This document shows, piece by piece, positions 1-64,000 of a DNA stretch of 64,000 nucleotides; position 1 is the first letter of the stretch, and each line of letters begins with the position of its first letter. The notes under the pieces were generated by a model. That model was given only the letters and a program-made list of their open reading frames with translations. It made no database searches and was not told the DNA's origin. The DNA is from Erythrobasidium yunnanense (Eukaryota; Basidiomycota; Cystobasidiomycetes; Erythrobasidiales; Erythrobasidiaceae). A program made the translations under genes and the position numbers. The stretch is taken from positions 1,709,111 to 1,773,110 of the forward strand of contig BCJC01000002.1 in the NCBI GenBank assembly GCA_001600175.1. Reading direction: 5' to 3'.

Positions 1-564
1 TCGGTGCTGGTCTGTTCCAACTGCTCGATGGAAGTACATCCCAGCCCGAATGGATTGGATATACCTTTCTGTACGGTATCGGGCTCGGATCCGCTTTCCA
101 GGTGGGTTTACGAGTCTATTCGCATATATATTGTCGATAGGTCAGTCTGCTGACGCCGAATTGCCTTCCGTTTCGCCTTTCTGCAGATGCCATTCATCAT
201 TTCCCAGACTTTCGGCAAGGGTTTACAAACGGAGACAGGCAGTTCGATCGTGATATTCTTCCAGACACTTGGTGGCTGTCTCGTGGTGGCTATGTCCCAA
301 TCCATCTACGCCAACGTCTTCAAGAACGAGATCATGAAGATTACCGCCGCCGGTCTGGATCAAGAAGCCATCATCGCTGCGGGAGCTACAGGGTTCAGAT
401 CCTTTGTACCTGCTGATGTCCTTCCTCTGGTCGTATCTGCCGCGATGTTTGCCATTAGCAGGGCCTTTATTCCGGCCGTAGTCTTCATCGGCCTCAGTCT
501 CGTCACCGCTTTACCTCTTCCCTGGGCTTCAATCAAGGGTATGCAGACCGCTGGAGGTGCATAA
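1..564 (+). CDS. MFS transporter, C-terminal part (cut by window edge)
   Basis: Exons 1-101 and 187-564, with an intron of 85 nt (GTGGGT...CTGCAG). The reading frame begins at base 3 and is open at the left edge, so only the last ~159 residues are present. The fragment holds hydrophobic helices separated by short loops: one ending GIGLGSAFQ, one around the QTLGGCLVVAMSQSIYANVF stretch, and a final pair near AMFAISRAFIPAVVFIGLSL. This pattern, with the stretch FVPADVLPLVVSAAMFAISRAF near the end, resembles the C-terminus of 14-helix drug:proton antiporters (DHA2 type). The substrate cannot be told from this part. Plasma-membrane location is inferred from the family. Confidence 0.8.
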
Positions 565-953
565 GCTACCTTCCTCTACCCTATCTATCCCCTGCATCTA
601 TCTCCGATCGCCCGTCACATGCGAAGTCTCCAGTCACGTAGCCGGTAGTACTATTTCAGTTCGTAAGAGTTACAGCAGTGTCACACTTTCCATCGTACGC
701 TTAGAAAGCTACAATAGTCTGTAGAATAGTCTCTAGATTCTAGATTTAATCCGGCTGAGCTTCCGCAAGCTCACGCTGCTACAATCGTTTCACCTTCAGA
801 TCTTCCTTGCATGCACACCTCACTCCACGACTGACGTACTCGCTTTGGTCGGTCCTTATCTGAGGTTACCCCTATTTTGAGGCTTTGACGCACGTTCAGA
901 ATTGAGTGAGCTTCTTGGCTTCTAACGACTTTGAGCCTTACGAGGAGGCCGAA
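565..953. other. intergenic: 3' flank of MFS gene and 5' flank of TPS2
   Basis: About 390 bases with no supported gene. It must hold the terminator of the transporter and the promoter of the trehalose phosphatase gene. The latter may have a further 5' exon here: the frame is open upstream of the chosen ATG back to about 921, without another ATG. Confidence 0.5.
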
Positions 954-3900
954 ATGGTGCAAGACGCTGTCCATCACAGCGAAGGGCGCGCGCCAGCGTG
1001 GAAAGAGGACGAGTGAGGGCTCAACGCTGCGCCTATGCAGTCCAGAAAACAAGCCAAATTCTGACGGAAATACGGTCGTAGATGGGAGCCGCCTGAGCCT
1101 ACTGGACACCTGATGCCTCTGGAAGAGCTGCGAAACAAGATTGCGACCGTCCAGCAAGATCATGCGAAGAAAGGACACATCCAAGTTTCGGGCAGAGTCA
1201 TGTCCGCGCGACCTCAAGCTAGCAAATAATGCATAGCTAATATCATTTTAACAGCTTCGTATGCCACACTCTGCCATATACGTGCAGCTACGTCAACGAA
1301 CAGGACGGCCCTCAACCGACTCGGACACATCCTCAAAACACTGAAGTCGTAGCATCTGACGGCGTTTCAGATAAACCGTTGCATACACCAACTGTATCAG
1401 CCGAAGTACCAGCTCCACGACGCGATTCCAATCAACCTTTGTCGCCAAGCTCCATTTACCGCCCGGCCGGAGGTACATCCACTGTCGAGCAAAGTCAAGA
1501 TCAAGGCAAAGGCAGATGGATACTCAGTCCAAGAAGAGTACATGCCGCCTTGAATGCAGGCGTCAAGAGTCTGGCAGAGAACAATAAGGTCCTCATGCTT
1601 GCTTGGCCAGGCGATCTGCGAGACACGAAGGGAGAGAAGATAGGCGCCGGCAGTCTATCTGCAGAACAGAAGAAGGAGCTTGAAGAAGGCTTCCAAGATA
1701 TTTCTGGTCGAAGCGAATCGTCCGGAGTAGCTTGTGTTCCCGTATGGATGGACGATAAGACTGCTTCTACCTTCTATAACGAATACTGTAAGGCATTCTT
1801 GTGGCCTACTTTCCACTACCTTGGCCTTACGGATCATCAAGAGAAGGACAAAGAAGCCAGAGCCTGGAAGGCATACTACGATGCTAACGTCGCATACGCA
1901 GAGAAGGTCGCCGAGGTTTACAGAGAAGGCGATCTAGTAAGTGGTAGCTCGATCGAGACTGCGGAGTATTCACACTGATGATGCGACCCTCAGATCTGGG
2001 TGCAAGACTACCATCTCCTCCTTGTACCTCAAATGCTTCGCGCCAAGTTCCCAGATGCTGCAATCGGTCTCTTCCTACACTCTCCCTTCCCCTCCAGCGA
2101 GTTCTTCCGCTGTCTTTCTCGGCGCGAAGCCATCTTGAACGGCATGCTTGGTGCCAATCTATGCTGTTTCCAGACCTATTCCTACGGTCGCCATTTCCTT
2201 TCTTCTTGTGTTCGAGTATGTGGCTACGAGCCGCTAGAAGGAGGTATTGGAGTCGATGCCAAAGGATCGATTACGAGCATAGCTTATTGCCCGATTGGCA
2301 TCGACTCTGATAGAATCGAAGTGGAAAGGAAAGCAGAGGGAGTACTGCCGAAGATTGAAGCTCTCAGACAGCTATACAAGGGAAAGAAAGTCATCGTCGG
2401 TAGAGATAAGCTTGACTCGACAAAAGGTGTGCTGCCCAAGGTAAGCACTCTCCTGTCGGCCTTTGTGCTATATCTTTTGACTGATGGAGAATTGGCTGAT
2501 CTCTTTGTATAGCTTGAGGCCTTCGAGGCATTCCTAGAGCGATACCCCGAATGGATCGGTAACGTCGTGCTGATTCAGGTAACAACACCTACGACAAACG
2601 ATTCGCCAACTGTAGCGCGGAAGATCTCCCGTCTAGTGGATCACATCAACGTGTGTTTGAATTGATTGAAGGTAACCTACTGCAACGGCTGACCTGGCTT
2701 GAACTGTTAGGGTACATACGGCAACCTCAGCTTCGCACCTCTGCATCACTACCATCAGATGATAGAACGAGAGGTGCGATTCACTTAACCCTTCTCAGGG
2801 CAAGGCTGATTGCGAATCCAGGAATATTTCGCCCTGCTTTCTGTAGCTGATCTGGCCTTGATCACTTCGATACGCGACGGAATGAACACAACAAGCATGG
2901 AATACGTTCTCTGCCAGAACGAAAGTAAAAATCCGCTTATTCTATCCGAATTTACCGGCGTTACCGGAAGCATGATCGAGGCTGTTCGAGTCAATCCCTG
3001 GGACGCGAATGGATGTGCGAGAGCCATCAACCAGTGTCTGACCATGGGAGAGGAAGAAAAGGCTAAAAGGCATACTGTATGTTCGCGTACCCTTGGTGCA
3101 GATTATCAGGACTCATCGACCCTTGAGCAGCAACTGCACAAGCGCGTTACGACACAGACCGCTGCTGTATGGGCGCATACTCTTGTGCTGCGGCTCCTGG
3201 AGAGCCTGAAGCAGGATCCTGCACATGACAATACACCTCGTCTAGATTTGGAGTTCGCTACGAATCGCTTCACCGAGTCGAAAAAGAGGCTGCTCATGTT
3301 TGATTATGGTGCGCTAATTGCGATGCTCTCTCGGCGCTGTACTAACAAGTCGCACAGATGGCACCCTCACACCGATAGTCAAGGTACCTTCCGCTGCCGT
3401 ACCCTCAGCAAGTCTTCTCAAATCCTTGGAGACACTGTGTGCGGACCCTCGCAACGTAGTCTACATCATCTCAGGGCGTGACGGAGACTTCCTTTCCGAG
3501 CACCTTGGACATATCAAGAACCTCGGTTTCTCTGCTGAGCATGGAAGCTTCTTGAAGGAGCCTGGCGAGACGAAATGGAAGAATTTGACAGAGCATATCG
3601 ATATGAGCTGGATGACGGATGTCGAGGAGATCTTCCGATGTAAGTTCCGCTTATTAGCGCGTTAGGTGAAGGCTAAAGGATGCGGCTGTAGACTACGAAG
3701 CGAGAACGACTGGCTCTTTCGTCGAGAAGAAGCGTGCTAGCGTGACCTTCCATTATCGCAACGCAGATCCCGAATACGGCGAGTTCCAGGCGAAAGAATG
3801 CCAAGCGCTGCTAGACACGCTGGTCGAGAAGCTGCCTATCGATGTTCTGGTTGGCAAGAAGAACCTCGAAGTGCGACCTGCTCATACACACAAAGGAGAG

Positions 3901-4339
3901 ATCGTCAAGCGCTTGACGTACCAGCACGCCGATTCTGACTTCTTGATCTGTGCGGGTGACGACAAGACAGATGAGGTGAGTCTAGCATCTCACACAATTT
4001 CTACTGCCGCTAATGCTTCTGCAGGACATGTTCCGTGCCGTCTTTGCCATCGAATCTACGGAGGCGGATTCACAAGATGGCCATCTTATGGTGACACCTC
4101 CGCCCTCCCTCGCGCTCTTCCCTGCCCTCGCTCAAACATTAGGCACTTCGAACGGAGATGCTGCCAAGCCAGACTCGAACGGCTCAACAGACCTCAAGCC
4201 TCAGCGCACGAACCTAACGCGGGATGACCTGTTTAGTCTGGCTATTATACCCCCAGCATCGCGCAAGACGATAGCTCGATGGTATTTACCTGAGCCTACG
4301 GACCTCATAGACTTCCTTGAACGACTAAGCAAGCTATAG
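954..4339 (+). CDS. TPS2: trehalose-6-phosphate phosphatase (TPS2 type: GT20-like plus HAD phosphatase)
   Basis: Eleven exons: 954-1012, 1082-1201, 1255-1936, 1994-2440, 2513-2650, 2711-2773, 2822-3076, 3131-3308, 3358-3639, 3692-3975, 4025-4339, giving about 940 residues. The N-terminal half is a trehalose-phosphate-synthase fold (VFVCHTLPYTCSYV, then IWVQDYHLLLVPQMLR, RDGMNTTSMEYVLCQ). The C-terminal half is the phosphatase: FDYDGTLTPI near residue 645, split by the intron 3309-3357, then YIISGRDG and GDDKTDEDMF. In Tps2 proteins the phosphatase makes trehalose from trehalose-6-phosphate in the cytosol and the GT20 part mainly holds the synthase complex together. The start is the least certain point, because the frame is open further upstream. 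The intron at 3077 could end at 3127 or 3130 (in frame either way). The intron at 1202 has a weak donor, GTCCGC. Confidence 0.92.
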
Positions 4340-4522
4340 ACATTTTACCTTCACCGAAATAAGTGATCTCTTTTTGGGTAGGGAGTGTGTATGTACGATG
4401 TATACATCACTATAGACTGCAGATTTAGCAATTAGTAGCCCGTTAGCAGTAGTTTATACGCAAATGATGTCACCAGGTTCAGCTCGCCTCTCCTCTGCTT
4501 CGGTCCTCAAAAACACTTCACC

Positions 4523-4931
4523 ATGTCCACCTCTCAGAATACTGCTACTTCCATCGTACACGGCCCAGCTGCAGAAGCCTTACGTGCTGAACAAGGGCAG
4601 AGCCAGCCAGTGGGCCAAGGGAATCAAGCGCCGACCACGGGAACCGTACAGGATTTCAAGAGCAACCAGAATTCCTTCTCCGATTCAGCAAAGGGCTACG
4701 CACGAGAGATCGCAGGAAAGGTCTTTGGTAAGGAGCACGAGGTGAGAAGAGGCTCTTGACAGCAAGCCGAAATACTGATGTTCTAACGCAGGTGCAGCAG
4801 GGACAGGCTGTCCGAAGAGTGGGCCATACCAGGAGCAATGCTCTTTAAGTACTGATGTATGATTATTGCAGGGCGAGCTGTCTCCAGAAGAAGCGAAAGC
4901 TACGATCACGAAAGAGAACACAGCTGTATGA
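4523..4931 (+). CDS. small hydrophilic protein, 101 residues, unknown function
   Basis: Exons 4523-4741, 4792-4818 and 4872-4931; introns have GTGAGA...CGCAG and GTGGGC...TTGCAG ends and clear CTAAC/CTGAT branch sites. The product is rich in Gln, Ala, Gly, Ser and charged residues, has a single tryptophan-free chain and no membrane segment or signal peptide. A middle part, FSDSAKGYAREIAGKVFGKE, could form an amphipathic helix, and the end is SPEEAKATITKENTAV. Such composition recalls LEA/hydrophilin-like stress proteins, but I recognise no family. It follows TPS2 by only 183 bases on the same strand; a shared role in desiccation or heat stress is speculation. Without the second splice the frame would end at 4848. 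Confidence 0.6.
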
Positions 4932-5112
4932 TGTTTTCAGAGAGCGCCTACAGGACTATGAAATGCAACAACAGTCGTAATGTAACAGAGTGACGTGTCC
5001 ACGGAGATCAAGCTAGAGCGTACATGCTCCCTTCACGTCATGAAACCCTCTACCTGGCGGCCGCTGTCCAAGCCTATCAGCACACTACCACAGAATGATG
5101 ATTAACCTCAAC

Positions 5113-5860
5113 TTACGTATCGCTGTACATGGCAAACACCAGTGAGAATTGAGGGAACAATTTGGCACCGTCAGCATAGGCGTTCGCACACTAGCCAGAG
5201 AGATTTTTAGCCGTCTAAAGTGATAGATTGCGCTCACCTACTTCACACTCACCGCGTCGCAGCCTGCCGGGCATTCGTAATGATTGGCATCCGGTCTTGG
5301 GGCAGTCTGGAGGTCCGGGATGAGTGTGACTTTAAATGAGCACAACGGAATCATTTGCACATACCGAAATATCGAAAGCCTGCCAAATCTTCTTTCCATT
5401 GGTCTCTCCAGTCTCGTAATCTGGTCAAAAACGTCAGGGATTATTAAATCACGCTCACAGCGATTCACGCACAGATAGCTCCCGACGCAGTGCCCCACCC
5501 GGCTGGGTACGGTCCAGACATCAATAGGTTGGCACCTGCATTTGGCGAGGCGATTCCCGTATCGAACCACACCGCACGGTCGTTTGGCTTATCGAAAATG
5601 CGATTAGGCTCTTCGTCATGTTTCTGGCCAACTTTGAAAGGGCAGCCATCCCTTCGAACAGTCGACAGAGGGACTTAGCGTCTCGTATCTGGATTGTCTG
5701 GTAGCGGGAGGGGCACTTACTTCTTGGCTACCCATATCTCACCATTCGCAAACATGGCAACATAGCCTATGCCAGCTGGGTATACGAAGGCTCCATCACC
5801 AGCTATTGCAGCTGTGGCAGAAGCCGCGAGGGCGATGAGAGGTGGGATAAAGGAGCGCAT
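5113..5860 (-). CDS. small secreted protein, 168 residues, four cysteines
   Basis: Exons (minus strand) 5860-5721, 5651-5473, 5420-5365, 5306-5253, 5190-5113; all introns are GT-AG and all phases agree. It starts with a typical signal peptide, MRSFIPPLIALAASATAAIA, likely cut before GDGAFVYP. The mature part is about 148 residues with aromatic- and glycine-rich stretches and cysteines in KDGCPF, YECPAGC and CDACAN. No transmembrane segment or GPI signal follows. I recognise no family; it could be an effector, cell-wall or enzyme-inhibitor type protein. The last stop lies next to a GTAAGT, so a further 3' exon is possible. It is the last of three minus-strand genes with the two paralogues upstream but shows no clear similarity to them. 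Confidence 0.72.
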
Positions 5861-6192
5861 GCTTGTCTGTCCAGCTGGTGTGAGATCGAGTTGCAGAAGC
5901 ACAAGTACGACAGAAAACTGTCATGGGCCATTTTGAGTTTCACTTGTCAAAGGGTATTCGACAGGCATCCGTCCGAGGCAACAGCAAAGATGGCTCGCGT
6001 CCACTTCCGTATGCGATACGCCTCGGCCTCGTGGCGGCTTGGGAGCGTGACCGGCACGTCCTCAGCTGTCGTAGGTCGGCCACCGCGAGACTGGTTTGCG
6101 CCGATAGGCCGGTCAAAAAACCTTCTGTAAATAGCAGGAGTGCTGACGGAGCAAGAACGAGTCTACATTACGTACGATGTTGACGTTTCGGA
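5861..6192. other. intergenic spacer of about 330 bases
   Basis: Lies between the start of the secreted protein gene and the stop of the upstream paralogue. It should hold the promoter of the former. I see no coding exon, repeat or RNA gene. Confidence 0.5.
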
Positions 6193-6923
6193 CTAGGCAG
6201 AAAGTAGCGACTTCGCAGCATAGTACTTGTTGGCCTCGGCATGGTACCAGATTGCATCTCCTTTCTCAAGTTTCTTCCATTCGCCCGGAGCGAAGTCAAA
6301 AGCGTCCATATACATGTTGTAGGACTTTGGCAGCTGGAAGAAGCCTGCAAAGCTGTACCGGCAAGGAGGATTGAGGGTAGAGCCGTCGTACAGCTTGCCG
6401 TCCCATGAGTTCTGGAACAGGAGCGCGCCCCACTTATAGGAATTCGTAGCCAGATCTGACTTGGTCTTCTTGACCTCGCCATTGGGTGTAATCAGGTTGA
6501 AGGAATAATCGGAATCATTCTGCTCGGAACGGCATTTACCCAACATGCCTGCGTATGTGTAGCTGCTGATGAGCGCTGGCTTCATCGACCCGATCTGGCT
6601 ACTCCGGAGTCGATCTTCAGCTCAGGACGTTACTGCGCTGGCCACTGTTCGCTTACACTGAAGCACGCCTTGACCCAGCAGAGCCGGCATTGGGACCGAC
6701 ACCGATGCTACCAGACCGTCGGCAGTCTTGTCCGTTGCTGCTCAAACCATATCAGCGTGTTTTTAATGCTGCTAACACACCGGATCGAGCAAGGGACGCC
6801 CTTTCCTCTAATCGGCGGACCAGCTTACAGTGAAGGCTTGCGAGCATGACCGTGGGTATCGGTCCTACTAGATGATTGTCTTAGAGGCATGGATGGTCTT
6901 TGGTTACCAGGGATTCCCGACAT
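6193..6923 (-). CDS. paralogue B of an unrecognised family: PKA-motif tail plus WDGKLYDG domain, 194 residues
   Basis: Exons 6923-6829, 6740-6657 and 6598-6193; junctions are phase 2 and 2. No signal peptide. The N-terminal ~60 residues are basic, Ser/Gly-rich and low complexity, with RKPSL at 28-32 and RRASV at 56-60, both matching the PKA consensus R-R/K-x-S-hydrophobic. The C-terminal ~130 residues form a likely globular domain with YAGMLGKC, FQNSWDGKLYDGSTL, YSFAGFF and KGDAIWYHAEANKYYAAKSL. The gene at 7545-8452 has the same exon layout and clearly similar motifs, so this is a tandem duplicate. The acceptor of exon 2 is tandem (6740 or 6737). Function unknown. I recognise no Pfam-type family. 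Confidence 0.72.
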
Positions 6924-7544
6924 GATGTCTGCTTGTTGAGGCTGTCGATCTCAGATCGTTTCGAAGTATCGCTTATATGGAGGCTGAGAGAGATTGGATG
7001 AGACTTGTAGCTATCTTTCGACATGCCTGACCTGGACGACACCCAGATAGCCCTTGTTACATAGGAGGGCGGATTCCGAACACGGCAAACTTGCGGGCCA
7101 GATCATTTGGACAGCTTAGTCGTGTGATCGATATTGCAGGATAGAGTGCTATGTATGCCATGTCATTGACAATGCGTGCGAGTCTGCGAGCTCGCGTTAC
7201 AGATTTCGTGCCTCGTCCGTGCAGGAAAGGAAAACAATACGAATGACTTGAAGGGCTGGATAGATCCAGCAGTGGGGCGAATATTAGCAGAAAAAAAATG
7301 TAGTCGTGGGCAAGCCAGAGCAGAGCGGGCGGATATTGAGAGCGGGATAAGGAGGAAGGGCAGCAGCAAGGGTAGCCCAGCTGATTGCAAATGATTGTAA
7401 ACCAAGGTCCATCATGCTAAGAAGCTAGTCATATTGGAGGACGTTGCATCGAGTCAGCGTGAAGCGGAGCCGAGAACAGGCTTGACTTTCTGAAAGACCA
7501 GGCTTGCCGATAGTGCTGAGAGTATATACATCCAGGCTTGGAAT
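6924..7544. other. intergenic spacer between the two paralogues
   Basis: About 620 bases. It includes the promoter of paralogue B and the 3' end of paralogue A. A 72-codon open frame on the plus strand (7176-7394) has no splice sites, homology or codon pattern to support it. Nothing else seen. Confidence 0.5.
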
Positions 7545-8452
7545 CTACAAGCTACCAGGATTCCTCATTACCCAATTGGCAGAGTAGTAAAGCTCCGTAT
7601 TGATGTTGTACCAAATATGATCGCCCTTGCTCACCTCGCTGAGTTGCCCAGACTGGAAGCACGCGGTGGCTTTGCCTATATGGCTGTAGAATGGAACGTT
7701 GGCCTTGGCCTCCCCCTTCCGGTCCACCAAAGTGACGGTCCCACCGGCACCTTCATTCTGAAAGGAGCTCAAGGATTTATATATGCCAGCCCATCGAAAG
7801 CTATAAGCAGGGGCCAGGGCGCATCCGTCGTAGAGCTTGCCATCCATCGGGTTCTCAAACAGGAGATTTCCCTCTTTGACGCGGATTCGGCCTAGATCAG
7901 CTGACTCCCTGGTGCTCGTCTTCCCATTGGACAGCAGTATATCGGCGACGAATGTCACACCATCCTGATAGTAGACGCAGCGACCAGTTAACATGCCTAT
8001 ATAACGGTACTCGATGGTTTGGCTGGCACTTGCGAGAGATCAACAACATCAGCTCCCGACGACTTCTGCTGACTTAAGAAGTACCTACAGAGATCCTCGC
8101 CGAGACACATTGCGAGACCCAGGAGTGCTCCCGATATTGCCAGACGGCCGGCGATAATGACCCTTGGGAGTGTTCTGCGTCGGACCAGTCGGGGCACCAT
8201 TGGATAGACTGGGCCGTCTGTTCTGATCGATGCTAGGGCGTCTCTTGTGGTCAGTGAGCACCGCTGGCTGCACGACCGTTCCATCGATGGCTGGATTACC
8301 AGTTCTACAGGAAATAAAGGAGGTGAGTGAGCTGGGCGACTCGATGCAGCCTAGTTGACATACAGAGAGGTTCTACGGGCCCCAGTCTGAGACATTCTGC
8401 CAGTTGACTGCCTGGAAGGCATACCGGGTCTCTGAGGATTTGTTGCTGCCAT
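7545..8452 (-). CDS. paralogue A of an unrecognised family: four PKA-type sites in tail plus MDGKLYDG domain, 262 residues
   Basis: Exons 8452-8364, 8304-8089 and 8028-7545, phase 2 at both junctions. The first ~105 residues are polar and basic with PKA-like sites RRTSL (26-30), RRPSI (51-55), RRPSL (59-63) and RRGSL (98-102), plus RRPSG at 81-85. The rest is a domain shared with the neighbour at 6193-6923: YRYIGMLTGRC, FENPMDGKLYDGCAL, YSFRWAGIYKS and KGDHIWYNINTELYYSANWV. No signal peptide or membrane helix, so cytosolic or nuclear location is likely. The middle exon is symmetric (phase 2-2), and each junction interrupts the Leu codon that ends an RRxSL motif. The family is unknown to me; regulation by cAMP-dependent kinase is only inferred from the motifs. 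Confidence 0.75.
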
Positions 8453-9184
8453 GTTTCGCGCTGTGTTCTTCGTAATTTGCTTTGCTTATAGTGCTTGGAA
8501 TGGAGAGAAACCAAGTCGGATAGGTGAGTCGAAGCCAGATAAGTAGTTATCCCCTTGAAGTAGCAGATCCTGGGAGGGAGCCCGCGCCCATTGTTAGCGG
8601 GGTTTTTCCGCGCACGGCTTGCTTGCGATTTCAGGCGTCCGTACACAGTCGTCGCTCCCGAATCGCTAGATCGCCGGTGCACCAGCGCAGTGGAGCATAC
8701 ACGAAGTGGATTTATCGCTCGAGTGCCGCTGAATCTGGGCCTAGAGGGAGGGCAGAGGGCAGAGTGGTGCAGGAAGGGAGGTCATCGTTCGTATTCTTAC
8801 TCGACGCAGGGGAGAAGTGTCAGGTTGGGAAGGTCGTTTGATATCCAGCTCGTGCCCCGGCCTATCGATAGGCCGGGGCACGAGCTTCGACGCGACTGAC
8901 GCAGAGATTGGGCAGATTGTGAGGAAATGTCAGTCGTAGTATAGCATGCTTAAAGGTAGTCTTCCTGATAATGGCTGCTTTCGAGTTGTTGAAAAGCAGA
9001 GCTGTGACCAGGCTTGACTTCCTGACGATTGTTCACGCCTAAGTCACCAAAACGACGTTCAGGTATAATACTACTATCTATGTTGATGTGACTAACGCTA
9101 AGAGTAGGTAGCGATCTGGTCCCGCGCGGTCTCATCGCAGACAGCAATCATGGCCAAAATCACAGATCTGACGAGATCCTCGAG
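8453..9184. other. divergent intergenic region upstream of paralogue A and the F-box-like gene
   Basis: About 730 bases with no supported gene. It lies between two divergent genes and should carry both promoters. Its one striking feature is the 40-bp palindrome at 8847-8886. Confidence 0.55.
8847..8886. repeat. perfect 40-bp palindrome (inverted repeat, no spacer)
   Basis: The left arm AGCTCGTGCCCCGGCCTATC at 8847-8866 is followed at once by its exact reverse complement at 8867-8886; the symmetry breaks at the next base on each side (C at 8846, T at 8887). The arms are GC-rich and could form a 20-bp stem with no loop, i.e. a cruciform in DNA or an intermolecular duplex. It lies about 395 bases upstream of paralogue A and about 300 upstream of the F-box-like gene. 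Confidence 0.95.
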
Positions 9185-10278
9185 ATGACATTCCGGCTTC
9201 TCGAGCCGACCAATCCTTATCTGCACATCGTCGAGGACGAGGAACTCAGAGGTCTGGCCAAACTTGCCCGACTGACTGCTTCAACCCAAATCTGCAAACG
9301 CTTCTATAGTGTCGCATCACCACTGCTGCATCAATACCGCTACATATATATAAACTTGTCAAGAAACATCTCGGAGAAGCAAATTGCACCACAGCTGGCG
9401 CGTCTGAGCCAATCCCCAGCAGTGCCTGGTCTGGAGCTCCTCCTCGACATAGAACGTACCAGCACAGTACTCGTTCACTTAGCTGGAACACTGATGGCCC
9501 AGAGTCTACGAAGCATCTCACTGTACCTTTTCGGCGATTCCACCGAAGCCTTCGACTTACGCTCATTATGCCGCCTTCGTAACCTTGCGTGGCTAAAGAT
9601 AACTCTTCATTCAAATCAGGGTATTGTGACTCCGCTGTCGTCCGAGCTGCCCTCCATGCAAGGGCTTGTCATACGCACACGCAGGACACTCTCGCAAACA
9701 ATCGCTGGTCTCTCGTTAGCAGCTGCGCCTGCACTGAAAACCCTCGACATTGGCAGCAGCGTTCTCGAGGACCCATCAGGCGGTCCGACTCTTTGGAGAA
9801 GAGCTCTGGGTGAGCAGGCATTACCAGGAAACACCACCCTTCAGATCACTGTGGAGACCGGCACAAGCCGCCTGTCTCACTTACTTGAGGAGATCGCTGT
9901 ATACTTTCCGTCTATCAAGACACTCAATTTACTCTACCGCGTGCAAGCCGTCTGGCGATATGATCTGGCTATACAGACTCTGTGTCCTGGGCTTACATTC
10001 CTGTCATAAGCCCTAGCAGTGCGCATAGATTCAAGATGCTTCTGGAGGACACTACGAAGGGCATGCTCGCCAGGACTGGATTGAAGAGGATACACATCGA
10101 AACCTGCTGGATGGAAGAGCATTGGGGAACTTTGAACACATCAGAGCTGATAGAACTATCGAAGGACGCTCGTACAGCAAGCAGTCTGAATGGTCTGGAC
10201 TTGACCCCGAGGGATCTCACCGAAATATTGGAAGGACTGCCGATTGCGTTTGGTGAGGAAGACGAATACGGCTGGTGA
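9185..10278 (+). CDS. F-box/leucine-rich-like protein; frame changes near 9982
   Basis: The first part (9185-9981) encodes a protein with an F-box-like start. In frame just upstream of the ATG is SDEILE, followed by MTFRLLEPTN, then LTASTQICKRFYSVASPLLH, a common pattern of fungal F-box proteins. After this come leucine-rich stretches. The second part (10020-10278) lies in another frame and ends in EEDEYGW. A 38-nt interval with GT...AG ends (9982-10019) would join the two in frame, but that is shorter than any other intron here. A one-base frameshift or sequence error is as likely. The true start may be in an upstream exon. A role as substrate adaptor of an SCF ubiquitin ligase is inferred from the F-box pattern only. 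Confidence 0.5.
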
Positions 10279-10537
10279 TTTTGAATCATGTGGAGAGGAC
10301 CATTGGTGCCTTCAATACTGTGCCCTGCCTCTGCGGTCTTTTTCGCCTAGATTAGCGTTGTAGCGGAAGCTCGGGCGTTTCTTTGCTGTCAATGAAGGAA
10401 TAGCATACTCGGATTCAATCTGTCTAGCATCACAGCGTAATCAAACTTGCCTAAAGCATAGCCGAGTGCCAGCTGAACGCGATCCACTTGCAGCTTTGCG
10501 GGTCAGCTTGGTACCTATTCGCGCGTGCCGGGCCTTC

Positions 10538-11615
10538 ATGGCGTATCAATCATACAATCGTCCTCAGCAGCATTCACACTATAATGCACATCCAGCGTCG
10601 AGCAGTCCTCAGATGAACAGCCAGCACAATGTCCACCGAAATCCATCGACGGCTTCTACCTATCCCGGTCAGCAGAGACAGTCGCACAATCGCAATATCC
10701 CGCCCTGTCCTCCTGGTGCAAATCCGAAACACTGGCAGTGGTTCTGCGCATGCGACGTTGACGGGTTGTTCCATTTTCTTGCCTACCTTGGGGCTCTCCT
10801 GACGCGACCCCCATGCTGTTAGATCTGGACAGATCAGTCCGCAAGAATTGCAACAAGCTCTCATCAATGGCGATCATTCGCATTTCGATACAGAGGTGAT
10901 TGAGACCAGCGAGAGGTGAAATGGAGAGAATCTGACGCGCTCGGCTTGAACCCCATGTAGACAATCAAGATGCTTTTCAACCTCTTTGATGATGACCGTA
11001 ACAACACCCTCGGGTTCAACGAGTATGTGGCTTAAGCATTCAGGATCTCGCGGCTGACCTAGCCTGCTCGTCTTGGCTTTCTAGATTCGTGGGAATCTTC
11101 GACTACGTTGAGCAATGGCAGGGCCACTTCCGTGCGTTCGATAGGGATCGATCTGGTACAATAGAAGCGAACGAGCTGGCTGCGGCACTTCAACGATTCC
11201 GTAAGCCCGGTTTCCGTTTGTGCTGTCTACCCCGAGCCTGACCTGCAGAAACACAGAGTACAACCTTTCACCTCGTCTAATCGAGCTGCTCTGCAAGAAG
11301 TACGGTCAGTGTATATACATGACCAAGAGACGCCCAGCCTGCTCGCAAAGCTGACTTTATTTCACTATCGGATAGGCAGAAGCGTTTCTACAACCGGACC
11401 AGCTGGGATTACCTTCGGTAAGTCTCTCATTGTGTATCATAAGGCTATGGTCATGACTGATGATGTTTTTGATCTACCTGTCAGACCGCTTCGTCCGCTG
11501 CTGTGTAAGCATCAAGGTAATGACTGACGCCTTCATCAAAATGGACGGCGATAGAGATGGCTGGATAACCATCAGCTATGAACAATTCCTCGACATGGTT
11601 CTCTCGGCGCCCTGA
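10538..11615 (+). CDS. PEF1: penta-EF-hand calcium-binding protein (Pef1/peflin type)
   Basis: Seven exons: 10538-10764, 10823-10895, 10961-11022, 11085-11200, 11257-11304, 11376-11417, 11485-11615; 232 residues. The N-terminal ~60 residues are Gln/Ser/Asn/His-rich and disordered, as in peflin and ALG-2. EF-hand loops follow: DVDGSGQISPQE, DDDRNNTLGFNE, DRDRSGTIEANE and DGDRDGWITISYEQF, with a degenerate one in between. The stretches YNLSPRLIELLCKKYG and ITFDRFVRCCV are hallmarks of the penta-EF-hand family. Such proteins bind calcium and attach to membranes or ESCRT partners; in yeast Pef1 acts in polar growth. The acceptor at 11256 was chosen because it restores the conserved YNLSPRL. Confidence 0.88.
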
Positions 11616-11920
11616 AAACGGATGAAGAACTAGGCTGGCACAGCACCTTGTGCGGAGATCACCTAAGATTCGAAGTAATAATGAAGATGAAGAGCTCAGT
11701 GAACTGTTGTTGTATATAAGATCGACTTGGGGGAAGCCTGGACAAGGGAAGCTATGCAAATCCAATAACTTCGGTACCTTCGGGATCGAGAAAGACAATG
11801 AATGTGTGCTCTAGGTACAAAAGGACTAGGGAAGGAGAGAAGATATACATAGAGAGCAAAAAGGCAAGGCTGCGTGTCAACTAACGTCCATGAGGAGATA
11901 CTAATTCTATCTGACAGGCT
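11616..11920. other. intergenic between two convergent genes
   Basis: About 305 bases, AT-richer than the flanks. It must hold the 3' ends of the PEF gene and the membrane protein gene. No exon or repeat seen. Confidence 0.5.
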
Positions 11921-13050
11921 CTAGTACCCGAAGCCTTGTTGAGACTGGTCCCGCTGATGTCTCTGTGACTGTCCATAGTACCCCTGCTGCTGCTGATAGT
12001 GCTGCTGCGGTTGCTGTCCATACCCTTGAGCATAGTCGTCCTGCTGATCGCCTGCAAATGCGGCATACGGGTTCGCTCTCTGCTGGTGCTGCTGTTGATG
12101 ATAGCCTTGACCGCCTCCGTACTGGCTGTCTGAGTACTGGGGACTCGTAGGCGGCGACATGCGACTCGTCGATCTGGGTGGGTAATCATACGATTGTTCC
12201 TGCCCAACCAGGGCATGCTGGGATGTGTTTCCATTCGCATATTGAGGAGGAATGGAATGAACAGAGTAATTATCGACTGCATAGCGGTTCTTGTCCATCG
12301 AGTTGTTCGTCTCGGTGCGTGACATGCCGGGTGCGTTTCCGAATGGTGGGAGAGAGTTGAATGAGCCCGTATGGCTGCTTGATGGTGGGAGTTCGCCGCT
12401 TTTGAACGTGTCCATGTTGCCCATTGGAGATGCAAAGGACGATCGTTGACTGCGGAACCGAAATCAGAAACAAACATCAGCACGAATGCGCACGGGATCA
12501 ATTGAGTCGCGACTCGCGTCATTCTTGCCATGTTCTTTGCGCGAACTTCTGTATCTGCTTCTCTCTTCTTCCTGCGCGACCGGCGCACACAAATGACGGT
12601 AATTATAGTCTGTCAACAAACGTCCGCATGTCAGCCGGGTCGCGCAGCGACGCTGTGATGTAGAGCCACATACGATGATGAGGATCGCTACTGCTGCGGC
12701 ACCTCCGTAGATAGCATACTTTGTCGTGTTGCTGAGCTTGTTCCACCCGGAGAGCAAGCCGCTTGTCGAGTCTGCGCTGCTGCTGGTTGACGATGTTCCA
12801 GATGGGATCGCACCATTGTACGTGACAGTCACAGGTGCATTTGCTTGACTATACGACGAGAAAGGCGGGACATAGGCGCCTGCTGCAGCGGAGTTTGTGC
12901 CGACCAGCGAACTCCATACAGAGGCCGCTTGGGCAGCATTAGGCGTTGCAGTAGCTGCTGGAGGAGTCTACAATCATCTCATGTCGAGTCAGCCTTGAAT
13001 TGCCTTGATTTCGCGATTTTGTTGTTTCGAACCGTCGCGAGTGTCGACAT
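11921..13050 (-). CDS. single-pass membrane protein with Ser/Thr-rich ectodomain and Gln/Tyr-rich tail, 318 residues
   Basis: Exons 13050-13033, 12967-12674, 12609-12494, 12449-11921. There is no N-terminal signal peptide. About 85 Ser/Thr/Ala-rich residues come first, then one membrane helix (KYAIYGGAAAVAILIITIIT, ending near VICV) followed by the basic stop-transfer CVRRSRRKKR. The ~180-residue C-terminal part is disordered and rich in Gln, Tyr, Ser and Pro, with repeats such as QQPQQHYQQQQGYYGQSQ. The layout fits a type III, Skg6/Axl2-like fungal surface protein with the tail in the cytosol. No enzymatic domain is visible. The donor after residue 6 (GTTCGA) is unusual but restores the frame. 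Confidence 0.68.
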
Positions 13051-13444
13051 GGCGGCCTATAGCTTTTGAAGGGCGAGTGCTGAAGGAGCGTGGTTGTATT
13101 GATGTATACAGAGGTTAGGCGATGTTAACGAGCGTGGGTGTTGAAGGTAAACAAGATGCAGTCGCAGTATCAGGCGGAGAGAATGCAGAAGGCGCGTGCG
13201 ATCAACTAAAGATGAATTTGTGACATGGTACAAAGTCTTCGCTGAGACAACGAGCAGCTACATGCGACTAATATACAGCTAATCGCCTGGCAGAAGGGAA
13301 TCAGCTTGAGCTCCAGGGAAATAGGTTGATGCGACACGGAAGTGGGAGAGCGGTTCGTCAGAGTGCCTAACATAAATGTGCTCTCAACAAGGACACCCTC
13401 ATCCTTTTCTTTTGTACACGAGAAGGACTTTGTGCGAGGGTGCA

Positions 13445-14043
13445 TTAATGACCGCCCGTTAAGCGTTGTTCATCTTGCGAAGGTGCGGTGGATCGAAGTA
13501 GATTGCGAAGAAGTGCGACGACTTACACGTTGGATCTATACTTGAAAGCAGAAGATATAGGAAGTCAGTATATGGCTTGCGATTGTAGGGGAAGAAGTGT
13601 GGGAGGACGGGCCGCTCATACAAGGCTGAAACTTATGTTTAAAACAAGAAAGTTCTCAACAGTAATGTTATGACCGAGGAATACCTTTGGTGTTGTCTTT
13701 GTTTATAATCGTTGCGGGTGGGATAAAGGGAGGATGGGTAGAAGATGGAAATGTCTGCTCACCATTTTTTCACGAAACCTTCAGCGGGACCAGGCCGCCA
13801 TGGCTGGATGGGAACCAAAGATACAGTGTCAGAACATGATTAGACCGTTTGTGACAGTATGAATCGTCGGCGGATGCTGGAATCAGCTGGTTTTTGCATG
13901 AAAACCTCGTCAGAGCTCGCTTCTTTTTCAAGAACGGGCTTGGAGTTGGATTGTTCGTTGTGTTGATGCTGATGTTCATCTTGTGGATGTGTAGATGATA
14001 TGGAAGTAGCTGTTTGCGCCAAACTCACCCTTGCGAAATGCAT
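13445..14043 (-). CDS. possible small multi-exon gene (uncertain)
   Basis: Exons 14043-13846 and 13803-13763 join in frame over a 42-nt GT-AG intron with a CTGAC branch site. The first encodes MHFARVSLAQ and an acidic polar stretch ending SSIRRRFILSQ; the second encodes PWRPGPAEGFVKKW. The 3' part is unclear. One reading ends ...SSIDPTYEQRLTGGH with stop at 13445 via a GTAAGT donor at about 13530, but the middle joins cannot be decided by eye. The codon pattern looks coding, and a gene here would fill an otherwise unusually long 1.2-kb gap. No family recognised. Confidence 0.3.
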
Positions 14044-14242
14044 TTTCCAGTCCGTAAAAGGGAGAGCAGCGAAGGGCAGCTTGGACTGACCAAAATCGCA
14101 AAAGATGCTAATCCAGATGGACAACACACTCCCTTGACGAGCTCCTATATCTGTTCTTACGGCTCAGATAGTCCCTTACCGCTGCCAAAAAGAACGAGCC
14201 GTCTACCGTTTCTGCGAAGTCAGCCAGCACAGACCATGCATC

Positions 14243-17200
14243 ATGCCCCAGCAGGTTCGCGCAGATCCAGCGACTTCAATTCCTACCAATTCTGTATCCA
14301 ATGCTGGTCCTGGACTGACGCGAAGGCCGTCCCCAAGCCGTGGTGAAAGCGATATGTCCTTGACCTCGACCGTGTCAGTCGGCAGTAGTAGTAACAGCAC
14401 CTCCAATCCTTCCCTATCCCCTACTCAACATACTCACAAAGGCGGCATATTCTCCCGAGTGAAGCACGCTTTCAGTAAGAGCACAAACGCGACCGGCAAT
14501 AGCGTCAACACTGCCAATGCTGGAGCACGCAAGGTCAATAGACCTAGAGCAAGCTCTGGATCCATAGACTCGTCCTCTACGGCATCTTCATCTTTATTGG
14601 CGACTCCCACTAGCGCGTCATTCGCTTCTTCGGCTTTGTCACAGAGCCATCTTGGCGCTCCGACCTCATCGACTCTTACTGGCAACAACGGGATCTACAA
14701 GCTACCCTCTAGGACAAGCTCCCGAGTCAATTTAGGCATAGTCACAGCCGCCGCTTCCTCCCACTCGTCCAGCAGTCAATCTCTATCCAGCGAAGGCGTG
14801 CCAGAGCCCGCAACTCCAGGCGCTGAGCAATTCGCAACTCAATATTCCCCATCTTATTCAGTTCACAACTCTTCACGAGCACCGCCTCGCATTTCTCCCC
14901 AAATCGGGCCTTTCTCTCGCCATCTTCAGTATCCACCAGCTGCTCCACCACCTTCGGCTCCTCCAGCTATCTCCGTTCCAGCTTCAGGAGACACGCAAAT
15001 CCCTTCTCCACTATCCGCAGGCGCCCGCTTACAGCGCAAACTTACCAAATCGTCAGCTACTCTTCCCAGCTGGCTCGCGCCTGCCTTTCCTTTCGGTGCT
15101 GCGGCAAACCCGAGTACCTTGGGCAAGACATCTGATACTTCTCTTCGGATGCCAAGATCGGCTCCGAGCGACCGCAGTCCTGCGCAAACCGAAGGGACAT
15201 GCGTTCCAGCTTCACCTGCAAGTCTGGTACCGCCTTCGCCTGTAGACTCTTTGAGCCAGTCTGTGGGACCAGGTGCCAGTCTTCGGCATGATCATGGACA
15301 GTCCAGCAATCCGTTGCGAAAATCCCGCAACAGGAGGATTGGCGAGAAGCTTTCAGGCGATCATTCGGTATGTACAGCACAGGCACCATAGAGCTAAGCT
15401 GACGAGTTTGTGTAGCTTCTTGCGACCTCTAAACGTGCATTCTCGAAGTCAGTTGACGATCTCACCTCGTTCGCCTTTTCGAAGTCGCATACAAGCAAGA
15501 ACCCGAGCATCTCATCTGTTTCCACGAATATTTTCAAGTCGCGTAAATCGATGGAAGAAGGACGGCGCGGAGATAGTAGTCAAGAGGTGCTAAGTCTATC
15601 TTCAGACGAATCTTTCGAGAGTCAGATTGGAGATAATAGGAAGATACTGCGGCGCTTCACACAAGATTTTCGAGCAATACCATCTGCGAATGTAGCTGCG
15701 TCATCTTCGGCCGCGCTGGCGGGCTTGGGTATCGCTTCAACATCCGCTACTCTAGCTCCGCCCTTCCAATTTCCTGCTGGACCAGCTCGGTCTACGGATC
15801 AGAAGCCTTCTATGCCTCGCATTACGCGCTCCACGACCGCTACCACCGACAAGAGCGACAACTCTTCCTCGACATTGCGAGCTTCCATGGCTGTCCCCGG
15901 CAAATCTGCCAAACAGCGCGAATCTCAGATTGTCCTTCATGAGGGAATACTGCAGCGCCAGTCTGCTCCCGTCTCTGATATTCGGCGGAGGAAGACAATG
16001 TCACGCTCTTTTCCTTTCTATGCTTCAGTTGCTTCTGCTGCTTCCAGTGATAATCTGTCAGGCTCGAACTCTCGCGAAGCCGGTAAAAGTTGGACACCAT
16101 ACTATGCTGTCATCAGAGGCACGAAACTATGGTTATATACATTACCTTCGGACCTACAACTAGCAGCCAAATCTATTTTCCCGAATCACGCAACGGGCGC
16201 AATCGCAAGTCCGAAGGCCGTCTCGCAGACTTTGTTAGAAGAAGCTCGAGCAGCTATACATGCATCAGGAGCAGATGCCATCGCTTCTTGCGTGCTCGCG
16301 AATAACTCCACGGAACTCTGCTTGGCCGATCAAGATAACCCTTTCGCATTCAAGCTCACTACGGAAGAAAGCGCTGTTTACCAGCTGCAAGCTCCCTCTT
16401 CAGAAGCTAGAGATGCATGGCTGAAAGTCTTGAGCGAAGCAAGCCGGTTCATCGCAAATAAGCGAGCGAGCTATGTCGAGACGAAGCTTTCACTACCCGA
16501 TCTGACTCCGCAGTCGGCAGCGAGACCTGTCTCCGTAGCGTCTACAGTGGAGGAACAGATCGCGAGCAAAGTTTGCTTTGGGGTGGAGCTGGAGGCCTTG
16601 CTGGCTAGAGATAAGGCGCAAGTGCCAATCATCATTGAGCGGCTACTTGCTTTTGTGGAGAGCAAGGGTCTACTCGAGGTATGTCACCAGTATTCGGGTC
16701 CCTGACGGTACTTTGCTGACAATTTCAGTTCAGACTGGCATCTATCGCATACCAGGCGATAGGAAGCAAGTCCAGCTGCTGAAGGAGAGCATCGATAGTA
16801 CGTCAGCACGGCAGATGTGATTTCAGGCACTAACGCCTTACTTGCCAGACGGAGAAGCGCAAGATCCTCTGGATCCGAGCGGCTCCAGCATCCCGGACGT
16901 CCATACTATAGCATCTCTCGTTAAGCTCTGGTTTCGCGAGCTGCCCAGCTTTATACCTGAAACATGCTACGATGCCCTTCTGGTCTCCTCCGCTATCGAG
17001 ACATACGAAGAGCGCCTCTATTCTATCCGCAATCTGATCTGGTCCCTACCTCAGCCTAACTTTCTCCTGCTCAAGAGGACCATGGAGCACTTGAGCAATG
17101 TTGCAGAACAAGAGCTTGAGAATCAGATGCATGCAAGCAACCTCGCTATCGTGTTCGCACCTACTATCTTCTGTCCGCCCGAGCACAAATACGGCGCCTT

Positions 17201-17462
17201 CAGTAAGCACTGCTGACACACTGTATAAGAGAAGGTATACTGACGTGAGATGCCAGTGACAAGTCTAGGTCCTGCTGTCAAGCTCTGTCATACGCTGATT
17301 TCGCAACAGCAATGGATCTTCTCCTATCAAGAAGAGGAGGAGTCTGCGACAGACGCTTGTGACGAAGTGTGCGACGATACCATCATACAAGCCGATATCA
17401 CCGTTCAAGTTGAAGAGCAAGAAGCTACAGGCACCGTTGACGCTCCAACAAAGTCCTCTTGA
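14243..17462 (+). CDS. Rho GTPase-activating protein with PH domain, 1003 residues
   Basis: Exons 14243-15367, 15416-16678, 16734-16797, 16849-17202, 17257-17462. The first ~540 residues are Ser/Pro-rich and disordered with basic patches. A PH-like domain spans about 545-725 (SWTPYYAVIRGTKLWLYTLP ... ARDAWLKVLSEASRF). A RhoGAP domain follows from about 760: FGVELEALLARD, GIYRIPG with the arginine finger, VKLWFRELPSFIP and NLAIVFAPTIF. It should switch off a Rho/Cdc42/Rac GTPase at membranes, as Bem3-type proteins do. The acidic Val/Glu/Thr-rich end has no known motif. The acceptor at 16733 is the second of two adjacent CAGs and is fixed by the frame. Confidence 0.9.
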
Positions 17463-17725
17463 ACCTCGTCTTCTCGACTGCAAGACGGACAATACTATCA
17501 TAGCTTCGCTATACCTCGTACATAGTAACTTTACCCTTCGTTATATACGCACATTAGTCTTTACCCCTTTTATCAGCTGGCTCACCAGTCGGTCTCTTGT
17601 TGTCAAACCCTATGAAACCCTGATATACAAGCAAATAGCACGACTAGTTCCTGCTACTGATTAACCTTGGCTGATATCTACCTCCAACTTACCTCTCTTT
17701 GCTTTACACTCTCGCCAGAACACCA

Positions 17726-20700
17726 ATGAACGCGATGGAGCTCGCGACTGGCGAGAAGCCAATCAAAACGAAGAGTAAAGACAAGTCAAAGAAGCGGAAG
17801 AAAGGTAGCCTTGAATGCGAAACCAGCTGTTAGCACGAGTCGCTAATCGGGAAATTTGCAGACAAGGCGCAGGAAGAGCCGCAGGCTGAAGCTGAAAGCA
17901 TAGACAATGCCGTAGACTCTGTAAAATCTGGTCAAGATGCTGGTAGCAGCTCGAAGACCGAAATGGCCGACATCTCGAAAGTTGTGGATGGCCAAGCGTC
18001 GAAAAAACGCAGAAGAGTACGCAAATCAGACGTACTTCCAGCATCATCTGCAGACATCATCAACTCTCTCGAAATACCCGATGGTGCTGCGAACGAGCCT
18101 GAGGCCTCTCTATATAATGGCCCATCTACGTCCCGCCTGACTGAACCTGTGAAGTCCAAGCTGGCCGAAGCTTCTACTAACGAGGTCAGTTCTTGAAGCA
18201 CATCTCATCACTTCCCTTTGCTTACTGTCGCATTCTCAGCCTGAAGCACCGGGAAACACGAGCAAGAGGACTTTCATGGAACTCAACTCATCGACCGCTG
18301 ATGTCCTGAAGCAGATGAAGGAACGCAGGAACAAAGCCAAGACAGACGAGAAAGGAAAAGGGAAAGCGCACGAAGAAGAGGAGGTAGTTCCAGCCAGAAG
18401 AGTTGTCGCCGATTCGAGTGCTTTGAACAAGAAAGCCAGGAAAGCTAGTAGGCGGAAAGCAAGAGTCTTGGGAGATACCTCACACGCTGAAACGCCTGAC
18501 TCCGTGAGCGCCAATACAATTTACAGGCCTTCACCAGCTGAATGTTGCCCCGACAGGCCGACACCTCGATTATACACACGAATGCGACATCAATCTTACC
18601 AGAGAGTCTAACGAAACCTTCTTTCTCTGGTCATGTGCGATTTGCGGAGTCTGACGCTGGGAATCAAGCGAGTCGAGGCGAGATACCAGCAGCTCGGCCT
18701 CCAGATAAGCGCGAACAGGTGGAGGGGCAAGTGCAGAAAACAAATGGCAAAAAGCGTCCACGGGAGACAGAAACGGATTCTGTGGATGCGAACGATCTTT
18801 CAACTGTCAGTACAGCTAGCGGACAGCGTAAAAAGAGAAAGAAGAAGGGCAAGCAAGCTGTAGCCGGTGAACCAGCAGCATCGAATGTCTCTCCCACACT
18901 TATAGAGCCAGCAGAGCCGTCTTCTGCGCGGTTATGCGGTCCCGGCCACAAGGAGCCGCCGAATACTAGCCAGATTGGACCCTCGATCCTACAACCCTCT
19001 AGTGCTGAAGCGAAAGCCAGCGTAGCACCTGTGTCTGATACGAAAGTCCCAAAGCCCAAAAAGCACAAGAAGTCCAGGACCAATAAACAGTCTGTGACCA
19101 CGCAGGAAACACCGACGACGAGTGCTGCGGCCAGTCCATCTTCGATTATTCGCACAGCGATAGCGTCACTGGCTGGCCTTTCCGGCAGTCAGATACTGGA
19201 GAAAGCAACGAGCTCCGACTCCAACATAGGTCAAGCAAACATGCAGCCCCCGAGATTTGTGACAGCGCCAGCAGCTGTCGAAAGTGGTCCGGCAGCAAAA
19301 AAGTCAGCACAAAGCGCCACATCAGAGGTCTTACCCGATGAAGCCCAGCGAGCGGAGGAGAAACGCCTACGAAAAGAAGCCAGAGCCGAGAAGCGTCGTA
19401 AGAAGGAGGAGAAGCAGCTCAAGCGCGCGCTTAAGGCCGAACGGGCTCGGAAAGCGGAAGAAGCTGCTCGTATTGCTGAAGAGGAGCAAGCACGAGCTGA
19501 AGCTGCCCGTCAAGCAGAAGAGGCGGAGGCAGAACGACTCCGAAAAGCTGAGGCAGAAAAGGGCAGGCTGGAAAAGGAGAGACAGCTAAAAGAAAAGGCC
19601 GCAAAGAAGGCAACACAGGAAGCTATAAAGAAGGCTGCACAAGAGGCCGCAAAAGCGTTGGCAGCCAAGGAGGCGGAAGCTATAGCCGAAGCTGATGAGA
19701 TCGTTCGTAGAACGGCTGAAGGCTATGCTGCTCAGACAGCTGAAAGAGCCGCACGTCGTGGTGCAGCAGAAGAAGCGGCCAAAGCTGAGGCAGAGAGGCT
19801 TGTACAGGAGAAGGAGAAGGAGAAGGAGAAGGAGAAGGAGAAGGAGAAAGCAAAGGCCGAGAAACTCAGGCTGAAGGAGCAAAAGAAGCAGGAGAAGGAA
19901 GCTCGCAAGGCAGCGAAAGCGTCCCAAAAGGCTACAAAAGCAAGCACTCGTACAATGACAGCTGAGGAACCAAATGACAGCGAGCCTGGCGAGGCATCGA
20001 GGGAGAGCGAACCAGGCTCGACCCAGGTTCGGAGTCGCAGACTTTCTGCCAGATCAGCGCAAGGAAGCGCAGCTGCCCCTAGCCAAGCCCGCAGAGGGCG
20101 GGCAAGCAGAGCAAAGAGCGATACAAGCAAAACAAGTCGCAGTGCACGCATTATACTTTCAGATGAACCCAGTGATGCGGATGCGCTGTCCTTCCCAATT
20201 CAACAATACTCGGGTAGTGAGACTTCGGACCTAGACGATGAGGATGCATATATACAGACGCTCGCAGGTGGCCAAGAGTCCGCTCCACCGTCATCGCGGC
20301 GACGTCTATCCTGGAGTTCCAAGCCAGCGAGTAGCAATGACTCTCGCACTCGCGAACATACCAAGACTCCTGCTAAAGATTTCACTACAACGCCATCTAC
20401 CGTCAGACGCAGTCTTCGACCCCGCAATGTGTACGGGAAAGCATCTTCTGCCACACCCGCACCTGCACGAAAGAAGAGACTACCGACATCAAGTCCCGTC
20501 GCCCAGAATGCCGAAGACGAGGAAGAGGACGAAATCATTTCTACCGCCGATGATAGCGAATCTCACTATGTAACAGCGACTGCTTCTGTGAAGCCCAAGT
20601 CAAAGGACACCTTGCGCGCGAATAGTAAGAGAGCGCCAGAAGTTGGTAATGACGAATCTTCCATGGAGCGTGCTGAGCGGATGGAAGAGGATGATCAAGC

Positions 20701-23700
20701 AGAGCAGCAAGACGACCTTTCAGCGGAAGAAGAGGAGCTGGAAGCTCCACCTTCAGGACAAGGCCCTCCATCTGATGTTATGATGGAAATCGAACCGACG
20801 GCCGAGTTGAGTACAGCAAGTGAGGTTGAAGAAGAGGAAGAGCAGGAAGAGGCTGTAAAGCCACAGGCTATGGATGACGACGTTGTGTTGGAGACGCCAG
20901 AGCCGGAGGATGCTGTGACCGCCGCTAAGTATTCCTCACAAGTAACTACTCACGAAGCCAACGGCGATACGGACCAAGAGACTCATACCGAGGCGTCTAG
21001 TAGGCCAGAAAAGTCGAGGACCAGTATGCGGTACAAGCCAGCCTCAGATGCCTCCCAAGCCTCAGAGGTGGTGCCACCCTCCTCAGAGATACCTCTGGCC
21101 CCCGTCGAGGGACTATCGAAGCCGAGGCGGCCGTCCATTTTGCAACCGCCCAAGACACCCGCGTCACCCCGACGTAATAATGTCGAGGTACTTGTCTACA
21201 CGCGACCACCCGCAAGCTCTTCTAAGAAGCCTACCTCCTCTATCAAGCAGCCTGAACCGGCAGCGTCGCCAAAGACTCCCAAACGGCCTGGTGATGATGC
21301 CTCTCCGCCATTAGCGTCCGACGAAGCCGTCAAAGGAGGCTCTGCTCTCACTAGACAGCCATCTCTTCTGTCGCTGGCCATCTCACCGGAAGAGTATATG
21401 TCTTCTATCGGTAAGCACGCTACTCAGAAGGCCAAAGCAGCATTGCCATCTGCGTCGACTCCCTCACGGCAAGCGGAGAGCATTCCTAAGCAGGCAGCCG
21501 ACAAGACAGCGCCTACAGCTATTGCTCGTCAGGGAGAGGCCGAGGAAATCACAAGTCAGCCGGCTAGCCGCGTCTCGTCCTTTTTCCGCTCTCTTCAGGA
21601 AGCCAGCTCTTCAGAGTCAGAATCTTCTGATGAAGAAGAGGACGACGGCTACCTAGAAGAGGAGACAATACCTCAAGCCAGGAAATTGTCCAAACCAGTC
21701 AAGTCGACAAAACAGAGCTCGTCTCCAGAGGGACCTTCCGAAGATGAGGCAGATCCGATACCTTCGCAGCCGCCTTCTAGGTCACCATCTCCGGCCAACT
21801 CAGAGCACGTAGAAGACAGCAGTCGAATACTCGTACCTGCCGAGCCTCCTGCGATCCCTTCAGTCCAGACATCGACCGAGCCTGAACAAGCGAACGAAAC
21901 CGTCTTAGACTTGCCTTCGGCATCACCCTCTTCCCAAAAGGCTTCTGGATCGGATAGTGACGACCGCTCAATATCGAGTCCGAAAGCGCAAACAATCGTA
22001 CCCCAGACCGCTGACGCGCAGGCGTCAGGCTCACTGAAGCCTGATACGCCAGAAACCAGTCGTGAAGACATACGAATCGAGCAGGACATGCGAGTGGAAT
22101 TTCCTAGAGACCCGACGCCTGCAGAAGAACACCCAAACGCAGATTTGGTACGGCAGTCATCCCCATTTCCCATTCCCTCCGAGGATCTGCAAAGCTCTCA
22201 GTCTGCAGCAAACAGTCAACCTTTGATGCCGGAAAGCCCTACTTCAGCAATATCAGAGGCGGCACCTGCTGCAAGCAATGACGCGACATCAGATGCCGAG
22301 CTACCTACAAGGGAGTCCGTGGATCCAGAATCTGTTATTGACGAAGCTCCTTCATCAGGCGCAGCAGCGAATACATCTTCTGTCGTAGCTTCAACCGCGG
22401 AAGTAGCTACACCCAAAGTGCTGCCTGAGCCTTCCAGCTCCGACCCTATTGAGCGCACGTCCTCACCAGAGCTCTCTCCTCGCGAGAAGTCCCCGGCCGA
22501 CAGCGAGCCAATCAAAGAAGTGTCATCTCAGCTCGGGAATAGCCTGTCGGAAGTTTCGCGCAGGCCTAGCCCAATGGACGGTAACGATTCAGGAACAGCT
22601 GCTGTGCACGAAGCCATGATGCTGGATGCATCAGACAATGTAGCGCACGTCAGCACCGCGACAGTCCAGTCATCAAAGCCAGATGCCATCGAGACAGAAC
22701 CGGGGGCATCGTCATCAATTCAGACCAATGGCTTGAAAAGCTCTGCGAATGCCTCCCGCGACCGCGCTGAATCACCGGGCTTATTCAGCTCCATCCGGTC
22801 CTACCTAGACCGCGCCAATCAAAGCTCTCAAGTCACTACAGCTACTCCGCCGCGAGTAGGTTGTCACGATTTGTCCTGCTTATTTCACAATGCTGATTGG
22901 CCGACAGGTTACCTCCAATGGTCATATTCCAGAAGTTGCTGTACAACCTGCTTCAGCCGACCGAGCACAAACTGCCCAGGAGGTACAGAAGTCAAACGCC
23001 ATCCCTTCTCTTTCACCAAGGCGATCGCCAAGACTGGCTCCCTCTTCCCCAATCCTCCCACCCACCTCCTCAACATCACTTTACCCTGATCTTACTGCTC
23101 TACAGGAAGAATCGCAAAGCTCTCAACCGTCTTTCGCAGGGGTCTCGAGTGCCGGCTCGCTCTCAGAGCCCATTCAAGAGTCTTCTCAAGTAGACGAGCT
23201 TGAATCTCAGACTCAGCCGGCGCCTCCGCGATTTGCAGACGTGCCGTCTTCGTCGCCCATAAAGCGCTACGACTTCGACTCCGCATCGCAAATAGATATG
23301 TTAGCATCACAACCTCCACCTACAGCTGCCGAACCTCCCAATGGCAGCCAACCCCTATCTGATAGCCAAGCGATACACGCGGCTGTCAAGCGCGTAACTG
23401 ATATCAGCAAGGACGGGCCATCGTTCAGCCCAACGAACTCCACTGCAAACTCTGATATATCCGGTGCGTAACACGAAGTATACTATTACTTCGATTTTAT
23501 CTTACTTTGCTAGCTTCAGATTCCCAAGATATACAGGACACACTGGTAGTGAAGGGTGCGGCCAATGCTGTGCCACTCTTCCGCCCCGAGTCTCCCTCGG
23601 CATCTGAAGAATCAGAAGCGGACTCAGATGTCGGAGATGCATCAGCCCCCTCCAGCCCTGCAAAATCGACTAGGTCGAGGCGGACCTCCAGCGTGTCCAG

Positions 23701-24322
23701 CAATAGCCCGCCAGTAGCGATCTACAAGCTTCAATCGTCGCCTGAACGCGAAGACGAAGCTGAGGCGGACACTACAATCAGAAATGGTCCCTTGCGCGCT
23801 ATCCAGGGTCATCCAACAAGCGATTCCCGAAGCTCCGGCCGACTAGCAAACAGCTCGCCGAAACGCGAAACACTGTCGAAAGTATTCCTACCTCCAGTCC
23901 TACCAGGTCCACCACCTCCTACCGCCTCTCCACACAACACAAGCAAAATCATACAGCCAGAGCCGTTAGGCAGGCTGACGCGAGCCAGCCGGACGCGACA
24001 CTCTTTCGGCTCCTTGTCGGAGCTAGTAGAACAGCGCACACGACGAGGACCACGCCCATCGCTCGCTTCGCAGCTGTCCCAGCAGTCTCTCGAAGCTACC
24101 CACGCAGCTGCTACCCATCAAAATGGCAATCAAGCTGCAGATAGTAGCAGCAGTAGTGACGATGACAGCGACGATGATGCCGCTGCTTCTGCATCGTCTG
24201 CTACAAGCGCCATACCTGCGAATCGTTTCGCTGGAGCTACTCGGTCGCGGAATACCAGAAGCGCAACAAGGGGCCGCAGCTCCCTAGCTCGACTGACTCT
24301 GAAGCCCGGTCAGCGTAGATGA
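17726..24322 (+). CDS. very large disordered, charged protein (2109 residues), likely nuclear, unknown function
   Basis: Exons 17726-17804, 17862-18184, 18240-18503, 18557-22855, 22908-23463, 23514-24322; all phases agree. Exon 4 alone is 4.3 kb, exceptional in this intron-dense window. The N-terminus is lysine-rich (KSKKRKK, KKRRRVRK), suggesting nuclear import. Residues around 500-680 form a long Ala/Glu/Lys/Arg helix-prone stretch with an (EK)n run. Acidic and Ser/Pro-rich blocks follow, with RRSPRLAPSSP near the C-terminus and a basic end, SSLARLTLKPGQRR. I see no catalytic domain. Candidates would be a chromatin, nucleolar or DNA-repair scaffold, but nothing proves this. Confidence 0.8.
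19807..19848 (+). repeat. in-frame hexanucleotide array (GGAGAA)x7
   Basis: Seven perfect GGAGAA units inside the large exon of the disordered protein gene. They encode an alternating Glu-Lys run within a helix-prone region. Slippage here would add or remove two residues without shifting the frame. Confidence 0.95.
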
Positions 24323-24562
24323 CCGCCTCGTCCAGCTCAAGTTGTTGTAAGTGCTCATGGGATGTACTCTTTCTGTAAATACCCCTTGTTTTCACACCTT
24401 CGTTCAGATCGCTTCAGAGCAGTATATCGTTGTAAATAGTCTCAGCAAAAGCACTGGTCTAATCGATGGAGAGTACAACTGGCTTTCTTCGTCGCGTAAC
24501 GATCGCTTGCGAAAGGTTTGAACAACAACATCAGGCATAGCTTACTACTACAGGATGTTCTG

Positions 24563-25184
24563 TCATGCGAATGAGACACTGCGCTTCTTCACTGCTGTAT
24601 TATTACTATCTTTACCAGCTTTGTCCATAGCGGTCTTGTCGGAAGACTGTAAATTTGTCTTCTTCCTAGATTTGCTCTTCTTCTGCGATCTTTGGGCTAG
24701 GATCTCGTTCTTTGCAGCATCCTACAACAAGACGTTATTATCAGTATAGCTGAGAGCGAGCCATTAGGAGAATTGGACGAACCAGCAAAGGACGTTTGGG
24801 TTTCCGCTTCGCAGCGGCTTTAGGCTCTGATTCCTTCGCAGACTTTGCTGCATACTGGTTGCTCTTAGCTTTAGCCTATGACGGGGATGGGAAATGCGTA
24901 AGAAAATCAGAGCTTGTAACAGGTCGCGTGCCGGTCATCAGCTACCTTTTCCAGCTTGTTCGAGGCTGAAGTTTCCGCTTCAGCAGAGGCTTGTGAAGCT
25001 ATTTGTAGGAGATGAGCATTCTGCGGACATCGTGTAGGAACAGCATGAGATAGGTGAAAATCTTGACAGGGGGCAGATGTCGGGAAGAGCGTACGTCGTC
25101 GAGGAGAACCTTCTTCACTCTCGGTTTGGAGGGTTTCTTCGCATCAGGTACCTTAGGAGGATTGACTTCAGGATCGCTATCCAT
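24563..25184 (-). CDS. small lysine-rich protein, 138 residues, probably nuclear
   Basis: Exons 25184-25095, 25020-24946, 24875-24783, 24721-24563, all phase 0 and GT-AG. The product is strongly basic: KKPSKPRVKKVLLDD, then an Ala/Ser/Glu helix-like stretch, AAAKRKPKRPLLD, KNEILAQRSQKKSKSRKK and the end VKKRSVSFA. Several bipartite nuclear localisation patterns are visible. No known domain; a chromatin or ribosome-biogenesis factor is possible. It converges on the giant disordered gene with 240 bases between their stops. Confidence 0.65.
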
Positions 25185-25418
25185 GGTCAGGAAGCAAGGG
25201 GATCTCAGCTATGCGATTTGCCAGATCTTCAAGGTGAATGGCAAAGGCAGTATAGTGATTCAATGTAGGTTGAAGCGCAACGAGAGTAAAGGTATAGGGC
25301 CTGTGGACGTCGCAAGGGGATCGAGCTTGTCCGACCTTGTTTAAGATCTCTTCTTAGGATGTCTACCGATACAATGCAGACGAAACGATATCTTCGATCA
25401 TATCTATCTATACTCTAT

Positions 25419-26683
<1,265 letters not shown>

Positions 26684-27044
26684 TTTGGTAGATCTGATGG
26701 AGGATGGGGAGAGTAGCGAGAAGTAAAGATGAGAGTAATGAAGAGTTGAAAGCAGAGAAAGCTAGAGCTGATGAACAGAAGAAAGGGACTTCGAGCAAAT
26801 TTAGGGAACTCCAAGGCACACTTCCGGCGGACAATAATCGATGACAGGTGATCAAGGCTGGGTCGGAGCAGCGTACGCGTCAGAAGGCCATGCAGAAGAT
26901 ATGGATTACTGCATGCATACAATAGCCTAGCAGAGATATCGCTGGCCTGAAACAACAACACGGACTGAACAGCACGAAAACTGGACTTCTAGACTTATGT
27001 ACTAGCGGTAACGAGCTGAGAAAGTCAACAAGCTTCAGATGCCT
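26684..27044. other. intergenic spacer upstream of the SDR gene
   Basis: About 360 bases between two same-strand genes. It should hold the SDR promoter and the 3' end of the glycosyltransferase gene. The latter may have one more exon here, since a GTAAGC lies just before its stop. Confidence 0.45.
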
Positions 27045-28734
27045 TCAAGATAGCTGCAGAGAGTGTATGCTTACCCTACTTGCTGCTCCTGCGAAACCTT
27101 TAATTTTCTTACACTCGACAAACAGATTGCGAGATGCTGGCGTGTTCAGCTTGCCATCCTCAATAAAGTGGTTCAAGTAGCGGAAACACAGCTCTTCCCG
27201 GAACTAGGTTAACAAGCTAGTCAGCTCCTGCTTTCAGAGAGCACGAAGGAGGGCTTACATCGAGGTATAGCTTGCGATTGTACCGTCGCTCGTTCCGCCG
27301 AGCAGCTTCTGCATACTCGTGACTTTGATGTATCAGGAAGTCGTCTGGTAATACGTAGAAGGAAACGCCAGACAGATAAAGCTCGAATAGACATGCCGCT
27401 TTGCTGGAAAGGTAAAGAACAGGTGAGCTTTGTCCGTTTCGTCCGACCTAGAGCGAGCTCACTTTGCTCCGTAGCCAATAAAGCGCTCGTCACAGCTGAA
27501 GATAAGCATGTCAGCAGTACTCGGCCTGCAAGGACAGGAAATACTTACTATGGCGTTCCCTCCTTCTTGAAGATGACATACGGCTCGTACCCATGTGTAT
27601 ACGTATTGACTTTGTATACTTCCGTCGGTTTCGCAGCATAATAGCGCGTATAATTGGTCGCTCCATGTCCCGGATTCCAAGTCGAGTGGAACATTCCAAT
27701 CTTGCTTTCCTGTACCAATTCCAGTAGCTCCTCCTTACTCTTCGGAAAAGTACTCGTATCTATCCCATCGGCCTGTTTCGTGTATTCGAAAGCAGGCACG
27801 ACGAATGCTGCTGATCCTTCCGATAGTTTAGTCATGACTTCTGGACTCCCAAGCATGCGTTTCCGGAAATCGGTGCATAGTGCGAAATCGACATCTAGCA
27901 TCATGATGTAGTCTGTCCGGCTGAAATACTTGGCGACGTTCCGCCACATGTTGAATTGCCGGTCGAAGTCGTCCACTACGAGATGGACATCCACATAGGC
28001 TGACATGGAGGGAGAGGAGGTGTATAGAGAGTGGAGAGAGCGAAGAAGATCGGATCGCGTTCGCGCATCGTTCGTGATGTGGATGGTTACTGAGATTGGG
28101 CCTGCATGAAATCGTCAGAAGAGCTTGTATGATATATCTAGCGATCTGTCTCACCTTGATACTTGTCTGCGAGCCTGGCCAACACTTGAAAGCGATTGGC
28201 AGTCACCAAAGTCGTGATTGTGATATCGTTGCTGACCAGCGGAGTCGAAGCTTTGTAGTAGTACGGCAGCACCTTACTTGGCTGCAGTGACTCTCCAAAA
28301 GCTTTCGAGAGGAAGAAGTCTTCCGACATGGGTAGAGCCGTGTCATTCCCCATCGGCAGTGAAGTTGAAGTTCCTGCATTCTCGTCCCAGTCGATGATGT
28401 CTTTATCCCATTCTACGCCATGTACGCGCCCATAATCTTTCCACGCGACTTGTTGTAGAGGTATTTGAGGATCATATGTATATTGCGCGGATCTGCGCTG
28501 TCCCGCTACTTGCTGACTTCCTCCAGGACGCTGGCTCACTCTGCCTGCTTTTGCCTTCATGCTGACATCGTGCGACTTGAAGAGTGGACCTATAGTAGGC
28601 TGTAGAAGCATGCTCCAGGCAGTATAGAGTAAGGCCGAACAGAGATAGAGCGTAAAGCAGGCGCGCCCGATTTGAGCCCAGACAGGTTTGCGAGATGAAG
28701 GTGATAGAGAGGTATAAGGAGAAGCATGCGACAT
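27045..28734 (-). CDS. type II membrane glycosyltransferase, LARGE/GT49-like, 489 residues
   Basis: Exons 28734-28155, 28101-27549, 27495-27463, 27403-27259, 27203-27045. A short cytosolic tail is followed by one signal-anchor helix (ACFTLYLCSALLYTAWSML). The luminal catalytic part contains ITITTLVTANRF, YFSRTDYIMMLDVDFALCTD with the DxD motif, FVVPAFEY and WNPGHGATNYTRYY, then NTYTHGYEPYVIFKKEGTPY. The end is FREELCFRYLN with VECKKIKGF. This order is that of LARGE/B4GAT1-like (GT49) enzymes, which add xylose or glucuronic acid in animals. The fungal acceptor is unknown. Golgi location is inferred. The last codons read through a possible donor (AG/GTAAGC), so the C-terminus may differ. Confidence 0.83.
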
Positions 28735-29169
28735 CTTGTTCAAAGGAAGTTCTTCTCTGATGTCTTGACAGGCCGTTCCGGCGATGCAAGTTAGGACGCC
28801 TCGAGCGCAGCGCACGCGTTGATTATCGAATGATGGGAAAGCCTGGGTTGGCGCTGTCTTGAGGTAGTTCAAAGAGCGTGGAGTACAGATACTGCTGGAA
28901 GGCGTTGTACGGAGGCCGAAGAGATAGTCACTCCATAATGTGCTGAATGAAGGAGAGCCATCAGAGCCCGCGAAGTATGCCGCCTAAGAATGCAGGCTCG
29001 CAGCTTCGACAAGATCAAGAAGAATGAGGTTTGCATGCATACATATGCTAGACGGACACTCTCAACTGACACAACTGCTAGCGAGAGGCTGACTTTTGCT
29101 CATGACCCAGCTCGATGCAAGTCGCCTTGCGCCGATAGTGCCTTGCTCTTGTCTCAATCCGGGTTTACT
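28735..29169. other. intergenic spacer between eIF2A and the glycosyltransferase gene
   Basis: About 435 bases, with the promoter of the downstream minus-strand gene. No exon or repeat supported. Confidence 0.5.
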
Positions 29170-31495
29170 CTACGCTCCAATCTCAGCCAGTTCCTTCCTA
29201 ACTTCCGCCTCCGCCTCTATCTTCTTTTCCTGTGTCTTTTCAAGCTTCTCCCCGGAATCTCTCTTCGCTTTAAGCGCCTCTATCGCACCCAATTTCTTCT
29301 GCAGTGCTCTACGTTTCTTGTCCTCCGGCGTCAAGGGCGTACCGTTGTCCTGTTCTTTGATGCCATTCGTGTTGGCTGAGGATTTGGCGGGCGTCGCTGG
29401 ACTAGGGGAGGCAGCTCGGCTGTTCGCATGACTGCCATTGCCATTCTTCTCGCCTTGTACGGAAAGGTTCTCCATTCCTGCTACTGGCGCTTCGGAATCT
29501 TTTCTAGCACCGCCATTCTGCTGTCTTTTCTGTTGTCCTCCTTGTTGCCCTTTAGCCTTGTTAGCAGCATGCGAGCCAGGCGGTCCAGCGCCCGGAACAG
29601 TTCTTCCTCTACCCCTCCCCGCTGATCCAGATCCATTCGGCATTCCCGGAATAGCAGGTCTTCCATTACTTTGTTTACCAGGCGTCGAGGGAGAAGGAGT
29701 GTTATCATCGTCATCTTTCCTGAACGTGCTGGGTCCTTCACGGTTACGCAGGCCGGGAGGTCGATATGCACCCATCGCTACGGGCTTCAAGGGAGAAGCT
29801 GCTACACCGTCTTTTCCTAGCTTAGAGGCGCGGGCGGCGTTCATGGCTTGTACGTTTGACGAAGAAGCTGGGGCGGGAGATAGGGCGCGAGGGAAGCTGA
29901 ATTGAGACGAAGGTATCGGTCTCCAAGCGGCCTGCACGAATCATCGTCACGCTTAGTCTTGTATGGATAACGTTGAAGTTGGACATACCTGATACAGCTC
30001 CTCTATGAGGTCCACATGGATCAACTCTCCACTCCAATGATAGATCTTTACTCCATTATCCACCCTCAATCTCGGGGACAGCGTCGAGCACAATAACAGC
30101 CTTCCATCCGGGCTCCACGTACATTCCGTACAATTACTCGCCTGGAACGTGCTTACTTTCTTGAGTGTGCTCCTATCCCATATATCTACGTGACCCGCTA
30201 GGTTCCCGAACCCAGCTATGCAGAGTAATCTTCCTTGATTATTGAAGCTTACGAAATTCCTTGGTAAGGAACCGAATTCGTGTAAGACGTTGAGGCGCGT
30301 GTCGAATAGCGTCGTCTTTGCAGGCATGAACCCATATGACACAGCGAACTCTTTTCCTCCGTTCGCAGGGTTCCAAGCAAAGTCCCCTATGCCGCCTTCT
30401 TTGTCTAGTATCAAACGAGCCTCGTATTGGAGCGCTGGTGTCATGAGATATAGATTTGTTTCGCCATAGTAGGATTTCCCAGTCTTGTCGTGGTCGGTGG
30501 AGGAGAGGAAGAGGAGGGACGTCCCGCTCGAATTCCATTTGAAGGAACCCCGGTCGGCTTTGAAGAATGATTTCTGGATGGAAGGGACGGCGAGTGTGGA
30601 TAATGAATGAATGCGAACGCTTCCTGGCATACCCTGCGCGTTTTTCAACTAATTAGCTCGCAGCAATCTGAAGTCGAGAGGAATGCTGGCCCACCTTCTT
30701 CTCTGGCACAAACACGGCAATAGAAGGGTTCTTGCCAGGTCCAAGCTGGAAGTTTGCGAGCCCTTCTATTCGCAACTTGTCGACGAGCGTGAAATCTTTT
30801 GCAGGGTCTAGAACTTGTACTTCATTCTGGATGCTCCTCAATGCGAACGCTTCATCTTCTGTGAATTGCAACTTCCAGTTCGCAAGATCTTTCTGGGTGA
30901 ATGCGACGACTGGTTCGCTTAGAGAGGGTTCTGACGACTCTCCTTCTTGAGTTTGGGTTTGAGAAGAGGCGGAGGAGGACGGTGACGTGCTGAAGATCTG
31001 CAGGTTCTTGTGCTGTGCCCCATCGTCGAGCTTGATGGGACGCGACCACGTTGAGAGGTAGGACCCTTTGGGCGATAGAGCTATCTCTAGAGCCTGCTTT
31101 ACGTTGATCTGGGAGACGAGCTTGATGTCTGGATTCGACACGTCGTAGATGAGGACTCTGCGAACACGAAACGTTCATCAGCATTGGATGCGAGGCCAAT
31201 CTGGCCATCCAGCGAATTTAGGCCTAGCTGACCCGGAGTTCGTAGCTACAGCGTAGATTCTGCCATCGCTTGAATAGCTCGATGTTCTCGTAGGGCCTTG
31301 TGGTTTATCCCAGCTATCTACATAGTTCCACTCGGGAGGGCCAGCTGCGATACCGAGCGACTTTTCTGCGCGGACTGTCGAGACCACGTCAATTCTTTCA
31401 GCTTGCATTCGGCAATATTTTGGTTGTTTAAGCTCACATGCATACTGCAGCGACGATGACGAGCTGCTGCTGCTACTGGCTGAAGGCGCGGCCAT
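29170..31495 (-). CDS. EIF2A: translation initiation factor eIF2A, 689 residues
   Basis: Exons 31495-31438, 31374-31233, 31157-30695, 30633-29989, 29931-29170. After a Ser-rich start come QYAFRAEKSLGIA and beta-propeller repeats: STWSRPIKLDDGAQHKNLQI, FVPEKKGMPGSVRIH, KSYYGETNLYL, GIGDFAWNPANGGKEFAVSY, SFNNQGRLLCIAGFGNLAG, STFQASNCTECTWSPDGRL and VKIYHWSGELIHV. The C-terminal ~200 residues are Gly/Gln/Asn-rich followed by a basic helix, DKKRRALQKKLGAIEALKAK. This is the full eIF2A layout, a monomeric factor that can deliver Met-tRNA to 40S subunits. Length is in the usual range (about 640-690). Confidence 0.93.
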
Positions 31496-32275
31496 TCTGT
31501 AAAGAGTACGGAGGAAACGCTCAAAAGTCAAGAACCGATGAGGTCGCAAATCTACGCAAGTCGTATCAAACTGCATCAACGTGTCAGGAGTGGTTATTGG
31601 ACAATCTGGCACTTAGTACGGCATCTGAGCTGCTGCCATTATCACTGCTGGAAGAGAGACTCTGCGCTGGTCCAGATATCGTGCTGAGCTCGCCGACGAA
31701 GGACTTCCTCCCGCACGTTCATGCGTGTAAATTTGTGTATCTACATGCGTGCGTTGCGAAAACCTGCAGCCGTCGTATTCAGTCATCCGACTTCTGCGAC
31801 TCTAAACTGATAACGCCAGACTGAACGGTGTCCGTACTTAAGCTGCCCGTTCGGAACATGTGCAACAACAGAGACACCCGATGTAAGGTTGTGCAGCTTC
31901 CGCTGACCCTCCCTCATCAGGTCGGGGCCTTGTTGATCTTATCAGATAAGCACGGTTCCTGCTGATCTGATCTGGTTCTGTTTCAGACACGTACGAGGAA
32001 CAGCCGTCTAATCAGGTGTTATTCATACATTGTTGTGCGCAACTATCTCGCATCGTCTAGCTAGCATCACGCTCCACGCCTTTTCCAGCCTCGTTTGCCA
32101 ATTTCAGAGGCAGCTCCTGCCAGAACAAGAAGCATGAAAGCTGAGAAGCTGCGAACGCTTTGACTTTTACTGCTAACAGTCTTCTCGACTCTGGCGCATA
32201 TTATCTAACACTCAAAACTTTGGATACGTTTCGACGTTCTTTGTCTTGTCCCATCTTCGGACGTCCTGCCAGTTG
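31496..32275. other. divergent intergenic region between eIF2A and a RhoGAP gene
   Basis: About 780 bases holding both promoters. The frame of the RhoGAP gene is open for ten codons upstream of its first ATG, without another ATG. No RNA gene, repeat or extra exon supported. Confidence 0.5.
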
Positions 32276-35200
32276 ATGCCAGTAGCTACGCTCAACCGAG
32301 CTGGATCTCGCGTACTTCATCGCCCAACAGCGTCAACGACCTCCATAACCAGCTTCACTGGAGACATAGACGCCAGCAATAACGACGAATCTGCCAACGA
32401 TACTATGGCGCCTGCGAGTTCGAGTTCCGCAGCTGCACCTCAATCTACCAAAGCTGGGGAGAGCAGTAGCAGCAGATACTCTGGATTGAACAATGCTGCT
32501 AAACCATCTACTTCGTCCTCATCCTCGTCCTCGCCTTCTGCAGGAAGGAGCATGATTGCAAGACTGCCCAGCATGTTCAGGCGCGGTGGTGGTGGAGACC
32601 GTAAAGCCTCAGGAAGCATCACAGCAAGCTCAAGCAGTAGCAGCATAAAATCACCTGTCACTTCTCCTGCGACTGGCCATTCAAGGAGTTTCTCGTCGTC
32701 ACTTCCAAGACCGACAAACGCGGCGACCGCGTCTTCTACGACAACTTCGCCGGTAGTTCCAGCAAGTGCAAGCTTACCGAGTATAGCACAGAAGATATCA
32801 TCACCGTTAGCGAATAACAATAACAATAATGCAGCGGCGTCGGCGACGCCTCCTCTTCCCGCATCAACGTTTATGAACACAACGCCAAACTTGTCTGCAC
32901 AAGGCAGTAGTAATGGCTTCAAACGCGTCCCTCCACCTGCATCATCACCAGAGGCCGCGCAGGAGTCAACCCAGGCGCCGTCTGAAGAACAGACGCAAGA
33001 AAGCGAAACACCTTCAGCACATCCAGCAGCAGCAGCAGTAGCAGGAGCAGCAGGATCAGTCGCTGCCATTTCTCCTCCTCGGACAGCCTCTCCCTCTCCA
33101 GCTACAGGAAACGCAATTGCTTCCGCGGCGTCTACACCATCTCGTATTCCCTCACTCGCCAAATCATCGCCTCTAGTCAATGCAGCCAGTCCACGTCCCT
33201 CGGGCATGAGTACTTCTCCAGAAGTCCCCACAGGTCCCGTCTTTCGCAGTGGTTCGATCTTCTCTACTCCTGCTTCTGGCAGCGGACCTTCCGCAACCCC
33301 AAATGGAAGTCCATCAATGAACAACAACAATAATAATACAGCGCTAGGAGCGAGTGCAGCTAGATCAGGAAGTAGTGGGATACCTCGATTCAGGACAGTT
33401 TCGGAATCAGCAGCGTCTCCTACAACGCTCAATTCGCCCGTTTTCGGCAACCTCGACACTTCTCCGTCGCACAAGCATAGAGTGTCGCAGTCTGTCGATG
33501 CTCCAGTGGCACCGTCTTCAGAAGCATCTAGAGGATCATCAGTCTCGCGAACAGTGCTGCCGCAGACGGTTCAGCCTTCCCAGCCTACACAAGCAACGGC
33601 ACAGAGCCATCCTGATAGTTCAGTCCCCCCGATGTGGAGGAGTACGTCGTATGAAGGCTCGACGAAAGCATATCTGAACTCAGCGACGTCCACTTCTGCA
33701 TCCTCATCTGCATCTACATCTACGCCTTCAACGTCAAATACTAGCAATACTCCGATGAGCAGATCATTGTCTGCTTCTGCGCGATCCAGTACTGCGAAAC
33801 TGCCCATTATAGGCCTAAGGGCTCTCGAAGACTTAGAAGCCAAATACAACGCCAACAGCTCGAAAGAAAACCCTGCAACAACGCTTGCGAACGGTGAAAC
33901 AAAGAATGGAGATGAACAATCAGCGATCGTTACTAGAATCAAGATGCTGAGAAAATTGGTAGAGCTCAGGGGAGAGAGGGTGCTGGAGAATGTGGATGTT
34001 GAGAAAGTCGTCTGGCTAGAAGGCACGAATCTGCATCTTACTCCGGAGCAGGAACTTGCGGTGAGTCTCATACCCTTCCGACGCAGTATGGCGATACTTA
34101 CTGAATCTGATTTATGGTTGGCATACACAGCAAGCGCGGAATGGCTCTATTGTTTCTAATACCGCTTCTCCAGTCGTTGGGACCTCGACGTCCACCCACG
34201 TGTCGCATGACAAGAAACAAGGCCTACTCGAGAAGGTTACATCAAAGCTGACTGGGCACTCGCACCAAGGCAGCCATAGCAGCACGACAGCGAACGGCGA
34301 AATGGGACGCCCCGAGAGCGCGCAGATGAAGGACGACTATCTTGCACAGCAGAAAGTACAAGAAGCTGAGATTCGCCGGACACGTGGTCCAATCTTCGGC
34401 GTCAAGATCACAGACGGACCTCCATTAGCTTATGCCGTATCCATAATCGGCGGTCAGCGACATCAATTACCTATTCTAGTCTTCTCGCTCGTCGAAGCTA
34501 TTTTCCGACGAGGGCTAGATACGTCTGGTATTTTTCGAATGAACGGGAATCCAGCTGCTATCAACCGCCTAGTCGAGATCTACAATACATACCCTTCATA
34601 CGGAGATGATATCAATCTGGAACATGAAACGATCTTTACGCTCTGTGATTTGCTTAAAAGATATCTGAAGGATTTGCCGGAGCCGGTGCTTAGTAAAGAA
34701 CTCTGGACACTCTTTATTGGAAGCTGTTTAATGCATACGGGCGCAGACGAGGAGAAGGAACATGCTAGGAAACTGGCGGCTGCACAGATTGTGCTGCGTC
34801 TGTAAGTTTTGCTTACCTGTTCCGTATTTACTTATTATGACCCAGGTGACCCTTCTGATTCCTTTCGACAGACTGCCTCGTAAGAACACGTCCCTCCTGA
34901 TCTACCTTATCGCCTTCCTCTTCCAGCTTCCTCTTCATCCGCAAAACAGGCTCACCATCGAGTCGATCTCCGTAATTTTCGGACCCGGCATGCTCGCTCC
35001 TCGTCAAAACCACGATAACGTCCAATCAAACCAAGACCATACGCTCAAACGCTCTCAAGAAGGCCTGAAATGGCTACTTGATAATTGGGATGATTCGCTT
35101 AGCCAGGATCTGCTGGATGAAGAATATGATTGTCTGAGAAGTCCGCTTGTCGGGGATGGAGAGTGGGATAGCGACGAGTCTGAAGATGACGAGGATGATG

Positions 35201-36885
35201 AGGAAGAAGATGAGGCGGAGGATGAGGAACTCCAGCGAGGGAACAACAGCTTGCAAGCCGTCTCTGAAGATCCACCTTCTCCGGACGTCCAGCATCTACC
35301 GGAGCGTGCAGTGCGTATCGTAAATCCTCAAGACACGCCTGCTCTATCGATGATAGCGTCACCCATGGCACACAACTTCAGCCAGGAATCCGAAGTCTCA
35401 GCAGCTTCTTCCGAAGGATGGGGACGCGCACTCTCACCTGAGCCGCCAATGTCGCCTTCAGAGGATAACGCTGCACGAGCGCGAGTAGTCAACATGAATC
35501 GTGCACGCAAATCTAGCTTCAACCTCGATCCTGAATACCCGAGTCCTATAAAATCGGAATTCGGCGCTACTGCGATGGCGCCTCCTCCGCCTGCTGTAGC
35601 TAGAGAATCTGGACAAGAAGGACTGCCGGGCACCAGCGTGGATGGTCGGAACGTATCGTTGTCGTACAAGCCTTATCAGACATCCCCAGTGCAGCCTGAG
35701 ACACAGGCATTCCAGCACGATTACGCCCAACCGCAGACAGAAGCAAGTACATCTGAGGTACGGGCTACATCACCTGGTCTAAGGAGCACAAAATCAGAAC
35801 GGTCACTCAAGTCTGTGATGGAGGAACAGAAGCAGCAAACCGGAGGCTCGCTAGACGCTCCAGCCATGCCCGGCAATCTTCCCATTTACAGTCCATCGGT
35901 CGACAATGCAATTCATAGCAATTCAAGCACGGTCCGGCCGTCACCCACGACGCAAGTCGCATCCGCCAATAGCGCCTTTGCAGACCCGAACAAGGCATCA
36001 TACAGCGATAGAAGCCTTCCTCCTGTCCCAAGGCCAACTTCGCCAGAAACAGTCGCGACCCACGCATACACAGACTTCTCCGAACGACCGAGACAGACTT
36101 CGTCAGCTGCCACTTCATTCAGGGATGCTATTCCTCTTCATTCTCGCAAAGAAAGCTCTGCGAGCGCAAGTAAGTCTCTTACGAAGTATGCTCTCAGTTT
36201 ATGATCCTGACTCTATGCGTCCAGCGTTCTCGCCGCTGCGCAACGGTAGCTACTCCGGCACCGGTCTACGAGAAAGGCCTACGTCAGCCTCTGGGCGGTC
36301 TGAAGCAGCTAGCGACATCGGTGCGTGTGCTTGCAGTTTTGTTGTTAGCGAGGATTACGCTGAACCTGTATTGAATTCCCAGGCAGCAACTACTTCCCCG
36401 ACGAGATTGCTTCGGACCCAAGTGCAGCTAGACTGTTCGGCAGTCTGGGCGAGCTCTTCGCAACTGAGCGGCGGAAGGTCTCAGAGCACCAATCTCAGCT
36501 CAAGAACTACGAAAACAGGATCAGCGAACAAGAAGAGCACGTATCAGCTCTACATCGAGAAGTATTGGATCGCGAATCCCATACGCGTCAGCTGGAGCAT
36601 GAACTCGCTGAGCTGAAGCGATCGGCCAGCCAACAACAGGCCATAGCCAAAGCCAACCAAGAACTCGAGGCCACTCTTGCAGATACTCGAAAGCTCTTGC
36701 AAGAGCAGGAGGAAGCTCGCAGGCAGGCTGTAGCTGAGCTTGAAAGCACAAAACAGCAAGAGAAACAGAGATATGAAGAGGAGATAGCCCGCTTGAGGGC
36801 GGAACTCCAGGACAAGTCAAAAGAAAGAGATATGGCTACGAATCAACTCAGCAAGATTCGAGAGCTACTGTCGACGGCGTTATGA
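32276..36885 (+). CDS. Rho GTPase-activating protein with disordered N-terminus and C-terminal coiled coil, 1450 residues
   Basis: Exons 32276-34060, 34131-34801, 34872-36169, 36225-36320, 36383-36885. The first ~550 residues are a Ser/Ala/Pro-rich low-complexity region with poly-Ser and poly-Asn runs. The RhoGAP domain spans about 683-870: FGVKITDGPPLAYAVSI, TSGIFRMNG with the arginine finger at about 730, LCDLLKRYLKDLPEPVLSKE and SISVIFGPGMLAP. A second disordered part follows, then a heptad-rich coiled coil over the last ~120 residues (RQLEHELAELKRS, RYEEEIARLRAELQDK). It likely inactivates a Rho-type GTPase at polarity sites, as Sac7/Rga-type proteins do; the coiled coil suggests self-association. 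ATG 32405 is an alternative start. Confidence 0.88.
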
Positions 36886-37088
36886 TCGTGTTGCTCTATT
36901 GTCCCCATAATCCACGCCGGTCGCGGAGCTAAAATGTTATATAGTACGCACACGCAGCTCTATTTAATATGTAACATAGCGCAATTTGTTTATAGCAGCT
37001 CAATCGTATCGTCTTAGAAAGCATCAGGTCGTCTTCGATCACTCCAACTTGGACACCCTTGCATCCCATTTCACACGCTCGCTAGCTG

Positions 37089-38128
37089 ATGTCTAAACTA
37101 GATGGTCTAACTCATCTCTTCGTGTGCGCTGCCTTGCGCAAAAATCCGACAACGCGGCTGATGTCGATATTCCCATGACACAAAAGCTTTGGCGCCTCGT
37201 ACTGCCAGACCAATGCATCCTATACCTATCCTGAACCTACTGCCGATATGCCTCTAGGGACTCCTTGGCCTGGCTCTACCTACAACGAAGACGGTAGGCA
37301 AGATGCTGAGATCTCGTCAACGCGTCGAGCCTGATACGCTCACACGCGGCAGACAAGCCTAATTGGGTTGGGCATTTGGTCAAGAAGAAGAAGGAAGGCG
37401 AACCTCTGCTGGTCTACAACTTCGCCAAAGGCGGAGAAACAGTCGAGGGTGTTCTGCCTCAGGTCCATGCAAGTCGAGGAGCTACGCTTTTGAGCACGTC
37501 AAGGCACTTACAGTTGCTCTAGCACTTCATGGAACACAAATTCCCTGACCCTAAGAAGCCAGACAAGGTCGCCTTCCAGCCTGAGATCCTGAATAACGCG
37601 CTGTTCGGTAAGTCCCGATATCTGCAGCTACCTAAACCTTCTCTGACGCATGATGTTAATTCTGTCTACTCTGTGTAGCCATCTGGATCGGTATCAACGA
37701 CGTTTGCGGCGACGTTAACCCCGATGAGGTGGTCGGCATGCTCTTCGAGGATTCCATCGAGTCTCTATACAGTGCTGGCGCTCGCAACTTCCTGATATTC
37801 AATGTGCCACCTCGACTTAGGCAGTCAGGCTCCGACTTCAAGCCATCACCTGGCTATACAAAACATCACTCACAACAAGATCCGGCTCTGGAACACCTCG
37901 CTTAAGGGGCGTCTGAAACAGCTTGAACTGAAGGAAGGCGTGACGGTCTATGCGATCGACAGCTGGAGCCTCTTCACGGACGTCTTCGACAATCCCGAAA
38001 AGTACGGCTTCACCGCTAAAGATGTCAACAGAGCATACGGAGGCAAGATGTGGATGGACGGACTCCATCCCAAATCTGCTTTCCACGAGATCATTGCAGA
38101 TACAGTGCTCACTAAATTGGCCGCCTAA
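37089..38128 (+). CDS. GDSL-type esterase/lipase (CE16-like), apparent frameshift near 37806
   Basis: Exons 37089-37123, 37187-37293, 37353-37462, 37523-37607 and 37679-38128. Block I reads VFGASYCQ, so the usual GDS is GAS: the serine remains but the aspartate is lost. GTPWPGSTYNED, VYNFAKGGETVEGVLPQ, IWIGINDVCGD (block III, G-x-N-D) and the C-terminal DGLHPKSAFHEIIAD with the catalytic Asp-His pair all follow the fungal GDSL/CE16 order. After ...NFLIFNVP the frame must shift by +1 to continue as LDLGSQAP...; no intron with usable sites bridges this point. Either this is a broken gene or one base is wrong. No signal peptide, so intracellular if active. Confidence 0.7.
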
Positions 38129-38688
38129 GCAGATTTTCTTGTTCCTTGCGTTAGCATAACCCTTATTTCGATTGTTCAATACCCTCCATCGGTTCCTGTG
38201 CACAACGTCTCCTCAACATGACGGTGCTTCGTCGCTGACGTTTCGGAAAGAATCGGTAGCCTGCTGATAGCTATCGCCAAATTTGACTGTCTGACCTGGC
38301 AAGCCCGCTTCTGCTCGGAACCTGTACCAGCTGCACAACCACCCTCTCTTTCAGTGCCTGCGGATGGTCTTGTAAGTGATGTGGCTGATTCCACATGTGT
38401 CCTACAGGACAACAAGCGCCCATCGTCAAATCGTCAAAGCCCTCTCCCCGGCCAAAGCTTGGTGTGTTCCTCCCGCGAAGTCTTTGCGTCCACCTGTCGC
38501 GACTTTTATCAAGTGCCGGACAGTCTGCTTGAGAAGGCAAAGACGACACGTCCGGCGCGCACACGAGACAGATCTCCCAGACGATCATGCGTCATAGCGA
38601 GTTTACCGTGACAGAGCGTTGCGGAAAAATCCTGGAGAGTCACCCTTCACACTCTCTTCCTCTTCACATTCATACAGTATCATTCGCA
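38129..38688. other. intergenic spacer of about 560 bases
   Basis: Lies between the GDSL gene and a small hydrophilic protein gene, both on the plus strand. Open frames in it are short and lack splice signals or recognisable products. It should contain the promoter of the downstream gene. Confidence 0.5.
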
Positions 38689-39051
38689 ATGGTCCAAGAA
38701 AACTTCGGCTCGAAGTGAGCAACGAAGCTCAGATCACGCCTATCAGATGAAACTGATACTTCGTGCAGCGAGAGTGTTAAGACGGGAGCAGAGAGAGGCT
38801 TCGAAGGCGAGGTTAACAAGCAGGGTGAAGAGATTGAGCGGATCTCGCAAAATGCCGAAGTAAGGGCACAAGGAAAGCCAGAGCAGCAGAAAGGGGGAGC
38901 AGCAGGCCGCGAAGCCGTAGGCAGCAAAGATCCAGCAGGTGGGTATCTATAGTAGGGCGCTCAACACACAGCTGACCTGCTGCAATCAGACTTTGATGTT
39001 CGTGGAGGACACGCCGGCGGAGTAGAACCGCAGAAGGAGCCTTTAATCTGA
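38689..39051 (+). CDS. small hydrophilic charged protein, 85 residues, unknown function
   Basis: Exons 38689-38714, 38769-38938 and 38990-39051, with GTGAGC...GTGCAG and GTGGGT...ATCAG introns and matching phases. The product is rich in Glu, Gly, Gln, Lys and Ala with very few hydrophobic residues, for example GFEGEVNKQGEEIERISQNA, then HAGGVEPQKEPLI at the end. No signal peptide, membrane helix or cysteine. Composition is like that of hydrophilins or other small stress proteins, but no family is recognised. Confidence 0.6.
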
Positions 39052-39310
39052 ACTATGTAGGGATTTTCTAGATTTGAACAAGATGAACAAGCTTTGTGTA
39101 GCGATTGACTGAAGGATTTCTGTCTCCTTGTCCTGTCTCGGTATCTTCGTCACGACGATCCAATTGCAGACTGATCGCCTGCTCTTCGCCCTTCTCCTGT
39201 GCACTTTCTTGACGTCTTGTCGCATCTATCTTCCACCGCTGTCCCGGTCGAGCTGAAGAAGAGCTAGCATTTGGCTGCAGCTTCCCGAAAGAGAGCAATT
39301 CGTCCCTTCG

Positions 39311-40541
39311 ATGTTTCAAGGCATCTCTCGCGCGCGTTGTGCGTGTGACGCTGTTCTGTCCACTGCATCGCGAGGTACTTCTCGAAGCTTGTCCCAATCC
39401 GCGAAGCAGCAAGCGACGTATAGACGTTTCGGCGATCAACGTAGCCTTCCTGGCGCTGCGCCTGGCTTTCAAGGCAACATAAGATCTCGCATTCGCAATG
39501 TTCCAAACGTCGTATGGCTTGCTGGTGGAGGCGGAGGAGTCTACTACGTCTATCACCTCGAAAGAACCGAAACGGGACGTCTACGATTCATGGATGTGAC
39601 TGAAGCAAGCGAGCGGAGTATGGGGGATCAAGCTGCACAAGAAATCCTACAGCAATATGCTGGGAAGCTGCTTCCAGAGAATCACCCTACCACCCGCTAC
39701 GTCCGGAAAGTCGCAAACAGGATACTGACTGCAAGCGGTCTCGACACGCAAACTCACGGTCAAGGTGCTTTGGCCGATGTATCAGACGCATGGAAGAGTC
39801 TTGGGCGGAAGCAGGGCATCGACTGGAAAGTTCACGTCATCAAGGATGATTCTACAAAGAACGCCTTCGTTCTGCCTAATGGCTCCATATTTGTATTTGT
39901 GGGCAGCTAACCAAGTCCGTGTGCTCCAACGCAGCTGACAAGATGACTGTCAGACCGGTATCCTGCCCATCTGCGCAAACGAAGATGGATTGGCGGCGGT
40001 CTTAGGACACGAGGTTTGCGAAAGCATCATACAAGCCAGCACTAGCTGACCTTCTTGAACCAGGTCGCGCATCAAGTAGCACGGCATGCGGGCGAACGAA
40101 TGTCCAGCCAGAAGGTCAACATGGCCCTCAGCGTAGTCGCGTCCATACTTGGTGTAGACCCGAATCTCACGAGTCCAGCTATAGGCCTGCTCTTGACTCT
40201 ACCCAATAGTCGAGCAGCAGAGACAGAGGCGGATCATGTATGTCGCTCGTATATCAGGACGGTTCCGATGAAGCTCATTCTCCTTAATGCAGATCGGGCT
40301 GAAACTGGCGAGTAAAGCTTGCTACAACCCAGCTGAAGCTGCAAACATGTGGACGCGTATGCAACAGTCGGAAAGCGGAGCAGGCGGTAACATAGACTTC
40401 TTGTCTACGCATCCAGCCAATGCAAAGCGGATCGAGCAGATCAAAAAGTGGTTACCGGAGGTCCAGCAAATACGGGCGGATAGCTGTGGTGATACAGGGA
40501 TACAGAATCAGGCATTCCAGTCTTCTGGCTTCTTCAGGTAG
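39311..40541 (+). CDS. OMA1: mitochondrial inner-membrane metalloprotease OMA1, 356 residues
   Basis: Exons 39311-39898, 39954-40013, 40064-40237 and 40293-40541. The N-terminus is Arg/Ser-rich without acidic residues, a likely mitochondrial targeting signal. A short hydrophobic stretch, VVWLAGGGGGVYYVYHL, could be the membrane anchor. The zinc-protease core is NAFVLPNGSIFVFTG, LGHEVAHQVARH (HExxH split by an intron after the Glu codon), then AAETEADHIGLKLASKA giving the third zinc ligand, and FLSTHPANAKRIEQI. This is the M48C layout of OMA1, a stress-activated protease that cuts OPA1/Mgm1-type and other inner-membrane proteins. Confidence 0.92.
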
Positions 40542-40911
40542 AAAAGAAAATTTTATGCGGGTGTAAAGCAGTTTTGTAGCTTCTCTTCGTAAACCCTTCC
40601 ACACGGATTTCTTCTCCTTGCCAGCCCTGCTATTATCCTCATCACATGCGTGACCTAGACTCTGACCGCTACTGACCTGACTAGCAATTCCGCGGATTCT
40701 CAGCTAACGGTCGGCTGGCGTGGGTCTTCTTCGGCCATCGATCTACTGATGCCAGATTTTGACGTATCGCAGGCCATGTCTCTTAAGCTTCAGCTTCTTC
40801 CGTCTTGAATACGCTTGCTCTGTTCCTCTATACTCGTTCACCTCTCCCTTCCCTTCGAGCGCATCTTTGTGCGGTCCAGCGACTCGCATCGAAGCGGCCT
40901 ATTACCTAGCT
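40542..40911. other. intergenic spacer upstream of the hexosaminidase gene
   Basis: About 370 bases. The hexosaminidase frame is open upstream for 51 codons without an ATG, so a longer N-terminus is unlikely. Nothing else seen. Confidence 0.5.
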
Positions 40912-42898
40912 ATGCTGCTGTTCACTCTCCTCTATGCATCGGTTCTGCCATTTGCTATCGCTCTTTGGCCTGCTCCTGTACATCATGTCAATGGCTCCTC
41001 GATCGTACTGCTAGCTAGAAACTTCAAGATCAAGCTAGATAGCTTGCATGCAATTCCAGTAGATCTCAAAGCTGCTGTCGCCTCCGCAGATAAGCAGCTC
41101 CTACATGATGGCATGTCGCCTCTTCTGGTCGAATTAGCAGCCCTCGAAAGCGAAGTTCATGCGAGCAAAGCGGTATTGCAGACATTGCAATTATCGTTGT
41201 TTGACAAGAGCCAAAAGATCGGTAGTATAACAGACGAGGTCAACAAGGCCGTAGACACACGAGACGAATCGTATACTCTCGATATTCCAGCACGATCAAC
41301 AACAGCCGTCCTCAAAGCAAATACCAGCCTGGGTCTCTTACGTGGACTGCAAACCTTTGTGCAGCTGGTATATACGACTAAGCACAAAGAAAGGTACATT
41401 CTGGACGCTCCTCGCCAAATCACCGACAAGCCAGCCTACCCTGTTCGAGGTCTTCTGCTCGATACCTCGAGAAACTTCTACCCTATCAAGGATCTGGAAC
41501 GCACCTTGCAAGCCATGAGCTGGAGCAAGATGAACTTCTTCCATTGGCATGTAACGGATTCCGTTAGTATGAGAGCATTTCCACAGCATACATTCGCTGA
41601 ATATGGAGTCACAGCAAGCTTGGCCGTTAAAGCTCGAGAGCCATCCGGAACTTTGTCAGAGAGGTGCCTATTCTCAGGATGAAACGTACAGCGAGGGCGA
41701 TGTCCGTGGCCTTATCGCATACGCCAGCGCTATAGGCATCGAGGTGGCAGTGGAGGTCGATATGTGAGTATCTACTATCTTACAGCTGAGTCGCACAGGC
41801 TCATGTCTGCATGCAGGCCGGCCCACACAGATTCGATCGCCTTCTCCCATCCTGAGTTTATCGCTTGCTCGCAGAAGGACTGGTTGACATATGCAGCAGA
41901 ACCACCAGCTGGTCAGCTCCGCATCACCAACTCTGAAGCAGTAAAACTTGTTACATCGATTTTGTCTGGTCTAGCCAAACGTCTTCCAGGCAACTTCATA
42001 CATGCTGGAGGAGACGAAGTCAACCGACAGTGCTACGCGGACGATGCAGAAACACAGAACGCACTCAAGGCTAGTGGAGAAAGCATAGACGACGCCGTCA
42101 CCAGGTTCGCCAATACCACGACGACCTCGGTTCTTCAGGCTGGCAAGACTCCAATTGTATGGGAAGAATACGTGACACATGAGAATGCCAAACCACTGGA
42201 TCCTCGAGTGGTTGTAACAGCCTGGAGGGGCGCTGAAACCCTGTCGAAGATACTCGAGGCTGGTCATCGGGTGATACAGGTATCTTACGAGTACTTCTAT
42301 CTGGATTGCGGGCTGGGCGGATGGGTAAATCAGGCATCTCATGTGCGCAAACGGCGACTGATGTGGATCTTCTAGGTCGGCTTGGGCGACTCTTGGTGTT
42401 CATACAATTCTTGGTGGAAGATATACTCGTTCGATATTAACGCGAACGTTACGGCTTCTCAGAAGTCACAGGTTCTGGGAGGTAGGCGAATTATCGACCA
42501 AGAGGAATGCGCTTGTCGGCTGAAACTGCCCTCAGGTGAAGTAGCGCTGTGGTCCGAACAGTCAGACGCGCATGTCGTGGATTCGCTCTTATGGTATGTC
42601 AGACATGCAGTAAGCCATAGTGAACGCAGCTGAGTGTCTCTGTAGGCCACGAGCAGCAGCTGCAGCCGAGCTTTGGTGGCTCGGCTCAGAGGGCCGCAAT
42701 GGACAAGGATTGAACGGCTCAGAGGCTCTTCCTAGACTTCACGACCTGCGGTATCGAATGGTACGCTATACCATGGAAGGCGCACTCTGCGGAAGACGAG
42801 TGCTGATGTTAGCGCTTATTCAGGTCAAGCGAGGTGTGGCTGCCAAACCGCTGCAGCCGCACTGGTGCGCTCTGCGACCAGGAGCATGTTTGGCTTGA
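40912..42898 (+). CDS. secreted beta-N-acetylhexosaminidase (GH20), 553 residues
   Basis: Exons 40912-41562, 41615-41763, 41817-42324, 42376-42481, 42536-42593, 42646-42760, 42824-42898. A signal peptide (MLLFTLLYASVLPFAIALWP) leads into the GH20 N-domain (GLLRGLQTFVQLVYTT) and the TIM barrel: RGLLLDTSRNFYPI, NFFHWHVTDSQAWPLKLE, EVDMPAHTDSI, FIHAGGDEVN with the catalytic Asp-Glu pair, PIVWEEYV, YFYLDCGLGGW and GGEVALWSEQSD. It ends VKRGVAAKPLQPHWCALRPG. It should release GlcNAc from chitin oligomers or glycoproteins outside the cell. The last intron (42761-42823) is also open in frame, but removing it restores the conserved RYRMVKRGV. Confidence 0.94.
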
Positions 42899-43056
42899 GA
42901 GACATTCCTTGATTAATTGCGGACGCGATTTGACGGAGTCTTCGTCGAGGCTGGTTTCCAGCAAGTAATGTGTAAATAGCAATTCTGGACGTTTAGCTTC
43001 GCCTTTTATTAGCCTAATTGTTAGTAAGGATTGTCTCGATGTGACATTGACAATGG

Positions 43057-43085
43057 TCAAGCTTGTCACATTGTCAAGCTTGTCA
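43057..43085. repeat. short tandem repeat, 17-bp period
   Basis: The 12-mer TCAAGCTTGTCA occurs at 43057-43068 and again at 43074-43085, with the preceding G and the intervening CATT forming a 17-base period. It lies in the 250-base gap between the convergent stops of the hexosaminidase and CCT8 genes. A related TGACATTGACAATG stands just before it. Confidence 0.85.
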
Positions 43086-43148
43086 GAATCCCTCTAGTAT
43101 TGCATTTGGTCCGACTGCAGGCAACGACGATACAGTTTTGCGACTTCA

Positions 43149-45227
43149 TCAATCATCCTGCAAGCACAAGAAAGGATCAGTCCTAGTCGATGTATGCTGA
43201 AAGTCACTTGTTGATGCTTACATCCCAGTGACCCTGCTGCTTAGGCGGCGCAATACCTGCAGCTTTTGACATGATTATGCTCTGCGAGGAAAGCAAGGTT
43301 TTTAATGGGTGATCAAGAAGGAAAAGTGCGAGTAGCTCACGTCGACTCGCAGCACCGAGACGGCTGCCTCAGTACCGTACCGAATAGCCCAGAGCGTCGC
43401 ATCCAAAAGATCGAAGACTCCGGCTTTCGCAGCATCTATCACCGACCCGCTCTCGCCGTCGATGTCCACGCCTGCTGTACCGTCTGTAGACTTAGAATGC
43501 GCAGCATATAGCGCAGAAAGCGTCTCCGTGCTGTCCAGTCCAGCGTTCTCTGCCAATGTCCTCGGCACAACTTCTAGTGCTTCCGCGAACCGCTTGATAC
43601 CATGCTGCGAAAGACCAGGTGTCTTTTCGCCGAATTCTGCAATTTGTTTCGCCAGTTCGATCTCGGTAGCTCCAGCTCCAGGAATCATCCTCGCATCTCT
43701 GATGACGCTCTTCACGACGTTGACTCCATCGTCGATAGCTCTTTCGATGTCGTCCATCCTGTTCGCTGTCGCTCCTCTCACTACAATAGTGACTGTACGT
43801 GTCTTTTCGTTCTCTTGCCTGAAGACCGTCACTCTGTCTCCGCCAATCTCGATAGTCTCGACAACGTCTACGTAACCAGCTTCTTCCGGCGTTGGTGCAC
43901 CAAGACGTGCTAAAGGCGTACCTCCGACGACTCTTGAGATACGTCGTAGGTCGAATTTCGATAAGACCTTGATGAGAAGGATGCCGTATCTGTTGAGGTA
44001 GTGCATAGCCAGTTCGCCCACGCTTGATCCAGCCACGATAACGTTCACTCCTGCATCCGCAATCTCCTTGATGACTTTCTCCAAGTGTTTTTCTTCGCCT
44101 CTCGAGAACGAGACCAGCTCTTCGGCGTTCTTGAGCAGGACAGTTCCTTTCGTTTCCGTCTGTGCGACGTCTACACCACTTGTATAGACTGCTACCTTGG
44201 CCTTCGTTGCTTTCTTGATTGTTCCCTCGGGTTCTCTGCCGAAAACCATTCCCTTGACCACCCTACTCTGCTCGACTGAACCTCCCATGATTTTGACGAC
44301 TCGAACATTGTCAACATTGAAATCCGATGCTTTCTTTGGCATGACCAGCAGGGAAGCTTCGGACACCAGGCGCGCTAATAGATCTTCGTTGCCATACTGC
44401 TTTGCTGCGATTACAGTCCTAAGAGGAGTCGCTAGAGCTTCTGCGGTCAGCGGAAGGGGAAGTGTGCGGATGTTGAGTGCTATAGCAGTGCTCGTCAGCT
44501 GAGAGGACGAACTTAAAGCCTGTGGAAGCTCACTATTCAGAATTTCTTCGGCCTTTACGCGTGCCATTTCGTAGCCCGAGATAATTTCGCTCGGGTGCAA
44601 GCCCATCGTCAAGAGGTATTCTGCTTTCTTCAACAGCTCGCCGGCGAACATAAGTACAAAGTTGGTTCGGTCGCCCATCTGTATTTTGGCATATAGTCAG
44701 TCAGCAAAGTAGCCAGATTCGCCATGATTGAAATGTGTCGCACCTCTGCTTCTTGCTGCTGACTTGCCATGACTAGCACTTTTGCAGCAGGATGCACTAC
44801 TTCGAGTTCGCGCAGAATGGTTGCAGCATCGTTTGTGACGAAGAGGCGGTCGAGATGCTGAGGAAAGCGGCAGAGTCAACATTCTAGAGTCTCTTGATGA
44901 GCATAGGAAGGCATATAATGCACATTGATGACCATCTTGTTGCGCCCGAGGGGTCCAAACGAGGTTCTGACAATTTCCGTAATCTGGCTGACGGCCTGGA
45001 TGTTTCGAATGACAGCATCTTCTATCCCACTTTGAAAGGTGTATCCTGTATATCAGAGTATTAGCCAGCTGTATAACCCCATTTCAAGGCTTTTGGCGAA
45101 TTTCAAGACTCTGGAAACTGACCATCCTTGAAGAGCGAAGGCCCGCTGTTAAGGTCAAAGGGTTAACACTGCCTTTAAGATACTGTAACACTTGTAAACT
45201 CAACGCTTTCGGGACTCGTAATGCCAT
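43149..45227 (-). CDS. CCT8: chaperonin CCT theta subunit, 562 residues
   Basis: Seven exons: 45227-45205, 45145-45123, 45045-44924, 44857-44744, 44678-43341, 43281-43222, 43157-43149. The start MALRVPKAGPSLFKDGYTFQ, RTSFGPLGRNKMVI, FVTNDAATILRELEVVHPAAK, VVRGATANRMDDIERAIDDG, MIPGAGATEIELAKQI and the end VDSIIMSKAAG with GHWDDD identify the theta subunit of the cytosolic TRiC/CCT ring, which folds actin and tubulin. The first two exons are 23 nt each and the last is only 9 nt (two Asp codons and stop). The usual GD(G/A)TN nucleotide motif reads GDRTN. Length is normal for the family. Confidence 0.94.
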
Positions 45228-45692
45228 GTTATGCCTTGATGTACAGAAACAACCCTCGACTTACGCCCTTTTCGCGTTAAAACGACCTCTAGAATTCAAG
45301 ACATTTCCGGCTGCTGCATCTACCTATTTGGACGTTCAAGACTATCTACTTGCGCCTCCTATCCATACATTTCGGTTCCTTGCGTTTCAGTTCCCGGCGG
45401 ATCAGTCTTGGGACGCGACGACGACGAATACACTCGACGATGAGCGCTGAGCCCTGGCTGGACAGCTGAAGTCGCCAAGTACCTTGCTCCCTGACTGCTT
45501 CGCAAGATACTTTGGCGTCAACTATGGACTCTTACGTCCAATTCCCGCTCTCGGCCTCTGCTCTACGGTGAACATTCGCGCGGCGCAAATTGCTAGGAAG
45601 AACCATACTAATGTTGCTATATCCCTACTTCTATCACATTCGATCTCATCCTCTATGCCTGCGAACGTCAATGCCGAATTACCAGCAAGTGG
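45228..45692. other. divergent intergenic region between CCT8 and the TBC gene
   Basis: About 465 bases. It holds both promoters and possibly an upstream exon of the TBC gene, whose first exon begins in the middle of an SH3-like stretch. A 74-codon open frame (45226-45450) overlaps the CCT8 start and is not supported. Confidence 0.45.
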
Positions 45693-48600
45693 ATGCGCTT
45701 CGCAGCAAAAGGTGGTATAGGATCCGCTGTCGGATTGACAGACAAGCTCGCTCAGCCAGAATCAAATGAGCTTATGTTCATGGATGGCGAAGACCTGATA
45801 GTCCTGATGCATCTGGGTAAGTCCGATCACGCTACTTGGCAAATGACAACGACGACACGCGAGATGCTGAAGCCCATAACACAGATAGCAAAGTGTATCT
45901 AGGCTGCTGCGAAGGCGTCGTTGGCATCTTCCAGTATGTCTAGCCCCACTGCGAACGCGCTTTCAGCTGAAGCTGCTTTCTCCATTCAGCGAACAAGACG
46001 TTCGCTTTACGTCGAAGCTCAAGAAGCCCGTCTTCACAAAGAGCGCATCTAGTACTCCTACTGCAAATGCGGTTGCTGCCTACAAGGTCGACCTCCCGTC
46101 TCAGGGTCCGGCTCACAAGCGAAATTCCAGTACCGGATCGGCGATACGTTACAACGGCCAAAGAACTACGCCTTGCGAAGAAGTAGACCATCCATCCTCT
46201 CGTGCACAAGCTCTGGGACCTCTTCAGGAAGTCAACGGAGGTCTCGATTCTTCGCGTGCGCCAGCCTTGAAGCGAAGGTCTAGGTCTTGGTCGCCGGTGC
46301 GCGATTTTCCTCAGCACAATCTAGATCATCTACTATCACAGGCCTCGCTATATCAAGATGAAAGCGCAAATACAGGAAATGACTCGACACAATCGTCGCT
46401 CGATCGCGATGTTCTGACCCCGGACCGAGACGACATGGACTATCCTCTTACGCCTGTCAATCAGACGGGCGAACGCTTCTTCAATGAGGGAGATATTGAC
46501 TCCACACCCATGGCAGTGGAAACGCGAAATGGAGACACGCCGGATCCAGCTTCTGCCTTACCTATGGCGGGCCTTACCAAGCGCCAGACAAGGCGTTTAG
46601 GAATGGCGTCGCCGATGACGTCTCCGGTCGGCACCACCTTCGGTGCTGCAGCGCCTGTGCAAGTCCAGACAATCGCTGCACAGATGCCAGCCTTTACGAA
46701 CGACGAAGAAATCATCGATGGGAATAACAGGGCAAGCAGCCTGGACTATACACGACGTAGCACAGACTCTGTGAATACGCCCGCGACCGATACCGAGGAT
46801 TTTATCCTGGACTCATACGAATATTCGGCTTCACTGCCCATTGAAGGGTCTGGCGATTCCGCTCGCAAACTTGAACCTGTGGCTACAATGTCCCAAAGCT
46901 ATTCAAGCGTTAGGCAGCCTGTTCCTGCTTCTTCAGCAATGTCGCCTCGCGACGCGGATATCAGCTTGTCTGGAGGGTCGGTCGCAAGCCTCATACGGCG
47001 TCGGATGGAGAGCAATTCCAAGTCCTCTCACACCGAATCTCCGCCTCTACCCCTGCTAGACGCCCCTCTCCAGATTCAGACAGGCATTCCACCAGCATCG
47101 CGGCAAGTCGATCAAGGAGACGCTCCCGATCCTTCGGACCCTGAGTCAAGTCCGGCTCTGAGTCTAAGATCCCCTACAACCTCCACCATGCCCAATCTGC
47201 CTCAGGGTGTCTCCCTCAAACAGCTTAGAGCGTCACCTGGTTCTTCCTTCTCCTTCCCGCGCCGTTCGCCTCATGGCAACAATGGCAAAACACCTCCTGT
47301 TCCTCGCAGAGCAGCATCTGGACCATCTCCTGTGGTGGATGCAGCCTCTTCTTCCAACTCTACGCTTGTCTCCCTCGATAACGGTCATAAAGCCAGTGAT
47401 CGTTTGCAGAGCGTCGCGTTGGGCAAGACTCTGTCCCAACCCGCATCTCCATCTTATAGTCAAGTCAGACTCGAGGGTCCGGCGGCTTTCGCCTATCGCG
47501 TTCCTCCCAAACCTCCTCAAGCTTCCTTTCGCTCTCCGCCGACTGGGACAAGCAGTCCCTCAACATCTTCATTTCCCTCAGCATCTTCATTTCAATCTGA
47601 GCAGCAGTTTCCTCCTGGTCCGGGCAATGACAAAAACGAAGGGTTCAGCTTCCCGAGTGCGACAGCGAATCCTCGTCCGAGGGTACCTAACAGTCCTTTG
47701 CACAAGAGCCGCCCACTTCAGAATGGTCACGATCAGCCTGTGTTCCATGGTGGTCAAGTCGGTCCTGCTTCTCCCACGGACTACTTCGGTACAGTCCTCA
47801 GTCCAGTTGCAAGCATATCAAGTCACGCCAGCGACCGCTCGCCTACCAAGATGCGACACAGTCGCAGCTTCTCAGGCCTCAGCAGTGGGCTCACTCGGGC
47901 TTCTTCGGTCCTAAACAGGAGGCGGCCATCTCTGCCGAATGGCTCCCTGCACGGCGACGATAAAAAGGCGCCGAGTATAGATAGCCAGCGGGATGCAGTC
48001 GTACAATTGGGCAATACGGAATTCGAGTTTGTCCAGCCGGCTTTACCCAAAACATCTCTAGGGGACTCGCTTGGAGCTGGCTCCTTGTTCACCTTGAACA
48101 ACACCCTTGCGGAATCGACATTGGAATCGCCTGTAGAAGGGTCTAGCTATGATCGTCAAGGCGCTACGAGTGTCGATTACGATACTGATGCGGATGGCGG
48201 CAGTGGATTTCTACATTCTACGCTGGTCACTCGCCCGTCCGAAGCCGCCAAAGCTAGAGTCCGCTCGATATACATTGAGGACCAATATGTCGAACCTTCG
48301 TATTTAGCTGCCAGGTTTGGTCCGCCCCCGCCAATCCAGGAAGACAATGGCGAACTCAATTTCCATCAGACACGTTCAAGCGATGACCTAATAGCTGCAC
48401 CAGATGCCAGAGCGCTTGAAGCGCATCGAGCCAGAGAGCTTAAGGTGAGCAGCGTGCTGCTTCGATGTGTGCATTTCGCTGACTGCTAATGGATGCTACG
48501 CTGATGACAATAGTGGGTGCAAGTTATGAATCAGATGTCTGCACCATCCGCGAAGAAATCGAAAAAGGTCAAACGGCTCGTATCCTACGGAATACCCAGC

Positions 48601-49733
48601 AGTGTCCGGGGCAAAGCATGGGTGAGCGGTGAAAGTTTGCTGGAAGCCGGTTCACGTTACTAAGAAACACCTTTGCAGACTTTCCTGGCTGAAGTGGACA
48701 CGTATCGACGCCAAAATGTATATCACGATCTGTGTGGCCGAGATGCGCCTTCTTATCAAGCCGAGCTTGAACGGGATCTCGACCAGACACTGTAAGGCAC
48801 AACAGGCGCCGTGAAAGATGGCGACATTACTGACGTACATCTGTTCAGGTCTAGTCAGCCGGTAGGCATTTCATAAGCCAGAGCTGGGCCAACCTAACGG
48901 ATCTTTCCGCAGCACTTCAATGGTGACAACGGACTCGCTCGTCATGATTTACTGTCTATGATGCGGGCGTTTGCGCATTACGCTCCTGATATCGGCTATC
49001 ATCGAGGCCTCTGCTCGATAGCGGGTATACTTCTCCTACATGTCGAAGCTGAAACGTACGTTCCGCCGGTATCTATGTAAGAACGTGGGCTGACCTTCCA
49101 GGTGGCTTTCAGAGCATTCTGGCTACTTGTCAGCATCGTCAAAACGCACCTGGTCGGATACTACACGCCCGGAATGCGCGGCTTTCGCGTAGATGCCTTC
49201 GTCCTCAACAGACTGCTTAAGTCAAGCGAGCCGAAACTTCATCATGCCTTCGAGACTGCTGGCATAGATCGTGAGTTAGCTCTCGTTGCATTCCTGTTCC
49301 TTGCTCACGCCATGTCAACTGCAGCCGAAGGCTTTGCCTCTGCTTGGTTCTTACCATTATTTGTTAATACGTTACCTTGGCCTTCCTTGCTGAAGATCGT
49401 CGATTCCTTACTGTACTCCGATCCGGTGCGTCTATTTAATGCGTATATGGATCGCATCAGCTGATAGTGTCCGGCCAGTCTTCGAAATTCATTATTCGTG
49501 TTGGTCTTTCAATCTTGGATCTTCTGCGCGATCCACTTCTATCCGCTGGCGGCAACATTCTGTCAATCCTGCTTAATCCTCCTCAAGACCTGCTCAACCC
49601 ACCCTCGCTTTTACCGACCGTCTTCACCATCAAAGTGCCAGAAAGGACTTTGAAGAAGTATACAAAGCTGGCCGAGACTTCGCTGGACGCATCTTTGTCC
49701 AAAGGCGGCCGTCAACGCTCAGGGAGACGCTGA
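45693..49733 (+). CDS. TBC (Rab-GAP-like) protein with SH3-like N-terminus and altered catalytic fingers, 1190 residues
   Basis: Exons 45693-45816, 45885-45933, 45990-48444, 48514-48621, 48679-48791, 48849-48861, 48913-49055, 49113-49425, 49479-49733. Residues ~25-65 look like an SH3 core (QPESNELMFMDGEDLIVLM ... VYLGCCEGVVGIF). A ~800-residue Ser/Pro-rich disordered region follows. The TBC domain begins with YGIPSSVRGKAW and continues YQAELERDLDQTL, APDIGYHRGLCSIAGILLL, AFWLLVSIV, LNRLLKSSEPKLHHAF and WFLPLFVNTLP. In active TBC proteins of the Msb3 type the motifs are DLxRT and YCQ; here they are DLDQT and YHR. It may bind a Rab GTPase without normal GAP activity. The start is uncertain. One exon is only 13 nt. 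Confidence 0.82.
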
Positions 49734-49885
49734 ATGCTCATCTTTATTTATATCTTCAGATAGTAAACCTGCTACGTAGAGTATTTGTGAGCTTAACGAT
49801 TTGCTTGTTGTCAATATCATTGCAGAGGGTATAGCTAGAAGCGGATTTGTAACGATATGGTAATTCTTGGCTTTACGGGCACCAA

Positions 49886-51647
49886 TTATGCGGCAGATGG
49901 TGTGACATACTTCGGACTCTGCGCTGATATCCGCCTGTCGAGGTCAGCCTCTTGTACCAGATTCTGCCAGCTCTCGACAGCAGGACGTGCTTCGTGCCGG
50001 ATGAAATGACCCTGCAGAGCGGCCATGCTGACTGACTGACCATTTACCCTGGCGTCTTCTACGCCTTCCACAAGCTGCCGAGATAGCTCGGACAGCTCTT
50101 CGTCAGGCAGACTGCCTTTGTAGAAATTGGAGAAAAGTGTCTTCGCTTGATACGCTGTAGCATCGCCAAGTAGTTCTTTCACATCGACTCGCCCTGGCCG
50201 GATGAGGGCCGGATCAAGGCGCTCGATGTGATTCGTCGTCATGAAGAGCAGTCGTTGAGAAGTGGAAGAAGCCACACCGTCGACTGCGTTAAGAAGGCCG
50301 GAAAACGTGACATTGGCGCTGAATCTAGACAGCTCAACATCAGCTTAGTTACTCTGTTCGGTAGAGTAAAAATCTACCTACCCATGCTCGTCACTCTGAT
50401 TTCGTCCGCTAAAAGCTGCATCCACATCTTCCAGCAGTATGAAGCTCCTTTCGGGGGCGTTGACAAGCAGATGATTTAGCTTGTCATCTGTCAATCCTCT
50501 CTCCGACAGGTTAAGGACGCAAATGTTATAATCAAGCGAGCCTGCTAAAGACTGGATAAAGGAGGATTTGCCAGAACCAGGCGGGCCATGCAGGAGGACG
50601 CCTCGACGATAGGGTATGCCTGTGACCCTGTCTTAGTCTCAAGCGTATGCCTGACGGCTTAGCCAAGGGCCCACCTCTTTCTGCATACCAGCGGCCCCGG
50701 TCAAGAAACTCGGTGATGTCGTTTACTATCCGCTCTTTGATGCCTTCATCCAGTATAACACTTTCAAGCAAGCGTTTGCTCCTCGGCTGACCGAAGGGTC
50801 TCCATTCGGGACCCCAGGCGGTATAAATGATTATTTTGCCAATCTGCGATTGTTTGGCCAGATCTTGCGCTTCTTGAAGTAGGTTGGCGAAGAGTGACCG
50901 ATCTCTTGACAGGGTAGTCAGAGTGACTGTCTCCCAAGGCGTGCCAGAAGTCAGATCCATCATCTTCCCGTCCCTTTCTCGCTTGACTTGGAACCAGGAA
51001 TTCTGAAACTTGAAGAAATGGGTACCTGGACCGGGTACCAAGCTAAAGCTCGTCCTGTTGCTACCATCACTCCGTTGCTCTTGCACAGTTTCCACAGCCA
51101 GCTCATGACTCTTGATCTTTCCCGCTAGACCAGCCAGGCGGCCCTGTTTCGCAGACTGGCTTGACATCCATTGCAAGAACCATAGATAGGAAGGATCTTT
51201 CGAAGATATCTCGAGTGTAACAAGCAGCCGCCGGCGACCAAGAGTAGCGGCTTGTACAGCGGATCTTCGTAGGATAGCCAGTGCAGCGCCTACGCCCTGA
51301 GATATACAGCATCAGTATGATTCCAGTAACGAATGCGCTTGAAGTCATCGCACACCATCAAGCCAAACCCGGCTGAGAAGTATGGGCTTTTTTCTACATC
51401 TTAGCTTTTCCCGACTTTCTGGATGGTTCCGTTAAGCCCACTTGTCTTGCAGCATTCCGGATAGCATGCCACGTATGCCGCCATCGCTACTGGCTGCTGG
51501 AGGAGTTAGATTTTGGAAAGTCGCGGCAGCGTCGCCTGAAGCAGGTAATTGCGAGGTTGAAGCTATGGGCGCTGCATCATGGTCTGTTTCTACTGGTGAA
51601 ACTGACGCCGTCTTAGCGGGAGGGCGCGGTGCACCGAAAAGCGGCAT
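49886..51647 (-). CDS. BCS1: mitochondrial AAA chaperone BCS1, 511 residues
   Basis: Exons 51647-51442, 51386-51356, 51296-50675, 50619-50382, 50324-49886. After a disordered start, [20 protein letters not shown] is the membrane helix region, followed by the BCS1 domain ([37 protein letters not shown]). The AAA ATPase part has [20 protein letters not shown] (Walker A), [12 protein letters not shown] (Walker B), [33 protein letters not shown] and [14 protein letters not shown]1 moves the folded Rieske Fe-S protein across the inner membrane for complex III assembly. The acceptor at 51387 ends a run of A's and was chosen because it restores the conserved [10 protein letters not shown]. It lies 85 bases downstream of the cyclophilin gene. 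Confidence 0.94.
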
Positions 51648-51732
51648 ATGATAATACAGGAAGCAACAGGCGACGCGCAGATGGCGATAAGGTACTGCTC
51701 TGCATTTGGATGGTAACAACATCATCATATCT

Positions 51733-52632
51733 TTACATCTCACCACATTCTGTCAACAACACAAGAAACAGTCAGCTCATGAATCCGAACGCGACTCGAG
51801 AGCTGCACGCACCCGTTATCCGCACTGTCAGCTTGGGACGGTTGTTCGGCCCCGTAGGTACGTTCTCTATCTTGCGGAGGATCAACATATTCTCTCCTCC
51901 ATCTTGGATCTTGCCAAAGACGACATGCTTGCCGTCCAGAAAGTCCGCTGAGGCCGTCGTAATGAAGAACTGGCATCCATTCGTATTCGGCCCCGAGTTG
52001 GCCATAGACAGGACTGTAGTCATTTCAGTAAGGTGTTTAGAACGATTGTAGAAGCGTATAAGCCTTACTGCCCGGCCCAGTATGCTTCATGGTGAAGTTC
52101 TCATCCTCGAAAGAGCCATTGTTGCCGTATATCGAGAACGTCCCTGTTCCATCGTTGTTCAGGAAGTCACCACCTGTGCGAAATGATGTTAGCTTGGATC
52201 CAGATGGTCCAGCGAGATCGGCCTAGTTGACTTATTGGACCATGAAATCCTTGATAACTCTACGAACACGATAACGCACATCAGCAGACGTTCCACATCA
52301 TCGTATTAGCTGTATCACCTATGGAAAGTCGCTCCTTTGAAGCCTTGTGGGATGTTGTTCTTTCTGATGATATCGACGACCAATTTGCACGCGTTTTGGA
52401 CACCAGTCTCAGCTTTTGTGCTGCTATCGTGCAAGCTCGTCCCGCGTATTCACCTCACTTCGCCAGTACATAGTTGCCGGAAGTTCTCAGCTGTTTTGGG
52501 GACGATATCGCTGAACAATTCCATCTTGAGGCGCCCTATCGAGGTTTCGCCGATAGAAAGGTCAAAGAAGACGATTGGGCGCTGGCCTGGCGCATCTATG
52601 CCATTAGGCGCTGTAGGTAACCCTGAAGCCAT
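51733..52632 (-). CDS. PPIH: cyclophilin H-like peptidyl-prolyl isomerase (spliceosomal), 190 residues
   Basis: Exons 52632-52454, 52363-52319, 52259-52236, 52175-52069, 52013-51813, 51749-51733. The sequence follows cyclophilin [89 protein letters not shown] and the end KLTVRITECGEM. Active-site residues (R of FHRV, F and Q of MVQGGDF, W replaced by another aromatic position) are mostly kept. In animals and fungi this isomerase binds the U4/U6.U5 snRNP protein Prp4. The intron 52235-52176 can only be removed in frame with AT...AC ends. The last intron (51812-51750) must be removed to give the standard ECGEM end. Confidence 0.92.
52176..52235 (-). other. probable AT-AC intron with U2-like sites, 60 nt
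   Basis: On the minus strand the exon ends ...ATGGTCCA, the intron begins ATAAGTCAAC and ends TTTCGCAC, and the next exon starts AGGTGGTGAC. This rebuilds FMVQGGDF exactly. A GT-AG reading does not work: the only nearby GT donors give stops or wrong phases, and the CACAG acceptor puts the next exon out of frame. GCTAACAT about 14 nt before the 3' end is a U2-type branch site, and the donor lacks the U12 ATATCCTT consensus. Confidence 0.75.
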
Positions 52633-52712
52633 GGCGAAGGGGAAGGGTGTGGTGCTGAGCAAAGAGCCGTCAAGCGGACAAACATGATATGCCGGAAGAA
52701 TTAGATGCGATG

Positions 52713-53899
52713 CTACAACGCTGCAGAAGACCCTCTGCCCTCTACTTCCTTAGGATCCTTGAAGATTGACTGGCGATACCGCCGGAGTTCTAATAAACGC
52801 GAGACAAACACGTAAGACTGGGATTGCCTTTGAGACGAGTTACTTACCGTCAATGGACGCTTTGATATCATCCAGAGCACGATGGCTGTTGCTGATTGTT
52901 AGCAACAGTCATAAAACGATAAGTGGCCAGCTTGCCTGCTTTCGTTTTGGCTCTTCCACGTCGACTTCATGCTCGGATACCAGCGTCTGCATATCTCCGT
53001 GACTGTAGAGACGTCAAGAACCCTATAACGTGTTGGAATTAGCCGAGCCCTTCAACTTTTGGCTAACCGAGCGGCTCACCGATAATGCAGCTGTTCAGTC
53101 AACAGTGGGAAATCCTTCTTGAGGCTGTTCGGATGTGAGCATGCAATAGTATGATGAGGATGTTGTGGTCAAATCAGCTCACAAAGCTTTGTCACTTCAC
53201 AAAGGCTGTGTTAGCCTTGGAAGATGTAGAACTAGAGTCTTCAGACTTACACATGTACCGAAGAGCCAGCTAGCAGGATCCTTCCTTGTTGAATATGCTT
53301 TCTTGCGTACTCCAAGGCCATTTGATCTACCGCGGCTGTAAAGATTCGTTAGTATAACCTACTTGCTTCACGGGATCTAACTCACCCAGCGTGTGCGTTG
53401 ATGTAAGACATTGTTCTGTCAGTCCCGACTACTCAAATCAGCTGTAAGATATGTGACAGCTACGCATAGACGTACTGAATCATGTTGATTAGTACACCTT
53501 CAGCAGGAGTCAACAAGATCACACGCAGAAGAAGGGCTTCGAGAGAAGGCCGAGCTGACCATTCATCCATGCCATCCAGTAGTGCTTTGTCTGTCTGGAT
53601 GACCCAGCCGACACCTTCATCGAGAGGTGTCAAATCGCCGTCTGTCACGATGCTCGCGAATCTAGTTTGAAGAGGGCAAGCTTAGACGATGTGAATATAG
53701 AGGACTGGTGGAAAACGGACTCGATGATGACATCCTTTGAAAGGTTGAGTCCGGTCATCTGGCATCGGGCTCCCGTGTCAGCTCTTCTTTATCCCAAGTA
53801 TCGCATGCAGCGTCAGCAGACCTCGCAATCCACCCAAAGCAGATGATTCGATTCATTTGAAGACTGCGAAGCTGGCTGTCCTTCGGCACTTGAGGCCAT
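52713..53899 (-). CDS. REX2: oligoribonuclease / REX2-type DEDDh 3'-5' exonuclease, about 202 residues
   Basis: Eleven exons: 53899-53822, 53758-53721, 53661-53560, 53474-53464, 53415-53386, 53335-53253, 53215-53196, 53124-53080, 53022-52936, 52885-52848, 52789-52713. [20 protein letters not shown] (first D-E pair), [66 protein letters not shown] and [20 protein letters not shown] (H and last D) define the family, which degrades 2-5-nt RNAs in mitochondria and cytosol. Splicing between 53560 and 53386 is uncertain. Codons for SGLTEQ, conserved in the family, lie just upstream of the chosen acceptor but could not be joined with canonical sites. The third acidic residue reads Asn. The intron 52935-52886 is GC-AG. 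Confidence 0.82.
52886..52935 (-). other. GC-AG intron in the oligoribonuclease gene, 50 nt
   Basis: The exon ends ...AAAGCAG and the intron begins GCAAGC, matching the usual GC-donor consensus AG/GCAAG; it ends CAGCAACAG before CCATCGTGCTCTG. Joining gives ...[11 protein letters not shown] in frame. A CTAAC branch site lies 14 nt before the 3' end. No GT donor in the region restores the frame. Confidence 0.72.
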
Positions 53900-54145
53900 C
53901 TTCTTCGAGTTCCAGGCGATTGTTCTCTTGACGCGCCGAGAGGTAGGGGCAGCACAGTAAGGTACAGTAGCAAAGCTTCGTCCTGTTCGTGAGCGGACTA
54001 GATGGATGCTGCGAAGCGAAAGCAGCTTGAAAATACAATGTTGGAAGACTGCTGACCTGTTCTTGCGGGCTACATGTATTGTATATGCAGATAATGCTTC
54101 ACTACTTTAGTACAACAGACTTCTTCCACTGCACTGAAATGCTAC

Positions 54146-57100
54146 CTAGAACTGATCATCATCGGAAACATCGCTCTCAGCCGCTAAGAATGGCCGTCCC
54201 CTATAGCGAGCGACTTCTTCGATATATTGCTCGTCTTCCTTGTCGTCTAGACTATATCCTGAGCCACCTTGGAACGAAAGGGCGACTGGCAGGAAGACAA
54301 GACCGTGCAGAGCGCCCGATATGATGAGGGTGAGCCACATTCGGAAGTAGTATGTCTCCAGCAGCTTCGACCTTGTGAGTGCCAGAACCGATATACCAAT
54401 GAGCTTGGTGAGTGTGATGCCGGTGAAGACTGAAGATCCGACGTCTACCAGAGCTGCGTATGCTCGGTCGTCCCGCTCGCGCTGTCCGGCCGGGTGCGAG
54501 TGTGGCAGCCCAGTACCTCCTGCTCCCATAAAAGCACGCGCTATATGCGCACAGAACTCTACACCGATGCCTACACAGATGACCAGGTTGACCAGACTGA
54601 GGGCATTTAGACTGACATGCCAGAGACCCATTACGCCCTGCACAATCGTGAGCAGCTACTTTGAAAGACGATGATTCGCACTTACCATGACATTCATAAC
54701 AATCAAGAAGACTGTTACGACTACCACGAAGCCGGTACGCCAGGATCCGATAACGAGACTCGTGACGAGGAAGACCGCCAGTAAGGCCAGAGCGAGCACA
54801 AAACGTGTCGTGGTGACTATTGTACTGTATTGCTCAAAGAACACGTACGGTAGTGAATAAGGAAATACCTTCCCGCCTGTACGTTCTGAAAGGTCCGCTG
54901 AAATGCGTTTGGCTGCTGCCAGAGCATCGATGAAATCATCTTGCGTCTTGAGTGGGGTATGATAAGTGCGGAAGTGGGAAGCTTTGACATAGTTCTCTCC
55001 GAGGCTAAGAGCTGAAGAATAGCCAGCCTGACCACCTAGCGCACAATCGGCATTGGCAGGCGATTGGAGCCAATGTCTCAGATAGCGTAAGAAATCGTCG
55101 CCTTCTGGCAGTCCCTCCATGGTGATGTTCCAACCGGGCTCGGCGTCTTCGTAGCAGGCCTTGCATATCAGCTCGTTGTCGTCAGGACCGCAGAAGTCTG
55201 CCGGTCTGCGCGTTTTGACAGCACAGCAAGCTTCTAGAGCAGGATTCAGCCACTGGAAGAAGTCGTCCAGCCATACTGCTGGTGGCTCGGAGATGTAAGA
55301 GGAGTCTGGCCTCTTTCGCTCTGCCTCGAGAACGTTTGCCAAAGAGAAATCTTCGCAAGTGGAGAATCGCCCGCACAGCTTTTGTTGGCCTGCTCTTTGC
55401 GTAACATCGACTCCGGAGCTAACGAAGTAGACGGGCGGGCCGACATCTAAGTAGTTCTGAAGATCGTTGAAATAGTCAACCAGATACGATCTGCGAGGAA
55501 GGGCAAGCTTTTGATCTATAAGAGCCAGCTTTCAGCGATAACCCGCATGGACTACCGATGTAGGCTTACCCAATCCTAACTTGATGTAGTCTGTACATAT
55601 CCATGATGCGACGAAGAGGCCAGAGAATATTGCTAGAATGGCATACTTGACTTGCTTGCGCAAGATGAACGGTGCATATACCGAGCGGATAAACCTGACA
55701 ATAAGGCTCTCTGTAAGAGCGGGAACTTTGTCGTTACTGCCGCCGAATCGTATGCAAGGCAGGCAGTCCACGCGAGATGACTGAAAGAGCTTGTCAGCGC
55801 TGATCATCACGAAACTTGAAGCAGACTCACTTCTAGCCGCTTCAGATCAATCGTCATTGCTGATACAAAGACCGTGACTTGGAGAAGAGCATTGATGACC
55901 ACTGCACCCGCGGCGTATATAGCAAAGTTCCTGACAGCTGGCATGCCAACGGTAGTGCCAAGAGCGAAAGCTACGGCCTGGCAGCTGGAGCTGAGCATAA
56001 TGGAAGGTCCCATCCTGCTCAGTGCCTTTGCTACTCTTTCTTCCGCAGGAGGTAGCTCGCTGGCGTCGAAGTAGTCATCGGCAGATACGTGTCTTGGCAT
56101 GGCAGAGTACGCTCTCGCATTCTGTCGATCCAGCTCATGTGCCAGGATGAAGACGTTGTCTACGCCTATGGCTAGCACGAGGAACGGAATGACTTCCGCT
56201 ATGATGAGTGTCACGCGAACGCCAAAGAACGAGAAGACGCCAACCGAAGTGCTGACTGAAAGGAGTACGATGGCAATGCCAAAGAGTCCGAGTGAGAATT
56301 TGCTGTCTACGAAAAGATCTCTGACTGCACTCCCTACTGTAAGACGAGCTGAAGAGACGGATGCCGAAGACGAGGTGTTTCGATCCTGAGTATTGCCGAG
56401 AGCTATTGGTCCAGTCGAAGATCGACGCCCTGTCATCACAGAGCCTGCACTGACTAGCAGCGCCCATAGAAGTCGAACCAAGCCTGCGCCTGTTCCACCT
56501 AGGCTGATAGACACGTAGAGGAACATCAAGAGATAGCTCAGCACTACAATCGGGATATCGGTATTTGTGGATTTATTCAGTTCTTCTTCCAACGAAACGC
56601 CAGTCGAAAAGTTGACATCGATGCCGTGTGTCTCGCGCGCCTCTTTAGACAATGCCTGGAGGTATCCCTTCAGAGCTCGCTCCCACTCTTCGGCTTTCCT
56701 GATAATTGCCGGATCCAGTGAGTTATTGACCACATAGGTCACAACGGCTACCCGAGCTTGACTTGCTGGAATGCGTGCTTCTGTGTAGTTGCGATTGCCG
56801 CTGTAGCCAGGAATACCTCCGAACAGGACTCGGGGATTTAGAGGTTGTCCTGAAGACGAGAGACATGCGCTCGGCGTTGTTGCGCAGAAATCCAGCTCAC
56901 TAGCCCAAGTTTCGTCGGTAATCTTGTCGAGAGAGTCTGCATAGTAGCCCATGAAGCTCTGCACTGTGCAGTCTGTCACCTCTACGGTGTCTTGCGAAGA
57001 AGCGGAGGGAGCGAAGCAGACATCCTTCAGCATGGTGCCTGCTGGCGACACGAGCTGACGAATTTCGGATTCTATGCCTGACCACCATTGTATAGTCGGC

Positions 57101-58844
57101 CAACTGAAGAAGGGTGCTTCTTTATCCACGGTAGAGGAGAGGAATATCTGCTCGGTGCGATAGAAAGGCCCAAATTCCTGCTCGAAGATGCGTTGTTGCT
57201 GTGCGAGCTCAGAGTCGTGTGCAACCCAAAGTCGTACAGGGTCCTTTTCCACTTTGAACTTGCTCCATCCTGCATTGAGTACTCCACAGACTGTCAAGCC
57301 GATAGCTAGCGTCAAGAAGGGAGCAGAAGCGCATGCGAAGCCTAGCTTGTAAAATGCATCTCCGAGAATGCTGTTGAGCTTGTATGTTCTCGGCTGGGAA
57401 TATGTTGCCAAGATATCTGGAGATAGCAAGGATGCGCCTCGTCCAAGTCGATGTCGAGTAGTATTGTTGCTGTCTGAGTCTCTAAGCTGCGCCGAAGAGG
57501 CACCAGATTGAGGGTCTTGGCGAGTCGAAGAGGACCGAGCTATACTGTCGCCGTCATATGCTTGCGAGGTCGAGCGTGCTCCTATCAGGGATTTGAGCGT
57601 GTTCGTCCAGCTGCCTTGCCCATTGTTCCCGCCTGAGCGAGGACTACCTTCTTCATCGTTGTCAGGCGCCAAAGGATCCGTCAAGTCCATTCTATCGTAT
57701 TCGGCCGGCGAGACCGGTAGCTGTATGCGGCCTCCGCTTCTCTTTGTGAAGAAGGCATGCCGGCGAGACCACAGGTCCTTCAATCCGATACCCAGCACGA
57801 ATGATAGAAGAAGGACGGCGTAAGCGATAACAAGGAAGAAAGATCCACATGTGAGGATACCGACATGGCAGTGCGAGGTTGTGTCTGGCAAAGGCGGTAG
57901 GGAAAGACATCTAGCGGGACAATCGGCGCATGCACAGCCGATGGCCGGGTCTTCCGATGCGCAAGAGAACGAAGGAGGATTGAGAGGTCGTATGCTGTCG
58001 TCCCGTGTGCCATTGTCGGAAGCAGGCGGTTGAGGGAAGTTGATTTGGAAGGGACTTCCTAACCCAGGCCGCTACAAACCACGTCAGCCGAGCATCCGTA
58101 GCATCCACGGTGTTCTCTGCACCTCTTGACCCATATATCGAAGGAAGCTAAGCCAGTCTTTGGCACCACCACCGCTGCAACTAGGTCAGCTTGTCCGGAA
58201 GTCTTCGAGACCTTCCAGACTCACATGAAGTCCATAGCGAAGCCATTTGTAGCAGCGAACTTGACGTCTTTACAGGCATCAAAGAAGCTTGAACCGAACT
58301 CCTGATCCACGTGCAGCTCGACATCTTTGACTGCAGGACCCTTGCTGTCTCCGAGATCTACGTTGCCAATCATCAGCCCAATCTGAAAGGCGCAATGTCG
58401 GTCGAGTATCCTACCTTGGACTTGGGAGACCGTAACAAAGGTAGATTGATCCGGACTGCACGTAAAATGGCAGTAGAAGGAAGTGAATGATCTGCTACAA
58501 GCAGGGCAGAGGCTCATGAATGCCGCTGCCTGGCTCAAAGAGCTACTGAGCTTTTCCAGAGCTGCGCCATTGCAGCAAGCTTTGTTGGCCCATGTAGCCG
58601 CGAGTTCGGGTCCGCAGACACTTTCCAAGGTAGCTCTCGTCGTTGCATCCAAGTCAGTAGCTGGATCGTTCCTTGCGCATGGTAGAGGTGTCCCAAAGAT
58701 GCCGCCTTTGCTGCCACACGTTTCGCTGCTCAAAGTACATCTTCCCGCTTCTCGGACCGTATCATTCCCCCATTTCGAGCTGGAAGCGCTTGATGAGAAC
58801 GCGCTTACTAGTAGAAGCAAGACTGCGCTCAGCGCAGATAGCAT
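54146..58844 (-). CDS. NCR1: Niemann-Pick type C1-related sterol transporter, 1481 residues
   Basis: Exons 58844-58225, 58174-58123, 58071-55831, 55780-55570, 55515-54686, 54637-54146. A signal peptide leads into the Cys-rich NPC1 N-domain (ANKACCNGAAL, SLCPACSRSF, FYCHFTCSPDQSTF, GSPFQINF). A cytosolic loop of about 110 Ser/Asp/Asn-rich residues follows the first TM helix (GILTCGSFFLVIAYAVLLLS). The sterol-sensing domain holds LSYLLMFLYVSISLG, GVRVTLIIAEVIPFLVLAIG and VDNVFILAHELDR. A second luminal domain and the last helices (VNLVICVGIGVEFCAHIARA) complete the RND-type layout. It passes sterols from the vacuole lumen into its membrane. Length exceeds the usual ~1200-1300 because of two Ser-rich insertions (after TM1 and inside the SSD). 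The C-terminus lacks an LLNF-type signal. Confidence 0.93.
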
Positions 58845-58965
58845 TCGAGCGTGCAGCCAAAGCGGAGTCGGTGAAAGGACAACTTGTGACGCGTTGCATG
58901 GTGATGATTATTCTATTACTTGCGAACTCTGACATAATCTGTACGATTACTGCTGCTATCCATAT

Positions 58966-60939
58966 TTAATGCTTATGCCTATTCTGCAACTGTTCTACCT
59001 TGGCATACTCTTTCTCACGCCAGCGTGACCCGAAGACAATCGCAGCTATCAGTAAGGCAGCCATGGCGATCTGCAACCCTGCAAATAGACCTCCTGCGCC
59101 CTTGTATCCTAGATTCTCGAAGGCGTAAGGGAAGTAGAAGGGCCCGAGGAACGCAAAGATCTGCGCAAGGTTTGATGTGAGCGGAAGCACTGTGATTCAG
59201 GAAGAATGGACACACCTGTCGCCAGAAGGCAGTGAAGAGAGCCGCTCTTCGTGCTGCGATTGGTCCGAGAGGACCTTGACTTTCAACAGCGTAAGTCACG
59301 CACGGTGTAGCTGTACAATCGATGTCAGCATGTCTCAGCAGAACGAGAAAGTGATTTTAGACTTACTAACGAGCTGTAAGCCAAACATTGCGATGCCTCC
59401 TCCAATAAGCGGCGTGACATTCCATCTTCCAGCCGTGGTATTGTCGAGCTGGATGAAGAACACCAGAATGCCGATGAAGCAGAGCACCACTCCTGGCAAT
59501 GCGAAAGGTAGTCTGTATTCCGGCTTGCGTGTACCGTTCGCTCGCTTGGTCCTCCAAGCCATGAAGCGATCTGAGCCGTAGCCTGCAATAGGCTCACCTA
59601 GAAGAGCGCCAACAAGGTACTACCGTTATGCAATCAGCTTTCGAGTGAGCTGAAGAAAGGGCCAGACGTACTGCTATGAACTGCAGACCGGTTTGCTGTG
59701 GATTGAGCAGGTATTTCCGGCCCAGCAGTGCAGGCGTCTCGACCGTAAGGAGCACGTTTGTGAAGGTAAAGCAGACTGCATAGACAGTAGCGGATAACAT
59801 AACGCTCGGTACGATAAACATAGAAAGCGGAGCGAGAGCATCGTATGCGAGGTACTTCCACGGTCTTCGATCCCATCGTCGAAAACTGATATACGGCGTG
59901 TACCATTTCGTCGCTGGAAGAGTTTTCTCGGTGGTCTCTACGGCAGGAACGTCGACGGCTGTACGGTCATCACCTGATACGAGCACACGCTGAGGACGGT
60001 CATAGAGCGTTTCTGGTCCGAAAGGAATGTAGAGTACAAATTCCGCCAGGAAGATGATGGCAAGGATGTCTGGGAGCTGTGTAAGTTACCATACTATTAA
60101 GGAAAGTGAAGAACCTACAGAACACCCATTGTCTATCCTTATGCTGCACGACGAAGCCGAAGATGAGGGGAGCCAACGGTGGTCCTAGACCGACCAGCAA
60201 AGCCCATACTCCCATCGCACGACCTCTTTCGTGCGCAAAGAACATCTCTGTAACTGTTGCTGCTCCAATAGCTTGTGGAGGGCACGTCGCGATAGCTTGC
60301 AGTACTCGAACAGCCATCAATGTGCCATAGGAGTTGCAGTAGGCGCATGCGAAGGAGAGAGCGGCGGAGAGAAGTGTCGATAGGAGGAAGACGGGTCTTC
60401 TGCCTATCCTCGAAGATACGGGACTCCATAGAAGCGGAAAGACACCAAGAAAGAGGATTTGTACTGTGATGACATGCTTCAGCTTGGCTTTTCTGCTAGG
60501 GGCAAGCATGCTCACCTGATGTAAGGTATGAAGCTTGAGTGATGGAAATGCCAAACTCTTCACTAAAAACTTCGTATGCCGGAATAATCGCTGCAGCCTG
60601 TCAAACAAGACAATCAGCTGATTCCTAGTGCAAGCGCTGTGTGAAACGTACAGCAAAGGGACCCATAAGCGTATGCCACGCTACCAGTCCAAGCATCGTA
60701 TTCTTTCTCCATGCTGGCCAGTTGAGCGGATCTTGAGGCTCATCCGATGGCATGGGTTCTAGGTCTACCCGACCATGTCTTTCGTAGACTTTGGATAATC
60801 CTGCTGCAGATACATCTTCTCGAAGCGTAGTCTCAGGCTTGCCAGTCAGGCTGCTCATCTTGCCGGCTTGAGGTGCCTTTTCACTATCTGCAGCGGTCGC
60901 ATTGACAGGGTCCGCAAGGGACTGAGTTGCTTTGTCCAT
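58966..60939 (-). CDS. MFS transporter (12-helix, DHA1-like), 551 residues
   Basis: Exons 60939-60652, 60597-60516, 60463-60126, 60076-59672, 59619-59367, 59310-59216, 59160-58966. A polar ~75-residue start contains DPLNWPAWRK, the typical lead into fungal MFS helices. Helix 2-3 loop motif A-like SSRIGRRPVFLLS, FFAHERGRAMGVWALLVGLG and a long central loop with WYTPYISFRRWDRRPWKYL follow. Later helices include FALPGVVLCFIGILVFFIQL and GGLFAGLQIAMAALLIAAIV. The split after QW at 60126 uses GTGTTC as donor because only this phase works. Substrate unknown; such proteins export drugs or carry small metabolites. Confidence 0.88.
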
Positions 60940-61428
60940 GACTGTGCAGTATTGTAGTGATGGTCAAGAAGACAGGGTGGCCCCGAGCAAGAAGAAAGAA
61001 GAAGGAGCTCTTTTTAGATTTTGCAGCTGTCTCGGCGTATTTGCTCTGGATAAACGGTTCTTCTCTCGTATTGAAGTAGGTACTGTGCGGTGATAAGCCT
61101 GCTACATTAGTAAAGCATCAGGATTTTCCCCCAGAGATCCCCAGAGAGAGGCAGTTTTAGATTCGGCAGGCAGAGATGAGCGTCATCAGAGTCGGATGTC
61201 AGCTTTCCGCAGGTAACGCTTTCAATTGCGAATAGCTTTGCTTTGTTTTCACTGCTGAGTTGTACGTTATGACTTGTAAGATAGATGTGTTCTTGGGTGA
61301 AGAGGCGTAGAAGCCGAAGTCGAAGCTAGCTCGAGATGAGAGGTCGACCTCCGACTGACCGATAGCTAGAAGTCGCGTAGTCTCCTTTAAGTGATCATCA
61401 GCAACACACCTTAAGCAACACCAACACC
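60940..61428. other. divergent intergenic region
   Basis: About 490 bases holding the promoters of the MFS transporter and of the alpha/beta hydrolase gene. No exon, RNA gene or repeat supported. Confidence 0.5.
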
Positions 61429-62267
61429 ATGACCTCTCCCAAGAAACGCGCCAGTCTCGACACGGCGCCGTCCTCCGGCAGACCTCGCGCAAAGTCGCTG
61501 GCTCAGAAGGTATATCTGCCTATCAAGGTGCGTGTACACTCAGTCTATACTCAGTAGAGGAGCATAGCTGATGTTGTAAGCTTGCAGGAAGTACGTTCAA
61601 AAGTCGACGTGTTTGGGCGAGGTGGAGAAAGCCGTATCTGACTCTGAATATCTCTCGCGCGCAGCCGGCAGATCACACTGTACCTGCTGTGCTCCATGCT
61701 GGAATGACTCTATCGTTCTCAGAGCAAGCAGTAATCATTTTGAGCGGTGCCGGCAATGGCACCTCCGGTCCAGATGGTCAGTCCTGCACTTCATCCATCT
61801 CGTTCGCATCGATATCACTGACTACATGATACTACGCAGACACCTTCATTGAGCTCGCCGACAGGCTCGCCAAGAAAGCCGGCTTGCCCACCATCCGACT
61901 CGAGTACAAAGAGGTTCCCAAAGCCGACCACATCCAACCCGACATCCTAGCCTGTGCAACCTATCTCAAGACCAACTTCTCAAGCCATCGTTTCCTGATT
62001 GGCGGATGCTCGAATGGAATCGAGTCCGTCTCTGCTCTGCTGAAAGAGAAAGGTGAAGAGAATTATGCGGGGTTGTTCTGGGTAGATCCGAAGAGCGTCG
62101 ATGGACTGCCTGAGAAGGCACCTGCGCTTATCTTTGATAGTGAGGGACACTTCAAGGCGGATCACGAAAGTAAGGGAAACAAGACTGTCAAACCTTACAA
62201 GCCAGAGGACGATATCGTAGGAGAGATCTATCAGTACGCAGCAAAGACACTCGGAAAGACAAACTAA
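61429..62267 (+). CDS. small alpha/beta hydrolase (Tex30/KANL3-like), 222 residues
   Basis: Exons 61429-61527, 61592-61621, 61665-61776 and 61840-62267. After a basic start (SPKKRASL) the core reads VIILSGAGNGTSGPD, FIELADRLAKKAGLPTIRLE, then RFLIGGCSNGIESVSALL with a G-C-S-N-G nucleophile elbow, YAGLFWVDP and KAPALIFDSEGHFKAD, where the acid and His of the triad probably lie. This is the dienelactone-hydrolase-like fold of the Tex30/KANL3 group, cytosolic proteins of poorly known substrate. The 30-nt exon 2 is the weak point: the acceptor GGAAG at 61591 is chosen because it alone keeps the frame, and its intron to exon 3 is only 43 nt. Confidence 0.75.
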
Positions 62268-63532
62268 GCTTCATTAGCTGCGCTACATGGGAGCAACAAG
62301 GTCAAGACGGGAACGAACCAACAAGAAAACAGATTCAGTGCAAATCGGAAACCTTGTAGCTAGTACTGTGAGAGGAGCTCGGAATTAAAGAAAACCTGTA
62401 ACTGGGATGCTGTCGCAAATTCTTAACCCCTTTCAAGGGATGGATATCCTTGACCTGCTGCTGGAGATTTTGTCCGTGCAGTGGCGGCCTTAGCCTTTTA
62501 CTGGCCGTTTGAAAGGGTATGTGAAATCTGCTCTTGTCTCCGCTCAGACTACCTAGCTGCTAGCATGCTAGTGTGCAGGTGAGCGTTGAAGAGCTATTGG
62601 GCTTGAGAGTCATCTGACGGCATGAGTATCTAGATACGTAATGCACAAGCGCGCTTGGTCAGCTCCCTGATCCTGTCTGCATTGTCACCCTGCACAATGT
62701 CAAGCGTCAAGATTCTACAGCTGTGCCCAAGTGACAAAGATCGAGCAACACGAGTAAACACATATTAGACGTAAGCAGCTTCTACCAATGTAGGATCTCT
62801 GACAGCGCGGCTGGCCTCGCTCCTTTTTTTTCTGAATTCAAGCAGACCTCTTCCGCTGGACTGCATCATGGGCTCGCAAAGTCAGCTGGATCCGAAGAAC
62901 CATCATTACCATCTCTCCAACCTAGGAGCCGGTTCATGCGCCTCCAGGACCACGACTCAAATGTCCTCCCCTTTCCTGTGTCTGGACTCCTAAAGACTAG
63001 CCGTTCCGACATGCACAATCACCTGTGCGCATCGATAGCTGCCCAACAATGGCGCACGGCGAGCGAAGGGCTTGAGGCGAAGGCGATAAACACACAGCGA
63101 GTGTGCTGGCCCCCATGCTCCAGCGATCAGCTGAATCCTCAACGATGATTTGGAAACCCCGTCTGACTGTCGCACTTTTCAACATCTTTCTCGTTTACAT
63201 CTGCCTCCCTTCCGCAGTATGCATGCTCTTATTAAGGGCATGTAGCTCCTGAGCTCGACGACCGTCATTAAGATTGCAAGTCCTGCAGTTGCGCCATGCC
63301 TTCCAGTGGTAGAAAGGGATGGTTCTGTCCTCCCACCGAAGCGTCCAAATCACTCTGACACGACACAGGCACTGACGCGCGCTTTGGTCGCCAAAGCAAC
63401 CGTTTCCTAACGGTCTTGACGTAGTTTTCTTGATCGAGCAGAATAGCCAAGCGGAGTCCTTCTCTTACTCTTTCTCACTCTGCTCTTTCCTCTCTCTTCT
63501 CTATCCTCTAGCTAATCGTGACTGAATTGACG
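62268..63532. other. long intergenic region of about 1.26 kb
   Basis: The longest gap in the window. A 41-codon frame starting with ATG at 62868 and short minus-strand frames around 62990-63450 lack supporting splice sites or recognisable products. A pyrimidine-rich tract stands at its 3' end. An unseen short or non-coding gene is possible. Confidence 0.45.
63458..63509 (+). promoter_or_regulatory. pyrimidine-rich tract just upstream of the last gene
   Basis: About 50 bases of almost pure C/T end in CTCTAG 23 bases before the ATG at 63533. CT-rich tracts near start sites are common in strongly expressed fungal promoters. The same pattern could instead be the 3' end of a 5'-UTR intron. Confidence 0.35.
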
Positions 63533-64000
63533 ATGCTGTTCTCTCTCGTTCCCCTAACTTCCCTCCTATACGCCCTACGAGTAACGGCACAATGGGAAAA
63601 CACAGGCTGTGTAATGGACGCAGGGAGTGACTTGATGAACTGTTTAGGAAACTATGCGTCTATCCCACCCGCTGCTCCAACTGGCTTATCGAGCCATGTC
63701 GAAGCTGCTTTCTACTGTGATATCTAGTAGGTCGCGTAATCACCTTACTTCCTGGAAGAGGTTGATAACAGTATGCATTATATAGCCAACAACTTGCGGA
63801 CTGTTGGGCTGTTGGCAAATACTGCAGAGAATGGCTTCCTCTACAAACAGCCGCTGACAAGTTCTGCGCACTCGCAAACGGCACAACGTTAGAAGGCGTC
63901 AACGCTACTTCATCATCTTCATCATTACCTTCTACCACTATTTCAACGTCGTCCGGCGTGTTGACGATACAGACTCTTCTACCGACTCCCGGCACGCCAA
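63533..64000 (+). CDS. secreted Cys-rich protein with Ser/Thr-rich linker, N-terminal part (cut by window edge)
   Basis: Exons 63533-63726 and 63786 to the right edge, joined by a GTAGGT...TATAG intron in phase 2. A signal peptide (MLFSLVPLTSLLYALRVTA) is followed by QWENTGCVMDAG, MNCLGNYASIP, AAFYCDIYQQLADCWAVGKY and CREWLPLQTAADKFC: six or more cysteines in about 90 residues, spaced somewhat like CFEM-type fungal modules. A Ser/Thr-rich segment (TSSSSSLPSTTISTSSG) then suggests O-glycosylation and perhaps a GPI-anchored wall protein. The end of the gene lies outside the window, so this is not tested. Confidence 0.68.

Follow-up and report, generated by a model that had tools for sequence, protein, structure and literature searches.

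The third intron of the cyclophilin H (PPIH) gene of Erythrobasidium yunnanense is very probably a U2-type AT-AC intron that would be removed by the major spliceosome, both its splicing and the spliceosome responsible being deduced from sequence. The gene lies on the minus strand of the 64,000-nt stretch analyzed here (the window). Once its six exons are joined they encode a product of 190 aa containing MVQGGDF. Among solved cyclophilins the best match to this protein is human PPIH chain 1mzw_A (276.5 bits against 232.3 for the next; residues 18–190, E=1e-81), with the whole domain covered. Besides the third, the gene has four introns, all of the ordinary GT-AG kind and 55 to 90 nt long. The interval 52176–52235 had been put forward as an AT-AC intron of cyclophilin H by the sequence-only reading, and these coordinates proved exact, giving a minus-strand intron of 60 nt. 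Read from 52235 to 52176 it runs ATAAGTC...GCTAAC...TTTCGCAC, starting with ATAAGTCAAC. It splits the glutamine codon of MVQGGDF (CA/A GGT, slash at the junction), and its retention would give CAA TAA, an immediate stop.

Table 1. Features of the cyclophilin H gene (window coordinates) and further predicted AT-AC introns (contig coordinates); slashes mark exon junctions.
Feature	Coordinates	Strand	Junction or evidence
Six-exon cyclophilin H (PPIH) gene, from start to stop codon	51733–52632	-	Protein match to human PPIH
Intron 1, GT-AG, 90 nt	52364–52453	-	
Intron 2, GT-AG, 59 nt	52260–52318	-	
Intron 3, predicted AT-AC, 60 nt, phase 2 in Gln codon of MVQGGDF	52176–52235	-	Splice-pair enumeration, intronic scores, protein alignment
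5' splice site of intron 3, ATAAGT	52230–52235	-	
Branch site of intron 3, GCTAAC; 52189 is the likely branch A, 13 nt from intron end	52188–52193	-	
3' splice site of intron 3, CAC; following two exon bases AG	52176–52178	-	
Intron 4, GT-AG, 55 nt	52014–52068	-	
Intron 5, GT-AG, 63 nt	51750–51812	-	
p38-type MAP kinase (L123), predicted AT-AC, 61 nt, near gene start	C1:2510588–2510648		MADFVKLSIFGT/CFEVTTRY
5-Aminolevulinate synthase (L139), predicted AT-AC, 66 nt	C1:3849221–3849286		STDLID/VCRSYAPGF
Galactonate-dehydratase-like enzyme (L156), predicted AT-AC, 59 nt	C5:1659255–1659313		ICEMSWK/MHYN
Nitrilase (L133), predicted AT-AC, 70 nt, ATGAGT donor	C9:483680–483749		LSACQ/FAQQKDFP

Possible junctions between introns 2 and 4 were enumerated for nine kinds of end pair with introns of at least 35 nt, keeping products that retained the proper C-terminus and were no shorter than 165 residues. 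Among these splice pairs MVQGGDF was restored only by ATAAGT..CGCAC, which bears out the earlier claim that ATAAGT...CAC is the sole junction rebuilding the motif. The assembly reads CCAATAAGT at 52235/52236, and the AT-AC join brings ..GGTCCA to AGGTGGTG.. in the exons. A one-base slip to TAAGTC..ACA would yield the identical mRNA; we prefer ATAAGT..CAC because only this pair has known splice ends. Alignment with human PPIH is gap-free around the junction. The motif had been called invariant, which is slightly off, since human PPIH reads MIQGGDF. It had also been said that GT-AG options fail in frame; four enumerated GT-AG pairs do stay in frame, but all of them damage the conserved protein, each losing conserved residues through replacement or deletion of part of FMVQGGDF, and one relies on the poor donor GTCCAA. 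Finding G as the initial base of the intron, proposed as an observation that would overturn the AT-AC intron, is not a clean refutation: combined with an AG acceptor, that base leads to a stop in CAG TGG TGA. A small change would suffice for a canonical intron with unchanged protein, namely two additional bases where exon and donor meet, giving CAAG/GT..CACAG/GT.

We compared the splice signals of intron 3 with those of other introns of the genome. A small gene finder was trained on 264 kb of the genome, made up of the window and another stretch of 200 kb, and the comparison set was 304 introns with good flanks that it predicted in the same 264 kb; these are predictions only (294 GT-AG and 10 GC-AG, median length 58). 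With the terminal dinucleotides omitted, the summed intronic score of intron 3 stood at the 92nd percentile of the 304 predicted introns. Its donor positions +3 to +6, AAGT, tied the best score in that set, its acceptor stretch ranked at the 98th percentile and GCTAAC, its branch, at the 42nd; the exonic part of the donor (CCA) was weak, at the 23rd percentile. CTGAC or CTGAT was the best branch in 151 of the 304 predicted introns and CTAAC in 13. The 13-nt distance from branch to intron end was below the lower quartile (quartiles 14 and 20). Of 200,000 random 60-mers drawn from the sampled 264 kb, 13 reached the score of intron 3 over donor +3 to +6, branch and acceptor stretch. The donor has the G at +5 of U2-type 5' splice sites, and GCTAAC agrees with the U2-type branch of this genome. 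The intronic scores support the earlier interpretation of ATAAGT and the CTAAC branch as probable U2-type AT-AC signals.

Under this interpretation U1 and then U6 would recognize (A)UAAGU through positions +2 to +6, U2 would pair with GCUAAC, and the branch A would attack the first intron A. The second step would occur at CAC, where the first A and last C would fit together in place of the usual first G and last G. In yeast and human, the first and last intron bases are known to fit together in the second splicing step. A first-last base interaction in splicing is also mentioned in PMC2831892.

We searched the whole genome for similar introns with the pattern ATAAGTN(18-45)GCTRAYN(6-22)YAC, ran it again with an ATGAGT donor, and used the pattern read backwards as control. 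There were 63 ATAAGT matches at 54 sites versus 95 in the backward control, 88 ATGAGT matches at 82 sites versus 74, and 2 strict-pattern matches versus 4 (sites counted after merging rows that share a start). The AT-AC pattern thus showed no bulk excess genome-wide over the backward controls in its ATAAGT, ATGAGT or strict form. The gene finder, when permitted AT-AC ends, used them five times in 264 kb, intron 3 included, but used each of nine other end pairs two to six times; as this does not discriminate, we dropped it as proof of the class. Because the class is rare and shows no enrichment, each case has to be judged on its own protein.

Forty of the 54 ATAAGT sites and two of the 82 ATGAGT sites were inspected, leaving 14 and 80. 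Twelve (10 ATAAGT, 2 ATGAGT) were chosen by eye as intron-like, 20 were taken in list order over contigs C1 to C4, minus one that looked canonical, and eight were chosen for ATAAGTC; intron 3 and L003 complete the set. Inspected sites that are not named below were judged on coding score and by eye, without individual homology searches. Besides intron 3, four further clear AT-AC introns emerged, with junctions that restore proteins having solved relatives (Table 1). The kinase junction lies within 84 residues aligned ungapped to p38-gamma, the few residues flanking it being only partly conserved; we take this kinase to be HOG1-like. The 5-aminolevulinate synthase junction lies within 88 residues aligned ungapped to the best solved chain, 8eim_A; retention of that intron would leave the frame open and add 22 residues, and a GT-AG alternative would lose two. 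Against 3rr1_A the galactonate-dehydratase-like junction is gap-free, with one single-residue gap a few residues beyond, and against NIT4 the nitrilase is gap-free at the junction, with gaps farther along. In all four introns the branch matches GCTRAY and lies 17 to 22 nt before the intron end; their intronic scores fall at the 60th to 94th percentile. With such introns in conserved genes, a U2-like AT-AC class is likely real in this genome. The sequence-only reading had seen a curious extra in the snRNP-associated host protein of intron 3; this looks coincidental, the other four genes encoding one kinase and three metabolic enzymes.

L135 (C1:1191856–1191917) is likely a sixth AT-AC intron, both its flanks scoring well as coding sequence, but it has an AT-AG alternative and lacks a solved relative, and we left it uncounted. 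By eye, L003, the other strict-pattern match, is antisense to a long coding frame; L154, L157 and L160 make better sense with ordinary GT-AG ends; and at L145 the ATAAGT sits in an exon beside an ordinary GT-AG intron. No convincing AT-AC join was found at the other inspected sites. The 385 introns predicted per 264 kb extrapolate to ∼30,500 genome-wide, of which five AT-AC introns would be about 0.016%, a lower bound.

Might intron 3 instead be an assembly error, in which two bases were lost at the donor of an ordinary phase-1 GT-AG intron ending in CACAG? With those bases restored, the intron would be canonical and the protein unchanged. A canonical-looking CACAG/GT does lie two bases beyond the CAC of intron 3, and a loss in the strain or in the assembly would look alike. 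ACAG moreover ends 78 of the 304 predicted introns, so that an AC where it is needed, two bases upstream, is not unusual, and one cyclophilin paralog (L032, below) carries a phase-1 GC-AG intron at this place. Against such an error, a frameshift scan of ∼151 kb of predicted coding sequence gave no events at a strict penalty and three at a loose one, where planted two-base losses were recovered in 27 of 89 and 52 of 89 cases, respectively. Indel errors in the assembly are not frequent, although the bound is loose. Nor does a two-base donor loss apply to the four further introns, because the exon bases that follow them are TT, AT, TG and TT, never AG. The presence of those four introns in the same genome makes a sequencing artefact at intron 3 less likely, and we regard this explanation as improbable.

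A second alternative, to which we give slightly less credence still, takes the sequence as real and the gene as damaged: there would be no AT-AC splicing, and cyclophilin H would be lost or made as a variant through an in-frame GT-AG pair. Such pairs are available, as enumerated above, and fungi can probably do without cyclophilin H. However, the gene is otherwise undamaged, conservation of the protein is good right up to the C-terminus, and the variants would harm FMVQGGDF, in one case from a poor donor.

A U12-type intron removed by the minor spliceosome is scarcely credible, for although its AT-AC ends would be compatible and a 13-nt branch-to-end distance fits both U2 and U12 types, the donor is ATAAGT rather than the U12-type ATATCC and the branch AGCTAAC agrees with the U12 consensus CCTTAAC at only four of seven positions. 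That consensus is taken from PMC3033335.

Searches for the spliceosomal RNAs bear little on this question. U12 and U6atac gave no match by models in the genome, but U1 escaped this kind of search too: the Rfam model found no U1 in the whole genome, and the U2 match was doubtful (28.3 bits). PDCD7 was not found in the genome, and control genomes likewise gave no match. The snRNAs of this genome may be divergent, split or overlooked by the search. By eye, the U6 gene (L002, ∼1390–1735; G000:C3, near 382073) appears split by mRNA-type introns, one of 59 nt (GTAACG..CTACAG) directly 3' of ATACAGAGAAG and one of 56 nt (GTACGG..TCTTAG) after GCACAAG, with perhaps a further intron before ATTGGAACG and another after GATGACAC. 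The split would explain the poor Rfam score of U6. Introns in U6 are known in some fungi.

The origin of intron 3 was approached through its paralogs, by comparing ten cyclophilin loci of the genome by eye. Three of the ten have an intron within two bases of the intron 3 place, one in each phase: L032 in phase 1 (CAAG/GC..GACAG/GC), L031 in phase 2 (GT-AG, at the same place as intron 3; CA/GTGTGC..TTTCGCAG/GG) and L029 in phase 0 (CAG/GCGAAT..AATAG/ACT). Five (L025, L026, L027, L028 and L034) are intronless there, and L033 and L036 have introns slightly upstream. GC-AG introns are fairly common, at 16 of the 385 predicted introns in 264 kb, and were also seen by eye in L032, L036 and L029. The 3' ends of the L031 intron (reverse complement, ∼1315–1365; GCTAACTGTTATTTCGCAG) and of intron 3 (52193–52176; GCTAACATCATTTCGCAC) are alike, through either chance or shared origin.

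From a phase-2 GT-AG form like that of L031, two substitutions would lead to intron 3; from a phase-1 form, one loss of two bases would do so. We consider it possible, though not the likelier course, that a two-base donor deletion in a phase-1 intron switched GT-AG to AT-AC in a single step with frame and protein kept. The deletion would have removed one G on each side of the donor junction, the final base of the exon and the initial base of the intron, and an AC that already stood in front of the AG would have taken over as acceptor. The phase-1 intron of L032 speaks for this route, but the phase-2 GT-AG intron of L031 speaks for two substitutions. U2-type AT-AC introns are held to be trapped by the need for simultaneous mutation of both ends (PMC2831892). 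Fungal relatives were also sought among other contigs: there were none among viral contigs and one Streptomyces match among plasmids, and the best 80 of 499 genome-contig relatives all bore bacterial or archaeal titles, with no fungal one among those listed.

Animals are known to have U2-type AT-AC introns, an example being intron 21 of human SCN4A, an 'AT-AC type II' intron (PMC2831892, PMC7072748). Intron 3 resembles it in its AT-AC ends, G at +5 and U2-like donor, but is fungal, 60 nt long and in a cyclophilin gene; dependence on the major spliceosome is demonstrated for the SCN4A intron and inferred for ours. The AT-AC introns of Caenorhabditis elegans are thought to be U2-spliced because U12-type snRNAs seem absent (PMC3033335); they share the ends and the presumed U2 splicing, in an animal rather than a fungus. 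U12-type introns have AT-AC ends in common with intron 3, which lacks their ATATCC donor and their CCTTAAC branch.

In fungi, AT-AC introns are much less frequent than in plants or animals (PMC7072748). Ganoderma lingzhi has 13 (0.014%), one Sanger-confirmed, with U2 or U12 class unstated in the portions of that report consulted (PMC11590231); our lower bound of ∼0.016% is close to this figure. AT-AC introns are also reported in Fusarium graminearum, where the corresponding portions of the report state neither their class nor whether any was among the seven Sanger-checked genes (PMC3577648). Both fungi have the rare ends, as here; intron 3 is known by sequence and homology. Our literature search found nothing joining cyclophilin, AT-AC, intron and fungus. 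AT-AC introns were thus already on record from fungi, as were U2-type ones from animals, and the predicted intron 3 adds one more case.

These introns form a small, checkable set of U2-like AT-AC candidates in one fungal genome, in genes for conserved proteins, and standard gene prediction would break gene models at them. AT-AC introns are held to arise with difficulty, since the two ends have to change at the same time. A deletion origin, if true, would be a second, testable route that bypasses simultaneous mutations at both ends. GT-AG introns at matching places in related species would reveal how AT-AC introns arise.
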